Source: Longibacter salinarum (lineage in GTDB: Bacteria > Bacteroidota > Rhodothermia > Rhodothermales > Salinibacteraceae). Taken from it: DNA of 64,000 bases. The stretch lies in the NCBI RefSeq assembly GCF_002554795.1, contig NZ_PDEQ01000008.1:1-64000 (forward strand). Direction: 5' to 3'. Below, one piece after another: positions 1 to 64,000 of this stretch. The notes beneath the pieces were generated by a model. That model was not told the origin of the DNA and did no database searches. It saw nothing but the letters and a program-made list of their open reading frames with translations. How positions within the stretch are numbered: position 1 is the stretch's first letter; every line of letters starts with the position of its first letter. The translations under genes were made by a program, and so were the position numbers.

Positions 1-105
1 AAGGTCGCCCTCGTCGCCTGCATGCGCAAACTGCTCGTCTGGCTCAATGCCATCATGCGCGAACAAGAGCCGTGGAATCCAGATTATCACGGCCTCACCT
101 CTTGA
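1..105 (+). CDS. IS110-family transposase, C-terminal fragment (runs off left edge)
   Basis: An open frame enters from the left edge and stops with TGA at 103-105. Its 34 residues, including KVALVACMRKLLVWLNAIMR, match the conserved C-terminal end of IS110/IS1111 transposases, in which a Lys-Val-Ala-Leu stretch and Cys-Met-Arg-Lys are typical. The catalytic DEDD domain would lie to the left, outside the window. A second, oppositely oriented IS110 transposase fragment ends only 3 bp downstream. Whether the complete gene is intact cannot be told from here. Confidence 0.75.
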   Translation, partial: KVALVACMRKLLVWLNAIMREQEPWNPDYHGLTS

Positions 106-108
106 TCT

Positions 109-717
109 TTAAGACAGTTGCTCCATAAGTGCCTGACCCGTGGAGCCGAACGTAAACGTCGCGGACTTATCGTAGTCGGGGAAGAGAGCTTCAATTCCGG
201 CTTGGATACGCTGGCGCACAGTAGCGAGCGTTTGCTCATCCTCGTCGTAGTAGGCGGTGAGGAGCCGGATCCGGCGGTATACCTCGGGTAGAAGTCGGTC
301 GGTTTGCGTTTTGCCCAGACGGGCAACGAGGTGCATCACTCGCGGGTCTTTATGGTCGGTCTTGCCGGTGTCGTTGGACTCGACGGCTTTGAGTTTGGCG
401 ACGTGTTCGGGGCTAATCAACGCGGTGGGGTGGCCGAGCCGCCGAGCGGTGTGCAGGAGTTTGCGCTCGTACCCGCCGGTGGCCTCCGCGCAGACCCGCA
501 CGCAGTTGAGGTCGACCTCGCCCGCCAGGCGGTCAAGGCGGCGGAGCAGCGCTTCGATCCGCTCTGTCTGGTTTGGAATCGTGTCCTCGACGCGGCAGAC
601 CGAGGACCCGGCACCGTACTCGGTGTAGAGGGAGAGCGAGTGCTTCGAGACGTCGAAGCAGCAGACGAGATCCGTGGAAGGGTTGACGGTGGGAGTCGCA
701 GCTACGATCTTGAGCAT
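109..717 (-). pseudogene. IS110-family transposase, 3'-truncated (N-terminal DEDD half)
   Basis: The 202-residue product carries the IS110 N-terminal DEDD RuvC-like domain: FDVSKHSLSLY near residue 22, EATGGYE near residue 98, and the HVAKLKAVESNDTGKTDHKD block. Full IS110 transposases are about 330-400 residues; this one stops at TAA right after the linker, so the C-terminal serine-containing Transposase_20 domain is missing. The break coincides with the end of the + strand IS110 fragment at 1-105, which suggests that one IS110 element inserted into or recombined with another. It is probably inactive. Confidence 0.8.
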
Positions 718-960
718 GAGGGGCTAAGCGAAGCTGATGAATGGAATCAAGGACCTGAGTCAGTGTAGCGAGGCCCCTTCTTCTTTGCTGTGCTTCGCAT
801 AAAGGTACGGTGCACCGGGCGGTGGCAGTGTGCACCTTGAATCGACTGTTTCCTCTCGTCCGCTTACCACGAGTCTCAGCGTAATCACCGCCGGAGAGCG
901 TACCTCGTATGGAAGAGAAGATCGAGGCCGGCCATCTCATCACGTCCTGCTATTGTTCAT
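718..960 (-). other. Upstream non-coding part of the truncated IS110; possible bridge-RNA region
   Basis: About 240 bp without a credible gene lie 5' of the minus-strand IS110 transposase. In IS110-group elements the non-coding left end upstream of the transposase encodes the bridge RNA that guides target choice. A short inverted structure (GTGCAC repeated at about 811 and 832) is visible. The left element boundary was not located, so the bridge-RNA call is inference from family knowledge only. Confidence 0.25.
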
Positions 961-1006
961 GTCTAGCAGCTATCTGGATATCTAATCTGTCGACTAGAAT
1001 AACCTT

Positions 1007-1447
1007 GTGCCGTCACCACTGCTATTTACGTACACAGCCTATGGAATTTTCTTTCTAACCGGTCTACTCACCGGTGTTTGGAAATACTATCACATCCATT
1101 CATCAAAGGAAGCACAGGCGCCCGTCTATGTGAATATCGCTCATCGAACCTCACTGATGTATAGTTTTGCCACACTGGTGCTTGCCAAGTTTGTGGAGCT
1201 AAGTCCTTATTCCGAGGCGGTGACGTTCTGGTCGGCAGCGGCGCCCATCCTGTTTTTCGCCCTGGCGATTTCAACATACGTGATTCATGGAGTTCTGAGA
1301 GACACCGACAATCAGATGAAAAGGCCCCACAAACTGGGATCATTCACGCTTCCGAATTGGGTGGTTATCGCATTTATGTCGGCGCTGATCATCGCTGAAA
1401 TCGGAGGATTTGCAATTTTGTTTACGGGGTTCTTAAGCACGCTCTAG
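1007..1447 (+). CDS. Four-helix integral membrane protein, unknown function
   Basis: The 146-residue product starts with GTG and is almost entirely hydrophobic, with four predicted membrane helices (roughly residues 5-23, 45-65, 75-95 and 115-140). A histidine near the start of helix 2 (NIAHRTSLMYSF) and another in helix 3 could bind heme or metal. The size and the Ala-His motif are faintly reminiscent of small heme-binding membrane isomerases such as styrene oxide isomerase, but this is too weak to assign. It lies just right of the IS110 fragments with a 289-bp gap. Confidence 0.6.
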   Translation: MPSPLLFTYTAYGIFFLTGLLTGVWKYYHIHSSKEAQAPVYVNIAHRTSLMYSFATLVLAKFVELSPYSEAVTFWSAAAPILFFALAISTYVIHGVLRDTDNQMKRPHKLGSFTLPNWVVIAFMSALIIAEIGGFAILFTGFLSTL

Positions 1448-1572
1448 TTTGCCGTCGTTCGGTTTTTCGGTCGTACGAATCCAACCTCCTGGTCGCCGCA
1501 CAAGCGACCAATAGCAAACTGACGCGATAATCCGATTGGATACGTCGACGTTCAGAACGTATCGCAAACGCG

Positions 1573-1827
1573 TCATGCGCATCGACTTCGCCCGGTCATC
1601 TCAAATGCATGGCTGAGAGGTTTGACCATGTCGATCACATCGTAAGACTGAATCATCCATGCTTCGATGGCAGCCTGACAGCGACAATTACAGCATCTAA
1701 CCCCGCCGCATGAAGCGACACTGCTGCCGGCAAAGGGCTGGAGCCAGGTGTTTACGGCAGTGCCTCCGGTGCTGACCACATAACGCTTCAGCACCCTTCG
1801 CAGTAGGTTTTCACCGTTATGATACAC
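1573..1827 (-). CDS. Possible small cysteine-rich protein (uncertain)
   Basis: An 84-codon frame occupies most of the 397-bp gap between the membrane protein and the lipoprotein gene. It contains a clustered CGGVRCCNCRC segment that could bind metal, but no family is recognised and the start has no clear ribosome-binding site. It may be a chance frame; otherwise 1448-1844 shows no recognisable feature. Confidence 0.2.
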   Translation of the reverse strand: MYHNGENLLRRVLKRYVVSTGGTAVNTWLQPFAGSSVASCGGVRCCNCRCQAAIEAWMIQSYDVIDMVKPLSHAFEMTGRSRCA

Positions 1828-1844
1828 GCCCTTCCTCTACAGTC

Positions 1845-2945
1845 TTGATTAGTCCCCTGTCATCAGTATCTGAATATTCGCGTTACGCAGTCATCGTGTG
1901 GGCTGTGCTCTTCCTCAGCGCATGCGGTTCGGAGAGCCGTCGCTCATCATCGGGGTCTCCCGACACAAGCAGTGCACTGTCTACGGAGACGTCCGAAATA
2001 GACGATACGCGGGTCGAGCACGATGAACGCAGTCCAAAACCGACCGTGTCGCCAGAACTTGTAGGCCGCTCTTCATTTCAGCTCGCTCCTGATTCGGTAG
2101 ATGCATGGGATTACCGCATCATCAGTGAGAGCTATCACTACTATGCCAAACGTGAGGGCGATCTTGTCTTTCGGAAGCAGGTCGATCAAGCGTGGACGCG
2201 TGGACTGGCGAGTCCGAAATCAAAGCTAACGGTCGAGGCATTCACTCCTTCGAATTTGGAGGCTCCTCGCTGGACCTTGCGTGACTCCGCAGACACGGGT
2301 GCAGTGTGGGACTCGGACTACTACCGGACGGTCAAACGAGGGTGCTGCAGCGGGGAGACGACCACTGCGATTTATGACCTTGAGACCGGAGATCACGTAA
2401 TCACAGCGGACGCAGGGATCCTCCAAATCGAAAGGGATTCCTATTTTGATCAAGAACAGGAGGTCGTGGTGCCCCGCCAGACGTGGCTGGTCGGGTATCG
2501 ATCGATGCAAGGCATGTTATCGGCCCCCGTCATCGTGGAGCGAGACAGTGTGTTTGGGGTCCTTCAGATGGCGGATGCCCAAGACAACTTGAGCCGCGTT
2601 CTTCTTCGTTCCGGGTCGATGACAGCTGAGGAGACGTACTCATCCCGCGAGTATGCCGCGTTTTCGCCGACGATCGAACTTGTTAGACAGTTCTCTCCCG
2701 AATCCGCACATGGAGTACGTACGCATGGGGAGAATGCGACTGTGGAAACAAACGGTCGGGCCTTGGTGAGCATCCGTTTGCCCGAAATGAATGTGGTGAT
2801 TCCGATTCAAGACGGGAAGCTCACAGATCGTGGGGCAACGAGCCCAGACGAGATCGAACTGGAGCTTCAGGTCGATTCGGTTCCCCCGCCGAAGGTGCCA
2901 TCATCGGAGGGTGGCTTATCACCACACGACTCACCCGAACGATGA
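1845..2945 (+). CDS. Lipoprotein of unknown function
   Basis: The 366-residue product has a lipoprotein signal: a hydrophobic stretch followed by the lipobox LSAC near residue 27, then a Ser/Thr/Asp-rich linker typical of an exported lipoprotein. The start is TTG at 1845; no ATG fits better, so the exact start is uncertain. The body (residues about 75-340) is beta-rich with a Cys-Cys pair in KRGCCSGE; no family is recognised. The stop overlaps an ATG at 2942, but the following gene more likely begins at 3128. Confidence 0.65.
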   Translation: MISPLSSVSEYSRYAVIVWAVLFLSACGSESRRSSSGSPDTSSALSTETSEIDDTRVEHDERSPKPTVSPELVGRSSFQLAPDSVDAWDYRIISESYHYYAKREGDLVFRKQVDQAWTRGLASPKSKLTVEAFTPSNLEAPRWTLRDSADTGAVWDSDYYRTVKRGCCSGETTTAIYDLETGDHVITADAGILQIERDSYFDQEQEVVVPRQTWLVGYRSMQGMLSAPVIVERDSVFGVLQMADAQDNLSRVLLRSGSMTAEETYSSREYAAFSPTIELVRQFSPESAHGVRTHGENATVETNGRALVSIRLPEMNVVIPIQDGKLTDRGATSPDEIELELQVDSVPPPKVPSSEGGLSPHDSPER

Positions 2946-3127
2946 GCGTGTCCCGGTTTAGATCGCAGGAAGCATTTGTTTGCACATCTTGCTATGTTTT
3001 GAACGCGCTGCTCGCCTGCCTGAGTACCGCCACCTGCACCGAAGTACCTTCTGCGCCGCAGGTCACCGGGCCGCTACGTCGCGCGACATCCCCCCGTCTT
3101 CCGTGTAGATTCCTTACAGACCCCGCC

Positions 3128-3547
3128 ATGAAAACCACTGCGCACTTCGACGTGACGGGCTGGGACCCGGCGTCCTCCGACCAGCCTGATAAAGGACCTG
3201 AGATGTCCCGCATCGCCGTCCAGAAAGCGTTCACGGGAGACGACCTCGAAGGCCACAGCGAGGGCGAGGGGCTGTTCTGCGGAATGAACGATCCAGAAGC
3301 CGGAGCAGGATACGTCGTAAGCGAGCGGTTTACAGGGCGGCTTGGCAATCGGCACGGTACGTTCGTCATGCAGCACGGAGGTGTGATGGGGCCGGAGGTA
3401 GAGCCCCACACGTTCGGCCACGTCGTGCCCGGCTCCGGGACGGCTGAGTTGACGGGGCTCGTCGGCACAGTGGAAATCAACCGAGAGGCGGACGGTACGC
3501 ATACGTTCACAATTGAGTATCACTTCGGCGAGGAGGAGGCGGCATAA
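3128..3547 (+). CDS. DUF3224 domain protein
   Basis: The 139-residue product matches the DUF3224 family (lipocalin-like small beta-barrel) along its length: an N-terminal TAHFDVTGWDP strand, a KAFTGDDLEG block, GRLGNRHGTFVMQHGG in the middle, and the VPGSGTAELTGLVGT glycine-rich end. The start at 3128 is chosen because homology begins there; the frame is open to 2942 but those 62 residues look unrelated. The family has no established biochemical role. The product has no signal peptide and is probably cytoplasmic. Confidence 0.8.
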   Translation: MKTTAHFDVTGWDPASSDQPDKGPEMSRIAVQKAFTGDDLEGHSEGEGLFCGMNDPEAGAGYVVSERFTGRLGNRHGTFVMQHGGVMGPEVEPHTFGHVVPGSGTAELTGLVGTVEINREADGTHTFTIEYHFGEEEAA

Positions 3548-3623
3548 CGTTATCCTTTGTACGGCGAGATAAAACTTCGCCGTCTGATCACGACTCGATT
3601 CTGATCTGCCCAACCTGACTGCT

Positions 3624-3875
3624 ATGAGTTCCGCTAACGACCAAGAGATCTCGGTTCGGTCCCGCCTAGCGTGTTTATCGCCGGACGAACATGCTAAAAT
3701 GGTCCTTGTCCCCGTCCTGTCGACGATCGGTGTCATCAACTTGGTCGTAGGTGAGTCATTGACCAATACCTTCTTAATCTCGGGCGTCTCATTCCTCCTG
3801 GCAGGGGTGATCGGATACCAAGCATACACAGCCTGGAACGCTGCACACAGCGGCGCAGGCAAATCGAGTAGCTAG
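3624..3875 (+). CDS. Small two-helix membrane protein
   Basis: The 83-residue product has a charged N-terminus followed by two hydrophobic segments (about residues 26-44 and 50-68) separated by a short turn, then a Ser/Gly/Lys tail. The composition suggests a small inner-membrane protein. It starts with ATG and lies 76 bp after the DUF3224 gene on the same strand. No family is recognised. Confidence 0.55.
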   Translation: MSSANDQEISVRSRLACLSPDEHAKMVLVPVLSTIGVINLVVGESLTNTFLISGVSFLLAGVIGYQAYTAWNAAHSGAGKSSS

Positions 3876-4034
3876 GGTCAGGCCATCGGCAATGACGGAT
3901 CGACCCATGCACAGCGAGACGCCAAACAGCACGCGCTGCACCAGCGGTGAATCGAACCGTTGTGCGGCCCCCGCGACAAGCAAACTCAAGCGAGCGATTC
4001 GACTCATCCTGCAACTGGTAAGCACGGAGACGCC

Positions 4035-4580
4035 ATGACTGAGCAAGACGCAACGAGCGTACGCAAACGGCAAGACCCTCTCCGGGAACGCTATAAATCC
4101 GTACCCGAGGAAGCCACTATTACGGACCGAGCAAAAACGACGGGAGGCACCGACACCGACCCCTTCCACGGCTTCGTTGTACCCGGCAGTGAAAACTTTG
4201 ACGTCACCTGGCCCTTCGGCATCCACCACGCCGTCGGAGGGGACCACGACGCTCCAAATCCGGGAGACATCCTGTGCGCCGCTCTCGCTACCTGCCTGGA
4301 CTCCACCATCCGTATGATTGCCGAGCGATTCGGCGTCAGGCTGACCTCGCTTGGAGTGGACGTCACGGCTGAGGTCGATGTTCGAGGGACACTGCACGTC
4401 GACCGAACCGTCCCCGTGGGGTTTCAGTCGATGCAGTGCGACGTTCACATGCAGGTCGAGGAGGGTACCGATCCGAAGGTCATGAAGAAGGTCCTGGCCG
4501 CTGCAGAGCAAAGCTGCGTCGTATTGCAGACATTGCGTTCAGGTATCCCCGTCGAGACGAACTTCAGCGAAGCCGAATGA
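4035..4580 (+). CDS. OsmC family peroxiredoxin-like protein
   Basis: OsmC/Ohr proteins reduce organic hydroperoxides with two cysteines. This 181-residue product has both: Cys87 in LATCLDSTIRM and Cys161 in AEQSCVVLQTLR, with the usual PGDILCAALATC helix and a C-terminal beta strand. The ATG at 4035 has a GGAGA sequence 4 bp upstream, so it is preferred over the longer frame from 3960. The long charged N-terminus (residues 1-50) precedes the core. A second OsmC homologue lies at 7319-7921 in another gene group. Confidence 0.85.
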   Translation: MTEQDATSVRKRQDPLRERYKSVPEEATITDRAKTTGGTDTDPFHGFVVPGSENFDVTWPFGIHHAVGGDHDAPNPGDILCAALATCLDSTIRMIAERFGVRLTSLGVDVTAEVDVRGTLHVDRTVPVGFQSMQCDVHMQVEEGTDPKVMKKVLAAAEQSCVVLQTLRSGIPVETNFSEAE

Positions 4581-4935
4581 AGAGCAACCACGCTTGACTG
4601 CGTAACCAGCGGTTTCAAGCGCACGCAGGAATTGGCAGCAGCCATAATCCCCAACACGTTCGAGCAGTAATCCGGCCCTGCACCGCTGAGCGGCAAATCG
4701 TTAGATGCTTTCTTAGATGTCAAGCGACGGCGGTTGCTGTTCGCCCTGTATCGACATATGAACGTGGCAAAGAGTCCCCATCAGACTCTGGCCTGCCCCA
4801 TGCCGTGATCGCCGCGTCGGTACACCCTGAAATAGGCAGCAGCATTTGGTCGTACTCCGTGCTACATTTAGCTCGTACTGCTCATCGCGCTGTTGCCGCG
4901 AGCGTCGACCTGCTATCCCACCTCTACCTGTCTAC
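4581..4935 (+). other. Intergenic region, no gene recognised
   Basis: The 355 bp between the OsmC and serine hydrolase genes hold no supported gene. One GTTAGATG motif near 4700 resembles an integron attC core site, but no convincing partner or palindrome was found. The frame of the next gene is open back to 4846, although homology and the lipobox place its start at 4936. Confidence 0.4.
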
Positions 4936-6135
4936 ATGGTGCCCCCATTCGTTCGCTTCATCTTGACGGCCTCGCTAGTCTTGCTGATCGTCGGGGGCTG
5001 TGCGCAGGAGCCGTCTACCGTCCCCGACCCGGAGGAGCTGCCATCAACCTCGGTCGTGGATAGCTTGCTGAACGATGCCCGGGAGACATACGACATCCCG
5101 GCAGTGGCGGCTATCGTCGTTCGGTCGGACTCGATTCTCGCTGCCAGAGCGACGGGCGTTCGCCGACGGGGCGCCCCCGACCCGGTCTCGGCCCGTGACG
5201 CGTTCCACCTCGGCTCCAACACCAAGGCGATGACCGCCACCCTCATCGCTCTGCTCGTCGAGGACGGAACGTTGTCCTGGGATACGACACCCGCTGAGGT
5301 ATTCCCCGGACTTGCGGACTCTATTCATCCTGCCTTTCGCGGCGTCACGCTCGAACAATTTCTTGCGCACCGATCCGGGCTCCAGCCGTTCACAAACACG
5401 CGGGAATACGGGGAGCTCCCGCCGTTCGTCGACGACCCAAAAGAGCGTCGTGCCGCATTTGCGACGTACGTGCTCCAGCGCGACCCGTCGTACGAACCCG
5501 GATCTAGATTTCTCTACTCCAACGCTGGCTATGCGGTCGCAGCCGCGATGGCCGAACAGGTCAGTGGCACGTCGTGGGAGCAGATGATGCGCGAACGCCT
5601 GTTCAAACCACTGAATATCAGCGGAGGATTTGGATGGCCTGCTGCAGTCGATTCGACGCAACCGTGGGGCCACCGAACCCGAGGAGGAGACTCGCTCCGA
5701 GCGCACGATCCGAACGGCCGCTTCCGACTTGGCCCGCTGTGGGGCCCTCCGGGAGATGTGCACATGAGCATGCCGGACTACGGACGCTTCCTCCAGCTTC
5801 ACCTGCGCGGCTTGAGAGGAAACAAGACCACGCTCTTCGCCGCATCAACCGTCCGGGACATGCACACGTCACGGGGCGCGATGTCGGACAGCACGGACAT
5901 CCCTGGCTATGGTCTGGGCTGGGTCGTTCACGACTACCTCGGGGCGCGCTCAAGCAGCCATGCTGGCAGCGTCGGCACGTTCAAGGCCAGAGCCACGATT
6001 CAGGCGTCGCGCGACCTTGCCGTCGCTGTGGTCACAAATGCCGGACACGAAGACGCAGACGAAGCGACGATCGAACTGCGAAAGGCGTTGCTCGAACAGT
6101 ACGGAGAGAAGACCGAAGAACACGCAACAAAATGA
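4936..6135 (+). CDS. Serine hydrolase, class C beta-lactamase-related lipoprotein
   Basis: The 399-residue product belongs to the beta-lactamase/penicillin-binding-protein-like serine hydrolases (class C fold). The Ser-x-x-Lys nucleophile motif is S94-N-T-K97, the Tyr-x-Asn motif is Y194-S-N, and a HAGSVGTF motif near residue 340 corresponds to the third conserved element. The N-terminus is a lipoprotein signal with Cys22 in the lipobox (IVGGCAQ), so it sits on a membrane facing the periplasm or outside. Members act as esterases or peptidases as well as beta-lactamases; the substrate cannot be told. The start is set by the signal peptide. Confidence 0.85.
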   Translation: MVPPFVRFILTASLVLLIVGGCAQEPSTVPDPEELPSTSVVDSLLNDARETYDIPAVAAIVVRSDSILAARATGVRRRGAPDPVSARDAFHLGSNTKAMTATLIALLVEDGTLSWDTTPAEVFPGLADSIHPAFRGVTLEQFLAHRSGLQPFTNTREYGELPPFVDDPKERRAAFATYVLQRDPSYEPGSRFLYSNAGYAVAAAMAEQVSGTSWEQMMRERLFKPLNISGGFGWPAAVDSTQPWGHRTRGGDSLRAHDPNGRFRLGPLWGPPGDVHMSMPDYGRFLQLHLRGLRGNKTTLFAASTVRDMHTSRGAMSDSTDIPGYGLGWVVHDYLGARSSSHAGSVGTFKARATIQASRDLAVAVVTNAGHEDADEATIELRKALLEQYGEKTEEHATK

Positions 6136-6176
6136 CGGGCGGGAGGCCCTTCGCACGTCCGGCACGGGGCACACTC

Positions 6177-6342
6177 ATACTGAATCCAAGCGATCGTATC
6201 CGGATGCCGTGCCTCGGATGTGGGGTCGGTTCGACCGAAAAAGGGGAAGAGACGCAGGAGTCAACGTTTTCTGGTACCGTCAAGCCTGCGCAACGCTTCC
6301 ATAGGCGATCGTGACCCCGACATTGTCATTTGGATTTGGCAT
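6177..6342. repeat. MITE-like element, copy 1
   Basis: A 166-bp non-coding block begins with ATACTGAATCCAA and ends with GTCATTTGGATTTGGCAT; the ends are imperfect inverted repeats (about 15 of 18 positions against copy 2's left end). A related 168-bp block lies at 25338-25505, sharing CTGAATCCAA at the left, an internal GTGCCTCGG and GGTTCG, and GACCCCGACATT near the right end. No open frame is inside. It follows the serine hydrolase gene; the remaining gap to 6417 shows nothing else. Confidence 0.75.
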
Positions 6343-6417
6343 CATATGCCAACGACGGTGACAGATGGAAATCGAGGATCTAATATGAACGCTTCGAGCC
6401 CTTCATGAGAAGCCCCT

Positions 6418-7266
6418 TCAGCGGGCCCGTTTCCGCCCTCGTGTGATGACGAATTCGCCGGGGATGGCGTAGCCACCTTCCTCGCGGTACGGTCCGATCG
6501 CGTCGAGATACTCGGCACTCGCGCCCTCCCGCGTTTCTTCGTCAAACGTGCGCCAGGCCAGTGCCACGGGGCCGCCCTCGAAAATAGCCCTGCAGGCGTC
6601 CTCTTTGGACTCGAAAGGCAGCATGGTGCGAAATCGATCGGAGGTAACATCGGTGAAGCCGGCGGCTCGAAAGGCTGCCTCAAGGGCGGTGCCGGTACCA
6701 AGCCGGAAGAAGAGTGGACACACGTCCGACTGAACGCGTCGGTCGACGATGGGAAACACCGGGGACCATCCGCAACGGCTGCGCGCGCCCCAAACGCTGG
6801 CGACAGCCCGTCCGCCGGGGGCAAGCACGCGGTGCATCTCCCGAAGCGCCTGCTCCGGATCAGGCACGTACATCAGGCCCAGCGAGCAGAGCGCCGCGTC
6901 GAAGCCGGGACCCGACGCCGACCCAGGAGCGCGATCAGTCCACTCCAGCGCTTCCGCATCCATGCGCTCGAACGTCACGTTGCCGATCCCCCGCTCCCTG
7001 GCAAGAGCCCGGGCCTGCTCGATCATGCCGGCCGAGATGTCGGTGGCTACGACCTCGCCGCCGGGAGCCACCGCGTCCGCGGCCGGAAGCGTCACCAGAC
7101 CCGTGCCGCAGGCCACGTCCAGGACGTGCTGTCCGGGCCGGAGCGCCGCTTGTTCGAGCAGTTCGTCCTGCGCGGGCTTGAGCGGCCGCTGCCAGCAGGG
7201 GTCATAGTCACGGGCGGCCTGGTCCCACCCGTAGCGCTGTACGCGTCGTTGAACGTTATCTTTCAT
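6418..7266 (-). CDS. Class I SAM-dependent methyltransferase
   Basis: The 282-residue product has the Rossmann methyltransferase fold: motif I VLDVACGTG near residue 50, an acidic ATDIS at the end of strand 2, a DAEALEW motif and LCSLGLMYVPDPEQALREM as motifs III-IV. It resembles UbiE/COQ5-like small-molecule methyltransferases of the Methyltransf_11/25 type; the substrate is not predictable. It is the last gene of the minus-strand cluster with OsmC (52 bp upstream), the DsbD_2 protein, ferredoxin and methanethiol oxidase, so a sulfur- or thiol-related substrate is a reasonable guess but unproven. Confidence 0.85.
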   Translation of the reverse strand: MKDNVQRRVQRYGWDQAARDYDPCWQRPLKPAQDELLEQAALRPGQHVLDVACGTGLVTLPAADAVAPGGEVVATDISAGMIEQARALARERGIGNVTFERMDAEALEWTDRAPGSASGPGFDAALCSLGLMYVPDPEQALREMHRVLAPGGRAVASVWGARSRCGWSPVFPIVDRRVQSDVCPLFFRLGTGTALEAAFRAAGFTDVTSDRFRTMLPFESKEDACRAIFEGGPVALAWRTFDEETREGASAEYLDAIGPYREEGGYAIPGEFVITRGRKRAR

Positions 7267-7318
7267 GGTTGAGTACTCCGTCTCGATGAACCACTTGGCG
7301 TGAAAACTCGGCTCCGAG

Positions 7319-7921
7319 TCACGACGACCCCGGCGTCACGATCTGCACGTCGTGCTCGATCGTGAGAGCGTGTTCTAAGCTATCGTTGACCGGACTGTGC
7401 GCATGCGCGGCGTCCAGGACGCGCTGCACGTCCTCTTCCGGTGCCGGGCTCTCGACGCTGATCTGATACCGTAGCCCCGTGAAGCGCGGGGCGGTGCCAT
7501 CCACGCCGAGCAGGCCACGCGCGTCGTGGTGCGCCTCCACCGCAACGTCCAGATGATCGATGGGCACGCCGAGTTTGGCGGCCCAGAGTGCCGCCGTATG
7601 TGCGAAGCAGGATCCCAGCGCCGCACGAAAGAGAACGCCAGGGCCGGGATGGTTGTCGCTCCCGCCGAGTTCCGGAGTGAGATCGGTTACGATCTTCCAG
7701 GAGCCGCCCTCAACCTCGCACGTCGGCCCGGCGCGCAGGTGCACGACGGTCGTGTCGGTGCCCTGCCCGAGGGCGGGTCGTAGCGTAACGGCCGCTGTTG
7801 CGCGCTCGACGATGGTTTGCAGCGTTTTCTCGGTGGTCATTGCTTTGATTCCGTTCTGAGCCAGCCGCACGGCAGCGGCCGCTCGCTCGGAGATCGATGG
7901 GTGTCTGTCGTCTGCTGCCAT
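7319..7921 (-). CDS. OsmC family protein, second cysteine replaced
   Basis: The 200-residue product is an OsmC-family protein: PGVLFRAALGSCFAHTAALWA carries the first redox cysteine, preceded by a beta-sheet half and followed by the LGVPIDHLDVAVEA strand. At the place of the second cysteine it reads AHSPVNDSLEHAL, so the two-cysteine peroxidase pair is incomplete; such single-Cys OsmC proteins may still bind or reduce hydroperoxides with another thiol. The first 27 residues form a helix before an internal Met (7840) that is an alternative start. It is 48 bp after the DsbD_2 gene, within the SBP56 operon. Confidence 0.8.
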   Translation of the reverse strand: MAADDRHPSISERAAAAVRLAQNGIKAMTTEKTLQTIVERATAAVTLRPALGQGTDTTVVHLRAGPTCEVEGGSWKIVTDLTPELGGSDNHPGPGVLFRAALGSCFAHTAALWAAKLGVPIDHLDVAVEAHHDARGLLGVDGTAPRFTGLRYQISVESPAPEEDVQRVLDAAHAHSPVNDSLEHALTIEHDVQIVTPGSS

Positions 7922-7969
7922 GACGTGTCCCTCGTTGTAGGATGGGTACGTAAATGGTGAAAGAGCTTC

Positions 7970-8632
7970 TTAGGACATCAGTAGGTGCATCGCGGGCGTG
8001 CCGCGCAGCACGGTGATCAGGCCGAGCGCGACCACGAGAATGCCGCTCGCCTGATGGAGCCAGTGCTGCCAGACAGGCTGAAGGAGATCCCCGATCCACG
8101 CGAGCGCGAAGAGAGCCGGCACAGTAGCGACACCGAACACGAGCATCGTCAGTGCACCACCGAACATCGTCCCGGTCGCCGCCGCCATCGCCAGCAGGCT
8201 GTAGACGAGTCCGCACGGCAGCAGGCCGTTTAGCAGGCCCAGCCCCAGCGCGCCCACGGCCGAGCGCTGCTGCATGAGGTAGCGCGACGCCGCGCGGAAA
8301 GGACGCCAATTCATCAGCGTACCGATCCCTTTGAGGTGCCGCAGCACCCCGAGGAGGTGGAGGCCGAGAATAAGCATCACCGCGCCCGCCCCGATGCTAA
8401 TTGCGTCTTGGATGCCCGAAAAGGCCGAGCCAACCGTCGCCCCGGCGAAACCGACCGCCGCGCCCATGATCGTGTAGGTCAGCGTCTTGCCCGTGAAATA
8501 CATGAGTTGCCGCGTGAGGCGCACACCCCGTCCGTGCGCCGTGCTGGCGGCCAGGATGAAGCCCCCACACATACCGACGCAGTGCGCACTCCCGAGAAAT
8601 CCGGCTGCGAAGACGAGCGAGACGTCGATCAT
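7970..8632 (-). CDS. DsbD_2/UreH-like (SafE-type) membrane protein
   Basis: The 220-residue product has six predicted membrane helices and the hallmark of the DsbD_2 family (cytochrome-c-biogenesis-like transmembrane domain, often annotated sulfite exporter TauE/SafE): GSAHCVGMCGGF with Cys18 and Cys22 in helix 1, and GLLNGLLPCGLVYS with a third cysteine in the second half. Relatives move reducing equivalents or metal ions such as copper or nickel across the membrane. It starts 1 bp after the ferredoxin stop codon, so the two are translationally coupled. In this operon it could serve copper loading of the oxidase or export of a sulfur product; that is inference. Confidence 0.8.
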   Translation of the reverse strand: MIDVSLVFAAGFLGSAHCVGMCGGFILAASTAHGRGVRLTRQLMYFTGKTLTYTIMGAAVGFAGATVGSAFSGIQDAISIGAGAVMLILGLHLLGVLRHLKGIGTLMNWRPFRAASRYLMQQRSAVGALGLGLLNGLLPCGLVYSLLAMAAATGTMFGGALTMLVFGVATVPALFALAWIGDLLQPVWQHWLHQASGILVVALGLITVLRGTPAMHLLMS

Positions 8633-8633
8633 G

Positions 8634-8954
8634 TCACGATTCGTGCTTGAATGGATTGTTGAAAAGATCCTTCTGGCATGCGGCGCCGACCTCGATCACG
8701 CAGTCGGAGCGGGGACGCGCGATGCAGAGGAGAACGTACCCTGCTTCCCGGTGTCTGGGCTTCAGGGCCGTTCCATCGGATTGATCGACCGCGCCGTCGA
8801 GAAGCCGCGCCGCGCAGGTGATGCAGGCGCCGTGACGACAGCCGTACGGAAGACGAAGCCCGGCTTCTTCCAGTGCATCCAGCAGGGGCTCGTCGTCGGA
8901 TACTTCGACAACACGGCGACCCCGATTTCGGATGTCGATGCGGTAGGCTGCCAT
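8634..8954 (-). CDS. 2Fe-2S plant-type ferredoxin
   Basis: The 106-residue product has the [2Fe-2S] ferredoxin fold with the cluster ligands Cys39, Cys44, Cys47 ([18 protein letters not shown]) and Cys77 (YVLLCIARP). Its N-terminal strands ([19 protein letters not shown]) and the [10 protein letters not shown] helix are typical of electron-carrying or oxygenase-reductase ferredoxins. The ATG at 8954 is chosen because the family homology starts there. It begins 13 bp after the SBP56 gene ends and is followed by the DsbD_2 gene after 1 bp, so it is likely an electron carrier of this operon. Confidence 0.9.
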
Positions 8955-8967
8955 CACAAACCGGCCT

Positions 8968-10350
8968 TTACACCCAGATGTCGGAGGTGCAGTCGCCACC
9001 CGGATAGCGCATTTCGTGTGCGCGGGCCGGACCAGCCGGTTCCTCGCCGAAGTCGACGTAGAAGTCCTCATTGATCGCCAGCCCGCCGCGGTCGGTATCG
9101 CAGTCGATCTGCAGCATGTACGACCCCTGATCCGCCATGTCGGGGTAAAACTGATTATCCCAGCTGCTGAGCAGTGAACTCGTCACGTACAGACGTTTGC
9201 CGTCCAGGCTGAGCTGCAGCATTTGCGGACCACCGACGAGCTCGTGGCCCTGCACCGTGACCGACTCGCCCAGCACGCCGCCGCACGTGACCTGCCCAGC
9301 CAGTCTCGGGGCGGACGGATCGCTGATGTCGTACTGGCGGATGTCGCCGTGCAGCCAGTTGGACAGATACAGGAAGCGGTCGTCCATCGAGATCACGATG
9401 TCGGTCGTGAGCGGCGGAACGGGAAACGGCCAACCGGACCGCTCGACCGCCTTCTGGTCGATCACCTTTTCGACCGATCGCGATCCGTTGGTCCCCTCCC
9501 AGTGCCAGATGTTGCTGCTCAGGGCCGCGCCGACGAAGCCGTGGGTGCTGTCGGGATCGTGGTGGAAGCGCACCTCCAGCGGGACGAGCCCGTCTTCCCC
9601 CAGGTCCACGCTATCGACGAGGCGACGCTCCTCCCAATCCCAGAAGTTGAGGCGCTGCCCGTACCGCCCCTCGGCCACGTCGTCGAGGTCAAAGCCGGGC
9701 AGATACGTCTTCGGCGCCGCAAACTCGCTGCTGACCATCACGTTGTGGCGTGGCTGATACCAAAAGTCGTAGTTGTAGGGCATGCCGTCGGCGTCGGCTT
9801 CCCAGCGGCCGGCCACGTCGAAGTTCTCGTCGAGCAGCAGAAAGCCCCCGGGCGCGTGGCCCTCGGCGTCGCCCAACATGGAGATCATGACGGTACCATC
9901 GGCAAGGCAGTGGACCGTGTGGGGCGCGCTCAGATTCGTCCGCTGCTTGATCTCACTGGGAGAAATGACCTTGTGCAGCGTCGGTGCACGCGCGTCCTCC
10001 GTGTCGATGACGTGTATGCGACCGGAGCGGAAACCGGGCACGATCAGAAAGCGGCGCGACTGACTCTCGTCGTCGTAGCAGGAGCTGCAGGCGTTCCAGC
10101 CGAAGTGATGTAGCTCGTCGCCCAGCGTGGGCATCGGCGTCCGGTGAATGACCTCAGCGTAGGTCGGCGAGTCGGGATCGACGTCTATTGTCGCCAGGTA
10201 GTCGGGGGCTTCCGTTTCGGTGCCCACGTAGAGGGCGACCGTGTAGAGCACGGTTTCGCGGTCGGCCTGCATGGCCGCTTCGGGTGAGGCGTAGCCGGGA
10301 CCACAGCAGACGTGTGCGTCGTCGGAATGGGAAGCATCGGCGTGCGTCAT
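8968..10350 (-). CDS. Methanethiol oxidase / selenium-binding protein SBP56
   Basis: The 460-residue product aligns along its whole length with the SBP56/SELENBP1 family. Conserved blocks include [13 protein letters not shown] at residue 15, [13 protein letters not shown], the Se/thiol-binding [10 protein letters not shown] (Cys88, Cys91), [32 protein letters not shown]-like text and the terminal [11 protein letters not shown]. Family members oxidise methanethiol to formaldehyde, sulfide and hydrogen peroxide (EC 1.8.3.4), the bacterial ones being copper-dependent. No signal peptide is visible, so it is probably cytoplasmic. A strong GAGGAGG ribosome-binding site precedes the ATG. It heads an operon with ferredoxin, DsbD_2, OsmC and methyltransferase genes; an upstream LuxR-type regulator may control it. 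Confidence 0.92.
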
Positions 10351-10355
10351 AACAA

Positions 10356-10362
10356 CCTCCTC
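10356..10362 (-). promoter_or_regulatory. Strong Shine-Dalgarno of the SBP56 gene
   Basis: On the minus strand GAGGAGG lies 5 bp before the ATG of the methanethiol oxidase gene. Most genes in this window lack a clear ribosome-binding site, so high translation of this gene is suggested. Confidence 0.7.
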
Positions 10363-10427
10363 GTCGGATCTCTGCGATGTCAGCGGACATGCTGATCACA
10401 GGGTACCCTACGCGGGGAGGCTTGTCA

Positions 10428-10443
10428 TGAGACGCAGGTCTCA
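10428..10443. promoter_or_regulatory. Palindromic operator-like site 1 (SBP56 promoter)
   Basis: TGAGACGCAGGTCTCA is a 6-4-6 inverted repeat about 78 bp upstream of the SBP56 start. It shares the consensus TGRGACGCANGTCYCA with a second site centred 53 bp away, close to five helical turns. A further TCTCAATTTTGAGA palindrome overlaps it at 10439-10452. The likely ligand is the neighbouring LuxR-type regulator, by inference. Confidence 0.55.
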
Positions 10444-10480
10444 ATTTTGAGATGGATATCGGGGAAAGCGGCCGCCGGCG

Positions 10481-10496
10481 TGGGACGCACGTCCCA
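10481..10496. promoter_or_regulatory. Palindromic operator-like site 2
   Basis: TGGGACGCACGTCCCA is a 7-2-7 inverted repeat 9 bp after the stop codon of the hydrolase-LuxR regulator and about 130 bp upstream of the SBP56 start. It matches site 1 at 13 of 16 positions. It could alternatively act as a weak hairpin terminator of the regulator gene, but no T-run follows on the minus strand. Confidence 0.55.
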
Positions 10497-10505
10497 AACG
10501 CGCCG

Positions 10506-11606
10506 TTACAAGATTCTATTTTGCCCGAATCCGACCTCGCGCGCCTGAACGATCGCCTCGGCGCGACGGCTGACGTTCAACTTGCGGAAGATGCTGTTGA
10601 CGTGATTGCGAACCGTCTTCGGGCTGATGAACAGTTCCTCCGCGATCTGGCCGTTGCTGATGCCCTGGGCCACGAGGTCGAGCACCTCGCGTTCGCGAGG
10701 CGTGAGCTCGCAGAAGCCGGCCGCCTGGTGATCTAGCAACTCGTCTTCGGAAAGGAAGCCGTGGAGCTCCGACGTGAACCGATCCCAGGCCGGCTCGCCA
10801 GGCAGGAGGATGTGGTTTTCACCATTCAGCGGGACGAAGCGGGCCTCCGGAATGAGGGAAGCGAGACGACATCCCATCTGGAAGGGAATCATGGCATCGT
10901 GCTTCACATGGAAGACGAGCGTGGGTGCCTCCACCCGCGGCGCCGCGTCGCGGATGTCGATCACGTGGAAGGCGCGCCACAGACGGGCCGCCATCTCGGG
11001 CGATGTGCTCTCGCGCTGCAGATCGGCCAGCCAATGCTGCTGCTCCTTGGAGCCCTCAGGCACGAGCAGGTCCACGAAGACCTTCCGGAAGGCGGCGTTG
11101 CGCCGCCCCCACCCGACTTTGATCATCTGCGTCAGCGCTTCGGCTTTGGCGCGCTCGAAGATCCGTTGTCCTTCGACCAGCGCCCCATGCGTGTAGGTGT
11201 CATACAGCACAAGCTGCCGCACTCGCTCCGGGTGACGCGCCGCATATTCGACCGCGATGCTTCCGCCCTGACAGAGGCCCAGCATAGAGAATTGGTCGAG
11301 CCCCAGATCGTCGACCACCGTCTCCAGGTCCTGCACCCAGGCGTCGAGCGACAGGTCCTCCACTTCACGGTCCGAAAGGCCGCAGCCGCGCAGGTCGTAT
11401 CGCACGAGCATGTGATCACGCGAGAGCTCGTCGAACCAGGGCGGCCAAATGGGCCCCTCCCAGTCGAGTTCGAGGTGCGTCACCCAGTTGGCCACCCGTA
11501 CCAGGGGCGGGCCCGTCCCCGACGTCGCGTACGCAATCCGGGTCCCGTCAAACGACGTGCAGAAGCGGATCTGCTGGGTCATGGCAAGGACCGTCTCCGG
11601 AATCAT
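10506..11606 (-). CDS. Alpha/beta-hydrolase fused to a LuxR-type HTH regulator
   Basis: The 366-residue product has an alpha/beta-hydrolase fold (residues about 12-290) and a C-terminal LuxR/GerE helix-turn-helix (about 300-360: [20 protein letters not shown], then [16 protein letters not shown]). The nucleophile elbow reads G-L-C112-Q-G-G, so Cys replaces the usual Ser; DLRG, a late Asp in FHVKHD and His in GENHILL complete the triad region. Such fusions are thought to use the hydrolase fold as a ligand sensor. It lies 155 bp upstream of the SBP56 operon on the same strand, with two palindromes between, so it is the obvious candidate regulator. An internal Met at 11582 is an alternative start. 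Confidence 0.88.
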
Positions 11607-12054
11607 CTAACAACTTCACATGGTGTTAATATTTAAAATGATCGCAATGAGGCTAGGATCCGACGTGAAGATGGGGCGCTTGGGTTCGACTCGGAAAACA
11701 GGTTAAGCTCTTCGGTCCGAGGCCAAGCTAGGAGGCTGGCTGTTTTCGGTTCGTCCAGGCCTTCTCCCTCTTGTCAAGGGCAACCCGTGTCAGGTCACTG
11801 AACCGACATCACACCGGGAATCAATTCTTTGCCTGTTAGGCGACGGCTCAACCCTGGACGAACGCGGCAATAAACGCACGAAGATGCCCCACTGGATGCC
11901 GCGTGCTACCCAGCGAAAGATAGATATCATTTACACGAGTATCTTTGTATATTTAACACAGTTGCCAAACGCGCCATCGACCGCACACTGCCTCGCTGCT
12001 CGATTTCACCGATCGGCTGGCGGGATCCTCCTTCGAATAAAACACGATCGTCTT
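11607..12054. other. Intergenic region between divergent genes
   Basis: About 450 bp separate the hydrolase-LuxR regulator (minus) from a lipoprotein gene (+). An AT-rich stretch next to 11607-11640 (GTTAATATTTAAAAT) probably contains the regulator promoter. An imperfect inverted repeat (CGGAAAACAG near 11693, CTGTTTTCGG near 11739) is visible. The lipoprotein frame is open back to 11884, but that part looks unlike a signal peptide. Confidence 0.35.
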
Positions 12055-12825
12055 GTGGTTAGAGCGACCGCAATCTACACCGCCTGCCTTTTTCTACTGC
12101 TCGTCTCCGGATGTGGCCCGCCGCCATCGGTACTCGAGGAGAGACGGTCGCTGTCGTCGGAGGACGTTCGCGTGGTAGACGCAAAATCTGACCACGAACC
12201 CGCAGAACAGTACATCGCCCTTCACTTCTTGGCGGATCAGGCTGCGACCGACTCATCACAGTACGTCGGAAGCATACGCGTGTCGGAGAAGGCAGACCTC
12301 GCTCCGATGGACGTTGTCTGGCATGCCCTCCGTGGGAAAGCCATGCAACTGGGAGGTAACGCCTTCAAAGTGACCCACTCCATCGGTCCGCCGGACTCGA
12401 ATGTGGTTATCGTTGAACTAGACGTGTTCGAGGTCTCGGACTCCGTACTGGAGGAGAATGAGAATCATTTCTCGCACAATAAGATCTATGTGTTCGGTCG
12501 CCTATTCCATGACGAGGACTCGGCCGACTTCAAACTAAACGACCAACCCGTTTCTATAGCACCTCTGCGATACGTTACCCGTCAAAATGAGGTGGGGGGC
12601 GAGACAACGATTGGGAAGGGGGGATTCTTTGGAATGAAAGTCACGGTGAAAGGGAAAAAGGGACGTCCACCCTCCTACTGGTCACTGAGCGGATTTGGCA
12701 TGCAGCCGACGGGCGGTCCCGGCGGCGGAATGGGCGTAGCCGCCACGACAGGACGGGTCCATCCGGTCGATCCGAACTTCGGACGCTTCCTGGTTCGAAC
12801 GCTGACGGAGCAAGATCGCCCCTGA
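12055..12825 (+). CDS. Lipoprotein of unknown function
   Basis: Starting at GTG 12055 the product is 256 residues, with a short basic N-terminus, a hydrophobic segment and the lipobox LLVSGCGPPP (Cys about residue 18). The mature part has a mixed alpha/beta region (residues 40-140) and ends in a Gly/Pro-rich segment (SGFGMQPTGGPGGGMGV). The ATG at 11884 is an alternative start but would bury the signal peptide. No family is recognised; it is likely anchored in the outer or inner membrane. Confidence 0.6.
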   Translation: MVRATAIYTACLFLLLVSGCGPPPSVLEERRSLSSEDVRVVDAKSDHEPAEQYIALHFLADQAATDSSQYVGSIRVSEKADLAPMDVVWHALRGKAMQLGGNAFKVTHSIGPPDSNVVIVELDVFEVSDSVLEENENHFSHNKIYVFGRLFHDEDSADFKLNDQPVSIAPLRYVTRQNEVGGETTIGKGGFFGMKVTVKGKKGRPPSYWSLSGFGMQPTGGPGGGMGVAATTGRVHPVDPNFGRFLVRTLTEQDRP

Positions 12826-13215
12826 CGCGGCACTCCGCGTGTCGGCGCTGAAACATCGAACGTTCGTGACCCTCCACAACACGGAACGGTTTCATAACGC
12901 CGTCATCCCCGCTGCCAGAACACCTCTGTTGAGTCGAACATCAATTCGTCCAAGCCACAGCTCGAGAATACACCTCGAGCAGGAGCGGTGATTGCCTATC
13001 GATGCGCTGCAAACACTCACAGCGCCTGCAGTTTATTCAACACCGGGTGTGATGGGGTAGAAAATGGTATCATTCGGCTCCAACGGCGATCTCGAGCGGG
13101 AATGAAACCGGAAATCGGCCCCCATTTCCCCCGTTTGCCCGTCCCCGCGCAGGCACGCTGAATCGGTCGCAGATCGACCGAGCGTCTTCCCATCCCCGAA
13201 TTCCCCATTCCCAGA
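12826..13215. other. Intergenic region, no gene recognised
   Basis: The 390 bp before the DUF6544-like gene contain no supported gene. The last part (about 13120-13215) has C-rich runs such as CCCATTTCCCCC and CCCCATTCCC reminiscent of the degenerate simple repeats seen in other gaps of this window. Confidence 0.35.
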
Positions 13216-14073
13216 ATGTGGTTGAAAATCCTTGTCGTCATCCTGATCGCGCTCATAGCCATCTATGCGGCGGCGTTTCTGTATGGCGCCTCCCGGTGGC
13301 AGACGAAGACGCAGGAACTACGCGACCGGCTGGAATTCGCGCGCTCTCCCCTCCAGCAGCGGACGGTCGATTTTCGCGAACTCGACGACCTTCCCGCCCC
13401 GGTGCAGCGCTACTTCCGGACGGTGCTCGAGGACGGTCAGCCGATCGTGACGAGCGTCCACGTCCAGCACGACGGTACGTTTAACACAAGCGAGACCGAC
13501 GAGCATTGGTCAGCTTTCACCTCGGAGCAGTGGGTCGTGACAGATCGCCCCGGTTTTGTCTGGAACGGTCGCGTGGCCATGGCGCCGGGGCTGCCGGTGC
13601 GCGTGCACGACGCGTACGTTTCGGGGCAGGGCATCCTACACGTTTCCCTGCTGGGCGCCGTGTCCGTGGCAGACCTCCGGGGCAAGGGCGAGCTGGCCCG
13701 AGGCGAGTTGATGCGCTATTTCGCAGAGGCCACCTGGTACCCGACAGCCCTCCTGCCGAGCCAGGGCGTGACGTGGGAGGCTGTGGACGACCACTCGGCG
13801 TACGGCACATTGACCGACGGCGACAACACCATCACGCTGCTCTTCTCTTTTAACGACGAGGGCCTGATCGACACCGTTCGTGCGGAGGCACGCGGCCGAA
13901 CGGTAGAAGGTGAAGTCGTGCCGACGCCGTGGCGCGGACGCTTCTGGAACTACGAGGAACGGGACGGCATGCTGGTGCCCGCCGACGGCGAAGTGGCGTG
14001 GCTTCTCCCAGATGGCGAACGGCCGTACTGGCGAGGCCACATCACCGACTTGGGATATGAATTTGCAGATTGA
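13216..14073 (+). CDS. Membrane-anchored protein, DUF6544/DUF6920-like
   Basis: The 285-residue product begins with one hydrophobic helix (residues 3-24) and then a soluble beta-rich domain. LPAPVQRYFRTVLEDGQP, the HDGTF strand, WNGRVAMAPGLPVRVHDAY and a MRYFAEATWYPTALLPS segment match the pattern of a conserved bacterial family I believe is DUF6544 (also DUF6920); the family name is from memory and less certain than the similarity. The function is unknown. The domain probably faces the periplasm. The ATG start directly precedes the helix. Confidence 0.6.
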   Translation: MWLKILVVILIALIAIYAAAFLYGASRWQTKTQELRDRLEFARSPLQQRTVDFRELDDLPAPVQRYFRTVLEDGQPIVTSVHVQHDGTFNTSETDEHWSAFTSEQWVVTDRPGFVWNGRVAMAPGLPVRVHDAYVSGQGILHVSLLGAVSVADLRGKGELARGELMRYFAEATWYPTALLPSQGVTWEAVDDHSAYGTLTDGDNTITLLFSFNDEGLIDTVRAEARGRTVEGEVVPTPWRGRFWNYEERDGMLVPADGEVAWLLPDGERPYWRGHITDLGYEFAD

Positions 14074-14182
14074 AGCCACTCTCCGAGGGGTCAGATTCAC
14101 CATAGATGGCGACTACATGCATCGGGCAATCAATCTCGTAATTCTCTGATTCTGTCCGGTAGATTAATTTCTTTTCGCATCT

Positions 14183-14211
14183 CTTATTACTGCCCCCTAA
14201 TCAGTAATAAG
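14183..14211. promoter_or_regulatory. Inverted repeat upstream of the fibre gene
   Basis: CTTATTACTG and CAGTAATAAG form a perfect 10-bp inverted repeat with a 9-nt CCCCCTAAT loop, ending 11 bp before the ATG at 14223. It could be an operator or a hairpin in the 5' leader that masks the start. Confidence 0.5.
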
Positions 14212-14222
14212 TATTCGATTTA

Positions 14223-16439
14223 ATGCCGATTGATATCCGTCGTCTGTTCGTTGTCTGCCTTCTCCTTGCCGTCGCCGGCACGCTTCCGCGAAGCGCGCAG
14301 GCTCAAAAGACGCCCTTTACCTACCAGGGCTATCTGGAAGATGGCGGAGCACCTGCATCCGGCATTTTTGATTTTCGATTCCGGCTGTATGACGCCGAAA
14401 CGAATGGCTCCCAGCTCGGCACCACGATCCAGTTCGATGACGTGCAGGTGAACGACGGTGTCTTTGCCGTCGAGCTCGACTTCGGGAAGGCATTCTTCAG
14501 CAGCAACCCGTCCTACCTGGAGGTAGCCGTGCGCGACGGTGCATCCACCGACTCGTACACGTCCCTCAGCCCAAGGGAAGCCATGCGCCCGACGCCCGCG
14601 TCGATCCTGGCACAGCGGGCGATGTCTCTACCAAACGTCAGCGTGGACGGGAACGGAAAAGTGGGTGTGGGGACAACAAGCCCAACGAGCCCGCTGACCG
14701 TGAATGGCGCCATCGAGTCTACCTCCGGCGGCATCATCTTTCCGGATGGCACGACGCAAACCTCCGCCAGCACATCGCAGGGCAACGTCTGGATGCTCGG
14801 CGGAAACAGCGGGACCGATCCCTCGACCGGGGATGTCCTCGGGACGACGGACGATTCGCCGCTGGAACTACACGTCAACGGCACACGGGGACTGCGTATC
14901 GAGCCAGCTACCGATAGTGACGGTTACATCACACCGAACGTGATTGCCGGTCATCCTGCGAACAGTGTGGCCAGTGGCGTTGACGGAGCAACAATCGCAG
15001 GCGGTGGTTCCGTCAATCCAGAGAACAATTGGAACTGGCAGAATGAGGTGACAGCCGATCATGGCACAATCGGCGGAGGTCAGGCCAACGTCGCGAGTGG
15101 CCGCACATCCACAATTTCGGGCGGCTACAGTAATGACGCCAGTGGTTCTCACGCCACCATCGCTGGAGGTCGGTCTAATACATCTGGCGAGTCGTATGCC
15201 ACGGTCGGAGGTGGTTGGAACAACACCGCTACTGGTACCACCTCTACGATTAGCGGCGGTGGAGGAAACGAAGCCAGTGCCGAGGATGCGACGGTCAGTG
15301 GAGGAGAAGGCAACACCGCCAGCGACTCGTACGCCACGGTCGCTGGAGGACGGGACAACACTGCTAGCGGATTCGCTTCCTCGGTCGGAGGTGGATCCGA
15401 CAATATCGCCACTGGAACGTACGCCATCGTCGCAGGCGGTTATTCAAATGAGGCACGGGCAAGAAACAGCTTTGCGGCGGGCGAGGGTGCTACGGTAGAA
15501 GACGCGCATGAAGGCACATTTGTGTGGTCGGACAACTCCCAAACCACTTTCAATCGATTCGTTTCTACGGCCCCATACCAGTTTCTCATTCGGGCGGCGG
15601 GCGGCGTCGGCATCGGGACAAACGCACCACTGAGTCAACTCCACGTCGAAGAGAGCATCACCGGCTCCGCTACGCTGGCCAACCACGTCGCGACGATCGA
15701 AAACACGAGCGCAAGCACAACGGACGGACCAGACGTGCTCGCTCTGAAAACGAGCATGACGTCGCCAGACGGGTCAGCAAACTTCGTCACCTTCTACGAC
15801 GGCAACGATTCAGCTGTAGGCTCGATCGAAGGAAATGGTAGTGGCGGTGTCGTCTACACGTCGGGCGGTGCTGACTTCGCAGAGATGCTTCCGCATGCTC
15901 GCGCCGGGGAGAGTCTTTCGCCCGGTGACGTCGTCGGCATGATTGGCGGTGAGATCACGCAGAACACAGATGGTGCCGACCGACTCATGGTCATTACCGA
16001 CCGCCCGGCCGTTCTCGGCAATATCCACGCGGACAATGGATCACCGGTAGCGTTCGTCGGACAGGTGCCCGTTACGGTCGAGGGCACCGTCAACGTAGGC
16101 GATCTGCTCGTCGCGAGCGGAAAGAATGACGGCACGGCCCGCGCCGTGGCACCGGACGCGTGGAGCCCCGACACCGACGGCCCGATCGCGGGACGCGCGT
16201 GGACGGCCAAACAGGGTAGCGGACGCGGCACCGTGACCGCGGAGGTCGGCCTCAGCGACACCGACGCCCTCGTCCAGCAGATTCAGAAGCAGCGCGAGGC
16301 GATGAACGTCCAGCAGGCAGAGATCGACGCGCTACGCGAGCAGGTCCAGCAGTTGCAGTCCGTGCACGAGCGCCTGCGGCGTCTGGAAGCCGCGATGGAT
16401 CGTTCGGAAGGAACGTCGCCCTCTCCTGCACGGCGGTAA
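14223..16439 (+). CDS. YadA-head-like fibre protein with coiled-coil C-terminus
   Basis: The 738-residue product has a signal peptide ending near AQAQ (residue 28), an N-terminal beta domain (FTYQGYLEDGGAPASGIFDF), then nine 15-residue repeats (residues about 281-415, pattern ATVxGGxxNxASGxx) typical of YadA/Hep_Hag left-handed beta-roll heads. Next come FVWSDNS and GVGIGTNAPLSQLHV blocks common in trimeric fibre proteins, a domain beginning ADFAEMLP (about 555-680), and a coiled coil (QKQREAMNVQQAEIDALREQ, about 680-735). It has no T9SS sorting domain and no outer-membrane beta-barrel anchor, so its attachment is unclear. A T9SS protein gene follows 53 bp downstream, suggesting an operon of surface proteins. 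Confidence 0.8.
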   Translation: MPIDIRRLFVVCLLLAVAGTLPRSAQAQKTPFTYQGYLEDGGAPASGIFDFRFRLYDAETNGSQLGTTIQFDDVQVNDGVFAVELDFGKAFFSSNPSYLEVAVRDGASTDSYTSLSPREAMRPTPASILAQRAMSLPNVSVDGNGKVGVGTTSPTSPLTVNGAIESTSGGIIFPDGTTQTSASTSQGNVWMLGGNSGTDPSTGDVLGTTDDSPLELHVNGTRGLRIEPATDSDGYITPNVIAGHPANSVASGVDGATIAGGGSVNPENNWNWQNEVTADHGTIGGGQANVASGRTSTISGGYSNDASGSHATIAGGRSNTSGESYATVGGGWNNTATGTTSTISGGGGNEASAEDATVSGGEGNTASDSYATVAGGRDNTASGFASSVGGGSDNIATGTYAIVAGGYSNEARARNSFAAGEGATVEDAHEGTFVWSDNSQTTFNRFVSTAPYQFLIRAAGGVGIGTNAPLSQLHVEESITGSATLANHVATIENTSASTTDGPDVLALKTSMTSPDGSANFVTFYDGNDSAVGSIEGNGSGGVVYTSGGADFAEMLPHARAGESLSPGDVVGMIGGEITQNTDGADRLMVITDRPAVLGNIHADNGSPVAFVGQVPVTVEGTVNVGDLLVASGKNDGTARAVAPDAWSPDTDGPIAGRAWTAKQGSGRGTVTAEVGLSDTDALVQQIQKQREAMNVQQAEIDALREQVQQLQSVHERLRRLEAAMDRSEGTSPSPARR
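15063..15467 (+). repeat. Nine tandem 45-bp repeats encoding beta-roll turns
   Basis: Within the fibre gene, nine consecutive 45-bp units encode 15-residue segments such as ATVSGGEGNTASDSY. The protein repeat is well kept while the DNA units have diverged, pointing to old duplication and selection on the protein. Confidence 0.75.
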
Positions 16440-16492
16440 CGCGCTGTCTGGCTGATCTCTCCGTTCCTTCCCGCTCGATCCCGGCTTACGCG

Positions 16493-17305
16493 ATGCGCTA
16501 TTCACGTTTGCGATTCATTCTCTCGCTTCTTTTTCTCACCCTCGGCACGACGCTCGCCGCCCGTCCGGCCTCGGCTCAACTCGCGCTACGCGCCTCGCAC
16601 GTAGGGAGCGGGCACGGTGCCATGACCGGCTCTAACTACTCGCTCCGCGGAAGTGCCGGACAGCCCGCAACGGGCATCGTCGGCTCCGACCCGTATGTCG
16701 GACAGGGTTTTTGGTACGCCGTCCGCAATGAAAACGTGCGTCTCCCCGTCGAACTCGCCGCCTTCACCGCCCGTCCGGATGGCGAGGCCGTGCACCTCGT
16801 CTGGCAGACCGTGAGCGAGACCGGTAACGACGGATTCTACGTTCAGCGTCAAACAGAAAGCGGCACCTTCTCGGATGTGGACTTCGTCGCCGGCGCGGGG
16901 ACGACCACGGAGCCGAACACCTACCGGTTCACCGACCGCGACCTACCCTACGAGACAGAGACCGTCACGTACCGCCTACGGCAGGTCGACATCGATGGAA
17001 GCGAGACGTTTTCGGAGACGCTCGTCACGGAGCGAAACGCGGTAGACCAACTCACGCTTCTCGGCACCTATCCCAATCCAGCCCGGACGAGCGCAACCGC
17101 GCGCCTGGCCGTCCCCGAAGGCGTGGATGATGCACAGCTCGTCATATACGACCTCCTCGGTCGCAAGGTGCGCGATCTGCCCGTGAGCGGTTCGGGCCGC
17201 CACACGCTAACGCTGCAAACCCACGGCCTCGCGGCCGGCATGTACTTCCTCCGTCTCACTGGCGGCGGACAGGTCCGGACACAGAAGCTAACCGTCGTAC
17301 GATGA
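16493..17305 (+). CDS. T9SS type A sorting domain protein
   Basis: The 270-residue product has a signal peptide (cleavage after RPASAQ, residue about 29), a short SHVGSGHGAMTGSNYSLRGS region seen in small surface proteins, the LPVELAAFTA...WQTVSETGNDGFYVQR module (about 80-185), and a C-terminal T9SS type A domain (about 192-270: YPNPARTS, YDLLGRKV, GLAAGMYFLRL, ending TVVR). It is therefore exported by Sec and then across the outer membrane by the type IX system, with the C-terminal domain cleaved. It follows the fibre gene by 53 bp. Confidence 0.88.
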   Translation: MRYSRLRFILSLLFLTLGTTLAARPASAQLALRASHVGSGHGAMTGSNYSLRGSAGQPATGIVGSDPYVGQGFWYAVRNENVRLPVELAAFTARPDGEAVHLVWQTVSETGNDGFYVQRQTESGTFSDVDFVAGAGTTTEPNTYRFTDRDLPYETETVTYRLRQVDIDGSETFSETLVTERNAVDQLTLLGTYPNPARTSATARLAVPEGVDDAQLVIYDLLGRKVRDLPVSGSGRHTLTLQTHGLAAGMYFLRLTGGGQVRTQKLTVVR

Positions 17306-17384
17306 CGCGCATTTGGTGTTATCGCGTTGGAGCGTTCACAGCTGGTTCGTCTCGGTTGTCTCGACATGCTGAGAGCGATGCGGA

Positions 17385-19166
17385 TCAGGCCGTTTGCTGG
17401 GATCCTGCAGGCGCGCGGTGCGACGTTCCTCTACCACGGCTACGCCCCTCTGAATCGGCGGTATCGGACGGATATCGCGGTATGCGTACGGTGAAACGCG
17501 ATCCTTGCCCCTTCTCGCTCTCCAACCGGATGCGGCCATCCATTTTCTCCGTCAGGGTACGTGCGATCGCCAGGCCCAGCCCCACGCCGTCAAACTCACG
17601 CTTGTCCCCGCCGGATTCCTGCTCGAATGCGTCGTAGAGCCGAGGAAAGAACGCCGGATCGATACCGACACCCGTATCCTCGACCTCAACAATCACATCC
17701 CGTTCGTCCCCGATCAGCCGCACGGTAACCGCTCCCCCTTCATCCGTAAACTTGATGGCGTTGCTCAGAAGATGCCCCAGGATGCGCTGAAACGCAGGAC
17801 GATCCGCGTGTGCCTGAATCGGACGATCCGGCAACTCCACATCGAGCGTCAGATTCTCATAGGCGGCTTCCTCCCGGTACCGGTCTGCCACTTCCTTGAC
17901 GGCTATCGAAGCAGAAAAGCGCTCCGTCTCCAGCATCATCGAGTCCGACTCAAGTTGCGCAAAGTGAAGCAAGGACTCGAGCGCATCGCCCAGGCGGCGG
18001 CCACTCTCGTTGATGTACCTCAGGAGCTGCTTGGTCGATTCATCGGGATCTTGCGAGAGCAGTGTGTCGGAAAACCCAATGATTGCTGTCAGCGGCGTTC
18101 GAAATTCATGGTTCATGTTGGCGAGAAATGCGGACTTCAGGCGGTTCATTTCCTCTGCCTCGGCCCGGGCTCGCTCCAGTTCTTCCGTCCGCCGCTCGAC
18201 TTCGTGCCGGAGCGACCAGTTCCACGCCGCCCCGGCTCCCAGAACCACCAACAGTCCTCCGAGAACCAGCGAGATTGAATACCACCAGGTCCCCGACTCG
18301 GGACCCGTCTCGGATGAATCGAACGAGACCCAGCGCTCATAAATCGACCGATGCGTGGACGCTGTCAGGCTACTTAAGGCCTTGTCAAGCACGCTCCGCA
18401 GCATCGCCCGGTCGTGCCGAACCCCAAACCGAAGGTTGTAAACGTAGCCCGTCGCCCCGGCGACGCGAAGGTTCGTGATCTGCGCGCGCTCGATCGTTGC
18501 GCTCGCGACGGGTAGAGACAACACCATGCCGTCGACGGAGCCGAAGGCCGTTTTTTCCAGACCGGTTCGAATATCTGGCACGATCTGGAATTCTGCACCT
18601 GGATACTGCCTGCGAAGATCGCTGTTTGCAGCATATCGGTCCACGATTGCGACCCGCACTCCATCCAGGTTGTCCATGCTGACCGGATCGGCTTGCTCTC
18701 GCACAAGCAGAACATCGGGAACGGACAGGAAGGGCTGCGTGAACGCCATGTATTCATCCCGACTCTCCGTCTTCTGGATGGCGGTCGTCAAATCCGCCTT
18801 CCCTTCCCGGATGCTGTCCAGAGCAGCCGACCACGTGGGAGCCTCGACGTGCTCGACCCGCAAGCTCAGCCGGCCTGCCACTTCCGCGAGATAGTCCGGC
18901 GCAATGCCAACCGCTTTGCCGATCTCAGAATACGACTCAACCGGAGCGTAGTCGGGGATCACCACGTGACGAATAACGGGGTTACTGTCAACCCACTCCC
19001 GTTCCTCGGCGGTTAGATCGAGCCGTCCGTCCTGGAACGCCTGGCTCTGTGCTACTGCCGGAGGACAAATCGTACACACGCCCACCCACATCAGCAGGAG
19101 AGCGTAGCGAAGCATGGCTGCGGTGTCGGCATCGATCGGCCTCGGTCGTCGAAGTGTATTCTTCAT
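17385..19166 (-). CDS. Solute-binding-domain sensor histidine kinase
   Basis: From ATG 19166 the product is 593 residues: signal helix (about 15-38), a periplasmic solute-binding domain family 3-like region (about 50-270; VVIPDYAPVES, AIQKTESRDEYMAFTQPFLS), a membrane helix (about 294-315), a coiled linker, a HisKA dimerisation domain with the phospho-accepting His353 in NHEFRTPL, and an HATPase domain (N-box NAIKF near 469, VEDTGVGID, GVGLGLAI). It probably senses a small molecule in the periplasm. No response regulator gene adjoins it, so the partner is elsewhere. The frame is open to 19226, but the upstream palindrome overlaps that region. Confidence 0.88.
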   Translation of the reverse strand: MKNTLRRPRPIDADTAAMLRYALLLMWVGVCTICPPAVAQSQAFQDGRLDLTAEEREWVDSNPVIRHVVIPDYAPVESYSEIGKAVGIAPDYLAEVAGRLSLRVEHVEAPTWSAALDSIREGKADLTTAIQKTESRDEYMAFTQPFLSVPDVLLVREQADPVSMDNLDGVRVAIVDRYAANSDLRRQYPGAEFQIVPDIRTGLEKTAFGSVDGMVLSLPVASATIERAQITNLRVAGATGYVYNLRFGVRHDRAMLRSVLDKALSSLTASTHRSIYERWVSFDSSETGPESGTWWYSISLVLGGLLVVLGAGAAWNWSLRHEVERRTEELERARAEAEEMNRLKSAFLANMNHEFRTPLTAIIGFSDTLLSQDPDESTKQLLRYINESGRRLGDALESLLHFAQLESDSMMLETERFSASIAVKEVADRYREEAAYENLTLDVELPDRPIQAHADRPAFQRILGHLLSNAIKFTDEGGAVTVRLIGDERDVIVEVEDTGVGIDPAFFPRLYDAFEQESGGDKREFDGVGLGLAIARTLTEKMDGRIRLESEKGQGSRFTVRIPRYPSDTADSEGRSRGRGTSHRAPAGSQQTA

Positions 19167-19201
19167 AGCCGATGAAGTCTCCCGAGTGATCGATCCGTTT
19201 A

Positions 19202-19233
19202 ACATCAGATGTGAAGTGTCAAACATCTGATGT
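19202..19233. promoter_or_regulatory. Inverted repeat upstream of the histidine kinase gene
   Basis: ACATCAGATGT and ACATCTGATGT form a perfect 11-bp inverted repeat with a 10-nt spacer, 36 bp upstream of the preferred ATG of the kinase. An AT-rich TATAAAAT (minus strand, about 19242-19252) lies just beyond and could be the -10 region. It is a candidate operator. Confidence 0.55.
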
Positions 19234-19432
19234 GTAAAATCACCATTTTATATCGATAAATCAAGACCTACCAGCGCGATCGCCCCTTGGTGCCACCGAA
19301 TCATACGAGGAGCCCTGCCAAACCGGTGTATCCAGGGCTGGGACGACATGAGAAAGCCACCTCATCTGTACGACGAGGCGACCTCATTCTGCGTCCAGCC
19401 GCTTGACGCGCTTGACTCCGCGGCCGTACTGT

Positions 19433-22400
19433 TTACCGCGTAACAGTCACGGTGCGCGTCATCATCTGGCCTCCTGCTTCGAGCCGTAGAAAATATGTGC
19501 CGCTGGCCAGGCCGCTGACGGTCAGTTGCTGCTCCGTGCGCCCGGTGCCGCGCCCCGAGGCGATGACGCGAACCTGGCGGCCGAGAATGTCATAGAGAAC
19601 CAGACGCATGTTCTCTCCTTCCGGCACGGTGTAGCGGAGCGTAGCGACGGAGTGAACCGGATTCGGAAAGGGATTCCGGAGCTCGCGGCCCGCCGCACGA
19701 TCAACAGATACGACCGCCGAGAGGGTTGCCGTGCCGTCGGTGTCCATCTGGCGCAGCCGGTATTCCATCCGGTCGGCCTGATAGGGGAGGTTCGTGTCGA
19801 CGAACCGATAGCGGTGCGACTCTACGGTCGAGCCCCGCCCGTCGACGAATCCGACGTTCGTCCATGCGCTTGCCTGTACCGACGGTCCGATCGCTCTTCG
19901 CTCGACGACGAAGCCGGCATTGTTCGTCTCTCCCGCCGTTTGCCACTGAACGAGGACGTTGCCATCGTCGACGATCGCAGTCAGGTCCGACAGTTCGACA
20001 GGGAGCGGATTTGACGGACTCGAGAAAACAAATTCGCTGAAATGATTGACCTCGGCGACCAACTCCGTTGTGGCCCCGTTCGATTCGACGGTCGTGGGAA
20101 GAGCCCTGAACGCTCCCGAACCCGTCCCCGGTCGGGAGTACGCGGTAATATCGCTCGGGTCGGTTACCCCTCTGAACTGACTTAGGTCGAAGCGCACGGT
20201 TGTACCGCTGCCGATGCTCATCCCGGGTTCAGTCGCGATCACGATTCGGTAGTCGCTGACGTTCTCTTCGTCCGGCATCCCCTCAATCCCGGCCGGTGGG
20301 GTCTCAAAACGGGCCACCGTGACATGAGCGGACGACGTCGCGGTCTGGGCGGCAAAATCGAGTTTTATGCCCGTGTTGCCGGCCGAGAGGAGGCCCGGCC
20401 CATCTACAATGGAGATTGCGGACTGAGACGGCGCCCCCGGGGCGTTGAGATTTTCGTAGATGTGGGTTGTCGGACCCGTGCCCGGATCGATACCCATGGC
20501 AACGAGATCCGGATCTCCGTCGGCATCCATGTCCGCCCAGTCGACCGCGTTGAGCTCGACGGCCGTAAACCCCATGTCTACGCGACGGAAATTCCCATCG
20601 TCGTTTCGGTACATGGCAGCGTCCGCCTTGGCCCCGCTGTCGCCGATCACGAACAGGTCGAGGTCCCCGTCGGCGTCGTAATCTCCCCATTTGCAACTGC
20701 CAACCACGCCGCGAAAATCAGCGCCGATATCTACAAACGATCCATTGTCGTTGCGATAAATGATCGTCGACGCTTTGTAGTCAGCTGTACGTCCATTGAT
20801 CGCCAGATCGATATCGCCGTCGCGATCGTAATCCCCCCAACTGATGGAGCCGAGCGACACGCCAACCAGCCCCGCGGCTGCTTCTGTAAACACCCCACTA
20901 TCGTTGCGATAAAGGGTGGCGATTTCGTCCGAACCGGACGTCTCACCGATCAAGATAACGTCGAGGTCCCCGTCGCGATCGTAATCCCCCCATCGGCCGG
21001 CGCCGCTGTACACGCCCGTAAGACCGGCGCCAATATCGGTGAAGCTCCCATTATCGTTGCGGTAGATGGTCGAGGCTAAATTCCCGTCACCATCCCAGCC
21101 CGTCAGAAGGAGGTCGAGATCACCGTCGCCGTCGTAATCGCCCCAGTCGCTGGACTCGCTGCCTCCGGTAATCCCCGCCCCGATATCGGTGAACGTGTCA
21201 TTACCGTCGTTCCGATAGAGGGTTGCTGTCGCGGTGTTCACGTCATCCGCGAGAAGTCCGGTGACAATCAGGTCGAGATCGCCGTCACCGTCGTAGTCGC
21301 CCCAGCTGCCGGAGCCGTACGCTACGGGCGTCAATCCAGCGTTAATGTCCGTAAACGCGCCGTCGTCGTTGCGATAAATCGTGACTGAACGATCCCAGTT
21401 GCTATTTCGACCGGTGACCACGAGATCTAGATCGCCATCGCGGTCGTAATCGCCCCAGCGACTGCTCCCTATCGCTGCCCCGTCGACGCTCGTGCTTTGG
21501 ATGGCAAAGGTCGACGGTACATCGATCGTAAACGTTTTGGTCGTGGTTGCGCCGTCATTGTCGGTCGCCTCGATGCTGAACGTGTAAGATCGTCCGGCCT
21601 CTGCTTTTGTCGGGGAGACGACCAGTGACGCGATTCCATTTCCGTAATCGGTAAATGTGCCGACACCGGCACCCTGCACGAGTTGAAGAGTGAGCGGGTC
21701 ACCGTCGATGTCTCCGGCCTCGATGAACCGCGTGGTCGATGCCCCGCCCATCACGACACTCTCACCGGTATCGCGTCCGAACGAGGGCGTTCGATTTGGA
21801 AGGTTTTGGATCGTGCGGTTGACGTACACGGACACCGATGGACCGCCGGAAACGTCATTCAGACCAGTCAGAACGAGGTCGAGGTCACCGTCTGCGTCGT
21901 AGTCCCCCCACTGACTCGATCCTCTTGACGTGCCAGTCACGCCGGCGTTGATGTCGACGAACGAGCCGTTTTCGTTTCGATAAATCCGGGCCGTTCGCTG
22001 CTCATTGACATCGTAGCCACTGACGAGGAGATCGAGGTCGTTGTCCCCGTCGAAATCTCCCCAGTCAACCGTGCTACCCCGTACGGCAGCAAGACCGGCG
22101 CCGATATCGGTGAAGCTGCCATTGTCGTTCCGGTAAATCATCGCCAGGTATGACGAATTGTTATTTCGTCCCGTGATGGCGAGATCCAGGTCTCCGTCGT
22201 TGTCGTAATCGCCCCACCTGGCGCTCCCGTTCGACGCCCCCTCGAGCCCAGCCCCAATGTCTGTAAACGTCCCATTGTCATTTCGATAAACGGTGGACGC
22301 GTGATTGACAAAGTCGGAGCCGGTGATAATCAGGTCCAGATCTCCATCGCCGTCGTAGTCGCCCCAGTCGCTCGAACTGAATACCACGCCGTCAAGGCTC

Positions 22401-23086
22401 GCGCCGATGTCCGTGAATGTGCCGCCACCGTCATTCCGGTAGATGGTCGCACTCGGATTACTGCCGTCCTCAAGGCCGGTGATGACCAGGTCCGGGTCTC
22501 CGTCGTCATCGTAGTCTCCCCAGTGGCTCGAGCCCAGGACGAGGCCGTCGAGCCCGGCACGAATATCCGTGAATACGCCTCCATCATTTCGATAAATCAC
22601 CGCGATCTCCCCCGACTGGCCGTGGTCGCCGCTGATAACCAGATCGAGATCTCCGTCGCCGTCGTAGTCTGCCCAATCGCCCGAACCGATCGCCACACCG
22701 GCAAGGTTCGCTCCGACATCGGTGAACCCGCCGGTGCCGTCATTCCGGTAGACCCGCGTCACCTCGTCACGATTGGCGTCATAGCCCGTAACCACCAGAT
22801 CGAGGTCGCCATCGCCGTCGTAATCCCCCCAGCTGCTCGAGCTATCGTACACGCCGTCAAGGTCGATACCACGACGCATGAACGACGTTGTCGAACTTGC
22901 CTTTCCGATAAGTCGGCGCGAGCCCTGCTTACCGGGTTGGAATTCGAGGAGCGTGCTTCGTGCATCCGGTGCGTGGATCGCATCCGGCGGACCGGTGCTC
23001 GACCGCTCACCGGCATGTTGACCGCGCGACGGGAAGGTGGATGTGGACAGAAGTGCGAAGCACAGAAGAACAAGCGAACCGCGCAA
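19433..23086 (-). CDS. FG-GAP/VCBS double beta-propeller protein with T9SS sorting domain
   Basis: The 1217-residue product has a signal peptide, then 14 FG-GAP/VCBS-type blades of about 50 residues, each with a calcium-binding W(G/A)DYDGDGDLDL loop. Seven blades (about 75-405) and seven more (about 535-900) flank a cadherin/Ig-like domain (about 410-530, NRTPSFGRDTGES to FTIDVP). After a further region come the PVELSDLTA...WQTAGETNNAGFVVERR module and a T9SS type A domain ending TVTVTR. The design predicts two seven-bladed propellers on a secreted, cell-surface protein. The start codon is TTG. Function is probably adhesion or ligand binding. Confidence 0.9.
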   Translation of the reverse strand: MRGSLVLLCFALLSTSTFPSRGQHAGERSSTGPPDAIHAPDARSTLLEFQPGKQGSRRLIGKASSTTSFMRRGIDLDGVYDSSSSWGDYDGDGDLDLVVTGYDANRDEVTRVYRNDGTGGFTDVGANLAGVAIGSGDWADYDGDGDLDLVISGDHGQSGEIAVIYRNDGGVFTDIRAGLDGLVLGSSHWGDYDDDGDPDLVITGLEDGSNPSATIYRNDGGGTFTDIGASLDGVVFSSSDWGDYDGDGDLDLIITGSDFVNHASTVYRNDNGTFTDIGAGLEGASNGSARWGDYDNDGDLDLAITGRNNNSSYLAMIYRNDNGSFTDIGAGLAAVRGSTVDWGDFDGDNDLDLLVSGYDVNEQRTARIYRNENGSFVDINAGVTGTSRGSSQWGDYDADGDLDLVLTGLNDVSGGPSVSVYVNRTIQNLPNRTPSFGRDTGESVVMGGASTTRFIEAGDIDGDPLTLQLVQGAGVGTFTDYGNGIASLVVSPTKAEAGRSYTFSIEATDNDGATTTKTFTIDVPSTFAIQSTSVDGAAIGSSRWGDYDRDGDLDLVVTGRNSNWDRSVTIYRNDDGAFTDINAGLTPVAYGSGSWGDYDGDGDLDLIVTGLLADDVNTATATLYRNDGNDTFTDIGAGITGGSESSDWGDYDGDGDLDLLLTGWDGDGNLASTIYRNDNGSFTDIGAGLTGVYSGAGRWGDYDRDGDLDVILIGETSGSDEIATLYRNDSGVFTEAAAGLVGVSLGSISWGDYDRDGDIDLAINGRTADYKASTIIYRNDNGSFVDIGADFRGVVGSCKWGDYDADGDLDLFVIGDSGAKADAAMYRNDDGNFRRVDMGFTAVELNAVDWADMDADGDPDLVAMGIDPGTGPTTHIYENLNAPGAPSQSAISIVDGPGLLSAGNTGIKLDFAAQTATSSAHVTVARFETPPAGIEGMPDEENVSDYRIVIATEPGMSIGSGTTVRFDLSQFRGVTDPSDITAYSRPGTGSGAFRALPTTVESNGATTELVAEVNHFSEFVFSSPSNPLPVELSDLTAIVDDGNVLVQWQTAGETNNAGFVVERRAIGPSVQASAWTNVGFVDGRGSTVESHRYRFVDTNLPYQADRMEYRLRQMDTDGTATLSAVVSVDRAAGRELRNPFPNPVHSVATLRYTVPEGENMRLVLYDILGRQVRVIASGRGTGRTEQQLTVSGLASGTYFLRLEAGGQMMTRTVTVTR

Positions 23087-23430
23087 AATATGTCGACCGT
23101 TTAAACCGAAATAAATGGGCCTACTCTCGAACTCGAATCGATGAGAGACTCAAATTCTGAAATACTCGCATGCTTCGAGCATTAAATAGGATACATGATA
23201 CCTATCCGATCGATAAACTGAAAGAGATGGAGACTTAGACCACCGCTGAAACCGTAAATCCACACACCAAAACCACACTAACCAGTGCCGGTCGCACTCG
23301 GGCGCATCCTAGCCCCCACGCCCCCCCTCACCCCGCAAACCCCAAACCCCATACCTCGCCTCGCTTCACACCATTGTGCCGTCTGCGGGCGACTGAGCCC
23401 GAACCTGCAACGACGGCCGTCGTAGAGAAA
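23087..23430. other. Intergenic region before the TPP riboswitch
   Basis: The first 100 bp carry the promoter side of the VCBS gene (AT-rich, e.g. CATTTATTTCGG on the minus strand). From about 23260 to 23360 the + strand is C-rich with runs such as CCCCCACGCCCCCCCT. A perfect ACGACGGCCGTCGT palindrome lies near 23410, just before the riboswitch. No gene is seen. Confidence 0.35.
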
Positions 23431-23512
23431 GTCGCTGGGGGTGCCCCCGCAACGGGCTGAGATCATACCCTTTGAACCTGATTCGGCTCGTACCGACGAA
23501 GGAAAAGCGTGC
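23431..23512 (+). promoter_or_regulatory. TPP riboswitch (THI element)
   Basis: The conserved thiamine-pyrophosphate aptamer is clear: GGGGGTGCCC, GGGCTGAGATCATACCC, TTGAACCTGATTCGG and CGACGAAGGAAAAGC in the right order, with closing P1 pairs between CGCT (about 23433) and AGCG (about 23506). It lies 88 bp upstream of the THI5/NMT1-like gene, so it should repress that gene when TPP is abundant. Confidence 0.93.
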
Positions 23513-23599
23513 CCGCCCTACCTGCGTGTCGCACGATCACATCGGTTGTGCAGGTCCTCAGCACGCGTGTCCTTTTCTATCACGACCTGCTATTCTCGT

Positions 23600-24523
23600 A
23601 TGACAACCGTACGCCTAGGACTTGAGTGGTTTCTGAACCCGGACCACACCCCCCTCCTGATCGCGAAAGAATACGGCTGGTTTCGCGACGCCGGCATCGA
23701 CCTCGAAGTCATCGAGCCGGAAGAACACCTGGACGCCGTCGACGCAATCGAAGACGGCACGATGGACCTTGCCATTACCGAACCGCTTCACCTCGTCGAG
23801 GATGGCGCCGCCGGCCACTCCGTCGTCGGCTTCGCCCGCTTCCTCCACACGAACGGAGGCGTCATGTACCGAACGGACGGCGACATCCAGCGCCCGAGCG
23901 ACATGGCCGGCGCTCGGATTCAGTATCCGGGCGCTCCGGGCCCCGGCGGTCCGGCGATCGTCGGCACGATGATCGAAACGGACGGTGGAACGTATGACGT
24001 CGAGGATTTCACGCCGGTAAACAAAGGTTTCTACCACACCGACGCTCTGGCCGAGGACGAAGCGGATGTCGCGACCCTCGCGTTCTATAACTTCGAAATT
24101 GTCGAGGGGCTGCACCGCGGGCTGGATGTCGACTTCTTCGCCCTGAAAGACTGGGGCGTGCCGGACTTCTGCCAGCTCATCCTGATTACATCGCAGGAGA
24201 AACTGACCGTCGAACGCGAGCTCTTTCAGACGCTCACGCAGATTCTTCGCCGCGGGATCGACGTTGTTCACGAGAAGCCGGACGAGGCCCGGCGCATCTA
24301 CTTCGAGCACACGGGAACGGACGCGAACGACGAACTCACCTCGGCCATCTTCGACGCCACCATTCCATGCTTCACGCACGACTTCAGCATGACGGATCGG
24401 TATTACGATCAACTGGAAGCGTGGATGATCAAGCGCCACCTGATCGACGCGCCTGACGCACCGGTGTCGTACTGGACGAACGACCTCGCCCTCCCTGAGC
24501 TCGCGCCCAACCCAGCGGCCTGA
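23600..24523 (+). CDS. THI5/NMT1-like thiamine-pyrimidine binding protein
   Basis: The 307-residue product is of the NMT1/THI5-like family: VRLGLEWFLNPDHTPLLIAK at the start, GWFRDAGIDLEVIEP, DLAITEPLHL near residue 58, and GVPDFCQLILITSQ. Bacterial members are ThiY-type binding proteins for thiamine pyrimidine precursors. No signal peptide or lipobox is present even if the frame is extended upstream. Against yeast Thi5 the active-site His is kept (His in EPLHL) but the PLP-binding Lys aligns with Thr, so an HMP-P synthase role is doubtful. The TPP riboswitch upstream ties it to thiamine. No ThiX/ThiZ transporter genes follow. Confidence 0.85.
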   Translation: MTTVRLGLEWFLNPDHTPLLIAKEYGWFRDAGIDLEVIEPEEHLDAVDAIEDGTMDLAITEPLHLVEDGAAGHSVVGFARFLHTNGGVMYRTDGDIQRPSDMAGARIQYPGAPGPGGPAIVGTMIETDGGTYDVEDFTPVNKGFYHTDALAEDEADVATLAFYNFEIVEGLHRGLDVDFFALKDWGVPDFCQLILITSQEKLTVERELFQTLTQILRRGIDVVHEKPDEARRIYFEHTGTDANDELTSAIFDATIPCFTHDFSMTDRYYDQLEAWMIKRHLIDAPDAPVSYWTNDLALPELAPNPAA

Positions 24524-24588
24524 TTGGCCGTTGTGACTGCCCGGAGACGGGGCCTGGTTGCGTTTGAGTCGAGAAGCATGCTTGTTAC

Positions 24589-24623
24589 CGTAGCCGTTCC
24601 CTGCGAACGGCTACGCCCTCTTT
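24589..24623 (+). terminator. Rho-independent-like terminator after the THI5-like gene
   Basis: CGTAGCCGTTC and GAACGGCTACG make a perfect 11-bp stem with a 5-nt loop, followed after a few bases by TTT. The T-run is weak. It lies 66 bp after the stop codon and just before the next gene. Confidence 0.65.
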
Positions 24624-24642
24624 CGCCAACGCGCCCCTCTCT

Positions 24643-25338
24643 GTGCCCTCTTCTCGCACCCTTCGATCCGCGACACCGATTGAGCGCTGGTCCCTACTGA
24701 ATGCTCTCGGCGTGCTCGCTGCAACCGCGGTGAGCCTCGTCGTTGACGCAACGCTCCCGGTTATTGTCACCGGCGGCGCTGCGTTGCTACTGCTCGTCGC
24801 ACAGTCCCGGCACAAGTGGACGCCGGACGGCGGCTTCGGGCGGGCCAACACGGTGACGGCCGTGCGACTTGCGATGGTGCTCGCCCTTCCACTTCTCCCC
24901 GCCTCGCTTGGCCCCGCGGCCCCGATCGGCGTGGGACTCGTCATCCTGATTGCGGACGGTATCGACGGCTGGCTCGCGCGCCATTACGAGTTGTCGTCGG
25001 AGTTTGGGGAGTTCTTCGACAAGGAAACCGACGCATTCTTCCTCCTCGTCCTCTGCCTGATGACGACGACATCCGGACTGCTCTCGCCCTGGGTCGTCGG
25101 CCTCGGCCTGTTGCGCTACCTCTTCGTCGTGGCGCTCTTCCTTCTGCAGCCACACGTAGGAAAGGAGTACCGGTCGTCGTGGGCCCGCATCATTTACGTC
25201 GGCGTCGTCCTCGCCATGCTCGCGGCGTTTCTCCCGTACCCGGCGGTTACGCAGCCCCTCGTCGGCCTCGCGGCCACAGCGCTGCTCTACTCGTTCGGCC
25301 GCTACACGTGGTGGCTGTGGTCGGTCCGACACACCTGA
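24643..25338 (+). CDS. CDP-alcohol phosphatidyltransferase family protein
   Basis: The 231-residue membrane protein has six or more hydrophobic segments and the family signature D-G-x2-A-R-x8-G-x3-D-x3-D in DGWLARHYELSSEFGEFFDK plus ETD (residues about 110-132). Such enzymes transfer a phosphoalcohol from CDP-alcohol onto another alcohol to make phospholipids; the acceptor (serine, glycerol phosphate, inositol phosphate or other) cannot be read. The start is GTG. It is separated from the thiamine gene by a terminator and its stop codon touches a MITE-like element. Confidence 0.88.
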   Translation: MPSSRTLRSATPIERWSLLNALGVLAATAVSLVVDATLPVIVTGGAALLLLVAQSRHKWTPDGGFGRANTVTAVRLAMVLALPLLPASLGPAAPIGVGLVILIADGIDGWLARHYELSSEFGEFFDKETDAFFLLVLCLMTTTSGLLSPWVVGLGLLRYLFVVALFLLQPHVGKEYRSSWARIIYVGVVLAMLAAFLPYPAVTQPLVGLAATALLYSFGRYTWWLWSVRHT

Positions 25339-25505
25339 TACTGAATCCAAATGACGCTGTCCGGGTGCTGTGCCTCGGCCGCTGGGGATGGTTCGGTCGA
25401 TAAAGGGAAAAAGGGCGTCGCTGGGAACGATCCATGCTTGGTTCTGCGGTTTGAAGCACCCGGGCGAACGTAGCAGACCCCGACATTAGAATTTGGATTG
25501 GGTAT
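25338..25505. repeat. MITE-like element, copy 2
   Basis: This 168-bp block is homologous to 6177-6342. Its left end ATACTGAATCCAAATGAC and right end AGAATTTGGATTGGGTAT are inverted repeats. It begins on the last base of the CDP-alcohol transferase stop codon, so it may have landed directly behind the gene. Confidence 0.75.
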
Positions 25506-25586
25506 GAGACCGCCTCTGGACGGAACGGGCCGCGGCCCATCTGCTCAATCGCATCACGAGCAAGCCGCTCAAGATCGAATCGAAGC

Positions 25587-25790
25587 TCACTTCACCCGTC
25601 CATCCGAGCACCGCTCACACCGGCGCTGGTACAGCTTCCGCACCACACCGAACTGAATGAACGCAAAAAAGACAAACCAGCTCATCAGTTCAGCCAGGGT
25701 CGCATCGCTGAAATAGTGGATAATCAGCGTGGCAACCAGGGCGACGGCGGCGGATATCGCAACATGAAGTCCCGTTCGGTAGGTCATCAT
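25587..25790 (-). CDS. Small two-helix membrane protein
   Basis: From the double ATG at 25790 the product is 67 residues with two hydrophobic segments (about residues 6-24 and 34-52) and a basic C-terminus with two Cys (RRCERCSDGR). The longer frame to 25976 overlaps the glucosidase gene and its extra residues look non-coding. No family is recognised. It follows the GH97 gene on the same strand by 121 bp. Confidence 0.55.
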   Translation of the reverse strand: MMTYRTGLHVAISAAVALVATLIIHYFSDATLAELMSWFVFFAFIQFGVVRKLYQRRCERCSDGRVK

Positions 25791-25911
25791 TTCAAAAGAA
25801 AACGTTCGTAGAATCGTTAACCGGAATACGTAGACCCGGCCTGTATCGGTACAACCATACAGATTCACGTCGCAGGGATCATGCTTCTTTGCACCGTTTG
25901 CGCCGCAACTG

Positions 25912-28023
25912 TCACTTGGACACCGGCACGAAGTCCGCGTCGCACACGACATCTCCCCTGCAATCGCCGATGCCAACGCCTACATCCTCGTTTGAGACCG
26001 GGCGGAAGCGGATCGCGGTGCCGCCGCTCGGCGCGAGACGGAGCGTGAGCGTGGTTGCGTCATCCACGAGCACCTTCGTGTGATCAAACGCGAGCGGGTT
26101 GGTTTTCCAGTGGGCATCTTCGGCGTCCCGGTACACCTCGGCGACGTAGGGTACGCCCGACTCGAGAAAGGTCAGCGGCGCCTTCAACGTGCGCTCCTCC
26201 TCGTCGGTGGTGCTACCGAGGTACCAGTCGTCGCCATTCCACGCCCTCCGCACCACGGTCAGGTAATCCCCGATCACAGCGTGTAGAACGCGCGTCTCCG
26301 CCCAGTTCGTCGGGACATCGACGATGAACTGAAAGGCCTCCGGCCGCTCCTCGTAATTCCGCGGCAGATCCGCAGCCATGTGCAGCGGACTGTAGAGCGT
26401 GACGTATAGCGCGAGCTGCTTCGCTATTGTCGTCGGGACGGAGTGTTCTGGCTCATCCCCTGCATCGACAAGCTGAAAGATGCCAGGCGTGAAATCCATC
26501 GGACCCGCAAGCAGGCGCGTGAACGGTAGCGTGACCGTGTGCGCCGGACCGTTGCCATCGGCCCACGGGGCATTGAACTCTTGCCCGCGCGCCCCTTCCC
26601 GCGTGAGCATATTGGGAAAGGTCCGGCGAATGCCCGTCGGCTTGATCGGCTCGTGCGCATTGATCATGAGCTCGTGCTCGGCCGCCGTCTTCACGACGTG
26701 GCGGTAGTGGTTCACCATGTATTGTCCGTGATGCCACTCCAGCGCAATGTCGCCATCGTCCGTCATCCGCTTGATCGACCGGCCCGGCGTGACATAGCCC
26801 GTCTTTACGGCGCGAACTCCGTGCTCTTGGTAGTAATCGAACGCCTCCGGTAGCTGATCTTCGTAATTCATCACGCCCCCGGCCGTCTCGTGATGCCCGA
26901 TCAAGCGTGTGCCCTTCTCGAGCGCATAGTCGGCCAGTTCATCCATCTCGAAGTCCGGATACGACGTCGTGAACTCGAACGCGTCGCCGTTCTTCGTCCA
27001 GTCGCCGTCCCAGCCCTCGTTCCAGCCTTCGACGAGAACGCCGTCGAACCCGTGCTCGGCGGCGAAGTCGATGTAGCGCTTCACGTTCTCGGTGGTCGCG
27101 CCGTGCTTCGGGCCGGAGCCCCACGTCGAGGTCCCAAGATGCATTTCCCACCACACGCCGACGTACTTCCCGGGATCGATCCAGCCGGTGTTTTCCAGAC
27201 GATTCGGCTCGTTCAGGTTCAGGATCATCCGCGATGTCAGGAGCTCTCCCGCCGTGTCCGTGACCTGCACCGTCCGCCAGGGCGACGTCATCGGAGCGGA
27301 GGTTTTCACCTTCGTGCCGTCGGACCACGGGACGAGATCCGCTTCCAACATTTTGTCCCCGTTTCGGGCGAGCGTCATGCTCGAGTAATTCGTCAGCGCC
27401 GCCTCGTGGATGCTTAGAAAACGACCGTTACCGGTCTTCATCGTGAGCGGCGTGTGCAGCGTATCGGCCGCCTCGCTCAGATCCGACTCCTCGTACAGAT
27501 ACTCGTAGCGCCTCGGCTCATACGCCTCGATCCACCAGGCCGTCGGGTCTTCGCGCAAGCTGAACTCCGTCACTTCGTTCAGAATCTGGAAGCTCCCGAG
27601 GTGTGGCTGCTCCGGGATCTCGTAGCGAAAGGCGAGGCCGTCATCGAAGGCGCGGACGATAACGACCAGGGTTCGCGTCGCGTCACCCGTCGTTTCATAC
27701 GTCGCCCGGAGCTCGTTGTAGCGGTTGCGAACATAGCGCTCCTGCCCCCAGACCTGCTCCCACGTCGTGTCGACCGACGCCGTTCGCATGTCGGTCAAGG
27801 TCAGATCCTCGGCAAGCGAAATGTTGTCGTGCAGTTCCAGGCCGAGGCGCGATGATTCGATCACCGGCTTCCCCGACCGCGTCGCGCGATAGGAGATACG
27901 CCCGTCATTTTCTGAAAGATGGACGGTAAGGGAGCCGTCCGGGGATGTGACGGAGACGGGCTGCGCGCTCACGGGCAAATGGGTCAAGGTGAGGAGCAGG
28001 AAGGAGACGAGAAACGAACGCAT
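25912..28023 (-). CDS. Glycoside hydrolase family 97, SusB-like alpha-glucosidase
   Basis: The 703-residue product has a signal peptide (cleavage after PVSAQ, residue about 21), the GH97 N-terminal beta-sandwich (SPDGSLTVHLSENDGRISY), a catalytic TIM barrel (GVWWEMHLG, GFDGVLVEGWNEGWDGDW, VKTGYV, INAHEPIKPTG) and a C-terminal sheet. Glu458 in NAHEP and Glu482 in ARGQEF are 24 apart, the spacing of Glu508 and Glu532 in Bacteroides SusB, so it is likely an inverting, calcium-dependent alpha-glucosidase in the periplasm. The ATG at 28023 is preferred; an ATG at 28035 is possible. No SusCD genes are nearby. Confidence 0.93.
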   Translation of the reverse strand: MRSFLVSFLLLTLTHLPVSAQPVSVTSPDGSLTVHLSENDGRISYRATRSGKPVIESSRLGLELHDNISLAEDLTLTDMRTASVDTTWEQVWGQERYVRNRYNELRATYETTGDATRTLVVIVRAFDDGLAFRYEIPEQPHLGSFQILNEVTEFSLREDPTAWWIEAYEPRRYEYLYEESDLSEAADTLHTPLTMKTGNGRFLSIHEAALTNYSSMTLARNGDKMLEADLVPWSDGTKVKTSAPMTSPWRTVQVTDTAGELLTSRMILNLNEPNRLENTGWIDPGKYVGVWWEMHLGTSTWGSGPKHGATTENVKRYIDFAAEHGFDGVLVEGWNEGWDGDWTKNGDAFEFTTSYPDFEMDELADYALEKGTRLIGHHETAGGVMNYEDQLPEAFDYYQEHGVRAVKTGYVTPGRSIKRMTDDGDIALEWHHGQYMVNHYRHVVKTAAEHELMINAHEPIKPTGIRRTFPNMLTREGARGQEFNAPWADGNGPAHTVTLPFTRLLAGPMDFTPGIFQLVDAGDEPEHSVPTTIAKQLALYVTLYSPLHMAADLPRNYEERPEAFQFIVDVPTNWAETRVLHAVIGDYLTVVRRAWNGDDWYLGSTTDEEERTLKAPLTFLESGVPYVAEVYRDAEDAHWKTNPLAFDHTKVLVDDATTLTLRLAPSGGTAIRFRPVSNEDVGVGIGDCRGDVVCDADFVPVSK

Positions 28024-28234
28024 AGGCGGCGTCATGCTGGGCTGTCATCGGGTACCCAAGATGCAGAGACCGGTCACAAACACGCAAACCTGGCTGACGA
28101 AGTACCCGAACAGAATCGCTTCCCCTCTCGCGGGTACATCGTGAACCATCCCGCACGCTCGACCGGATCCTACCGCCGCTCCGGGCGTGAACGCATCGCC
28201 CCCACGCTGTCTCACCTCGCACCACTCTCCGTAG

Positions 28235-30028
28235 ATGTTCTCGACAATCCGCACGCCCGAAGATTCCTCTTCGTGGCGATCCTTCGGCATTTTCCTCGGC
28301 GCCTGGTTGCTGCTGAACCTGCTGCCGTTCCTCCCGGCGACCGTCTCTCCGCTGCCGATCAGTCCGTATGCGCCGCTCTCGGTGGACGTGCTAGTGCTAC
28401 TAACCTTCGCTGTGCTCGCGATGCATCTGCCGATGGACGCCGTCCGTCGGTGGGGCCTGCGCATCGCTACGGCCGGCGTGTTCTTCGTCCTGTTCTACCA
28501 GATCTACGACGCGGTCGCGTACACGGCCTTCCAGCGGAGCGGCCTCTTCGCGGAGGACGTGCAATACCTCGTCGATGTCTCCTACTTCGCGCTCGACAGC
28601 CTCTCGTGGCAAACCGGCGGACTGGCTATTGTCGGGCTTACTGCAGCCGCCGGCCTCGCCTGGATCGTGCCGCATGCCGTCCGCCTCGCTTCAAGCATCG
28701 GCGCCGGGTCACGACGGGCGCAGTTCTCGCTCGCGACCGTCCACCTCATCGCGTGGCCGATCGTCTTCGTGATCGCTCCGGCGCAGGAATGGGGCACCGA
28801 GAACCTGACGTATCAGACGTCAAACGAGCGAACGCGCGTGCGAACCGTTGCGGCAAAGGTGACGGAGAACGCGCAGGCCTCGGCGCGGCTCTACACGATG
28901 CTGGACACCCTCGGCCGGGCGCCGGTCGACTCGACGTACTTTGGCTACGAAAACGTCGCGCTCGACCGAAAGCCGCACGTCTACCTCTACATGATTGAGT
29001 CGCTCGGCGAGGTGCTGAAGCAGGACCCGGAGCTTCGCGGACCGTACCGCGACATGATGTCTGTCGTCCAAGATACGCTCTCGCAGGCGGGCTGGCACTC
29101 GGCCTCCGCGCTGTCGGAAGCGCCGGTGCGCGGCGGACGGTCGTGGCTCGCCATCGCCTCGGTCCTGCTCGGCACCCGCGTCGACCACCAGCTCCTCTAC
29201 GAGCGCTTCCAGGGAACGCCGGAGGATGTCCCGTCGCTCGTCCGATTCCTCAGCGATCAGGGCTACCTCACTGTCACCTGCCAGCCCTACACTGTCGCCC
29301 GACCCGGGCTAGAGATTACAAACCCGTACGGCTTCGACGTGCTGCTCCACCGCGACGACCTCGATTACGAAGGGCCAACCTACGGATGGGGTGTCGTGCC
29401 GATGTCTGATCAGTACAGCCTCGGCGTGTCCCACGAACGCCACCTCAAACCCGCCGCGGAGGCCGGACGGCCGTTCTTCTATTTCTTCGAAACCGTCCTC
29501 TCCCACGCTCTCTGGAATTACGGCCTTCCGCCGGTCATCGACCACTGGTCTGACTTCAACGAGGGCAACACGTCGGATGTCCGCGACCGGCTCGCCGCGA
29601 AAGCGCACCCTCCGTACCTGCTGCCAGACTCCATCACCGCGCCACGCATCTTCGACCAGCCGGCCAAGATCCGCTACCTGCGCCACGTGGCATTCGAGAT
29701 GGAGGTGCTCGTTCAGTACCTGCTGCGGGATGCCCCGGACGGCAGCCTCGTCATCCTGATGGGCGACCACCAGCCGCCGATCGTCCCGTCCGAGACGTTC
29801 GACGTGCCGATCCACATCCTGAGCCGCGATCCGTCGCTCGTCCAGCCGTTCACAGACAGCGGCTTCGTCCCGGGACTGCGGGCCAACAACGTTCCGCAGT
29901 GGAAGCACGAAGGGCTGTTCTCTCTGACGGTTCGTTCGCTCGTAGCGGCCGATACTTCCGCGCAAAAACGAGCCTCTCTTCCGCCATTAAAACCGGAGGG
30001 CGTGCCTCGCTCCATTATCGTTCGATAA
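28235..30028 (+). CDS. Sulfatase/alkaline-phosphatase-superfamily membrane protein
   Basis: The 597-residue product has about five N-terminal membrane helices (residues 15-215) and a periplasmic alkaline-phosphatase-superfamily domain. Visible marks are VYLYMIESLGE (first metal-binding region, with Glu rather than Asp before the nucleophile area), RGGRSWLAIASVLLG in the nucleophile region, and the late metal-binding VILMGDHQPP. It resembles lipid phosphoethanolamine or phosphoglycerol transferases and membrane sulfatases; the donor is not predictable. Its 3' end overlaps the convergent glycosyltransferase gene by 14 bp, and both may act on the envelope. Confidence 0.8.
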   Translation: MFSTIRTPEDSSSWRSFGIFLGAWLLLNLLPFLPATVSPLPISPYAPLSVDVLVLLTFAVLAMHLPMDAVRRWGLRIATAGVFFVLFYQIYDAVAYTAFQRSGLFAEDVQYLVDVSYFALDSLSWQTGGLAIVGLTAAAGLAWIVPHAVRLASSIGAGSRRAQFSLATVHLIAWPIVFVIAPAQEWGTENLTYQTSNERTRVRTVAAKVTENAQASARLYTMLDTLGRAPVDSTYFGYENVALDRKPHVYLYMIESLGEVLKQDPELRGPYRDMMSVVQDTLSQAGWHSASALSEAPVRGGRSWLAIASVLLGTRVDHQLLYERFQGTPEDVPSLVRFLSDQGYLTVTCQPYTVARPGLEITNPYGFDVLLHRDDLDYEGPTYGWGVVPMSDQYSLGVSHERHLKPAAEAGRPFFYFFETVLSHALWNYGLPPVIDHWSDFNEGNTSDVRDRLAAKAHPPYLLPDSITAPRIFDQPAKIRYLRHVAFEMEVLVQYLLRDAPDGSLVILMGDHQPPIVPSETFDVPIHILSRDPSLVQPFTDSGFVPGLRANNVPQWKHEGLFSLTVRSLVAADTSAQKRASLPPLKPEGVPRSIIVR

Positions 30029-31049
30029 CGGACAGGCTGCGGGCGAATTGAGCGAAGCGCCGGGCGGCGTCCGGCCAGGCCGGGAAGTGCGTGCTCCGGT
30101 CCCAGGCGGTCTCACCCATCGCGCGGCGCCGCTCCGGATGCACGATGAGATCCCGCAGGGCGTCGGCCAGAGCATCTGCGTCATCGGGCGGCACAAGGTG
30201 ACCGGCCGCAGCGCCCGCGAGGTTTTCCGGCAAGCCGCCAACCTTCGACGCCACCACCGGCATCCCGCGCGCCATCGCCTCTCGCGTTGCCATGCTGCAC
30301 GTCTCGAAGCGCGTCGGCAGCACGAAGAAATCGGCGTTATCGTATGCCGCCGGCATCGCATGGCTATCGACAACTCCCTCCCACCGGACGCGCCCCCGAA
30401 TTGGAGACGCCTGAAGCTGTTCTCGAAATGACTCGGCGTACTCGGCGTCGAGGTCGGTCCCTCCAATCAGCCGCCACGTCCAGTCGAGCTCCTGGATCGT
30501 GCGCAGCGCCTCCAGAAGCACGTCGAGCCCTTTTCCGGGCAGAACGTTCGCGACCGTGAGAAGCTGAACCGGTCGGCAACGGTCGAGTCGGTCCGGCACC
30601 GTCGGCCGAAATCTGGCGTCCAGTCCCGGCGGGACCACGCACACCGCGTCCGGCTGCATTCCCTCACGAATCAGCGCCGTTCGAACGTACTCGCTTGGCG
30701 TGACGGCCCCATCGAACAGCGGCAGCAGCCCTCGCTCGCCGTCGGCCTTCGACGCATCGGACGCGCGCGGATCGACACAATTCAGGTAGTGCGCGAGGAG
30801 AATCAACCGGGCGTTCGGCCTCTGCGCACGCACGGCCCGGAGGGCGTCGTCATGCTGCAGACAGAGGCTGTCCACGACCACGGTTTCGGCGTCCCCGATC
30901 GCGCGAAGCGGGTCCGCCGGCCCGGCATCGACCGGCCAGGTCACCACGTCCGGCGGCGGTGACCCCTGCGGCCACGCGTCCAGGATCCGGCGATTGTAGA
31001 CGTTGCCGCCGGTTGGCGTGCCGGCAATGTCGGGTACGATGAAAATCAT
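30015..31049 (-). CDS. Glycosyltransferase, GT4 (GT-B fold)
   Basis: The 344-residue product has the GT-B fold: an N-terminal PDIAGTPTGGNVYN loop, VVPPGLDARFRP in the linker, LLTVANVLPGKGLDVLLEAL at the start of the second domain, and the donor-binding E-x7-E region PTRFETCSMATREAMARGMP followed by VASKVGGLPE. These mark a retaining GT4 family enzyme using a nucleotide sugar. The acceptor is unknown. An ATG at 31064 is a possible alternative start. It overlaps the sulfatase-like gene tail to tail. Confidence 0.9.
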   Translation of the reverse strand: MIFIVPDIAGTPTGGNVYNRRILDAWPQGSPPPDVVTWPVDAGPADPLRAIGDAETVVVDSLCLQHDDALRAVRAQRPNARLILLAHYLNCVDPRASDASKADGERGLLPLFDGAVTPSEYVRTALIREGMQPDAVCVVPPGLDARFRPTVPDRLDRCRPVQLLTVANVLPGKGLDVLLEALRTIQELDWTWRLIGGTDLDAEYAESFREQLQASPIRGRVRWEGVVDSHAMPAAYDNADFFVLPTRFETCSMATREAMARGMPVVASKVGGLPENLAGAAAGHLVPPDDADALADALRDLIVHPERRRAMGETAWDRSTHFPAWPDAARRFAQFARSLSVIER

Positions 31050-31124
31050 GAAGCGGCAGGACAACGAGTCTCATCCCGTTGACAAGAGCGATCGAGGTAT
31101 CCACTGTCATCAGCAGAGCGGTCG

Positions 31125-32417
31125 TCAACGGACGACGGTGATTCTTCGGACTTCGACGCCACTCTGACTTCGCAGTTGGAAGAAGTAAACCCCCGTCGCG
31201 AGATCCGCCGTCGAAACGGTTGTCTGTATACCAGATGCTGAAGCAGCGCCCCTCATGACCAAGCGGACACGCTGCCCGAGAACATTGTACAGGTCCACTT
31301 CGATTTGCTGTGATTCGTTCGTACGCACCGACACGCGGATATCACGACCTGCCCGAACCGGGTTCGCTCCTTCGATGTTCAGCTTTCCGGTCTCTTGGAT
31401 CCGAACCATCTTTGGATCCGAAAGGGTCGCGGTTCCATCGATGTCGACTTGACGCAAGCGAAACTGGTGCGTGCCGCCAGAAAGCGGTCTGGACTCAAAC
31501 CGATAGGAGCGTGGCTCGCTGATCGTACCGGCACCGTCCAAAAAGCCAATGGACGCCCAGTCAGTCGAGCCCGGCGCCTGATGAAGCACATGGAATCCTG
31601 CGTTATTGGTTTCGCTTAGGGTTTTCCAGGTGAGCACCGCTGTCGCTTCAGAGGCAACTGCGTTGAACGCCGACAGCTCGACGGGAAGGGCCACCGGCTC
31701 CAGACGCAGGTCATCGAACGCAAATTCTTCGGCGGCGCCATCGATATGCGCCTCAATTTGGATGATGACAGAGCTGGCAGGCGTCGGGATGTCGAATCCA
31801 AAGCGTGCCATCTCCGGCTTGAGTTCTACACCCTCGCCATTTCCGTCAAAGTCCCCATCGACGGCCAGTGGCTCGTTGAACCCATCGATGGAACCGCTGG
31901 AAGTCGTTCGCTGGACATACGAGAACTGTAAGCCGGTGGTATATGTGGCGCCTCCGTCCGTGCTGTACCGCACGACGAGCGAATCGCTTAAATCGTAGCA
32001 GCTAAACTGCTCTCCTTCGTTGCAACCAGCTGCAAATCGCCCGAGGAACCGGAGCTCTGTCGCACCCGACACGTCGACTTCCTGAAGCGTCAACGTTTTG
32101 ACCGGCAGACCGTCACCTCCACCATCGTCCAGATCCTCTCCTGCCCAAAAATACGTTCCTTCGATCCCCGAGTACGGAGCACTCACATTCGACAAAACCT
32201 GCCCGGACGACACGCCATCCGTTCGCTGAAAATGATCGTTGGACCCATCGTAGAAAATGTTCGATGCCGTGTAGCGCGAACCGAGCCCGTCTGTCTCAAA
32301 ATCCTCAACGTAAGGGAGCGTCGGTTGCTGGGCCCAAACCGGTTGATTCCAGCTAAGGAAGACGAGGACGAGAAGAAGGGGCGCGAGCGGGAGTCGAACG
32401 ATTCGAATGTGTGTCAT
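31125..32417 (-). CDS. T9SS type A sorting domain protein
   Basis: The 430-residue product has a signal peptide (PVWAQQP near residue 30), a jelly-roll-like N-terminal domain (YVEDFETDGLGSRYT to FAFDDLRLEP, about 35-245), the LPVELSAFNA...WKTLSETNNAGFHVLHQ module (about 248-345) and a C-terminal T9SS type A domain ending RITVVR. The N-terminal domain begins like MAM/LamG-type surface domains. It should be secreted by T9SS. It lies 75 bp upstream of the glycosyltransferase gene on the same strand, probably by chance. Confidence 0.88.
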   Translation of the reverse strand: MTHIRIVRLPLAPLLLVLVFLSWNQPVWAQQPTLPYVEDFETDGLGSRYTASNIFYDGSNDHFQRTDGVSSGQVLSNVSAPYSGIEGTYFWAGEDLDDGGGDGLPVKTLTLQEVDVSGATELRFLGRFAAGCNEGEQFSCYDLSDSLVVRYSTDGGATYTTGLQFSYVQRTTSSGSIDGFNEPLAVDGDFDGNGEGVELKPEMARFGFDIPTPASSVIIQIEAHIDGAAEEFAFDDLRLEPVALPVELSAFNAVASEATAVLTWKTLSETNNAGFHVLHQAPGSTDWASIGFLDGAGTISEPRSYRFESRPLSGGTHQFRLRQVDIDGTATLSDPKMVRIQETGKLNIEGANPVRAGRDIRVSVRTNESQQIEVDLYNVLGQRVRLVMRGAASASGIQTTVSTADLATGVYFFQLRSQSGVEVRRITVVR

Positions 32418-32521
32418 CTAGGAGGTCTGAGGCGTAGGCAAGAGGGGAACAGCGAATACAGTATAAGTCGCTCGTGCTCGCCACGCATATTTTCCCCTCA
32501 CCGCAGGATGAGTGCCCCCTC

Positions 32522-33298
32522 TCACGATGCGACGAGCAAGCACGACGCACCTGTGGGATCATCGAGTACCACGACCTCCGGACGCTCGCACTCCAATTCC
32601 GACGGCGGCTCGTGGGCTGCCCCGCCGAGATCACCTGCACGTTTCGCTGCTTCATCCAGGTTCTCGACGGCAAATCCCGGGAGCCAGCGCGGCGCATCCG
32701 ATACCTCGGCGCGCGTCACGGACCGCAGACGGGCAATGGGAGCGTTCCCGCGGGAAAAGCGGATATCGTCGCCGAGGAATTCGTCGCTCGGATGATCGTC
32801 GACGCACGACCACACCAGCAGGTCGCCATAGAAATCGCGAGCCGCGTACGGGTCGGTCGTCTGAAGCTCCGACCAGACCAGGGACCCGGGTGCAGGATTC
32901 TCGGAGACCTCAATCGGCGGAGCGGCGGCGGACGGCGTTGTTTCCCAGATGCCGAACTCGGCGCCCGTTGGATCCGACAACACTGCACGCCATCCGTCGC
33001 CGCCCGCAGGCATCGCCGGTTCGATCAGGGTTGCACCGTGGAACTGGGCTCGCTCCGTCATCGCGACGGCATCCGGCGTCGGCACAAAGGGCGTCCACCG
33101 AGGCGGCTCGTCCTGCTGCACCTCCCATGCGCTCATGGACGCCATTCCCGCGACCGGCTCCGTCGTGCCACCCAACACGCACGCTCCCTTCGGCAGACCC
33201 GGTCCGCCCGTGTTCACATCGACCCGCCAGCCGAGGAGGGCCGAGTAGAACGCCATTACGGCGTCGAGATCCGGCGTCTTGAGCTGGGCCCAGAACAT
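32522..33298 (-). CDS. VOC family protein with two glyoxalase-like domains
   Basis: The 258-residue product contains two vicinal-oxygen-chelate modules: residues 1-125 (FWAQLKTPDLDAVMAFYSAL to LSDPTGAEFGIWE) and about 138-258 (LVWSELQTTDPYAARDFYGD to VLDDPTGASCLLV). This double form matches hydroxylase-type VOC proteins of the 27-kDa antigen (Cfp30B) kind. Metal ligands are not complete in an obvious way, so no reaction can be assigned. It is a single gene with its own gaps on both sides. Confidence 0.85.
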   Translation of the reverse strand: MFWAQLKTPDLDAVMAFYSALLGWRVDVNTGGPGLPKGACVLGGTTEPVAGMASMSAWEVQQDEPPRWTPFVPTPDAVAMTERAQFHGATLIEPAMPAGGDGWRAVLSDPTGAEFGIWETTPSAAAPPIEVSENPAPGSLVWSELQTTDPYAARDFYGDLLVWSCVDDHPSDEFLGDDIRFSRGNAPIARLRSVTRAEVSDAPRWLPGFAVENLDEAAKRAGDLGGAAHEPPSELECERPEVVVLDDPTGASCLLVAS

Positions 33299-33621
33299 GG
33301 CGGTGAGGTCAGCGGAAGGGCAGGTTCGCGATCTGCAGTACCCGCGCCGCGGCGATGGGTTCGCCGATTTCAGAAGGGCTAATCGATGAACTCGCCGAGC
33401 CTCACCTTGTCTTGGCGAGTCTAGTAGACGATAGCACTCTAGGTCATCCCGATCGCGAGTACATTCAGCTCAGGTCTCAGTCCCACGAGTTCTCGCAAAC
33501 GTTCGTGGTTGCTTGAGGTGCGCATCCATAAATTTGCGTCATGTCTCGCCGGCCGGTCTGCTTTTTGCTCCTCGGGGAAGTGCTTATCACCCCCTTCTGC
33601 CTGCCCGATCCTCCATCATTC
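33299..33621. other. Intergenic region, no gene recognised
   Basis: The 323 bp between the VOC and TfoX genes show only a short hairpin (ACTCGCC at about 33390 with GGCGAGT at about 33415). The TfoX frame is open back to 33541, but the domain starts at 33622. Confidence 0.35.
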
Positions 33622-33939
33622 ATGTCCTTTCTTTCCGACGAACAGAAGAAGCTGGTTGATCGCATCGGTACCGTGGCTTCCGACATTGAGGCTCGCATGA
33701 TGCTTGGTACCATCGGTCTATACATCGATGATGCTCAGATCGGTGTTGTCGAAGATGATGCCGTCTATCTTCGCGCTGGCGACGACCATCGTGCCTCCTT
33801 CGAAGAGCAGGGAGCAACCCCGTATAATGCCGGCGGAGGCGTAGCTCAGGCGTCCTACTTCCGCGTGCCTGACGCCATCCTCGAAGATAATGATGCCCTC
33901 ACGACGTGGGTTGAACACGCGGGTAGCGTCGCTGCTTGA
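33622..33939 (+). CDS. TfoX N-terminal domain protein
   Basis: The 105-residue product matches the stand-alone TfoX/Sxy N-terminal domain: EARMMLGTIGLYIDDAQIG near residue 24, the VEDDAVYLRAGDDHRASFEE block and ASYFRVPDAILEDNDALTTW at the end. In gamma-proteobacteria TfoX/Sxy acts with CRP on competence genes; single-domain relatives elsewhere have no settled role. It starts at the ATG in front of MSFLSDEQKK. No competence genes are nearby. Confidence 0.8.
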   Translation: MSFLSDEQKKLVDRIGTVASDIEARMMLGTIGLYIDDAQIGVVEDDAVYLRAGDDHRASFEEQGATPYNAGGGVAQASYFRVPDAILEDNDALTTWVEHAGSVAA

Positions 33940-34103
33940 TGCCTCGTGGGTTTGCGACGGACGAATTACTCTCCACGTACTCTCTCCGCTTTACTCTCTC
34001 CCGCAGCGCCCCGTCCTCGGCCCCGGCTGAGCGGGGCGTTTGACGTTTCCCTATACAGGAAACTTCCACACGGTCGGGGAAAAGAGAAATGGATCTGGCA
34101 ATT

Positions 34104-34958
34104 CTACAAGGCGGTATCTGTTTCTGCAATCCACGCCGCGACCTGGTCCCACAGTCCGGGCACGCGTCCCGGACGGAAGAAGCCGAAATGCCCGATCCGG
34201 TCGGCACCGACAGCCGACGGAGCGATGTGGTGGCGATCGATCCTCGCGCTGCTGTACTCGGCCATCATCGCATCCACGGAGTCCTTCGGCGCAAAGGCAT
34301 CATCCGTGAAACTGTAGGCGAAGATGGGGCGATCGAAGGCTGCGTGCCCCGCGTACTCGCCGACGTACTCCGGCCGGCGAGACCAACGCGCCCACTGTAG
34401 CGCCACGTCCTTCGGCAGGTCCTCGCCGAGACCGAGCGCCCGGCCCGGGAAGAAGCCGCAGGCGCGCGATAGCATCGGCATTCCCGCATACCAGAGCGCG
34501 GCGTATCCATACCGCTGCGGCGACGGCCAGTGTCCCCAGTAGGCATTCGGTGCCGCCACCACGACCACGGCATCGACCTGAGGTGCGTTGGGAATCATCC
34601 CGACGGCGCACCCACCGTAGCTGTGTCCCAGCACAACGCGGCGTGCCTCCGGATACCGCTCGGCCGCCCATCGCACCACGCCTCCAAGATCTCGCACGGC
34701 CCAGTCACGCATAGACGCCTCGAATCCACGAAGGGAATCAGGAAGGCTGCCGCCTGTTCCCCGGTAATCGAACGTGACGACGCCAACACCGCGCTCGGCA
34801 AAATCCTCTGCAAGCGCTCGGTACAGCTTGCGCCGAACGCCCGTCGCCGCAGCCACCACCACGACCGTCGCCGGCTCCTCAGGCCCAAAACGCGACGCCG
34901 CCAGCGAGAAGCCGTCGATGGCAGGAATGTCCAGGGTTCGCACGGAAGCGTCAGTCAT
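34104..34958 (-). CDS. Alpha/beta hydrolase
   Basis: The 284-residue product has the alpha/beta-hydrolase fold with the oxyanion/early strand VVVVAAATGVRRKLYRALAE, FDYRGTGGS, the nucleophile elbow GHSYGG near residue 119 and late DDAFAP and GHFGFF regions providing Asp and His. It resembles a family of bacterial hydrolases annotated as serine aminopeptidase-like; the substrate is unknown. The ATG at 34958 is chosen over 34991. It precedes the universal stress protein gene's end by 50 bp on the same strand. Confidence 0.82.
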   Translation of the reverse strand: MTDASVRTLDIPAIDGFSLAASRFGPEEPATVVVVAAATGVRRKLYRALAEDFAERGVGVVTFDYRGTGGSLPDSLRGFEASMRDWAVRDLGGVVRWAAERYPEARRVVLGHSYGGCAVGMIPNAPQVDAVVVVAAPNAYWGHWPSPQRYGYAALWYAGMPMLSRACGFFPGRALGLGEDLPKDVALQWARWSRRPEYVGEYAGHAAFDRPIFAYSFTDDAFAPKDSVDAMMAEYSSARIDRHHIAPSAVGADRIGHFGFFRPGRVPGLWDQVAAWIAETDTAL

Positions 34959-35008
34959 CGAATTCAAGGAAGAGGGGTTGAGGGCGAACACAGAGTGCCG
35001 TCTCGAGG

Positions 35009-35755
35009 CTACGAGGTCGCCTCTGCCGCGGGCTCTTCGTCCGCTAGATGGCGCACGACCATCACCGGCACATTGCTGTTGGTCGCGATGCGTTCCGGCA
35101 CCGTGCCGAACAAGATGTCTCTGATCGTCGGCTCCGTCTCTCCTAGCACAACCAGGTCGTATTTTTCGGCCTCCTCGATGATTACATCGGCCGGGTCGTC
35201 GGATGCAATGAGCCGGTCGGACAACATGGCGTCGTCGATCCCCTGATCCGTAATCCGGGCCCGTGCCGGTTCGATGATCTGCGAAAGCACCTTCTCCTCG
35301 CTCTCGCCCTTCTCTATGACGTGAAGCATCGTCACCTTCGTCTCGCGCTCTTTCAGGAGATCGGCCACGAACGCCATGATTTCCTCAATGTTGTGCGTCC
35401 CGCGTAGCGGTACCAGCACATTCTGCAGCTGCTTCGCGGGCCGCGCGATGTACACGGCGTCGCAATTCTCCTCGACGGAAATGCGGCTCACCGTGTCGAA
35501 CACGTTGCCGGTGAACACGAGCCGCTGCGTGACATCAGCTCCGGCTTCCTCGAAGGGCGTGGCGATCTCCTGCAGTGCGTCTCCTGCTTCGTCCTCGAAC
35601 TGCTCACGTGCCTGCTCTGGAGAGGTCTGCTCCGGCACCTCGTACCATCCGACGATAACCACCCGCAGCGATGAGACGAGCTTCACGAGCGCCGGAGGGA
35701 GCGGACTCGGATCCGGAAGTTCAACGTCGATCAGGATGCTGGACGGAGTGTGCAT
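35009..35755 (-). CDS. Universal stress protein, UspA-like
   Basis: The 248-residue product has an N-terminal half without clear nucleotide-binding residues and a C-terminal UspA domain: NVLVPLRGTHNIEEIMAFVAD near residue 113, LHVIEKGE, and VVLGETEPTIRDILFGTVPE leading to NSNVPVMVVR. The last part corresponds to the G-2x-G-9x-G(S/T) ATP loop but is altered. It lies 81 bp after an APC permease on the same strand, a common pairing in which the stress protein probably modulates the transporter. The start is the ATG at 35755. Confidence 0.85.
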   Translation of the reverse strand: MHTPSSILIDVELPDPSPLPPALVKLVSSLRVVIVGWYEVPEQTSPEQAREQFEDEAGDALQEIATPFEEAGADVTQRLVFTGNVFDTVSRISVEENCDAVYIARPAKQLQNVLVPLRGTHNIEEIMAFVADLLKERETKVTMLHVIEKGESEEKVLSQIIEPARARITDQGIDDAMLSDRLIASDDPADVIIEEAEKYDLVVLGETEPTIRDILFGTVPERIATNSNVPVMVVRHLADEEPAAEATS

Positions 35756-35836
35756 AGCGGAAAACCAGGTCGAAATGGGGAATTCGAAGTGCGAAACCAG
35801 TACAGGGGAAGCGCTGCCCTGCACATCCGTGCAGAC

Positions 35837-37219
35837 TCACTCGTAGACGATGTCCACGTCCCGCGCATAGAACACGTGCCAGAGAGCAGCAGCAATCAGA
35901 ACGCCGAAACCGAGCCCGATTGAGAGCGGCTGCATGAACGCGATGAGCCCGAAGCTGGCGAGCGCGCCGAGCGCGGGAAGCACCGGTGAGCCGGGGCACC
36001 GGAAGTCTGGGTCATACGATGCCGGTTGTCGGGCTCGCATCACCAGAAGCGTGATGCACATCAGGCCGTACATCACCAGGTGCAGTAGCGAGGCGACCTC
36101 CGCCAGCACCTCCACCTGGCCGAACAGGATCAGCCCCGCGATCGGAACGCCCGTGAGGAGGAGCGCGATGTGCGGCGTCCGAAATTTCCGGTTGATCTCG
36201 CGCATCTTGTCGGGCACGAGGGAGTCGCGACTCAGCGCGAAGAGGGAACGCGACGAGCTCAGAATGGACGCGTTGGCGCTCGACAGTGTCGCGAGCAGAC
36301 CACCCGTCAGAATGGCCGCGGCCCCGACCGTGCCGAAGATCGCCCGGGCTACCTCGACAATGGCTGTCTCCCCCAACCCGGAGAGCGCTTCGCTCCCTAC
36401 GATGCTGGTGCTGAGGAAGATGGTGAGCACGTACAGCACGCCAACGAGGAGGACGCTTCCGATCATCGCCCGCGGCAGGTTACGCGCCGGGTCTTTAATC
36501 TCCCCTGCAACCGTAGCAATCTGTGCAAAGCCGAGGTACGAGGTGAAGACCAGTGCGGCTGTCGTGAAGACCGGCATAATGCCATATGGGAAGTACGACT
36601 CAGGCACCGTCTCCCGCCCGAAGAAGCCAAGCGCGTCGAGCAGGCCGTGGCCGAGGAAGCCCGCCAGAATCACCAGCAGCAACCCGACGATAGCACTCTG
36701 CAGGTCGCCGGTGTTCTTCGTCCCGGTGATGCTCACGCCGGTCAGCACCACGACCGTCATGAACGCCACGGCCTGCACCGGCAGCGACGCCGTCATCCCC
36801 AGCACACTGAGCACATCGGAGAGGTAGTAGGCAAACCCCATCAGGTAGAATGCCGACGCGAAGATCAGCCCCAGCCACTGCCCGATCCCAACGAGGCTTC
36901 CGAGAAACGCTCCGAGTCCGCGCGAGATGAAGTAGTAGCCACCGCCGGACTCGGGCATCGCGGTCGCAAGTTCGGCCGTCGGCAATGCCACGAGCATCGC
37001 AATGACAGCCCCAATCGCGAACGACAGCATCGCCGCCGGGCCGGCCTGACCGGCCGCGAGACCGGGAAACACGAAGATTCCAGCGCCGACCATGGTCCCC
37101 GTTCCGATGGCCATCGCCTCGACGAACCCGAGTGATCGCTCCAGTTCCGTGTTGGGCGACTCGGCTTCTACTTTGAGTGGCGGCCCTGAATTGCGGGACG
37201 ACGTGTTCGACTCGCTCAT
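35837..37219 (-). CDS. APC family amino acid permease
   Basis: The 460-residue product has 12 predicted membrane helices and APC superfamily marks: GTGTMVGAGIFVFPG in helix 1 (substrate and sodium/proton site), PESGGGYYFISRGLG in helix 3, and GFAQIATVAGEIKDPARNLPRAM in helix 6. It probably imports an amino acid or related amine. It forms an operon with the downstream universal stress protein gene. A decayed fragment of a closely similar gene lies at 38764-38835. Confidence 0.9.
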   Translation of the reverse strand: MSESNTSSRNSGPPLKVEAESPNTELERSLGFVEAMAIGTGTMVGAGIFVFPGLAAGQAGPAAMLSFAIGAVIAMLVALPTAELATAMPESGGGYYFISRGLGAFLGSLVGIGQWLGLIFASAFYLMGFAYYLSDVLSVLGMTASLPVQAVAFMTVVVLTGVSITGTKNTGDLQSAIVGLLLVILAGFLGHGLLDALGFFGRETVPESYFPYGIMPVFTTAALVFTSYLGFAQIATVAGEIKDPARNLPRAMIGSVLLVGVLYVLTIFLSTSIVGSEALSGLGETAIVEVARAIFGTVGAAAILTGGLLATLSSANASILSSSRSLFALSRDSLVPDKMREINRKFRTPHIALLLTGVPIAGLILFGQVEVLAEVASLLHLVMYGLMCITLLVMRARQPASYDPDFRCPGSPVLPALGALASFGLIAFMQPLSIGLGFGVLIAAALWHVFYARDVDIVYE

Positions 37220-37511
37220 GACAGCACAATCTCAGGGTAAGGGCGCACGTGAGATCCGTTCAGGCCACGTTGACCTGTGACGCAACCGGGCCTTATGCAC
37301 ACGAAGCCGCACAGCGATGATTCCTGTCGAAGGGTGCTCGTCCCCTGCCGACGTGTAACAGCACGCCCGGTCTCAATCTCCGATAAATTCGAAAAGCGAG
37401 ACGGAAATCATCACTACGCTAACCAACGACATAAAGGCACAGAACTTACGTCGAGTCTAACGAACGTGTTTTCTTGTCTCTTCTGCTCTCCGTCTCACAT
37501 TACCGCATCTC

Positions 37512-38690
37512 ATGCCCGACGAATACACCGAAGTGACCAGCGAATCCTGGCTCAATCGCCTCTGGGATTCCATCACCGGCGTCCTTTTCGGCATACTGAT
37601 ATTTCTGGTGGCGTTTCCTCTGCTGTTTTGGAACGAGGGTCGCGCCGTAAAAACCGCCCGCAGCCTCGATGAAGGCGCAGCGTCCGTCGTGACCACTTCG
37701 CCCGATGCCGTCGACCCTGAGCTGGACGGCCAGCTCGTGCACGTGACTGGACGCGCGACCAGCGACGCCACGCTAACCGATCCTATTTTCGGCATCGAGG
37801 CGTCAGCGTTGAAGCTACGTCGGTCCGTGGAAATGTACCAATGGACGGAAGAAACCTCCCAGGAGACTCAAAAGAAGCTGGGCGGCAGCGAGGAGACCGT
37901 CACCACGTACTCGTACTCGAAAACGTGGGCTTCGCGTCCCATTGACTCCGAGGAATTCGAGAAATCCGCTGGGCACGAAAACCCGGGCCCAATGCCGTTT
38001 TCGGAATGGTCGGACGTGGCGCATCCCGTAACGGTGGGAGCGTTCCGTCTCCCCGGCTCGATGGCCGACGGCATCGGGAGCTACGATGACTACGTGCCGA
38101 CGCCGGACGAGCGCACCGCCATCGAAGCCGAGCATGACATCACGTCGCAAGGTGGAACGCTCTACTCGGGCGACCCTGCGACACCTCAGGTCGGCGACAT
38201 CCGAGTCACGTTCGACGCTGTTGCATCTGGCCCCGTCAGCATCGTCGCTAAGCAGACGGGCGATTCGTTTGAGGCGTACCAAACATCGAACGGACAGACG
38301 GTGTCGATGCTAGAATCCGGCACGCACAGCGCCGCTTCAATGTTCGAATCGGCTCAGGCGAGCAACACGATGTGGACATGGGGCCTGCGCGGGCTCGGAA
38401 TCCTGCTCATGACATTCGGACTCTCGCTCGTCTTCCGCCCACTTACAGTGGTGGCCGACGTGGTTCCATTCCTGGGGAATTTGCTGGAGACGGGTTTCGG
38501 CCTTGTGTCGTTCTTGATTGCTATTCCCTTCGCCCTCGTCACCATTGCGCTCGGATGGATCGTCTACCGCCCACTGGTCGGCATCGGATTGCTGGTGGTC
38601 GCTGCCGCCGTCGTGGGTCTCGTCGTATGGATGCGGGGACGGGCGGACGCCTCGTCTGCTTCGGAGTCGCCGGCGCCGAGTCCGGTGTAA
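37512..38690 (+). CDS. TMEM43 family membrane protein
   Basis: The 392-residue product has the TMEM43 (DUF1625) layout: one N-terminal helix (residues 20-42, GILIFLVAFPLLFWNEGRAV), a large non-cytoplasmic domain with the family's LVHVTGRA and EMYQWTEE strings, and three C-terminal helices (about 290-380). FPLLFWNEGRAV and GDIRVTFDAV are characteristic. Bacterial members are of unknown function; the eukaryotic protein (LUMA) sits in the inner nuclear membrane. It is transcribed away from the permease gene, with 292 bp between. Confidence 0.88.
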   Translation: MPDEYTEVTSESWLNRLWDSITGVLFGILIFLVAFPLLFWNEGRAVKTARSLDEGAASVVTTSPDAVDPELDGQLVHVTGRATSDATLTDPIFGIEASALKLRRSVEMYQWTEETSQETQKKLGGSEETVTTYSYSKTWASRPIDSEEFEKSAGHENPGPMPFSEWSDVAHPVTVGAFRLPGSMADGIGSYDDYVPTPDERTAIEAEHDITSQGGTLYSGDPATPQVGDIRVTFDAVASGPVSIVAKQTGDSFEAYQTSNGQTVSMLESGTHSAASMFESAQASNTMWTWGLRGLGILLMTFGLSLVFRPLTVVADVVPFLGNLLETGFGLVSFLIAIPFALVTIALGWIVYRPLVGIGLLVVAAAVVGLVVWMRGRADASSASESPAPSPV

Positions 38691-38763
38691 GCGTCAATTA
38701 CAGGCATTCGGCGGAAGCACCTGCCGTAGTCTCAAAACGCCGCGACGATCACTTCGGCATCCG

Positions 38764-38835
38764 GCCATCGCGGTCGCTACCTCGGCCGTCGGAAGGGCGG
38801 ACAGAAGGGCTATCACGGCACCGATCGCGAACGAA
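38764..38835 (-). pseudogene. Remnant of a second APC permease gene
   Basis: Read on the minus strand, this stretch encodes SFAIGAVIALLSALPTAEVA followed by TAMAG, nearly identical to SFAIGAVIAMLVALPTAELATAM of the intact permease at 35837-37219. Both sides run into unrelated sequence, so about 24 codons of a decayed duplicate are left. The rest of the gap from 38691 to 39110 shows no gene. Confidence 0.7.
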
Positions 38836-39110
38836 GAAACAGAATGCCCACGTCGCATCCATCCTTTCCTGCAAAACCCTACTCGATACCACCGACGAAT
38901 GGATTCCCGTACGATCTAAAGACCGGTAGACGGAGAAGACCCATTCAGACGTCGCACGACTGGTTGTCGGCTTATCCCCTATCCGGGACCACATACTGCT
39001 GCCGCGTACGGCGAATACCCTGTGGCGAGTGCCTCATGGGGATCGAAAAGAGAGCCGAAGCCGTATAGACGTTCTTGCAACCGGACTGCATCACCAACGC
39101 GACCGAACGG

Positions 39111-39863
39111 ATGGCTGGACACAATAAATGGTCGAAAATCAAGCGCCAGAAGGCGAAGGAGGACAAGAAAAAGTCGAAGATCTGGGCGCGCCTCTCTCGT
39201 GAAATTGCTACCGCCGCCCGAGAAGGTGGAGGCGACCCGGACATGAACGCGACGCTCGCGCAAGCGATCGAGCGAGCTGAGGCCGAGAACATGGCCAAGG
39301 ACACGATCGAGCGGGCCATCAAGCGCGGCACCGGCGAACTGGAGGGACAGAACTACGAGCCGGCCTCCTACGAAGGCTACGCTCCGCACGGGGTCGCGGT
39401 CTTCATCGAGGCGATGACCGACAATACGAACCGAACCGTCGCCGACCTGCGCCACCTCTTCAAGCAATACGACGGCAACCTCGGAAAAGACGGCTCTGTC
39501 GGCTATCTCTTCGAACAGAAGGGACAGTTCGAGATCCCGGTTTCGGAAACCGACGAACTCGAGCTATTCGAACTCGTCGTCGACGCCGGAGCGGAAGACC
39601 TTCAGACCGAAGGAGATGTGTACGTGGTGACGTCATCCGTCGACGCGTTCAGCAATGTGGAATCCGCGCTCGAAGACGCGGGAATCGAGACGGAAAGCGC
39701 CGACCTTGTGCGCATCCCGGCAACAACTGTGGCCCTGGACGAAAGCCAGACGGAAACCGTCCGCAACCTGATCGAGCAGATCGAAGACCACGACGACGTC
39801 GACGCCGTCTACACCACGCTCGACGTCAACGGCGAAGCCCTCGCCCTAGACTCAGACGAGTGA
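39111..39863 (+). CDS. yebC: YebC/PmpR family DNA-binding regulator
   Basis: The 250-residue product starts with the invariant MAGHNKWSKIKRQKAKEDKK and shows the rest of the YebC/TACO1 pattern: NMAKDTIERAIKRGTGE, YEGYAPHGVAVFIEAMTDN, VGYLFEQKGQF, and an acidic C-terminal domain. Members are transcriptional regulators and, in newer work, translation helpers at proline-rich stretches. It lies 360 bp upstream of ruvC, a frequent order in bacteria. Confidence 0.95.
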   Translation: MAGHNKWSKIKRQKAKEDKKKSKIWARLSREIATAAREGGGDPDMNATLAQAIERAEAENMAKDTIERAIKRGTGELEGQNYEPASYEGYAPHGVAVFIEAMTDNTNRTVADLRHLFKQYDGNLGKDGSVGYLFEQKGQFEIPVSETDELELFELVVDAGAEDLQTEGDVYVVTSSVDAFSNVESALEDAGIETESADLVRIPATTVALDESQTETVRNLIEQIEDHDDVDAVYTTLDVNGEALALDSDE

Positions 39864-40084
39864 CTCGTAGATTGATTGTGGCTTGTAGTAGATAGGATTG
39901 TCCGCGCGCGGTCCCGGCAGGCTCACGGAAGACGCCAGTGTCCACTTCGGCTCACGACGATGAACGCTGAACTCTAGGTACCGGACAGTTCGATTTCACC
40001 ACGGAATGGTTCCGGGCGACTTGAGAAACGGACCGCGTCAGTCTCACACGTCTCGAAAGCGAGGCACTATCGTCGAGAAATGAC

Positions 40085-40190
40085 GCACTCTCACACGCCC
40101 ATACCCACATACTCCCATTCATGTCGGAGTAGCCGCGCTAGGGACAGTGGAAGAGACACAGGTCCCAGTGAAAGTGTCTGGTAGTTAGCC
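40085..40190. repeat. Dispersed ~105-bp repeat (R3), copy 1
   Basis: Sequence such as AGCCGCGCTAGGGAC and GTCCCAGTGAAAGTG then CTGGTAG is shared with 50793-50896, in the same order. In both places the repeat is followed directly by GTTCAGG-type heptamers. No coding potential is seen. The preceding 39864-40084 shows nothing recognisable. Confidence 0.7.
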
Positions 40191-40218
40191 TTGAACCTTG
40201 AACCCTGAACTCTGAACT
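40191..40218. repeat. Heptamer array upstream of ruvC
   Basis: Four phase-perfect heptamers TTGAACC TTGAACC CTGAACT CTGAACT end 5 bp before the ruvC ATG. They are the complement of the GTTCAGG heptamers found in other gaps here. Confidence 0.8.
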
Positions 40219-40223
40219 CATAC

Positions 40224-40769
40224 ATGCTCATTCTCGGCATCGACCCCGGATCGCGCGTAACCGGCTATGGCATCATTGACGCAAGCTCAGGGGACGAGAC
40301 GCCGGTAGCCTTCGGGACCGTCCGCCTCGACACGTCAGACAGCCACCCGGATCGGCTCAAGGAAATCTTCGACGCGCTCACGGACCTGATCTGCGAGCAC
40401 ACGCCCGACGCATTGGCCATCGAAATGCCGGTGTACGGCCAGAACCCTCAGTCCATGCTCAAGCTCGGCCGCGCTCAGGCCGCCGCCATGCTCGCCGGAC
40501 TGAATCAGGATCTTTCCGTCGCGCAGTACACGCCGAAGGAGATCAAGAAGTCCGTCACGGGGAACGGCAACGCCTCGAAGACGCAGGTTCAGTACATGGT
40601 GCGCTCCATCTTGAATTTAGAGAAGGGCACCAGTGGGTTCACGCATGACGCTGCGGACGCTCTCGCGGTCGCCCTCTGCCACTCGAATCGGGGCTCGCAC
40701 GGCGAAACGCAATCCTACACGGGCTGGGCCAGCTTTGTCGCCAATAACCCGGACCGCGTGTCCGAGTGA
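40224..40769 (+). CDS. ruvC: Crossover junction endodeoxyribonuclease RuvC
   Basis: RuvC cuts Holliday junctions together with RuvAB. The 181-residue product keeps the four acidic catalytic residues: Asp7 in LGIDPGSRVTGYG, Glu67 in AIEMPVYGQNPQSM, and Asp142 and Asp145 in THDAADALAVALCH. LKLGRAQAAAM and YTPKEIKKSVTGNGNASKTQ are further family blocks. Length is normal. The gene is preceded by a heptamer array and followed after 7 bp by a large inverted-repeat element. Confidence 0.97.
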   Translation: MLILGIDPGSRVTGYGIIDASSGDETPVAFGTVRLDTSDSHPDRLKEIFDALTDLICEHTPDALAIEMPVYGQNPQSMLKLGRAQAAAMLAGLNQDLSVAQYTPKEIKKSVTGNGNASKTQVQYMVRSILNLEKGTSGFTHDAADALAVALCHSNRGSHGETQSYTGWASFVANNPDRVSE

Positions 40770-40776
40770 GACCGGG

Positions 40777-41175
40777 AACCTGTTTGGCAGATAGATTTGA
40801 AGCCGGGGTCGACTGAAAGGAGGCCCCTCAATGGGGAACGACCCGGCGGGCGACGTAGCCCCACGAGACGAGATCCACACCGTCGCGTGCGCTGAGAGCT
40901 GAACGAGCGAGTGCCCTTGGGATCGCCCACCCTGTGTCCTCGAAGCGGCTCCAAGTTGGGAAGAGAACCGTTTCAGAACCTGTTAGGCGGACAGCCTTCG
41001 GCCCTCCCAAAGGACGGCCCTCCCAACGGTCGGTCTTCGGGACGCCTGCGCAACCAGGCCTCGTTCGTTTTGCGCACCGTGTCTATAGCACACGTGCCAT
41101 AGGACCACAATCAGGCCTGCGAATCGACATGAACGGCCGAGCTTACGTTTTTGAGACCCATCTGCCAAACAGGTT
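40777..41175. repeat. Inverted-repeat element, copy A (composite)
   Basis: The block is bounded by a perfect 16-bp inverted repeat, AACCTGTTTGGCAGAT and ATCTGCCAAACAGGTT. An internal AACCTGTTAGGCGGACAGC at about 40977 begins a part homologous to the reverse complement of copy C (62804-62905). GAGTGCCCTTGGG at about 40910 is shared with copy B (50655-50789). It fills the gap between the convergent ruvC and DUF4290 genes exactly. Confidence 0.8.
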
Positions 41176-41176
41176 A

Positions 41177-41449
41177 TTACCGCTTCTTCTCCTTGGTCTT
41201 CATCTTTAGCACGTCCTTCACCTCCTCCTCATCCAGCTTTCCGTCACTGAGGCGAACCACTAGATCCGTTACCTGGTCGTCCTTGGTCGGCGTGGACTTC
41301 CACTCGGGATGTGCCTGCTCGACGAGGCTCACCAAAATCCGAAGGTAGGGATAGCGCTCCTCGCGGGAATCGAGGTCGGCAATCGAGCGGGAGAACAGTT
41401 CTGCATTTCGGCCCACCTGACGGTCGACCATCACGTTGTCGTATCGCAT
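41177..41449 (-). CDS. DUF4290 family protein
   Basis: The 90-residue product matches the Bacteroidota-specific DUF4290 family: GRNAELFSRSIADLDSREER then YPYLRILVSLVEQAHPEW; it lacks most of the usual longer C-terminal part and ends in a lysine-rich tail (KMKTKEKKR). The ATG at 41449 is where family similarity begins. The function is unknown. Its stop codon lies 1 bp from the inverted-repeat element, so the C-terminus may have been changed by that insertion. Confidence 0.7.
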   Translation of the reverse strand: MRYDNVMVDRQVGRNAELFSRSIADLDSREERYPYLRILVSLVEQAHPEWKSTPTKDDQVTDLVVRLSDGKLDEEEVKDVLKMKTKEKKR

Positions 41450-41702
41450 CGTACAGCGAGATGTGTAGAAGAAACAAGGATTACAGTCGGCAGAGAACGA
41501 CCTAGCCCGCTGCGGAAACCTCGGCACACGAAGGAGCATTCTGAGGAACGTTCCGCTCGGCACCTGCCGGTGTAGCCGCTAAAAATCGTTCCATTTGTAC
41601 GCCAGGGTCGGGTCGGTGTTGCCCACCACCCCTACGGTTCTACCGAACTCCATGCCAACTCGTCCCGTACATGGAAGCAGTCGTCACCAAAGCATCAAGA
41701 CC

Positions 41703-41987
41703 ATGAGCACGGAGTCCAGCGCCCATTCCAGTCCGTATCGGTTGGAGCTGCTTCCTCGGATCCCAGCTTTCCACCGCGACGCGATCCGCAATCGCAATCT
41801 CCAGAAAGGCCAACTCGTCTACTACGGCCCGCATCCGGTCTATTACGGCATCGGAGAAATCAAACGCGTGAACGGATCTGACATTGCCGTGGACTTCCGG
41901 GGCACCGGCGAATTCGACGTCCATGAGGAGATCATGGACCAGCGGTATCTCATTAAGATTCCACAGGAGAAGCTCGCTAAACTCTGA
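41703..41987 (+). CDS. Small conserved hypothetical protein
   Basis: The 94-residue product has a Ser-rich N-terminus, then RNLQKGQLVYYGPHPVYYGI and GEIKRVNGSDIAVDFRGTGE, a pattern like small SH3-type beta-barrels (similar in spirit to DUF3553 proteins, where a Gly-rich strand precedes a VDF strand). The start at ATG 41703 is preferred over 41595. It is divergent from the DUF4290 gene and is followed by a strong terminator. Confidence 0.6.
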   Translation: MSTESSAHSSPYRLELLPRIPAFHRDAIRNRNLQKGQLVYYGPHPVYYGIGEIKRVNGSDIAVDFRGTGEFDVHEEIMDQRYLIKIPQEKLAKL

Positions 41988-42037
41988 GCGACGCCGCTCC
42001 CCGCTTCCGCCGCTGGCAACTTCTACCTGCTTTTTCT

Positions 42038-42080
42038 GCGCACCGCCGACGCTCTCCGGCCGGTGCGCTTTTATATTTTT
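42038..42080 (+). terminator. Rho-independent terminator
   Basis: GCGCACCG pairs with CGGTGCGC around a CCG/CGG inner stem, followed by TTTTATATTTTTT. It ends the small hypothetical gene at 41703-41987. Confidence 0.85.
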
Positions 42081-42269
42081 TATCCTACTGGCGCTACCTA
42101 ACGCTAACCCTGCCGACCCTGCGCCCTGACAGAGAAACCATTCAGTTGTCATATAACCGTTCAGGAATGCGCATGTATTTGTAACACTCGGATCCGTTTC
42201 ATCGTAGAGATTTTGATTCTGCGACACACATTCGTGTCCCGTACTTGGCCCTAATCCACGCACACGTTC

Positions 42270-43214
42270 ATGGCTCACCTGGAGGTCTCCAACATCACGA
42301 AGCGATACGGCTCTACCACGGCTGTTGATGATGTCTCGTTTTCCGCTGAACCCGGACGCATCCTCGGTCTGCTCGGCCCGAACGGCGCGGGAAAGACATC
42401 CACGATTCGGATGATCACGTACATCACCGGGCCAGATACCGGCGAGATTCGGTATGACGGGAAGCGCGTCGGCGAATGGAGTCAGCAACGCATGGGCTAC
42501 CTGCCGGAGGAGCGCGGGCTGTACAAGCAGCTGCGCGTCAAGGAGCAGCTCGTCTACCTCGGCAGGCTGAAGGGCATGTCGAAGTCGGATGCCTCGGACC
42601 GCGTCGACTACTGGCTCGATCGCTTCGACGCAACCGACTGGGCCTCGATGAAGACGGAGGAGCTCTCGAAGGGCATGCAGCAGAAAGTGCAATTCATCGC
42701 GACCCTGCTGCATGACCCATCGCTCCTGATCCTCGACGAACCGTTCAGCGGACTCGACCCGATCAACTCGGATCTTCTGCGCGACATCATCCTGGAGCTT
42801 CGACAGGACGACCGCACGATCCTCTTCGCCTCGCACCGCATGGAGCAGGTCGAACAGCTGTGTGACGACATCTGCCTGATGGCCCGCGGGGAAATCGTTC
42901 TCGATGGGGAGCTGCAGGACGTCAAACGGCAGTTTGGCAATAACACGGTCGTCGTGGAATTCGACGGGTCGGATGCCTTCATTGACGACTTGCTGCAAAC
43001 AGGCTCCGTTCGCGTGAACACCCGGAGTGCGCACCGTGCGGAACTGACTCTCGTTGGCGAGACTCCCGCCCGACAGGTCCTGGATGCCGCCCTCGAACAC
43101 GTCGACGAACTGTACCGATTCGAGCGCACTGCTCCGCCGCTGAGCGAGATCTTTGTCGAGGTCGTTGGCGAGCAAGAAGCCCAACGCATGCAGGAGGAGG
43201 CGGTCGCCGCCTGA
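42270..43214 (+). CDS. ABC transporter ATP-binding protein (NatA-like)
   Basis: The 314-residue product has a full ABC ATPase domain: Walker A GPNGAGKTS (residue about 36), Q-loop region MGYLPEERGLYKQL, signature LSKGMQQKVQ, Walker B LLILDEPFSGLDP, and the H-loop FASHRMEQ. A C-terminal extension (about 225-314) is like NatA-type and DUF4162 domains. The ABC-2 permease gene follows after 54 bp, so together they form an exporter, of the NatAB type that may expel sodium or a small molecule. Confidence 0.93.
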   Translation: MAHLEVSNITKRYGSTTAVDDVSFSAEPGRILGLLGPNGAGKTSTIRMITYITGPDTGEIRYDGKRVGEWSQQRMGYLPEERGLYKQLRVKEQLVYLGRLKGMSKSDASDRVDYWLDRFDATDWASMKTEELSKGMQQKVQFIATLLHDPSLLILDEPFSGLDPINSDLLRDIILELRQDDRTILFASHRMEQVEQLCDDICLMARGEIVLDGELQDVKRQFGNNTVVVEFDGSDAFIDDLLQTGSVRVNTRSAHRAELTLVGETPARQVLDAALEHVDELYRFERTAPPLSEIFVEVVGEQEAQRMQEEAVAA

Positions 43215-43268
43215 CGAACCGCTCATCTGCCGACGCCTCTCTGACCTTCCCCTCCTCTCTCCCGCCCC

Positions 43269-44573
43269 ATGCAAAAGATTCTCCTCATTCTCCGAAGCGA
43301 GTTCTGGCGCCGCGCCCGATCGAAGGCGTTTATTCTCGCGACCCTTCTCGTCCCGGTCTTCATCGTGCTCGCGTCGATCCTGCCGTCTGTGTTCATCTAC
43401 CTGGGCGAGCAGCAGAGCGACGACCAGACGATTGCCGTCGTCGATGAAACGGGGCGCCTCCTGTCGGCGCTGCAGGCAGAAGCTGGCGATGGTACGCGCT
43501 ACCAGTTCACCGCGAGCGATGCTCCTGCCGACTCGCTGCGGGATCGTGTCCTCCGTGGCGACCTGGATGCCTACCTCGTGCTCCCTGCGACGCTGCTCGA
43601 CGGCGAGGGTACGCCGGCCTACTTCAGCACCGAGAGCGGCGGTATGACCGGCCCGATGCGACTCGAGAACCTGATCGAACGAACGGTGCGCAACACCCGC
43701 CTCACGGATCGTAACGTGCCGGATGAGGTGCGCCAGATCATGAATGCGAACCTCAACCTCTCGGCGCACACGATCACGGAAGAGGGCACCGAGCAGCAGA
43801 GCGCACTCAGCGGACTACTCGGGCTGATGATGGCACTCGCCGTGTACATCGCCGTCTTTGTCTACGGTCAGTACGTGATGCAGGGCGTCATCGAAGAGAA
43901 AAGCAATCGCGTCGTCGAGGTTGTGGTGTCCTCCGTGAAACCCTTCGAGTTGCTGATGGGCAAAGTCCTGGGCATCGGAAGTCTTGGCCTCATGCAGATG
44001 GTGGTCTGGCTTGTACTTGCGGGAGCGGGACTCACCTTCGGCGGGACGATCCTCGCCCTGTTTCTTGACCCGGCCGATCTCGGCGTCGCGCCGGACGCGT
44101 CCAGCCAGGCGATGATGGAGGCCGCTGGCGTCACTCTTCCGACCGTGCCGCTGAGCCTGATCTTCTGGTTCATCATGTTCTTCCTCGGCGGCTACTTGCT
44201 CTACGCCAGCCTGTTTGCCGCCGTGGGCTCGGCGGTGGAGCAGCAACAGGACGCCCAGAACCTGCTCTACGTTGTCGTCCTCCCGCTCGTCATCCCGATC
44301 ATCGCAGCGACGTACGTCCTTCAGCTTCCCAACAGCACGATGTCGGTGGTGCTCTCCCACATCCCGTTCTTCTCGCCGGTCCTGATGCCCGTGCGCATGT
44401 CAGCGACCACGGTACCGACCTGGGAGGTGCTAATTGCGTATGCCCTGCTCGGCGCCACCTTCATGGTGATGATCTGGCTCGCAAGCCGTATCTACCGCGT
44501 GGGCATCTTCATGTATGGAAAAGCCGCCAGCCTGTCCGAGATTGCGCGCTGGGCGACACGGCAACACGGATAG
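43269..44573 (+). CDS. ABC-2 type permease (NatB-like)
   Basis: The 434-residue product has one N-terminal helix (residues 20-43), a large outside domain (about 44-180) and five further helices in the C-terminal half, as in NatB/ABC-2 permeases. YVMQGVIEEKSNRVVEVVVSSV and PFELLMGKVLGIGSLGLMQM are the characteristic region. It pairs with the ATPase gene just upstream. The substrate is unknown; NatB relatives export sodium. Confidence 0.9.
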   Translation: MQKILLILRSEFWRRARSKAFILATLLVPVFIVLASILPSVFIYLGEQQSDDQTIAVVDETGRLLSALQAEAGDGTRYQFTASDAPADSLRDRVLRGDLDAYLVLPATLLDGEGTPAYFSTESGGMTGPMRLENLIERTVRNTRLTDRNVPDEVRQIMNANLNLSAHTITEEGTEQQSALSGLLGLMMALAVYIAVFVYGQYVMQGVIEEKSNRVVEVVVSSVKPFELLMGKVLGIGSLGLMQMVVWLVLAGAGLTFGGTILALFLDPADLGVAPDASSQAMMEAAGVTLPTVPLSLIFWFIMFFLGGYLLYASLFAAVGSAVEQQQDAQNLLYVVVLPLVIPIIAATYVLQLPNSTMSVVLSHIPFFSPVLMPVRMSATTVPTWEVLIAYALLGATFMVMIWLASRIYRVGIFMYGKAASLSEIARWATRQHG

Positions 44574-44615
44574 GTTCAGGGTTCAACGTTCAGAGTTCAG
44601 AGTTCAGGGTTCAGG
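44574..44615. repeat. GTTCAGG heptamer array
   Basis: Six phase-perfect heptamers run GTTCAGG GTTCAAC GTTCAGA GTTCAGA GTTCAGG GTTCAGG, beginning at the first base after the ABC permease stop codon. It is the clearest array of this family in the window. Confidence 0.85.
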
Positions 44616-44671
44616 GTTTTACGGGCTGCCGGATGACCTGAAGGGAATGTCGACCTAGGTATTCAACGAAG

Positions 44672-44697
44672 AAGCGTCGCACGGCGCTGCGACGCTT
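44672..44697. terminator. Hairpin after the ABC exporter operon
   Basis: AAGCGTCGCA and TGCGACGCTT form a perfect 10-bp stem with a CGGCGC loop, about 100 bp after the permease gene. No T-run follows, so it may not terminate on its own. Its core GTCGCACGG resembles the palindrome at 50611-50642. Confidence 0.5.
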
Positions 44698-45097
44698 GGT
44701 CCGATCGAAAATGAACGGATAGCCTCTCATCCTGACAAACTCGTTTTCCGCGGCCTTTACCAACCGGCATGACCTCGTTGCACTCGGCCCTCGCGGTGAG
44801 CCGCCCGGATGGCCACAGACGACGCGCGCTCCAACCGTCGCCAACGATTGCAGGATAGCGAAACCGACCGGAGGGGCAAATGCTCACTGTCTGAGACCTC
44901 GAAGCAGTCATCCGTGCTCAAGCAAAGTGGGTTACAGAGAGGTCGAGTCACCGGGATGACCCTTCGGGCCCTTTTGAGCATTTGCGCGCTTCGGGCGTGG
45001 ACATCAGGCTAAGCGCGAGGGCCGACGATAGAGAGGTCATGCCGGTTGGCACCGCCGCGTGATCTTTTTACTTCGTGAGTCGCTTCGCTCGTCTGAG

Positions 45098-45125
45098 TTG
45101 CTTTTTGGATCAAGCCAAAAAGCAA
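45098..45125. repeat. TTGCTTTTTGG hairpin of a Bacteroidota-type family
   Basis: TTGCTTTTTGG, loop ATCAAG, CCAAAAAGCAA makes a perfect 11-bp stem. The core CTTTTTGGATCAAGCCAAAAAG is like a hairpin I recall as common in intergenic DNA of Bacteroidota genomes; its role is not known to me. Confidence 0.6.
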
Positions 45126-45371
45126 CATGCCGGTCGAGAGAACCGATTGGCCAGCATCTAAGCAAATGGGAAAGGATGAGTCGGGGGCTAAGGTCTTACC
45201 CATGCTGCCAAGGCAACGTGTTACCGATGTCGCCGGGCCCATAGAGGTCACGGTTCAGAGCTTGGGTGCCGCTGAAATCCGGGACAAGCAGGCCCCTTTA
45301 TGGATTGGAGGAATGTGAGAACGGGAGAATGGGGGAAGGGTGTGATGGCGAACGCGTGGAATTGGAGTTGA

Positions 45372-45410
45372 ACGATCTAACGTCCAACGGTCCAACGTTT
45401 CAACGCAAAA
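45372..45410. repeat. GNNYYAAC octamer array (short)
   Basis: Units GATCTAAC GTCCAAC GGTCCAAC GTTTCAAC follow one another, of the same type as the long array at 54672-54920. They are followed by CCCTCAATCC and CCCCAACCCT simple repeats. Confidence 0.6.
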
Positions 45411-45666
45411 CCCTCAATCCCCAACCCTCAATCCGTTGCTATCTGCTTTTCACACGGGATTTCCCGGTCTCGGTCGTAAGAACGGAAGCTGCCGTGATCT
45501 TTTCGATGCATCATGCATTCCAATCATCTGCCGTTTCGGCATGCGGTACCGCTCCGCATCCGGCTGATGATGCAATGTGAACGATGTGCATGCCCACGGT
45601 CGATGACGATTGTACCGCCGACATTCGTCGCACGACCCTCGTCCAGATTTTTTCTGTCCCGCATTT

Positions 45667-47082
45667 ATGGAAACAAAGATCAAGCAGGCCACTCCGGTCG
45701 AATACGAGTTTGAGATCCACGCCACAGCTGAGGAGCTGAAGCCCAAAGTGAATGAGGCGCTTCAGGCCCAGCGGTCCCAGATGGATATGAAGGGATTCCG
45801 CAAGGGCAAGGTGCCCATGGATCTCGTGAAACAGATGCACGGCAAGGCCATCGGCTACCGCCTGGCTGAAGGCTACGTTCAGGAAGCGTTTCAGAACGAG
45901 ATCGAGGGGAACGACGAGATTGAGCCCGTCGGCCAGCCGATGCTGACCGATCTGGATTACAAGCTCGACGGCGACCTGAACGCGACGATTCGCTTCGGCG
46001 TCCGTCCCGAAGTTGAGCTCGCCGACCTCTCCGACGAGGAGCTGTCGATGCTTGACCACGAGGTTTCGGACGAGGACGTGGACAAGGAGGTACAGCGCCT
46101 CCTTCAGCAGCGTGCCGACCTCATCCCGCTCGATGATGAAGCCGCCGACGAGGAAGACTTCGTCGACATCGATCTTCAGCGCATCGATGCGGAAACGGAC
46201 ACGCCGATCATCGGCGATAAGGAGGAAGGCATGACGTTCTTCCTCGACGACGATCGCCTCCGCGACGAACTGCGCGAGGCCATTGCCGGCAAGAAGGCTG
46301 GCGACACGTTCCGCGTGGAGCTTCCGCCGGGTGCCCCGCCGGAAGCCGGTGCCGACGCGCCGACCGAGACGCGCCTCTACGAGGTGACGGTCAACGACGT
46401 CAAGCGCCGCGACATGCCGGAGCTCGACGATGAGTTCGTCAAGGATATCACGGAAGGCGAATTCGAGGATGTCGATTCCTTCCTCGAGGAGATCCGCGAC
46501 CGCCTGAAGGAGGCGTGGAGTGACCGCTCTCGCGAGATGGTCCAGGGGGACATCGTGGACCGGATGCTGGAACTGCACCCGATTCCCGTTCCGGAATCCG
46601 TCATCGAGATGTACCTGGATTCCTTCGAGAACCAGGTCAAGCAGCAAAACGACGGCGAGCTGCCGGACGACTTCGACAAGCAGGCCTTCCGCCAGCAGAA
46701 TCGCGACGACGCCGAACGCCAGGCCCGCTGGATGTTCGTCCGCGACGCCGTGATCGATTACGCCGAGCTTGAGGTAACGGACGAGGACCTGCAGGCGTTC
46801 TACGAGGATCAGGCCGACGAACAGGCCGGTCTGACGGTCGATCAGCTGGAGCAGTTCTACAGCCAGATGCCGCAGATGCAGGAGCGCGCCAACCAGCAGA
46901 TCCTCAGCGACAAGGTCTACGATTATCTGATCGACGCCTTCGACACGCAGCGCAAGTCGCTGGATGAGTTCGAAGACGAGCTCAAGGAAAAGCACGAGCA
47001 GCGCCAGGCACTCGCAGGCGGTGCACCAGCCGGACACGGGCATGCGCACGGCCACGATCATGACCACGACCACTCGCACTGA
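45667..47082 (+). CDS. tig: Trigger factor (ribosome-associated chaperone)
   Basis: The 471-residue product has the three trigger factor domains: a ribosome-binding domain with the GFRKGKVPMDLV signature (residue about 42), a PPIase FKBP-like domain (about 155-245, with DFVDIDLQ and GKKAGDTFRVELP) and the C-terminal chaperone domain (about 260-440). It is strongly acidic, fitting a halophile. Unusually it ends in GHGHAHGHDHDHDHSH, a His-rich tail as in the SlyD metallochaperone. clpP follows 211 bp downstream. The start at ATG 45667 has METKIKQ with the usual N-terminal strand. Confidence 0.95.
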   Translation: METKIKQATPVEYEFEIHATAEELKPKVNEALQAQRSQMDMKGFRKGKVPMDLVKQMHGKAIGYRLAEGYVQEAFQNEIEGNDEIEPVGQPMLTDLDYKLDGDLNATIRFGVRPEVELADLSDEELSMLDHEVSDEDVDKEVQRLLQQRADLIPLDDEAADEEDFVDIDLQRIDAETDTPIIGDKEEGMTFFLDDDRLRDELREAIAGKKAGDTFRVELPPGAPPEAGADAPTETRLYEVTVNDVKRRDMPELDDEFVKDITEGEFEDVDSFLEEIRDRLKEAWSDRSREMVQGDIVDRMLELHPIPVPESVIEMYLDSFENQVKQQNDGELPDDFDKQAFRQQNRDDAERQARWMFVRDAVIDYAELEVTDEDLQAFYEDQADEQAGLTVDQLEQFYSQMPQMQERANQQILSDKVYDYLIDAFDTQRKSLDEFEDELKEKHEQRQALAGGAPAGHGHAHGHDHDHDHSH

Positions 47083-47293
47083 TCGACGGTCAGGGTTCCG
47101 GATACCGATTCGGCCCGATGTAGGCCAACTCCGCTGCAGGCGGGCCGGGTCGATCATCCAGTGACGGGGTCGGAGCCCGATGGCGTAACACACCTGCAAT
47201 GCGCCCATCACACGACGAACCGAGAGGAACCATCCCGTTTGACCTCAGGTTCATCTTCACCGAATTCCACCCTTGAGGAACGAAGAAGCCGCT

Positions 47294-48004
47294 ATGGTCG
47301 AGGACTTTATCAAATTCAGTAAGAGCCTGACCTCTCTCCCGAGCAGTATCTATAAAGGCGGACTGGGCGATCAGCCCATGTCTGGCCTCGTCCCGATGGT
47401 GGTCGAGCAGACCACACGCGGCGAGCGGTCGTACGATATCTTCAGCCGCCTGCTGAAGGAACGGATTGTCTTCATTGGCACGCCGATCAACGACCAGATT
47501 GCCAACCTGACGGTTGCGCAGCTGCTCTACCTGGAGAGCGACGACTCAGACCGTGACATCAACCTCTACATTAATTCGCCAGGCGGCGTGATTTACAGCG
47601 GCCTCGGTGTGTACGACACGATGCAGTACGTCAGCTCGCCGGTCGCGACGATCTGCGTCGGCCTCGCTGCATCTATGGGATCGGTCTTGCTTGCTGCCGG
47701 CGAAGAAGGAAGCCGTGCCGCACTCCCGAACTCCCGCGTGATGATCCACCAGCCGCTCGGCGGAGCGGAAGGACAGGCCTCGGACATTGAGATCCAGGCG
47801 AAAGAGATCATGTGGCTGAAATCGCGCCTCTACGATATCCTCGCCCACCACACAGGCAAAGATGTCGACCAGATTGAGAAGGATGCCGATCGCAACTACT
47901 GGATGAGCGCAGAGCAGGCTGCCGAATATGGCCTCGTTGACAACGTGCTAAATCCAGGTAACCTGAAGAACATCAAGTCGAACGGCAGCCCGGACGACGA
48001 ATAA
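47294..48004 (+). CDS. clpP: ATP-dependent Clp protease proteolytic subunit ClpP, catalytic Asp replaced by Asn
   Basis: ClpP forms the proteolytic chamber used by ClpX or ClpA/C. The 236-residue product has Ser127 in GLAASMGS and His152 in MIHQPLGG, both of the triad. Ungapped alignment to E. coli ClpP puts Asn201 ([10 protein letters not shown], codon AAC) where the catalytic Asp171 stands. Listeria ClpP1 is known to have a Ser-His-Asn triad and needs a partner ClpP2, so the enzyme may be weak alone. The N-terminal region before residue 45 is longer than usual. It follows tig; clpX does not follow. A strong terminator ends the unit. Confidence 0.95.
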
Positions 48005-48037
48005 GCGCGTCGGCCTGTAACACCTGCTGAAACGAAC

Positions 48038-48080
48038 AACGGCGGCGCCCCTTGTGGGACGTCGCCGTTTCTGTGTCTTT
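48038..48080 (+). terminator. Rho-independent terminator after clpP
   Basis: AACGGCGGCGCCCC pairs with GGGACGTCGCCGTT (one mismatch, one G-U) around a TTGT loop, followed by TTCTGTGTCTTT. It ends the tig-clpP unit. Confidence 0.85.
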
Positions 48081-48231
48081 ACGTGCTGGTAGGCGCACGA
48101 GAGGCGCCGAAAGAAACAAGACTCGCCTTCTTTCAGCTGTCTCAACAACCTGAGTACAGACAAAAAATGAGGCACTGGCCCGGGGGGAGGGAGGAGGAAG
48201 GCCAGCGCCTCGAAAGGCTCGTATTCATAAG

Positions 48232-48306
48232 TACCGCGTACGGGATTCGAACCCGTGTTACCGGCGTGAGAGGCCAGCGTCCTGGACCAGGCTAGACGAA
48301 CGCGGC
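48232..48306 (-). tRNA. tRNA-Glu (CTC)
   Basis: On the minus strand a complete cloverleaf is visible: acceptor GCCGCGT with ACGCGGT (last pair G-U), D arm GTCT...GGAC around AGCCTGGTCCA, anticodon stem CTGGC/GCCGG with loop CTCTCAC (anticodon CTC, Glu), and T arm ACGGG TTCGAAT CCCGT. The 3' end is followed by CTT, so CCA is not encoded. It lies between clpP and the isomerase gene; the remaining 48307-48555 has no gene. Confidence 0.92.
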
Positions 48307-48555
48307 AGATCTAGCAAATCGAGGCCGGGGTGTCCGTCTCGAAATTGCAAACCGTAAAACTTGACGCCCGGCTGCAGGTTTCCCGTTCACACAGTTTCCA
48401 ATCTGCGGTTATACGTGCATCAGGACCGGATTTTGCGTCACGTTAGAAACACATTGTTACTGCTGGCGTGCACTCAAGCGGTTTGATTTCGATCTCGTGT
48501 CGTGAGATCGGCCGTGTCGACCTCCATTGTTCTCCTGTGACTGGAACCTGCTAAC

Positions 48556-49632
48556 ATGTTTTTACCTTTCGCAACGTCCCGCCGCTCTACGCTGCTTCTG
48601 GCGGGTATTCTTGTCATTTCCCTCTTCACGTGGGTAGGATGCAGTAACGGTGCGTCGGAGTCCGACGAAGCCAGCGAGGAGGAGAGCGGTCCGGCCTACA
48701 CGATCGGCGACGAGATCGCCGACAGCACGATCGCCGTGATCCTTGAATCGGAGTACGGGACCGACACCGTACAGACGTCGCGGTTCATGAGCCACACGCA
48801 GATGGCAACGCAGAGCGTCCCGCCGCAGCGTCGCGCCATGATCAGTGACTCGCTCATCCACTCGAGCGTTCTCGACCAGCTGATCACGCAGCACGTGGTC
48901 ACGGGCGCCGCAAAGGCCGACGGCTATGTTGCGGACTCCGCTGCCATCGCACAGCGCTTCGAGGCCACAAAGCAGCGCTTTACCGACGAGGATGGAAACC
49001 TCGACGAGCAGGCATTCGCGGATGCACTCGCTGCAGAAAACCTCTCCCCGGAACGTCTCCGCGAGATGATCGCGACGCAGCTCACGATGCAGCGCCAGCG
49101 TCAGGAGATCATGAAGAACGCGGAGTCACCGTCGAAAGACAGCATCGAAGCCGTTAGCGAACGCAACCGCCGCTTTCAGGCCCAGCACATCCTGATCCAG
49201 GTAAGCGATACGGCGGCCGACGCGAAAGTTGATTCCGCCCGCCAGCTCGCCAGCGCTCTGATCGACAGCGTTGAATCCGGCGTTTCGTTTGATTCGCTCG
49301 CCAAGCGCCACAGCGACGGACCGTCGTCAACGCGCGGAGGCCGCCTCCCGCCGACGCCGCGTCAGCGCCTCGCGGAGCCGTTCGCGGATGCTGCTCTCGC
49401 CTTGAACGACTCGACCGAGGTCACGCAGGAGCCGGTTCGCACCCAGTTCGGGTTCCACGTCATTCGTCTGCTCGACCGCGGCGAACCCGCCGACACCGCT
49501 CGCGTCCGCCAGGCCCTCGAGCAGCAGAAGCAGCGCCAGGCATTCCAGGACCGCGTGGAAGAGCTACGAGGATCTTCGGAGCTCGTCGTCCGGGTCAACC
49601 CGACGGTCGTGAAGGCCAACCTCGACGAGTAA
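48556..49632 (+). CDS. Periplasmic peptidyl-prolyl isomerase lipoprotein, SurA/PrsA-like
   Basis: The 358-residue product has a lipoprotein signal (WVGCSNG, Cys about residue 29), an N-terminal chaperone-like helical region (about 50-200) and a parvulin/PpiC rotamase domain (about 205-310: AQHILIQVSDTAADAKVDS, FDSLAKRHSDGPSSTRGGRL, RTQFGFHVIRLLDR). It should help fold outer-membrane or secreted proteins, such as the T9SS and surface proteins of this organism. It has its own strong terminator. Confidence 0.92.
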   Translation: MFLPFATSRRSTLLLAGILVISLFTWVGCSNGASESDEASEEESGPAYTIGDEIADSTIAVILESEYGTDTVQTSRFMSHTQMATQSVPPQRRAMISDSLIHSSVLDQLITQHVVTGAAKADGYVADSAAIAQRFEATKQRFTDEDGNLDEQAFADALAAENLSPERLREMIATQLTMQRQRQEIMKNAESPSKDSIEAVSERNRRFQAQHILIQVSDTAADAKVDSARQLASALIDSVESGVSFDSLAKRHSDGPSSTRGGRLPPTPRQRLAEPFADAALALNDSTEVTQEPVRTQFGFHVIRLLDRGEPADTARVRQALEQQKQRQAFQDRVEELRGSSELVVRVNPTVVKANLDE

Positions 49633-49655
49633 CCGTTGGGACGTTACGTTCTAAC

Positions 49656-49701
49656 GAAGCGGCGCTGCTTCCACATCTGGAGGCAGCGCCGTTCTTCTTT
49701 T
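49656..49701 (+). terminator. Rho-independent terminator after the isomerase gene
   Basis: CGGCGCTGC with its extension TTCC pairs with GGAGGCAGCGCCG around a short ACATCT loop, followed by TTCTTCTTTT. Confidence 0.88.
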
Positions 49702-49751
49702 GATTTGATGTTTCTCCCTAATCGCCGTCGCCACGCTCTCCAAGCGACCGC

Positions 49752-50219
49752 TCACGTCGCCGAGGGATCCGTCTCGACCTCCATGATCATTTCGACGTGG
49801 GAGATTCCGACCTCCGTAAAGCGTCGACCTGTGGACGAAAACCCGAACGAGGCGTAAAAGTCTTCGAGGTGCGCCTGAGCATGCAGCAAGAACGCGTTGT
49901 GACCGGCCTCTCGCGCATCGTCCAGCGCGGCCTGCACGAGTTCTCGCCCGTAGCCCCTGCCGCGGTGTGCATCGAGCACGGCAAACCGCTCGAGTTTCGC
50001 CATCGTTCGGCCCTGGTGCTCGACCGCACGCCAGCGCGCCGTGGCGACGACATCGTCTCCGACGCGCCCGATAAGATGCCGACAACTCTCGTCGTAGCCG
50101 TCCCACTCCTCGTCCGGCGGACAGTCTTGCTCCTCCACGAAAACGACCTCCCGCACCGCCCGTGCGGATGCCCAGTCGTCGTCGGTCGTCGATATGATTG
50201 CGATGTGCAGGTCTGACAT
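49752..50219 (-). CDS. GNAT family N-acetyltransferase
   Basis: The 155-residue product has the GNAT fold with the acetyl-CoA motif A region KLERFAVLDAHRGRGYGREL (Arg-Gly-x-Gly-x loop), an upstream VVFVEEQDCPPDEEWDGYDE segment and a C-terminal FYASFGFSSTGRRFTEVGI strand, as in ElaA-like and GNAT proteins of the PA4026 kind. The substrate is unknown. The ATG at 50219 is chosen; 50261 is a possible start with a longer N-terminus. Confidence 0.88.
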   Translation of the reverse strand: MSDLHIAIISTTDDDWASARAVREVVFVEEQDCPPDEEWDGYDESCRHLIGRVGDDVVATARWRAVEHQGRTMAKLERFAVLDAHRGRGYGRELVQAALDDAREAGHNAFLLHAQAHLEDFYASFGFSSTGRRFTEVGISHVEMIMEVETDPSAT

Positions 50220-50586
50220 GGGACGCGTGCGGCAAAGGCGAAAAGGGTAGAACGGCTTCATTATCTGAAGACGATGATTGTACGGAACCTACCCCCAGAC
50301 CGCAAACGGGTCTTCATACCAACTTCTCCTTGAAAGCCGGCCCGTATGTAGAACTAGTCTAAATTAGGTATTACCTTCAATTGTCTGTCGGCTAAAGAGC
50401 GGCGGGGTGGTATTGAATTGTCGGAACGTGCTCCACCGCCGGCTGCAGCCACATTTCGAAGATACGTTCAGGGGCAAACCCTGACGTCTTCGCCGGACGC
50501 ATGCGATCGGGTCTTTGGAGCAGGCACCGCGCGCAGATCCCGGCATTCAGCAGGCGTCTCTTCTCGCGAAGGGACGTCTGTTTTTT
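50220..50586. other. Intergenic region, no gene recognised
   Basis: The 367 bp contain no supported gene. AT-rich sequence near 50345-50385 (GTCTAAATTAGGTATTACC) could hold a promoter on either strand. A terminator-like palindrome on the + strand follows at 50611, with no + strand gene in between, so a small RNA here is possible. Confidence 0.3.
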
Positions 50587-50614
50587 GTTCAGGGTTCAGG
50601 GTTCAAGGTTAACC
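50587..50614. repeat. GTTCAGG heptamer array
   Basis: GTTCAGG GTTCAGG GTTCAAG GTTAACC are four phase-perfect heptamers directly joined to the palindrome at 50611. Confidence 0.75.
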
Positions 50615-50645
50615 ACCGTCGCACGGCCGTGCGACGGTGGTTTTG
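50611..50645 (+). terminator. Perfect 32-bp palindrome with T-run
   Basis: AACCACCGTCGCACGG is followed by its exact reverse complement CCGTGCGACGGTGGTT and then TTG. As RNA this is a long hairpin with a four-base T-run at its 3' side on the + strand. No + gene lies directly upstream (the isomerase has its own terminator), so its client is unclear. Confidence 0.65.
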
Positions 50646-50654
50646 CACCTTCAT

Positions 50655-50789
50655 AAGCTGTTTGGCGGATGGATCGGTAGCCGACACGAGCGAAGTAGCT
50701 TCACAGGGCGAGAGCCACGAAGTCGCACCGCTGGGAGCGTAGCGACCGAGTGCCCTTGGGGTGGCCAGTGACAGTCCGCCAAACAGCTT
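50655..50789. repeat. Inverted-repeat element, copy B
   Basis: The 135-bp block is bounded by AAGCTGTTTGGCGGA and TCCGCCAAACAGCTT (perfect 15-bp inverted repeat) and contains GAGTGCCCTTGGGG in common with copy A. Confidence 0.8.
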
Positions 50790-50792
50790 TTC

Positions 50793-50896
50793 ATACTCTC
50801 ACATTTCCATACTCTCACACCCACACATTTGGGAGCAGCCGCGCCGGGGACTGGGAAAGTGATGCAGGCCCCCAGTGAAAGTGCCTGGTAGCTGGG
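50793..50896. repeat. Dispersed ~105-bp repeat (R3), copy 2
   Basis: Homologous to 40085-40190: GCAGCCGCGCCGGGGAC, then CCCCCAGTGAAAGTG and CTGGTAG. It is followed by three GTTCAGG-type heptamers (50897-50917) that reach into the end of the HD-domain gene. Confidence 0.7.
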
Positions 50897-50898
50897 GT

Positions 50899-51552
50899 TT
50901 AGAGTTCAGGGTTGGAAACCCCAGTGATCTCTCGGCGCAGGTCGTTGAGGTAGTCACGCATGACGTCGGCGCGGCGTTCGGCTTCCTTGCGTCCCGCCTG
51001 TGTCTGCATTGTCTCCGGCAGTCCGAGCAACTTTTCGTAGAAATGGTCGATCGTGTAGGTGTGGTCGTCTGGTTTCCGGTCCTCACAGAACGGATCGTCG
51101 ACGTTGTAAAGCTCGCTCTCAAGCGCACCGCCAACCATGAAGCAACGCGCGATGCCGATGGCGCCGATAGCGTCCAGGCGGTCGGCATCCTGAACAACGC
51201 GCGCCTCCGTCGTCTCAGGCACGATGCCGGCGGAGTAGCTGTGCGCCTCAATGGCGTGGTGGATCGCCTCGTGCGTCTCCTCCGGGTAGCCGATCCGCTT
51301 CAGAAACCGCACTGCCACCTCCGCCGCCCGGCGCGAGGCCTGATCGCGCTCCGGATCATCCTTCGCCATCGCCACGCAATCATGCAGCCACGCCGCCGGC
51401 TCGACCACGTCCAGGTCAGCACCCTCTCGCTCCGCCAGCGCCCGGGCCGCCGTCACGACGCGGCGGATGTGCGCCCGATCATGCGCAGCGTCGGCATCGT
51501 TCATCTGCTCGTCGAGGAATGCCGCAAATTGTTCGGGCCAGGAAGTATCCAT
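50899..51552 (-). CDS. HD domain phosphohydrolase (YedJ-like)
   Basis: The 217-residue product is an HD-domain metal-dependent phosphohydrolase: AHDRAHIRRVV at residue 23, the HD pair in PAAWLHDCVAMAKDDP (about residue 57), IEAHSYSAG and the late Asp in VVQDADRLDAIGAIGIAR. It resembles E. coli YedJ-type proteins; the nucleotide or phosphate substrate is unknown. The last codons (S-N-P-E-L, stop) are formed by the neighbouring heptamer repeat, so that repeat has set the C-terminus. Confidence 0.9.
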   Translation of the reverse strand: MDTSWPEQFAAFLDEQMNDADAAHDRAHIRRVVTAARALAEREGADLDVVEPAAWLHDCVAMAKDDPERDQASRRAAEVAVRFLKRIGYPEETHEAIHHAIEAHSYSAGIVPETTEARVVQDADRLDAIGAIGIARCFMVGGALESELYNVDDPFCEDRKPDDHTYTIDHFYEKLLGLPETMQTQAGRKEAERRADVMRDYLNDLRREITGVSNPEL

Positions 51553-51599
51553 GGGGTCTGGGGTGCGGAGGATGGGGGATGGTATTCGGGGTTTGGCAG

Positions 51600-51631
51600 C
51601 TGTAGGGACGGATGGCGATGCGTCCCTACAG
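51600..51631. repeat. Mobile-type hairpin supplying a stop codon (1)
   Basis: CTGTAGGGACG and CGTCCCTACAG form a perfect 11-bp stem around GATGGCGATG. The TAG stop of the transporter gene at 51626 lies within it. A related hairpin of the same type is at 61168-61201. Confidence 0.75.
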
Positions 51632-53269
51632 CAGCAACAGCAGCAGTTGAGCGAAGAGGATCTTGGCTATGGTCGCCATCGGGAAGGTCGTCGCATACCC
51701 GAGGTTGGGTAGATCGCTTCCGGACTGCTGCACGGCGTAGCTGAGAACGGCGGGCTGTGTGTGGATCCCGGCCAGCATGCCCACGAGAACGCCCATCGGG
51801 ATCTTCAGCATCCGATACCCGATCCAGAGGGCCGTCAGCGCGGTGACGCAGGTGATCACCGCACCGACGCCAAAGATAACAAGCCCCGTCCCACCTGCCA
51901 TCAGCGTGTTGAAGAACGCATACCCGGACTTCGTCCCCACACCCGCGAAAAAGAGCACGAGCCCGAGCTGTCGGAGCAGCAGGTTCGCGTTATACGGCAG
52001 GTACCAGACAAGCGGTCCGGTTCGCCCGGCGTTTCCGAGGATCAGACCCGCTATGAGCGGACCGCCGGCGAGGCCCAGCTTAAATTCGAGTCCGCCCGGC
52101 AGCGGGATGGGAATCAAGCCGATCAGCATGCCTGCCATGATGCCGACGCTGAGGGTGAACAAGTTGACTTCGCTCAGCGCTTTGTAGGAATCGCCGAACC
52201 GCTCGTTCATGAGCGGCATATCGCTCGGGCGCGCCACGACACGGACACGATCGCCCAGTTCGAGCACCGTATCGCCGGTAGCGAGCCACTCGACGTCCCC
52301 GCGCCGCACCCGCGTCACGATGGCACCGACCTGTTGCAGGAAGCGCAGATCCCGGATTGGACGACCCGTGACGTCCGGGTTCGACACGAAGATGCGGCGG
52401 AAGTCGTATTCGTGCCGGCGTTTCTCCAGCCGCTCCCGCGCGGGCTCCCCGAGCAGCTCGACGACCGGGGCGATGTTCTCGCGCGTGCCCACGACGCTCA
52501 CCACGCTGCCCGGTCGCACAACCGTATCGGCCTCGACCAGCTCCTGCCCGGCGCCGGTTACGCGGATGCGCCCGAAAATAACGTCCCAGTCGTGCCGCTG
52601 CATCAGGTCGCGCACGGTCGCCCCAGCGATGTCCTGATTCGTCACGAGAATCGACACGCTCTCAAGATCCTCGCCCGTCGTCTTCGCGCCGGCGACGCCA
52701 TCGGTCTCCTCCGCGTAGTCGATCTTCCAGACTTTCTGAGCAATCACGATCGCCAAAATGACGCCCGCAATCCCGACCGGGTACGTAATCGAATACCCGA
52801 CCACGGGCTCGCTCAGCATCGTCTCCACCAGCTCCGGCGGCGCCTTTGCCTCAATGCGTTCGAGCAGAGCGGCGAGGGCCGGCGTATTCGTCAGGCTACC
52901 CGTAAATAGGCCGGACGTGACCGTGTTGGGCAGACCAACCACCAGCCCGAGTCCGGCCGTCAGAAGTGCGGCCGCGGCGAGCATTCCGACGACGAACGTG
53001 TTGTCACGGACGCCTTTTCTCCGCAATGCCGCGAAGAAGCCCGGGCCACTGCTGAGCCCGACGGCGTAAACGAACAAGATGAGGCCGAGCAGGGTCGTGA
53101 ACTCCGGCAGACCGAGCCGCGGGTCGAGGGCACCGAACGCGAGCCCGACGAAGAGCACGGCCGCCACCCCGAGACTGCTCCCTTTGACCTTGATCTGACC
53201 GAGCAGGTACCCAAGCGCGGACACCAGAACGAGCAGGAGAATAGGCGTTTCCACCAGAAAGTCAATCAT
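51626..53269 (-). CDS. AspT/YidE-type transporter with RCK_C domains
   Basis: The 547-residue product has the AspT-YidE-YbjL layout: five helices (residues 5-180), two TrkA-C (RCK_C) domains in the middle (about 200-355; ESVSILVTNQDIAGATVRDL and FRRIFVSNPDVTGRPIRDL), and five more helices with duplicated GLILFVYAVGLSSGPGF and LGLVLFFAGVGTKSGY motifs. Relatives exchange aspartate for alanine or act as putative anion transporters. The substrate is unknown. Its TAG stop lies in a hairpin element. Confidence 0.9.
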   Translation of the reverse strand: MIDFLVETPILLLVLVSALGYLLGQIKVKGSSLGVAAVLFVGLAFGALDPRLGLPEFTTLLGLILFVYAVGLSSGPGFFAALRRKGVRDNTFVVGMLAAAALLTAGLGLVVGLPNTVTSGLFTGSLTNTPALAALLERIEAKAPPELVETMLSEPVVGYSITYPVGIAGVILAIVIAQKVWKIDYAEETDGVAGAKTTGEDLESVSILVTNQDIAGATVRDLMQRHDWDVIFGRIRVTGAGQELVEADTVVRPGSVVSVVGTRENIAPVVELLGEPARERLEKRRHEYDFRRIFVSNPDVTGRPIRDLRFLQQVGAIVTRVRRGDVEWLATGDTVLELGDRVRVVARPSDMPLMNERFGDSYKALSEVNLFTLSVGIMAGMLIGLIPIPLPGGLEFKLGLAGGPLIAGLILGNAGRTGPLVWYLPYNANLLLRQLGLVLFFAGVGTKSGYAFFNTLMAGGTGLVIFGVGAVITCVTALTALWIGYRMLKIPMGVLVGMLAGIHTQPAVLSYAVQQSGSDLPNLGYATTFPMATIAKILFAQLLLLLL

Positions 53270-53507
53270 AGGGGCAGATCCGATCCGGACAGCAGGCGGT
53301 GGGTTTCGACGGAAGAGTACGAAATTCGCGATCGGATGTGAATCGAAGACAGCGAATATTCTGATGCCTCCCTCTCACCGTGTAGTGCCCCTTCGGAAGC
53401 GCGTCGCGGCCGGCCCCCGGTCGAAGTGGCAGAAACTCACGTCTGTAGCAGAGGTTGGACAAAGCCCGAATTGGCCCGGTGTTTTACCAGACGCATCGTT
53501 CTTCTCG

Positions 53508-54665
53508 ATGGACCGCCCCATTTACCTCGATCACAACGCGACCACGCCTGTCGATGATCGGGTGCTGGAACGCATGATGCCGTACTTCACCGATCAGTTC
53601 GGCAATGCCTCAAGCGGCAGCCATTCATTCGGGTGGGCGGCGGAGGAAGCGGTCAGCGTTGCCCGCGAGCAAGTCGCGGACGGGCTCGACGTTCAGCCCT
53701 CGACCCTCACGTTCACGAGCGGCGCGACGGAAGCGATCAACGCCGCGATCAAAGGTGTGCTGTCGACCTATCGACGCAAGGGACAGCACATCGTGACGGT
53801 TGAGACGGAGCACAAAGCCGTTATGGACACATGCGACGCCGTGGAGACCAAGGGCGCCGACATCACGCGCCTCCCGGTGGATGAATCCGGTCGTGTGACG
53901 GCAGAACAGGTAGAAGCCGCCCTGCGCGACGACACGATCCTCGTGGCGGTCATGTGGGCGAACAACGAAACCGGCGTGATCCAGCCAATCCAGGAGATTA
54001 CGAAGGTCGTTCGCGACCACGGCGCTCTGTTTCTGGTGGACGCGACCCAGGCCGTCGGTAAGCTGCCCGTCACCGCCGACCCGGCCGACCTTCTCGTCGC
54101 CTCTGCGCACAAGATGTACGGGCCGAAGGGTGCCGGCATCCTCTACGCACGGGATCGCCGTCCCCGCGTGCGGTGGAGCCCGATGATTCATGGGGGCGGA
54201 CAGGAAGACGGCCACAGAGGGGGCACACTCAACGTTCCAGCTGTTGTCGGGATGGGCCGCGCGTTCGAGATTGCCGTCGATGAGCAGGCCGATGATGCGG
54301 AGCGTATGGAGCGCCTGCGGAGCCGACTGGAGAACCGCATTCTTGACGCGATTGACGATGCCTGGGTCAACGGAGCCGATGCATCCCGTTTACCCAACAC
54401 GACGAGCCTCACGCTGCCGGGTGTCTCCGCGGAAGACCTGCTCCTCGCCATGCGTGGCGTCGCCTGCTCGACCGGGAGCGCCTGCGCCTCCCACTCGAAC
54501 CGTCCGAGCCACGTCCTGAAAGCGCACGGCCTGTCGGATGCCGACGCACGCTCGACGGTCCGCCTCAGCCTCGGCCGACACACGACACAGGAAGAAATCG
54601 ACCACGCCGCGGAGGTCCTGATCGAGACAGCCAAACGCATGAAAGGCCAACCCGCCCTGCGATAG
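53508..54665 (+). CDS. Cysteine desulfurase (NifS/IscS family)
   Basis: The enzyme takes sulfur from cysteine for Fe-S clusters and other thiolated products using PLP. The 385-residue product starts with PIYLDHNATTPVDDRVLERM, has the PLP-binding Lys in SAHKMYGPKGAGIL (about residue 203), HGGGQEDGHRGGTLNVP and the catalytic Cys in CSTGSACASHS (about 325). NifS-type length and loop point to group I. The ATG at 53508 begins the conserved region. No IscU or SUF gene adjoins it. Confidence 0.94.
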   Translation: MDRPIYLDHNATTPVDDRVLERMMPYFTDQFGNASSGSHSFGWAAEEAVSVAREQVADGLDVQPSTLTFTSGATEAINAAIKGVLSTYRRKGQHIVTVETEHKAVMDTCDAVETKGADITRLPVDESGRVTAEQVEAALRDDTILVAVMWANNETGVIQPIQEITKVVRDHGALFLVDATQAVGKLPVTADPADLLVASAHKMYGPKGAGILYARDRRPRVRWSPMIHGGGQEDGHRGGTLNVPAVVGMGRAFEIAVDEQADDAERMERLRSRLENRILDAIDDAWVNGADASRLPNTTSLTLPGVSAEDLLLAMRGVACSTGSACASHSNRPSHVLKAHGLSDADARSTVRLSLGRHTTQEEIDHAAEVLIETAKRMKGQPALR

Positions 54666-54671
54666 CACGAA

Positions 54672-54920
54672 CGCCAAACGGACCAACGTTTCAACGTTCT
54701 AACGCTCAACGGTACACGGGTCGATCGTACATCGTTTATGGTTGGTTGGATTTGTCGCCGTACAGATCGCCTGCGCTCCCCAATTCCAAATCCCCAATCC
54801 ATAACGTCCTAACGTTCCACCGCATCAACGACCAACGCTAGAACGTTCCAACGCATCAACGCCTAACGTCAGAACGTTCCAACGCCTTAACGTCCCAACG
54901 TTTTAACGCATCAACGAAAA
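54672..54920. repeat. GNNYYAAC octamer array
   Basis: The gap between the desulfurase and DUF2480 genes is largely degenerate octamers ending in AAC: for example GTTCCAAC GCATCAAC, GTCAGAAC GTTCCAAC GCCTTAAC, and GTCCCAAC GTTTTAAC GCATCAAC, with CCCCAATTCC and CCCCAATCC runs between. Nothing else is visible in the gap. Confidence 0.75.
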
Positions 54921-54926
54921 CCCACC

Positions 54927-55502
54927 ATGGAACCCATTACCAACCGCGTCGCGGAAAGCGAAATTGCGGTCTTCAACCTCGACAATCTGTGGGACGACCG
55001 GACCGTGACCGAACTGGACCTCAGCCCCTTTCTGGTGAAAGGCCTGATGCTCAAGGAAAAGCCCTTTCGCGAGGACGTCCGCGAGCACGACTGGTCGCAG
55101 TACGACGATCAGCACGTGGCCGTGTACTGCTCGACAGATGCCATCGTCCCGACGTGGGGCTACATGCTGATCGCCTCCAAGCTTGAGGGGATCGCGGCGT
55201 CCGTGAGCTTCGGCCGGGAGGATGATCTCGTGCGAGACTACTACGTCCGCGCGCTCGACGCACAGGACTGGTCCGACTACGAAGATCGTCCCGTCGTCAT
55301 CAAAGGCTGCGGCTCGGATCGTGTCCCGGAAGTCGCGTATCTCATCGCGACGCAGAAGCTCCAGGGCGTGGGCCGCAAGCTGATGTACGGAGAGCCGTGC
55401 TCGTCCGTACCGCTCTGGCGGAAACAGAAGCCACAGAAAGAGAAACCGGCAGCAAAAGCCACCGGCGTGAAGAAGCCGGACCTCCCGTCCCCGAACTCGT
55501 GA
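54927..55502 (+). CDS. DUF2480 family protein
   Basis: The 191-residue product matches the Bacteroidota DUF2480 family: NRVAESEIAVFNLDNLWDDR, DLSPFLVKGLMLKEKPFRE, HVAVYCSTDAIVPTWGYMLI and VVIKGCGSDRVPEVAYLIAT. It ends in a Lys/Pro-rich tail. Family members are cytoplasmic and of unknown function, often near Fe-S assembly or metal genes; here the cysteine desulfurase gene is immediately upstream on the same strand, which fits that association. Confidence 0.88.
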   Translation: MEPITNRVAESEIAVFNLDNLWDDRTVTELDLSPFLVKGLMLKEKPFREDVREHDWSQYDDQHVAVYCSTDAIVPTWGYMLIASKLEGIAASVSFGREDDLVRDYYVRALDAQDWSDYEDRPVVIKGCGSDRVPEVAYLIATQKLQGVGRKLMYGEPCSSVPLWRKQKPQKEKPAAKATGVKKPDLPSPNS

Positions 55503-55628
55503 CCTCCGTCCCTCTGGAACGGATTCGCGGCTTTCTGTACGTTTCCCTACATTTCCGACGGACTGGCATGGCTTCTGCGAAATGTCCGTTCCCCTGTCTC
55601 TCCTTCCTTCGTTCCCGCGTTCCCTTCC

Positions 55629-56816
55629 ATGTCGACCGACGTTGCCGCCACTGAAGCGGCTGGATCTGCTGCAGGCTTTCTGGGCTCCATCATGAATCGC
55701 CTCGACGCCAGCCCTCGCTACCGGCTGGCGCGCCTGTTCTACCGTCGCCACGAGAACCTCCTTCCCCCGACGCTCTTCCTCGGCGGCGTGGGCTGGGATG
55801 CAGCCACGCTCCGTCGTATCGATGCTATCGTCGATAACGTCTTCCTGGCCGTTTATCTAGCGCTACTGGGGGCGTTCATTATGCTCACGGCGTTCGACCG
55901 GGCCGAAAAGCTCAAGTTGAAGCCGCTCAAGCAAATCAGCGGCTGGTCGACCGGCGCAATTCAGTTTCTGTGCGGGGGCCTTTTCAGCGCATACGTCATC
56001 TACTACACGCAGAGCGCGTCGCTCACAACGGCGTCACTCTTCTTACTCGTGCTGGTGACGCTACTGGTCGCGAACGAGTTTATGTGGGAACGGACCGGGA
56101 CCGGCAATCTCTACATCCTGTTCGGGATCTACTTTCTGGCCGTCTTCTGCTATTTCACCTTCTTCCTGCCGATCGTCTTCGGCACGATGGGATACGGCCT
56201 TTTCATCCTGAGCGGCATCGTGAGCGCCCTGATCGTCGGCTCCATGCTCTTCGTGCTATTCAAAGCCGGCGTCTTCCCATCGACGCGCGCCTATGCCGGG
56301 GCTGCGAGCGTCGTGGTCGGCCTCCTGCTTCTTGTCAACCTGTTCTACGTGCAGCACTGGATTCCGCCGGTTCCCCTCGCACTCCGTCATGGTGGCATGT
56401 ATCGCGGTGTGGAGGTCCAGGGTGAGGCGTACGCGCTGAAATATGCCAAGCCAGACTGGTATGCATTCTGGGAGGACCCGGACGAGGAGGTCATCGAGTA
56501 TGCGCCGGGCGACGAGGTCCACTGCTTTGCCGCTGTCTTCGCCCCGACGGAGCTGGAGACCAACGTCTATCACCGCTGGCAGACGTGGAATCAGAGGACG
56601 GAATCGTGGGTCAGCACGGACCGGATCGGCTACGGCGTGGAGGGCGGCCGCGACAACGGCTATCGCGGGTCGACCTTCAAGCGAAACGTGCAGCCCGGCA
56701 AGTGGCGAGTGACAATCGAAACGGAAGACAGGCGCCCGATCGGCCGCGTCAACTTTGAGATCGTTCGCGCCGACACGTCGGAAACCCGCGAATACGGCAC
56801 CCGCCTCTACTACTGA
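55629..56816 (+). CDS. Membrane protein with C-terminal DUF2914 domain
   Basis: The 395-residue product has seven or eight membrane helices (residues about 70-250) and a C-terminal DUF2914 domain (about 290-385) with YHRWQTWNQRTESWVSTDRI and GYRGSTFKRNVQPGKWRVTIE. DUF2914 is a beta domain of unknown function, usually periplasmic. The gene follows DUF2480 by 126 bp and precedes the SDR gene by 58 bp. Confidence 0.85.
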   Translation: MSTDVAATEAAGSAAGFLGSIMNRLDASPRYRLARLFYRRHENLLPPTLFLGGVGWDAATLRRIDAIVDNVFLAVYLALLGAFIMLTAFDRAEKLKLKPLKQISGWSTGAIQFLCGGLFSAYVIYYTQSASLTTASLFLLVLVTLLVANEFMWERTGTGNLYILFGIYFLAVFCYFTFFLPIVFGTMGYGLFILSGIVSALIVGSMLFVLFKAGVFPSTRAYAGAASVVVGLLLLVNLFYVQHWIPPVPLALRHGGMYRGVEVQGEAYALKYAKPDWYAFWEDPDEEVIEYAPGDEVHCFAAVFAPTELETNVYHRWQTWNQRTESWVSTDRIGYGVEGGRDNGYRGSTFKRNVQPGKWRVTIETEDRRPIGRVNFEIVRADTSETREYGTRLYY

Positions 56817-56874
56817 CGCACGAACGTACCACACGTCCAACCTTCCATACTTCCACACATTCACACGTCAATAC

Positions 56875-57633
56875 ATGCAGCTTAACTTGTCGGATCAGAC
56901 GGTTCTCGTCACCGGCGCCAGCCGTGGAATCGGGCGCGCCATCGCACTCGCCCTCGCATCGGCCGGGGCCACCGTCGGCGTCCATTTCGCCAGCAGCCGC
57001 GATGCAGCCGAGGAGGTCGCCGATGCATGCGGGCACGGGGCTCAGACCTTTCAGGCGGACCTTTCGGACCTCGGTGACACCGACCGCCTGATCGAAGACG
57101 TGATTGCCACGCTCGGAGGACTCGACGTGCTGGTCAACAACGCGGGCGTAGCCCTGTCCGCCCCGCTCGAAGACGATACTCCGACGTGGGATGACGCGTG
57201 GACGCGGACGATGATGGTGAACCTCCGCGCGCCGGAGCTCCTCTGCCGTCACGCCGTCACGCATTTCCAGGAGCATGGCGGCGGCCGCATCATCAACATC
57301 GCCTCCCGCGCAGCCTTCCGCGGCGACACGCCCGACTACATGGCCTATGCCGCGTCGAAAGCCGGCGTCGTCGCCCTCACGAAGTCGCTCGCCCGCGGCT
57401 TCGGCAAGGACAACATCAAGGCGTTCGCCATCGCGCCCGGCTTCACTCGAACGGACATGGCGCAGGACTTCATCGACACGTACGGCGAGGACTACGCCAC
57501 CAGCGACCTCGCCCTCTCGCAGCTAACCGAGCCGGAAGACGTCGCTCCGACGGTCGTCTTCCTCGCCAGCGGGCACGCGGATCATGCCACCGGCACGTCG
57601 ATCGACATCAACGCAGGGAGTTACGTGCACTAG
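56875..57633 (+). CDS. Short-chain dehydrogenase/reductase (FabG-like)
   Basis: The 252-residue product is a classical SDR: the cofactor motif TGASRGIG (residue 14), NNAG (about 89), the catalytic Ser in INIASRAAF and the Y-x3-K pair in YAASK (about 159), then AIAPGFTRTDMAQ. NAD(P)-dependent reduction of a 3-oxoacyl-ACP or similar ketone is likely. The ATG at 56875 directly precedes the first strand. Its end overlaps the convergent hydrolase gene by 26 bp. Confidence 0.93.
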   Translation: MQLNLSDQTVLVTGASRGIGRAIALALASAGATVGVHFASSRDAAEEVADACGHGAQTFQADLSDLGDTDRLIEDVIATLGGLDVLVNNAGVALSAPLEDDTPTWDDAWTRTMMVNLRAPELLCRHAVTHFQEHGGGRIINIASRAAFRGDTPDYMAYAASKAGVVALTKSLARGFGKDNIKAFAIAPGFTRTDMAQDFIDTYGEDYATSDLALSQLTEPEDVAPTVVFLASGHADHATGTSIDINAGSYVH

Positions 57634-58477
57634 CACCTGCCGTCACGCGCGGGCCAGGATCTTCGTCCGTTTCGGAACGAGTCGGCTCGTCGGATTCCAC
57701 GCGCTGAAGGAAGTCGTCGAGGATCGCGTTGAACGCGTCCGGCTTTTCGACGGGAAGGGCGTGCCGCGCGTCGTCGACCACCGCAAGCTCGGCATTCGGC
57801 ATCTGGGCGACCGCCAGATTCTTCTCCGAAATCGGCGTGTAATCGTGCTCGCTCGATACGAGCAGAGCGGGCATCGTGACGCGGTCGAGCCGGTCCTGAA
57901 CGGTCCAGCCCATGATGGCGTCGACCGTTCGCACGTAGGCCTCGGGATCGTTCTTCGCCCACCGCTCGACGAACTCGGACCGCAGGTCCTCCTGATCCGG
58001 GCGCACGAACAGCTTATTGGCGATGATCTTGCCCACGCGTCGCATCCCGAGCAGCTTGACGGCAAAGCGGCGCGACAGGTAGAACCAGACGTCATGAAGC
58101 GTCTGCGGCCGGACGTCGACCGCACTGTTCACCACGACCAGGCTCCGCACAAGCTCTGGCGCATCCGTAGCAAGCTGCATCGCCACCATCCCACCCATCG
58201 ACAACCCGACGACGTGCGCGGGCCAGGCGTCGAGCTGCCGCAGCACGACGGCGACGTCCCGCGCAAACTGGGCAATGCTGTACGGCTCCTCCGGCTTATC
58301 GGATCGACCGTGACCGCGCAGATCGAGCGTGATGACGCGGTACCGATCTGCAAGATGCGGCACCTGCTTGAACCAGTCCCGCGCGCTCGACCCCAGTCCG
58401 TGAAGGAGAATAACCGGCTCACCCGCTCCCTCTTCCTCGACATACAGGCGAGCGCCGTCTACCGTTATTGATGACAT
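57608..58477 (-). CDS. Alpha/beta hydrolase
   Basis: The 289-residue product has the hydrolase fold: VILLHGLGSSARDWFKQV (oxyanion region), DLRGHGRSDKPEEPYS, the nucleophile elbow GLSMGGMVAMQ (about residue 95), a late Asp in SSEHDYTPISE and His in DARHALPVEKPDAF. It resembles 3-oxoadipate enol-lactonase-like and carboxylesterase proteins. A long C-terminal tail (RSETDEDPGPRV) is unusual. It is the last gene of the minus-strand run with a second hydrolase, an AMP ligase, a symporter and a ketosynthase-like gene. Confidence 0.88.
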   Translation of the reverse strand: MSSITVDGARLYVEEEGAGEPVILLHGLGSSARDWFKQVPHLADRYRVITLDLRGHGRSDKPEEPYSIAQFARDVAVVLRQLDAWPAHVVGLSMGGMVAMQLATDAPELVRSLVVVNSAVDVRPQTLHDVWFYLSRRFAVKLLGMRRVGKIIANKLFVRPDQEDLRSEFVERWAKNDPEAYVRTVDAIMGWTVQDRLDRVTMPALLVSSEHDYTPISEKNLAVAQMPNAELAVVDDARHALPVEKPDAFNAILDDFLQRVESDEPTRSETDEDPGPRVTAGASARNSLR

Positions 58478-58577
58478 CATATTCCGGATAGAAGCAAACG
58501 ACATATCGGACGCCGCTCCTACTTCTTTCCGGTGCGTTCGTTCGCACACGCCGTCGCCGCCCCCTCTGCTTGCATCG

Positions 58578-59579
58578 CTATTCCGATGATTCACTTGCTT
58601 CCTGTCCATCCAGCATCGAGCGCAGCAGTTCGTCGAAGCGCTCGGGGCGCTCGATCATGATGAGGTGGCCCGCGTCCTCAACGACCTCGACGCGAGCGTC
58701 CGGCATTGCCGCTTTCGCCGAATCCGCGATGCTCTGCGGCGACTGCTCCGGGTGAAGGTATCGATTAGGAATCAGCTTATCGCCCGCACCGAAGAGGACG
58801 AGCGTCGGCACGTCGATCTCGCTGAGACGCTCATACACCGGGCCGTCCAGCATGCCCGAAACGGCCTTGGCGTTTGCCTCCGCGTACGCTGCGAAGTCGT
58901 CGCGCTCCGACAGAGCATGGCGCTGCTTCACGAGCCAGTCGTAGCCCTCCGTGTACTCGTGGAAGTTGAGCGCAACCGACTGCTGCACCTGCGCGTCCGT
59001 CGACGCCATGATGCCTTCTGCCGACATCATACTGCGAATCGCCTGGCTGTCCTTCTCTGAAAAGGTCTCAATCCCCGCCGGCGACATCAGCACGAGGCCG
59101 TTGAGCCGATCGCCGTGCTCCAATGCCACATGTAGCCCGACCTGCCCGCCCATTGAGGCGCCGACGTAGGTAGCTTTTTCGATGTTCATGGCGTCCAGGA
59201 AGCCGACGACGGTTTCCGCAAAGAAGGGCATGGTCGCCGGCACGTCTTCCTTTTCCGAAAGACCGAACCCGGGCAGGTCCAGCGCGAGGACGCGGTACTC
59301 CGGGAAGGCGTCGACCTGATGGCGCCAGAGCGAAAGATTGGAGCCGAGACCGTGGACGAAGAGCAGCACAGGCGCGTCCTCACCGGCTTCAGCGGGCCGC
59401 TCTACGAACGCAATCATGCGGCCATCGACGTCGGTCACCTGCACATTCCCCGGGTAAAACGGGAGTGGATTCACTGTGGACGTGTCGGCGTCGGTCGTGT
59501 CCGCGTAAGCGTTCGGGGTGGCAGAGGCCGGAGAGGCAGGAACAGTCATGAGCGCAAGCGCGAGAAGGAAGGCAATCAT
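58578..59579 (-). CDS. Exported alpha/beta hydrolase
   Basis: The 333-residue product has a signal peptide (cleavage near SPASATPN, residue about 20), then an alpha/beta-hydrolase domain: VLLFVHGLGSNLSLWRHQ, DLPGFGLSEKEDVP, the elbow GASMGGQVGLH (about residue 143), a late Asp in GAGDKLIPN and His in DAGHLIMIERPERFDE. It is probably periplasmic, unlike the neighbouring hydrolase. It lies 41 bp after the AMP ligase gene on the same strand. Confidence 0.9.
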   Translation of the reverse strand: MIAFLLALALMTVPASPASATPNAYADTTDADTSTVNPLPFYPGNVQVTDVDGRMIAFVERPAEAGEDAPVLLFVHGLGSNLSLWRHQVDAFPEYRVLALDLPGFGLSEKEDVPATMPFFAETVVGFLDAMNIEKATYVGASMGGQVGLHVALEHGDRLNGLVLMSPAGIETFSEKDSQAIRSMMSAEGIMASTDAQVQQSVALNFHEYTEGYDWLVKQRHALSERDDFAAYAEANAKAVSGMLDGPVYERLSEIDVPTLVLFGAGDKLIPNRYLHPEQSPQSIADSAKAAMPDARVEVVEDAGHLIMIERPERFDELLRSMLDGQEASESSE

Positions 59580-59620
59580 AGCGGTGCGAGAGAACGTCCG
59601 AGAATAGCAGAGCGATGGGG

Positions 59621-61132
59621 TTATGCGGGTGCGAATCGGTCGGCGAGCTCCGACTTCTGGATCTTGCCCGAATGACCTTTGGGCAGTTCGTCGAGGAATC
59701 GGACATGGCGCGGCACCTTGTACCGTGCGAGATGCGAGCGAGCGTGGGCTAGCAGCTCGTCTTCGGTCAGTGACTGCCCCTCCTTGAGCGCTATGAAGGC
59801 TGCGCCCGTTTCGCCCCAGGTATCGTCCGGCACGCCAATAACAGCCGCCTCGGCGACCGCGGGATGCTCGTACAACGCCGTCTCGACCTCCGCGGGATAC
59901 ACGTTTTCCCCGCCCGAGATGTACATTTCCTTTTTCCGCCCAACCACGTAGAAGTAGCCTTCGTCATCCACGCGAACCAGGTCGCCCGTGGCGAACCATC
60001 CGTCCTCGTCGATGGCCTCAGCCGTCGCCTCCGGGTTACGCCAGTAGCCGGGCGTCACGACCGGGCCGCGCATCAGCAGCTCTCCCGTCGTGTTCGCCGC
60101 CACGTCGTTTCCGTCCTCGTCCACCACCCGCGTGTCGATGTAGAAATTGGGAAAGCCGATCGACCCGATCTTGCGGAGCGCGTCCTTTTCCGGAAGGGAA
60201 AAGCAGTTTACGCCAACCTCGGTCATACCGAAGCCCTGCCGGATCGGAACGCCCTTGTCCTGCCACACGCGGATGAGCGGTTCGGGCATCGCCTCGCCCC
60301 CGACAATGGCGTAGCGGACGGATTCGAGCGTCACCTCGTCGAACGCCGGATGGTCGCTCATCATCTTGAGCATCGTCGGCACGCCCCAGAGAATCGTCAA
60401 CTCCTCGTCGTCGCACAGTCGCAGAATCGCTTCCGGGTCGAACGAGGGCAGCAAAAACGTCGTCGCACCGTGATGAAGGAACGGTGTCAGCAGCACATTC
60501 CATCCGCCGGTATGGTAAAAAGGCGCTGCGTTGAAGGAGCGGTCGTTCGAGGTCAAATCGAGCCGCATCTCGGTGTTGACCGAGTTCCACGCGATCATCC
60601 CGTGCGAGATGATTGCCCCCTTCGGCCGCCCGGTGGTGCCGGACGTGTACAGGATCATCACCGGGTCGTCCAAGCCGGGCTGCGGGGGAAGCTCTGCTCG
60701 CGGGACAGGCGTCAGCGCATCGTTGGTTTCCGACAGCGCGAACACTTCGTCCAGCGGAAGAAGGTCGGCCGGCGTATCGAGGTCTGTGACGGTGTCGGCG
60801 TAGTCGGCCCCGACGAAGATCAGCGAGGGCTCGGCGTCGGTGACGACGTACTGCAGCTCCGGGAGCGCGAGTCGAAAGTTGAGCGGCACCAGCACGAAGC
60901 CGGCCGTCTGCGCCGCGAGGAAGAGCAGCACGTGCTCGACCGCGTTCTCCGCCAGCACGGCGACACGGTCGCCCGGCGACAGATCGTGGCGCTTGATGAG
61001 CGTCGCCGCCAGCCGCGTGGCTCGTGTGTGCAATTCGGCGTACGAGTATTTCCGCCCCGTCGGCGCCCAGACGATCGCCGGATGGTCGGGCGTGTAGAGC
61101 GCGTGCCGTTCGAGCCAGTCCGTTCGGGTCAT
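59621..61132 (-). CDS. AMP-dependent acyl-CoA synthetase/ligase
   Basis: The 503-residue product has all ANL-family core motifs: A3 YTSGTTGRPKGAIISHG (residue about 170), FYHTGGWN, A5 QGFGMTEVG (about 300), A7 DGWFATGDLVRVDDEGYFY, A8 GRKKEMYISGGENVYPAEVE and the A10 catalytic Lys in GKIQKSEL. It activates a carboxylic acid, most likely a fatty or related acid, through an acyl-AMP and usually on to acyl-CoA. It belongs to the minus-strand run with the symporter and two hydrolases. Confidence 0.93.
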   Translation of the reverse strand: MTRTDWLERHALYTPDHPAIVWAPTGRKYSYAELHTRATRLAATLIKRHDLSPGDRVAVLAENAVEHVLLFLAAQTAGFVLVPLNFRLALPELQYVVTDAEPSLIFVGADYADTVTDLDTPADLLPLDEVFALSETNDALTPVPRAELPPQPGLDDPVMILYTSGTTGRPKGAIISHGMIAWNSVNTEMRLDLTSNDRSFNAAPFYHTGGWNVLLTPFLHHGATTFLLPSFDPEAILRLCDDEELTILWGVPTMLKMMSDHPAFDEVTLESVRYAIVGGEAMPEPLIRVWQDKGVPIRQGFGMTEVGVNCFSLPEKDALRKIGSIGFPNFYIDTRVVDEDGNDVAANTTGELLMRGPVVTPGYWRNPEATAEAIDEDGWFATGDLVRVDDEGYFYVVGRKKEMYISGGENVYPAEVETALYEHPAVAEAAVIGVPDDTWGETGAAFIALKEGQSLTEDELLAHARSHLARYKVPRHVRFLDELPKGHSGKIQKSELADRFAPA

Positions 61133-61167
61133 GATATCATCTATTGGTTTGCAGGCGAGCCCATGGC

Positions 61168-61201
61168 GTAGTAAGGGCGCATTGCGATGCGCCCTTACTA
61201 C
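61168..61201. repeat. Mobile-type hairpin supplying a stop codon (2)
   Basis: GTAGTAAGGGCGCAT and ATGCGCCCTTACTAC form a perfect 15-bp stem around TGCG. The symporter gene's TAG stop (61198-61200) lies within it. It is related in sequence to the hairpin at 51600-51631. Confidence 0.78.
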
Positions 61202-62685
61202 CGGGCGTTGGTGGCCGGGGCCGGGCGGCGGTTCAAGGCCATCGCGCCGAGGGCCACCAGCGTGCTGGACACCAGCGCCGCCGTCGCCGGAACGGCCGGG
61301 TTGTTCGCATACATCGTGATCTCGCCGTAGTACATGCCGAAGTGCACGACCAGCGCCGTGATCGCGGCCGTGAGCACCGCTCCCTTCGAGATGCGATCCG
61401 AGAAGAAGATGCCGAACAGGATCGGGACGAAGGTGGCCGAGAACAACGCGTAGACGCCGTTCTGCCCGAGGATAGCGACCGACAGATTCGGGTTCACAAT
61501 CTGCCCGTAGGAAATCAGCGCGACGACCGGCACGAGCGCAACGAGGAAATACCGGCTGTAGCGAACGGCGCGCGCATCGATTTCGTCATCGTTGAGACCC
61601 CCGTTACGCTTCGCGAGTGGACGGTAGATATCGTTCGAGAAAATCGTCGAGAGCGCGACGAGCAGCCCCTCCATCGTGGAGAAGCCGGCTGCGACCAGGC
61701 CGATCAGGATCACCGAACGCACGAGCGGCGAGAACACCTCGACGATGTAGGTCGGCACCACGGCGTCGGGCTCGATCATAGCGCCCGGCATCAGGATCCG
61801 CGCGTACAGCCCGACGAGGATGACGGCGAAGAACAGCACCAGAACGACAATCCCGGTCGTCAGGTAGGTGTTGACGTCCTTCTCACTCTTCAGATAGAGC
61901 GCCTTCGACATCACGTGCGGCTGATTGATGATCGCGACCCCGATCAGCACGTTGCACGCCACCACCTCGAACCAGTCTCGGAAGAGTAAGCTTTCGGGAT
62001 TGACGGGTTCGGCCAGCATCGGGTCGATCGCTGCGAGACGATCGAGAAAGCCGCCGATGCCGCCCGCGAAGTATTCTGCGCCAGAGCCCAGCAGGATTAT
62101 GGCCACGATGATCATCAGTCCGGCCTGCGCGGCGTTCGTCAGGGTGTGCGCGCTCGCCCCGCCGATGGAGATGTAGATGAGCGGAATACCGATCGTCATG
62201 GCCATCGCGACGAGCATCGGCACCTCGAGCACGCTCGACAGGACGCGCGTCAGCCCGACGGTGATGAGCACCAGAAAGGCGATCTGCAGCAGACTGGCGA
62301 CGGCGAAGAAGATCGTCAGCCGGCGGTCACCGAATCGATCGCCGATCCACTGCGGCACCGTCAGCGCCGTTACCTCGTCGCCGACGCGGCGAAAGGCCTT
62401 CGAGAAGATGATGAGCCCGATGAAGACGCCCACGGGCAACGCGACGGCATACGCGATCACGCCACTCACACCGTAGAGGTAAATCAGCCCCGGGTTGATG
62501 ATGAATGTCGCGGCGCTCGTGAGATTCGCGGCAAGGGACATCCCGATCCACACCGGGCTCACCTCGCGGCTTCCAACGCTAAAGGCCGAGAACCCGGTCA
62601 TCTTCTTGATGCCGATCACCGCCGCACTCGTCACCGCGGCGAGATACAGACCGAAAAAGATCCAGGCAAAGGTCGTTTCTCCCAT
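61198..62685 (-). CDS. Sodium:solute symporter (SSS family)
   Basis: The 495-residue product has 13 predicted membrane helices in the LeuT-like SSS pattern: FSVGSREVSPVWIGMSLAAN at helix 1 (sodium/substrate region), TALTVPQWIGDRFGDRR, YISIGGASAHTLTNAAQAG, and GLVAAGFSTMEGLLVALSTI. Relatives import acetate, pantothenate, proline or monocarboxylates with sodium. The substrate is unknown; in this gene run an acid for the AMP ligase is a plausible guess. Confidence 0.9.
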   Translation of the reverse strand: MGETTFAWIFFGLYLAAVTSAAVIGIKKMTGFSAFSVGSREVSPVWIGMSLAANLTSAATFIINPGLIYLYGVSGVIAYAVALPVGVFIGLIIFSKAFRRVGDEVTALTVPQWIGDRFGDRRLTIFFAVASLLQIAFLVLITVGLTRVLSSVLEVPMLVAMAMTIGIPLIYISIGGASAHTLTNAAQAGLMIIVAIILLGSGAEYFAGGIGGFLDRLAAIDPMLAEPVNPESLLFRDWFEVVACNVLIGVAIINQPHVMSKALYLKSEKDVNTYLTTGIVVLVLFFAVILVGLYARILMPGAMIEPDAVVPTYIVEVFSPLVRSVILIGLVAAGFSTMEGLLVALSTIFSNDIYRPLAKRNGGLNDDEIDARAVRYSRYFLVALVPVVALISYGQIVNPNLSVAILGQNGVYALFSATFVPILFGIFFSDRISKGAVLTAAITALVVHFGMYYGEITMYANNPAVPATAALVSSTLVALGAMALNRRPAPATNAR

Positions 62686-62803
62686 GTGTCGCTTCGCGTT
62701 TGCTACGCGGTTTGGACGTGTGAAAGTGCGGACGTGTTAAGGTGTGAACGTGTGGATGTCTGAACGTAGTTACGTTCGTAGATCCCTAACCCTGAACCTT
62801 GAT

Positions 62804-62905
62804 AACCTGTTTGGCGGATGCATTGCGAAAAAATGAGCGGCGCGAGGACCGACCGCCGGGAGGTCCGCACCTTTGGATCGCCGAAGGCTGTCCGCCAAAC
62901 AGGTT
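62804..62905. repeat. Inverted-repeat element, copy C
   Basis: The 102-bp block is bounded by AACCTGTTTGGCGGA and TCCGCCAAACAGGTT (perfect 15-bp inverted repeat). Its reverse complement matches 40977-41050 inside copy A, including GGCGGACAGCCTTCGGC and CGGTCGGTC. Heptamer repeats flank it on both sides (CTAACCCTGAACC at about 62786 and the array at 62906). Confidence 0.8.
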
Positions 62906-62940
62906 CTGAACCCTGAACTTTGAACCCTGAACCTTGAACT
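62906..62940. repeat. Heptamer array after element C
   Basis: Five phase-perfect heptamers CTGAACC CTGAACT TTGAACC CTGAACC TTGAACT run up to 4 bp before the ketosynthase gene's stop codon. Confidence 0.85.
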
Positions 62941-62944
62941 ATCG

Positions 62945-63964
62945 CTACGGCCCCCAACGAAGAGCCATGCCGGCGATTGCGGCGCCACCGCCCGAGGCGA
63001 TGAGAAACACCAGGTCGCCGGCCGACAACATTCCCTGCGCGTCCGCATCGGCCAGAGCCATCGCGATGCAAGCATTTCCGGTGTAGCCGAAACGGTCCAT
63101 CACGTTGTGCGCCTTCTCCTCCGGCAGGTCGAGGCGTTTCAGCGTCTCTCGGATGCTCTCGATGTTGATCTGCGTGAAGAAGTACCGGTCGACGCCCTGC
63201 GGCGTCACGTCGAGGTCATCGCACAGTTCGTGGACAAGCCGCGTCCAATGGTCTGGATTGAAGCCGTCGGGGAATTTCTTTCTGAACTCCAGCTTCTGCA
63301 CCCGGCTCGGTGCGCCGTCGCCCTCTACATTCGGCGAGATCGGAGCCGCCGCGCCACCCGTGTAGATGCCCATGTACTCGGCGAACTGGCCTTCGGATTT
63401 CAACTTCGACGTCAGAATTCGTCCACCATCGTCCGCCTCGGCAGCACCTCGCCCCTTCAGTACGGCTGCACCAGATCCATCGGCGAACAGCGACGCGACG
63501 TTCTTCTGCTCGTAGTCGATGAAGCGGCTCATCAGGTAGGCGCCGACGACGAGAACATGCTCGTACGATGCGTCGGCCTCGACGAACTTCCGCGCCGTGT
63601 CGAGCGCCGTTACGAAGCCCGCGCAGGCGGTGTTGAGGTCGAACGTTGCGGCATTCACGGCGCCGAGCTTGTCCTGCAGCACGGCGGCCGTTGAGGGCGA
63701 GAGGTAGTCCGGCGTATCGGTCGACACCACGATCAGATCGATGTCGGTGGCATCGACTCCAGCCTTTTCAAGCGCCATTCGAGACGCCTCTGCAGCAAGA
63801 TCGCTCGTCGCCTGGTCCTCGGCCGCGTACCGCCGCTCCTTGATGTTGCGACGCTCCCGGAGAAAGCTATCGACATCTTCGCCGTACAGCTCGTTGAAAT
63901 ACTCGTTCGGCACGACGCGCTCCGGCGCATACAGTCCCGTCCCGATAATCGATGCCGTTCGCAT
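62945..63964 (-). CDS. 3-oxoacyl-ACP synthase III-like protein (ketosynthase), decarboxylation residues replaced
   Basis: The 339-residue product has the FabH/thiolase fold with the nucleophile Cys114 in DLNTACAGFVTAL and the usual FADGSGAAVL and GDLVFLIASGGGAAIAG blocks. Ungapped alignment to E. coli FabH puts Thr264 (FFTQIN) at the catalytic His244 and Tyr294 (RFGYTGNA) at Asn274, so both residues that drive malonyl decarboxylation are gone. It may be an acyltransferase or condense acyl groups in another way. It starts at ATG 63964, the upstream end of the minus-strand run with the symporter, AMP ligase and hydrolases. Confidence 0.88.
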   Translation of the reverse strand: MRTASIIGTGLYAPERVVPNEYFNELYGEDVDSFLRERRNIKERRYAAEDQATSDLAAEASRMALEKAGVDATDIDLIVVSTDTPDYLSPSTAAVLQDKLGAVNAATFDLNTACAGFVTALDTARKFVEADASYEHVLVVGAYLMSRFIDYEQKNVASLFADGSGAAVLKGRGAAEADDGGRILTSKLKSEGQFAEYMGIYTGGAAAPISPNVEGDGAPSRVQKLEFRKKFPDGFNPDHWTRLVHELCDDLDVTPQGVDRYFFTQINIESIRETLKRLDLPEEKAHNVMDRFGYTGNACIAMALADADAQGMLSAGDLVFLIASGGGAAIAGMALRWGP

Positions 63965-64000
63965 GAGCTACTTGCTGGTTGTTCGTTGTAAATCGTAGAT

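Follow-up and report, generated by a model that had tools for sequence, protein, structure and literature searches.

An SBP56-family protein and a 2Fe-2S ferredoxin form an old, conserved pair that is found in both bacteria and haloarchaea, and the ferredoxin encoded next to SBP56 is a distinct type with a conserved C-terminal tail. The pair described here is encoded in a 64,000-nucleotide stretch of Longibacter salinarum DNA (contig NZ_PDEQ01000008.1, positions 1 to 64,000, forward strand), referred to below as the window. The SBP56 gene occupies positions 8968-10350 and the ferredoxin gene positions 8634-8954, both on the minus strand. SBP56 is present as a single copy in the 4.4-Mb genome, and the SBP56-linked ferredoxin type likewise occurs only once in that genome, at the SBP56 locus.

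The SBP56 protein scores 700.8 bits against the Pfam SBP56 model (cut-off 34). Against the MtoX equivalog model NF052453 of NCBIfam, it scores 146.6 bits, well below the cut-off of 650, indicating that it is not a classical MtoX, and the SBP56 protein of a Phaeobacter plasmid likewise falls below this cut-off at 151.1 bits. All of the cysteine motifs by which cluster 1 of the SBP56 methanethiol oxidases is defined (PMC10936201) are present, namely GWNACS, HTV(I)HC and GGDC(S/T), with their cysteines at C88, C148 and C454. We therefore classify the window protein from its sequence as a putative cluster 1 methanethiol oxidase, distinct from classical MtoX. Two cluster 1 enzymes of the Rhodobacterales, RdMTO and RlMTO, from Roseobacter denitrificans and Ruegeria lacuscaerulensis, have been assayed; the purified enzymes use up methanethiol with O2 without added ferredoxin, and they form sulfane sulfur and no H2O2 (PMC10936201). 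The window protein belongs to the same family and resembles them, by motif definition, in its GWNACS, HTVHC and GGDC motifs, and relatives encoded on Rhodobacterales plasmids are 62-63% identical to it. Unlike the genes for RdMTO and RlMTO, however, the window gene stands beside genes for a DsbD_2 protein, an OsmC protein, a methyltransferase and a LuxR-hydrolase regulator, and the words ferredoxin, iron-sulfur and 2Fe-2S are absent from the main text of PMC10936201.

The MtoX proteins of Hyphomicrobium and Ruegeria pomeroyi, as described in the consulted part of PMC5739008, share the SBP56 family and the methanethiol oxidase class with the window protein, but they are periplasmic, have a signal peptide and have SCO1/SenC and MauG neighbours. 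Inspection of the window SBP56 by eye reveals no hydrophobic N-terminal stretch that would indicate a signal peptide, and neither SCO1 nor MauG is found among the 10 window proteins scanned with Pfam (3960-14073), which agrees with the claim of an earlier note on this DNA that the partners are other than SCO1/MauG. Human SELENBP1 and C. elegans SEMO-1 are members of the same family for which H2S, H2O2 and formaldehyde are the reported products, and mutation of six SELENBP1 residues strongly suppressed activity (PMC10362175, consulted part). These six activity-critical residues are shared with the window protein by motif; their equivalents, H81, H82, H144, H147, D195 and E259, occur in every one of the 106 rows of an SBP56 alignment that includes three duplicates and to which the human sequence, lying outside it, was matched by motif. 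Cys454 of the GGDC motif is present in all 57 ferredoxin-linked rows versus 34 of the 49 others. To our knowledge, no ferredoxin partner is known for SELENBP1 or SEMO-1.

The start of the ferredoxin was placed by rule, as for all of the ferredoxins compared, at the ATG at position 8954, while the mechanical open reading frame extends to 9071. The protein matches Pfam Fer2 at 69.5 bits, and the 145-residue reading frame scores 86.8 bits against TIGR02008 (cut-off 81.15), indicating that it is a plant-type [2Fe-2S] ferredoxin. Its cysteine ligands, C39, C44, C47 and C77, are invariant across 27 rows. The SBP56-linked type has these four ligands and its fold family in common with plant-type ferredoxins (TIGR02008, PetF), but its C-terminal tail, with the conserved NPFK, extends beyond the region that aligns with solved ferredoxins in nearly all of the matches listed.

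Related loci were surveyed as the best 80 of at least 592 SBP56 loci, and the sample therefore leans toward close relatives. The possibility that the ferredoxin is a neighbour by chance is ruled out by three observations. Within the best 80 of at least 592 loci, a ferredoxin gene lies directly downstream of SBP56 in 47, both bacterial and archaeal, and the gap is between -10 and +20 bp in 38 of these 47. When 29 genomes, a set without that of L026, were searched with a profile of the linked ferredoxin, all 16 matches of at least 128 bits (4 of which were outside the profile) were located within about 0.5 kb of SBP56, and other ferredoxins in these genomes scored no more than 110 bits. In the class to which a SAR11 genome belongs, the ferredoxin is present in all 6 genomes whose SBP56 is more than 60% identical and in none of the 9 whose SBP56 is 42-45% identical. 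An obligatory subunit is ruled out as well, given that the ferredoxin is absent at 32 of the best 80 of at least 592 loci and that four out of five SBP56-carrying planctomycete genomes lack a ferredoxin match at 1e-10, the fifth having one of 49 bits.

Distances among the SBP56 proteins and among their ferredoxins correlate with an r of 0.876, a value reached in 0 of 2000 permutations. Inside the haloarchaea the same correlation is just 0.46, and the correlation partly reflects host descent. On an SBP56 tree made by a quick method, the ferredoxin label needs 9 changes, indicating that the link has been gained or lost repeatedly. Seven of 108 rows were left out of the tree beforehand: the duplicates L097, L100 and L138, the fragments L143 and L153, L028 because of its short contig, and L081 because it lies at a contig edge. 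The tree labels L061 as lacking a ferredoxin, yet the locus survey places one at -4 bp, and the label of L101 is unsure because its sequence stops 550 bp past SBP56.

As a whole, we consider it probable that the locus encodes a copper-dependent cluster 1 SBP56 thiol oxidase that works with a dedicated ferredoxin under the control of a regulator. SBP56 would be a cytosolic, copper-dependent enzyme that cleaves methanethiol, and perhaps other short thiols too, at the C-S bond, yielding formaldehyde and sulfane or reduced sulfur. The ferredoxin may dock onto SBP56, perhaps through its conserved tail, and would trade electrons with the active site, most likely as the supplier, with O2 ending as water or the copper being kept reduced. 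Electron flow in the opposite direction, in which SBP56 would be a thiol dehydrogenase in vivo, passing thiol electrons to the ferredoxin instead of O2 and so saving energy and avoiding H2O2, is compatible with the same pairing data, unpaired loci then using O2 alone. Low-potential plant-type ferredoxins are, however, poor electron acceptors. Moreover, the tested relatives use O2 with ferredoxin absent (PMC10936201), and we regard this direction as improbable. A role in assembly, in which the ferredoxin gives electrons one time to mature or repair the copper site or the cysteine site and stays outside the catalytic cycle, would fit the activity of enzymes without ferredoxin (PMC10936201) and the proposal that MauG matures MtoX, whose gene adjoins SCO1 and MauG maturation genes (PMC5739008, consulted part); it is nevertheless rather unlikely, as SBP56 loci that keep these residues, planctomycete ones among them, manage without a ferredoxin.

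The pair lies within a longer gene row. Downstream on the minus strand are genes for a DsbD_2 membrane protein (PF13386; 7970-8632; Pfam 155 bits, cut-off 24.9), an OsmC-family protein (7319-7921; Pfam OsmC 66.4 bits) and a class I SAM methyltransferase that is the OsmC gene's partner (6418-7266; Pfam Methyltransf_31 83.6 bits), the successive gaps from SBP56 onward being 13, 1, 48 and 52 bp. Upstream, an alpha/beta-hydrolase-LuxR regulator gene (10506-11606, minus strand; Abhydrolase_1 73.8 bits and GerE 75.1 bits in Pfam) ends 155 bp from the SBP56 start. Coordinates and Pfam matches thus agree with the one-strand row, its gaps and the upstream regulator gene described in the earlier note. 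The conserved SBP56-ferredoxin-DsbD_2-OsmC order that it proposed does not hold, since among the best 80 of at least 592 loci the ferredoxin is found in 47, DsbD_2 in one (L006) and a convincing OsmC in none, the one OsmC match being weak (20.4 bits, L083). A single conserved six-gene methanethiol operon is ruled out by this survey, by two family members (G316 and G317) that have the OsmC-methyltransferase pair without SBP56, and by L006, which has no OsmC in the 190 bp remaining past DsbD_2. The gene set consists instead of separate pieces: SBP56-ferredoxin, DsbD_2, OsmC-methyltransferase, and hydrolase-LuxR with its palindromes.

These same OsmC observations, together with the room for start sites in the 48- and 52-bp gaps, would also suit a row brought together by chance from modules that were acquired independently and have separate promoters, in which only SBP56 and ferredoxin form a functional unit. 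Set against this are the single strand shared by all of the genes and the near-contiguity of SBP56, ferredoxin and DsbD_2, which recur together in L006 with a ferredoxin-DsbD_2 gap of 1 bp, and we judge a chance row to be somewhat unlikely. The row appears to be more than chance because SBP56 and the ferredoxin type are single-copy and the pair is kept elsewhere. Promoter and terminator scans gave no usable result, and clusters that merged overlapping reading frames were treated as leads only.

A DsbD_2 paralogue in L. salinarum is preceded by SCO1 and PCuAC, and a gene for PpoB2, of a copper chaperone family, lies 3' of the ferredoxin gene in two relatives, L037 and L163. This gene context lends support to the copper role suggested earlier for DsbD_2, which probably functions in copper handling or supply and would here aid the supply of copper to SBP56.

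The OsmC protein has the first cysteine, while the second (resolving) position is Ser in the window, L104 and L105, in an alignment that also included an empty row and an unrelated row (the DsbD_2 of L006). OsmC/Ohr peroxidases have two catalytic cysteines. The suggestion that OsmC deals with peroxide, serving as a peroxidase for SBP56, is weakened by this Ser and is doubtful, since the tested cluster 1 enzymes also yield no H2O2 (PMC10936201); human SELENBP1, by contrast, is reported to make H2O2 (PMC10362175, consulted part). OsmC-methyltransferase is a module separate from SBP56 that has been joined to the pair in L. salinarum.

The hydrolase-LuxR regulator carries the nucleophile motif GLCQGG, with Cys where three homologues have Ser (alignment without L129). 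Two candidate operators, both on the minus strand, lie 3' of its gene: palindrome 1, TGGGACGTGCGTCCCA, at 10481-10496, and palindrome 2, TGAGACCTGCGTCTCA, at 10428-10443, 53 bp apart. Both palindromes are conserved behind the orthologous regulator gene, where the 53-bp spacing is also kept. Alone, palindrome 1 is not rare as a palindrome, with 29 equally self-complementary sixteen-mers in the window. Another hydrolase-LuxR gene is present in L127, but a relaxed pattern found no copy of the palindrome there. The idea that the row has its own regulator is backed in so far as the two palindromes beside the gene are conserved. The regulator may bind these palindromes behind its own gene and control the SBP56 genes. 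A more specific proposal, which we put forward tentatively and consider doubtful, is that paired SBP56 is a ferredoxin-fed, O2-activating copper enzyme that would take two electrons for a monooxygenase-like C-S cleavage to an aldehyde and reduced or sulfane sulfur, with water formed rather than H2O2, and that would be switched through the twin palindromes by the hydrolase-LuxR protein, whose Cys nucleophile would sense a thiol, persulfide or aldehyde.

On the Phaeobacter plasmid, the SBP56-ferredoxin pair heads a row with a DMSP-demethylase-like gene, a rhodanese and a sulfur dioxygenase. Methanethiol arises from marine DMSP breakdown. The acyl-CoA synthetase of the Phaeobacter row is unsupported as DmdB (288.5 versus 822 bits), and GcvT-like genes near the SAR11 loci L043, L051 and L054 match the Phaeobacter one weakly, at 62-87 bits. 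The L. salinarum genome contains no methionine gamma-lyase above cut-off (best 428.6 versus 549.7 bits), and a search there for a counterpart of the Phaeobacter sulfur dioxygenase gave weak matches only, of 33% and 28%. The natural substrate in L. salinarum could be another thiol or a selenium compound rather than methanethiol, given the unclear methanethiol source in this search, the absence of DMSP genes from the cluster and the acceptance of several alkyl thiols by SELENBP1 (PMC10362175, consulted part). The window SBP56 has the motifs of tested methanethiol oxidases, however, and the Phaeobacter row includes the DMSP-demethylase-like gene; another substrate falls some way short of likely. 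The methanethiol or thiol oxidase class assigned in the earlier note is upheld by that gene, by the full set of cluster 1 motifs and by the two tested cluster 1 enzymes (PMC10936201).

The products of SBP56 enzymes are disputed, being reported as H2S and H2O2 (PMC10362175, consulted part) or as sulfane sulfur and water (PMC10936201). A ferredoxin accompanying SBP56 in archaea and in bacteria, SAR11 among them, is a piece lacking from this dispute over electrons and sulfur, and it marks an SBP56 gene group that falls outside the curated MtoX model. If paired SBP56 is fed by its ferredoxin, methanethiol turnover in SAR11, roseobacters and haloarchaea would include an electron-transfer step that has been overlooked.

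On re-reading of the window, all of the genes that the earlier note had placed in one row were borne out, on the minus strand, as were their gaps of 13, 1, 48 and 52 bp and, by Pfam search, the gene families named. The row lies on contig C8 of the 4.4-Mb L. salinarum genome and runs from an alpha/beta-hydrolase-LuxR regulator gene (10506-11606) across 155 bp to SBP56 (8968-10350) and on through ferredoxin (8634-8954), DsbD_2 (7970-8632), OsmC (7319-7921) and SAM methyltransferase (6418-7266) genes. The gene set is real; its unity as one methanethiol-oxidation operon fared less well, the modules being less joined than had been proposed. The ferredoxin that accompanies SBP56 is the strongest new element of the set.

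We examined this pairing around the best 80 of at least 592 confirmed SBP56 relatives in public genomes, counting as paired any same-strand ferredoxin ORF that starts -60 to +500 bp from the SBP56 end. Among these best 80 of at least 592, a ferredoxin is paired with SBP56 in 47 loci, 38 of which have a start distance of -10 to +20 bp; it lies farther off (1,840 bp) at locus L008 and was not found within the locus in 32, including L081, which has no room for one. In the same best 80 of at least 592, hosts of paired loci, as judged from record titles, include SAR11, other alphaproteobacteria, gammaproteobacteria, some cyanobacteria, one actinobacterial MAG and many haloarchaea, and no ferredoxin was found at planctomycete loci, at most Nostocales loci or in Rubrobacteraceae, Thermogemmatispora and Geminicoccus. 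The plasmid SBP56 genes of Rubrobacter, Haloterrigena turkmenica and Natronorubrum bangense have no adjoining ferredoxin gene in the annotation shown. For an even sample, 289 genomes of the class of a SAR11 genome (G402) were searched, and 15 contained an SBP56 at 1e-80 or better. An adjoining ferredoxin is present in all six with an SBP56 of more than 60% identity (G402 included) and in none of the nine with one of 42-45% identity. On a 101-row SBP56 tree the ferredoxin label requires 9 changes, versus 33.3 after shuffling, and SBP56 and ferredoxin distances are correlated (r 0.876, 48 pairs, 0 of 2000 permutations), at 0.88 for the 23 bacterial and 0.46 for the 25 haloarchaeal pairs. Host descent contributes to this correlation.

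Other arrangements were also observed near SBP56. Loci L102 and L144-L152 hold a second SBP56 clade, 42-45% identical and without ferredoxin; all 10 of these loci have a conserved membrane-protein-like ORF adjoining SBP56 on the same strand, and that of L102 matches no Pfam family. Haloarchaeal loci L057, L060, L061, L066, L070 and L132 carry a second, related-type ferredoxin near the pair, followed at L060 by an NAD-dependent DNA ligase gene. At the L009 locus, an NIL-domain protein is encoded upstream of SBP56 on the same strand (7223-7834), and similar ORFs are present in other cyanobacterial loci. A CoA-binding gene sits between SBP56 and ferredoxin at L133, and one follows the close SBP56 (64%) of L101, in the same-order genome G331, where the contig ends soon beyond.

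A profile built from 27 SBP56-linked ferredoxins was searched in 29 genomes. All 16 matches of at least 128 bits have an SBP56 within about 0.5 kb, and all remaining matches score 110 bits or less; 12 of the 16 are profile rows, and the other four are likewise beside an SBP56. The window ferredoxin is the single match in its own genome. One Pro of the C-terminal tail is invariant in the 27 rows, and a tail Pro is followed by Phe or Trp in 45 of the 47 paired ferredoxins, the exceptions being L006 (NPL) and L072 (YPR). For the best 60 of 66 solved-structure matches the alignment ends at position 84-93, with one extending to 100. The AlphaFold model of the window ferredoxin has a mean pLDDT of 93.3, with its last residues down to 68, and this fall is compatible with a tail that may be exposed. 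No description of the SBP56-ferredoxin pair was found among the titles and abstract openings listed, which come mostly from outside subscription journals, and a prior account may exist. A literature query joining selenium-binding protein, 2Fe-2S and gene cluster gave no match, and "ferredoxin" is absent from the main text of PMC5739008, PMC7157515, PMC10936201 and PMC13360808.

The regulator has homologues at 1e-30 in 5 of the 114 genomes of the order, its own included. Two palindromes (10481..10496 and 10428..10443, minus strand), 53 bp apart, lie in the regulator-SBP56 interval, and both recur with identical spacing after the regulator orthologue at L006, a locus of the same-order genome G329. 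Between the two loci the first palindrome has 14 of 14 identical arm positions and a swapped 2-bp centre, and the second is identical at 16 of 16 positions, versus 63 of 103 elsewhere in the aligned stretch. In the L. salinarum genome the pattern matches exactly twice, both times at this locus; allowing one mismatch adds three rows, one being the same site on the opposite strand, and a reversed-pattern control gives two. Taken as a palindrome alone, the first one is not rare (29 such 16-mers in the window); the argument for operators comes from conservation and spacing. The L006 palindromes and SBP56 are separated by 3 kb that contain same-strand genes, including CMD, thioesterase and DinB families. 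The regulator nucleophile is Cys in the two palindrome-adjoining proteins (window and L006) and Ser in the three other aligned homologues. The twin palindromes are candidate operators that the regulator may bind. A further hydrolase-LuxR-like ORF (57608-58609, minus strand, 41 bits) has just a distant resemblance to the regulator.

The family members G316 and G317 each carry homologues of OsmC and the methyltransferase as a pair, and SBP56 was found in neither genome. No OsmC is present in the 190 bp remaining beyond DsbD_2 at L006. The second Cys position of OsmC is Ser in all three proteins (window, G316 and G317). The window also contains a second OsmC-family gene (3960-4580, plus strand, 85.2 bits), whose product is about 28-30% identical to the cluster OsmC and has a Cys near the second site. 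The closest DsbD_2 homologue (75%) is in G329, on the contig of L006, 1 bp past the ferredoxin of an SBP56-ferredoxin pair; homologues, some very weak, occur in 51 of the 114 order genomes. The paralogue in L. salinarum follows SCO1/SenC and PCuAC genes, that in genome G013 adjoins a heavy-metal-type P-ATPase, and at loci L037 and L163 the gene after ferredoxin is instead one for a PpoB2 copper chaperone. From this context, copper supply would be the likeliest role of DsbD_2.

SBP56 matches were found in 4 of 296 genomes of the phylum, including L. salinarum, three of them weak, and in 7 of 114 of the order, where L. salinarum, G329 (75% identity) and G331 (64%, plus a second copy at 43%) are close and four are weak. 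It is absent from one same-genus genome (83% complete). This patchy occurrence fits horizontal gain. Same-order loci L106, L107, L108 and L109 hold distant relatives, 29-36% identical over part of the protein, and by eye the L106 protein begins like a lipoprotein.

The window SBP56 protein scores 700.8 bits against Pfam SBP56 and 146.6 bits against the NCBIfam MtoX equivalog, below its cut-off of 650; 2ECE is the sole solved relative found. Hyphomicrobium MtoX has a signal sequence, according to PMC5739008, whereas by eye the window protein has none at its N-terminus. As in cluster 1 Rhodobacterales methanethiol oxidases, all three Cys motifs, GWNACS, HTV(I)HC and GGDC(S/T), are present. In PMC10936201, RdMTO and RlMTO are two assayed cluster 1 members that gave more HSSH derivative than H2S derivative and no H2O2, and the catalytic Cys is assigned to GGDC(S/T). 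By contrast, the reported products of human SELENBP1 are H2S and H2O2 (PMC10362175). Six SELENBP1-critical residues, matched by motif, are conserved in 106 of 106 aligned SBP56 rows (three are duplicates). All 57 ferredoxin-linked rows keep both Cys454 of GGDC and H334, which are present in 34 and 37, respectively, of the 49 others. PMC7157515 describes R. lacuscaerulensis as lacking MtoX, as requiring another methanethiol-converting mechanism and as having SBP-family genes; activity was later found in one of its proteins (PMC10936201).

Within the loci of 48 ferredoxin-linked cases (window included), a CoA-binding gene is present in 14, a GcvT-like gene in 11 and an enoyl-CoA hydratase gene in 11, chiefly in marine alphaproteobacteria. 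In Paracoccus seriniphilus, plasmid-borne SBP56 and 2Fe-2S genes precede a PpoB2 copper chaperone family gene; 560 bp past the latter, with one small gene between, comes an opposite-strand S-(hydroxymethyl)glutathione dehydrogenase gene, whose product would handle formaldehyde. Phaeobacter inhibens plasmid pP30_b carries, on a single strand, genes for SBP56, ferredoxin, a CoA-binding protein, rhodanese, an MBL-fold hydrolase, enoyl-CoA hydratase, acyl-CoA synthetase and a GcvT-like protein, with an opposite-strand IclR gene upstream of SBP56. The best model for the GcvT-like protein is DMSP demethylase (377 bits, below the cut-off of 410). For the MBL protein, the match is to Blh, in its dioxygenase half (367 of 625 bits). 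This row fits a pathway in which methanethiol would be derived from DMSP and sulfane sulfur would be further oxidized.

Follow-up and report, generated by a model that had tools for sequence, protein, structure and literature searches.

The gene that closes the window (the whole 64,000-nucleotide stretch analyzed here) encodes a protein of the KAS III fold in which the nucleophilic Cys of FabH is kept and both partner residues of its catalytic triad are replaced. As judged from the sequences, these Cys-Thr-Tyr changes define a subfamily rather than one odd gene. Our preferred reading, to which we assign a probability of about 0.4, is that this distinct subfamily makes or breaks a C–C bond between CoA-type thioesters without decarboxylation.

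Fold and active site of the window protein

The gene and the codons that matter most to the argument are listed below, with positions in the window.
62945-63964, minus strand: 339-aa protein with the KAS III fold, a member of the Cys-Thr-Tyr subfamily; its ATG is at 63964
63716-63718, minus strand: codon of Asp83, which matches Thr81 of FabH and the catalytic Glu79 of the HMG-CoA synthase from S. aureus; Asp in 75/75 members
63623-63625, minus strand: codon of Cys114, the nucleophile position, equivalent to FabH Cys112; Cys in 75/75 members
63173-63175, minus strand: codon of Thr264, in the slot of FabH His244; Thr in 75/75 members
63083-63085, minus strand: codon of Tyr294, in the slot of FabH Asn274; Tyr in 75/75 members

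The protein is a member of the KAS III fold superfamily by its Pfam domains, its fold, and the position of its Cys nucleophile. Both KAS III domains were recognized (ACP_syn_III, 82.7 bits for a cut-off of 24; ACP_syn_III_C, 77.2 bits for a cut-off of 26.6), and the AlphaFold model (mean pLDDT of 90.8) had FabH as its top Foldseek matches, with 29 to 33% identity and a TM-score of about 0.86 to 0.94. FabH was likewise the neighbor in BLAST and HMM comparisons. The protein nonetheless scored under the cut-offs of the curated FabH models (TIGR00747, 213.8 versus 292.1; NF006829, 234.1 versus 249), and its score with the acetyl-CoA acyltransferase model TIGR01930 (21.8 versus 240.55) places it outside the biosynthetic thiolases (PhaA/AtoB). 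No subfamily member was found among the PDB chains scored with a subfamily profile, the best matches being FabHs, and no description of a Cys-Thr-Tyr KAS III subfamily was found in the open-licence literature, where the motif itself is not searchable as text. The subfamily is a variant of a known fold family and apparently undescribed.

Residue equivalences come from aligning the protein by MAFFT with S. aureus MvaS and a presumed E. coli FabH sequence. The MvaS letters were confirmed over their full length against PDB 1xpk. Cys114 aligned with FabH Cys112, Thr264 with His244, Gln265 with Gln245, Asn267 with Asn247, Tyr294 with Asn274, and Thr295 with Thr275, free of gaps in both C-terminal motifs. 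The preliminary description of this DNA had reported just this, i.e., Cys114 kept, Thr264 for His244, Tyr294 for Asn274, and both alignments ungapped, and its numbering is borne out; it gave no strand. The changes extend beyond the two substitutions that it named to Asp83, Tyr143, Asn236, Trp240, and Ser324, and to the loss of FabH residues Trp32, Arg36, Arg151, and Arg249. The latter contact CoA or ACP; they are kept in 24 to 25 of 25 FabH-type sequences and are replaced by mixed residues in the subfamily. MAFFT and an independent profile alignment both pair Asp83 with MvaS Glu79. In FabH, His244 and Asn274 stabilize the malonyl-ACP enolate (PMC10054515).

Conservation, distribution, and phylogeny

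Full-length homologues formed two sets, one about 40 to 89% identical with Cys-Thr-Tyr and the other about 30 to 38% identical with Cys-His-Asn. The 75 subfamily members compared come from the phyla Bacteroidota, Bdellovibrionota, Chloroflexota, and Pseudomonadota. Asp83, Cys114, Tyr143, Pro232, Asn236, Trp240, Thr264, Gln265, Tyr294, Gly296, and Ser324 are invariant in all of them, and the Cys-His-Asn set differs at each of these positions except Cys114 and Gln265. The FabH triad is replaced by Cys-Thr-Tyr in 75/75 members, including homologues retrieved blind to the motif through overall-similarity searches of relatives, GTDB contigs, plasmids, and a gammaproteobacterial order, whereas it reads Cys-His-Asn in 26/26 comparison sequences. 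The Cys-Thr-Tyr pattern is therefore neither a chance occurrence nor an assembly artifact.

A motif scan found a member in 35 of 394 Bacteroidota genomes, and a reversed control pattern gave 0 matches. The first scan of Pseudomonadota (0/398) used too strict a motif; a relaxed version recovered one true member, together with a second match that looked like chance. Within the gammaproteobacterial order of that member, 37 of 54 genomes were positive in the motif scan. A search of the same order by similarity alone returned 38 full-length genes at 52% identity or more, followed by a gap down to 36%, and these were the same 38 as in the motif scan.

HMG-CoA synthase gave a very long branch, and the tree was therefore rebuilt without it. 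One branch (91/93) then split off the subfamily, and another (99/97) the canonical Cys-His-Asn set. A phylogeny had been proposed in the preliminary description as a check on these proteins, and it sets the Cys-Thr-Tyr sequences apart.

Canonical FabH and fatty acid initiation

The genome of the window carries two other KAS III genes, both of the Cys-His-Asn type, one of which lies between open reading frames taken by eye as plsX and fabD. With a canonical FabH at this plsX-fabH-fabD locus, the window gene is predicted not to be the fatty acid initiator. The preliminary description had judged it unlikely to start fatty acids in the usual way and had asked whether it was the only FabH of the genome; the former view is well supported, both by the separate Cys-His-Asn fabH and by the missing residues for malonyl-ACP use, and the answer to the latter is that it is not. 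Similarity searches of the relatives also revealed a further KAS III gene in every one that has the subfamily gene. Since the non-Cys catalytic residues are replaced in every member examined, across four phyla, the subfamily almost certainly performs a chemistry different from that of FabH with the Cys retained.

The protein could still be an ordinary decarboxylating KAS III, with Thr, Tyr, and Asp substituting for His and Asn, as its nearest fold and its BLAST and HMM neighbors, all FabH, would suggest. The canonical fabH at its own locus, the other KAS III gene in every carrier among the relatives searched, the loss of Trp32, Arg36, Arg151, and Arg249 of the comparison FabHs, and the missed FabH cut-offs make this very improbable. 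The Chloroflexota copy is annotated as "ketoacyl-ACP synthase III." Generic KAS III models pick up the subfamily proteins, which may therefore be taken for fatty acid initiators in pathway reconstructions.

Gene neighborhood

Downstream of the KAS gene, the window holds the following genes.
61198-62685, minus strand: sodium/solute symporter family transporter, the next gene downstream of KAS; most Rhodothermales loci have an orthologue at this position, and some other Bacteroidota an MFS transporter instead
59621-61132, minus strand: AMP-forming acyl-CoA ligase, a conserved neighbor in Bacteroidota and Bdellovibrionota
58578-59579, minus strand: alpha/beta-hydrolase with an N-terminal hydrophobic segment, signal-peptide-like by eye; a conserved neighbor
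57608-58609, minus strand: second alpha/beta-hydrolase, with no evident signal peptide and an uncertain start codon

Intergenic spacers at 62907-62939, 44573-44618, and 54811-54900 of the window contain short degenerate tandem repeats, with units such as TGAACCCTGAACCT and GGTTCAG; translated within spurious open reading frames, these repeats appear as VQGSGF-like stretches.

The order in Rhodothermales is MarR-like regulator, TonB receptor, FabG-type SDR, KAS, Na+/solute symporter, AMP-ligase, and secreted alpha/beta-hydrolase, to which a second alpha/beta-hydrolase is often added. In the genome of the window, the SDR and the TonB receptor lie just past the window end (about 64093-64845 and 64991-67591, respectively, on contig C8). 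Other Bacteroidota show regulator, SDR, KAS, transporter, AMP-ligase, outer-membrane protein, and hydrolase, with an MFS transporter sometimes in place of the symporter. The SDR and hydrolase are divergent from KAS, AMP-ligase, and a secreted protein in Bdellovibrionota. A Chloroflexota plasmid operon (L099 9179-15177) combines SDR, KAS, and a CoA-transferase with a thiolase-like protein, a Zn-ribbon OB-fold protein, an alpha/beta-hydrolase, and a branched-chain-type ABC transporter, and acetyl-CoA C-acetyltransferase-type thiolases occur inside the cluster in several loci. Together, these genes suggest that an acid is imported and activated with CoA, and the subfamily most likely acts on such imported, CoA-activated acids.

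The gammaproteobacterial copies, about 40% identical, occupy a very different setting from the Bacteroidota cluster. There, KAS lies between the pyruvate dehydrogenase genes aceE-aceF-lpd and those for an NAD-glutamate dehydrogenase and an alpha/beta-hydrolase (L166, L167, L168, L171, and others), with no evident reductase or ligase partner in this neighborhood, and the copies may differ in substrate. The NAD-glutamate dehydrogenase is about 1610 aa long, and a malic enzyme sometimes follows the alpha/beta-hydrolase.

In four Bacteroidota loci (L110 12101-13132, L111 11900-12928, L118 12316-13338, and L109 8026-9048), a PRK06840-type KAS III gene stands directly downstream of the AMP-ligase, and a heteromeric partnership of its product with the subfamily KAS is possible. 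Pairing of two KAS III proteins in a heterodimer has been described (PMC12141560), and the subfamily protein might even be a regulatory or scaffold subunit devoid of enzyme activity, partner to a second KAS III as LstB is to LstA. We consider such a subunit improbable, as Cys114 and a shell of polar residues are invariant in 75 sequences from four phyla and most clusters have no second KAS III beside the gene.

The neighborhood was also weighed for a PhaA-like step supplying polyhydroxyalkanoate (PHA) precursors to a storage-polymer pathway. The PHA synthase PhaC adjoins the gene in two genomes, and the genome of the window has genes for a PhaR-like protein and a phasin about 5 kb upstream of it. 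PhaC (TIGR01836) was, however, detected in just 6 of 80 genomes tested and 5 of 40 carriers and was not found in the genome of the window, and most clusters carry uptake and activation genes instead, which leaves this function with little likelihood. The PhaC search registered the class I enzyme of Caulobacter, and a missed class I enzyme is therefore unlikely. PHA synthesis was rejected as the general role, PhaC being not found in most carriers, that of the window included. The PhaR-like gene (L004 8817-9374; about 68816-69373 on C8) scored below the TIGR01848 cut-off and the phasin gene (L004 9396-9857; about 69395-69856 on C8) above that of PF05597; both lie beyond the window, and the PhaC search of this genome was negative. 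In the two Bacteroidota genomes with an adjoining synthase, a class III PhaC over the TIGR01836 cut-off is directly upstream of regulator-SDR-KAS (L114 4740-5849 and L115 5537-6739), and a large open reading frame beside it may encode PhaE.

Proposed reaction

The preferred reading, non-decarboxylating C–C chemistry on CoA thioesters, draws on the active site and on the cluster. The Cys-Thr-Tyr combination together with Asp83, Tyr143, Pro232, Asn236, Trp240, Gly296, and Ser324 is common to 75/75 members in four phyla, and the genes stand in clusters with an AMP-ligase (or a CoA-transferase in Chloroflexota), a FabG-type reductase, and transporters. A catalytic His is retained in both HMG-CoA synthase and OleA but is absent here, so that, to our knowledge, no enzyme shows C–C chemistry by Asp-Cys-Thr-Tyr, and the dedicated thiolase of some clusters could make a second C–C enzyme redundant. 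The location of Asp83 at the catalytic Glu79 position of HMG-CoA synthase nevertheless suggests Cys-dependent chemistry without decarboxylation. In HMG-CoA synthase, the glutamate takes the alpha proton from the acetyl-enzyme (PMC13412983), and a glutamate is essential in two non-decarboxylating KAS III-type enzymes, OleA (Glu117; PMC7064751) and LstB (Glu60; PMC12141560).

In the reaction that we envisage, an acyl-CoA would acylate the invariant Cys114, as in other KAS III enzymes; Asp83 would serve as the base at the alpha carbon; and Thr264, Tyr294, and Tyr143 would assume the polar roles of the lost His and Asn. Gene content suggests a route in which an acid would be freed by the secreted alpha/beta-hydrolase, brought in by the TonB receptor and the Na+ symporter, and converted to its CoA ester by the AMP-ligase. 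KAS and the FabG-type reductase would then interconvert acyl-CoA, beta-keto-, and beta-hydroxyacyl-CoA, breakdown being the probable direction.

A pure acyltransferase is possible, though somewhat doubtful. Cys114 would then take an acyl group from the acyl-CoA made by the AMP-ligase, and a carrier protein or small molecule would accept it on a hydroxyl, amine, or thiol, with no C–C bond formed, in the manner of CerJ/ChlB3. The invariance of Cys114 agrees with such transfer, for which loss of the enolate-stabilizing His/Asn pair (PMC10054515) would be expected, and an altered triad has a precedent among KAS III-fold acyltransferases in the Cys-His-Asp of ChlB3 (PMC9573744). Those enzymes, however, rely on a His-Asp pair, whereas the two slots compared here, FabH His244 and Asn274, hold Thr and Tyr; simple transfer offers no evident function for the invariant acid at position 83 in the acyl pocket; and the loci compared show no conserved carrier protein or glycosyl/peptide partner nearby. 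The preliminary description had left the choice between a transferase and a non-decarboxylating condenser. Both fit the data as putative activities, and the HMG-CoA-synthase-like acid at position 83 favors the condenser. A non-decarboxylating C–C enzyme on CoA thioesters appears somewhat favored over an acyltransferase.

More broadly, we tentatively propose, short of calling it probable, that a KAS III-fold family spanning four or more phyla exchanged Cys-His-Asn for Asp-Cys-Thr-Tyr and makes or cleaves C–C bonds of CoA thioesters without a His at the canonical position, as the central step of a widespread acid-uptake pathway of Bacteroidota, and that it was recruited to a pyruvate/glutamate dehydrogenase cluster in one gammaproteobacterial order. 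If so, the subfamily would be an enzyme class in its own right, unusual in its active site and marking a recurrent transport-activation-reduction operon of Bacteroidota. Mutation of its invariant residues would offer a way to learn how a thiolase fold can work without its histidine.

Comparison with known systems

The window protein shares with FabH the fold, the Cys nucleophile, Gln265/Asn267, and the glycine motifs, but it differs by His244 to Thr, Asn274 to Tyr, Thr81 to Asp, and Phe304 to Ser, and its gene lies outside any fatty acid locus. CerJ and ChlB3 resemble it in having a KAS III fold with an altered triad and a retained Cys, yet they need a His-Asp pair (PMC9573744) where Thr and Tyr occupy the FabH His244 and Asn274 slots here. 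The PRK06840-type "3-oxoacyl-ACP synthase" (NF005308) has an acid at position 83 (Glu), Tyr143, Gly199, and Trp240, and occurs in the same cluster in four loci; it nevertheless forms a separate clade (100/100) with Leu/His and His at other catalytic columns, and the window protein scores 165.6 with NF005308, under the cut-off of 315.

OleA and LstA/LstB have a KAS III-type fold and a catalytic acidic residue, and Ole clusters likewise combine a thiolase-fold enzyme, an alpha/beta-hydrolase, an AMP-ligase, and an SDR. OleA and LstA, however, retain the Cys-His-Asn that the subfamily lacks. The slot of OleA Glu117, located from its distance to the Cys along the sequence (FabH Phe87), holds Ser89 or Thr in 75/75 members (PMC7064751), and an OleA-type base was rejected accordingly. 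The reductase here is of the FabG type, and uptake genes are present; despite the similar enzyme classes, membership in the Ole (olefin) clusters was rejected, the SDR scoring as FabG.

Against HMG-CoA synthase (MvaS; PksG/CurD-like), overall similarity is weak (hhalign probability of 85%; TIGR01835, 37.3 versus 360.35), and the catalytic His233 is absent, so that Glu-Cys-His becomes an Asp in the Glu slot with the Cys kept. The two have in common an acid at the Glu79 position, the Cys nucleophile, and a local Tyr-Thr-Gly motif.
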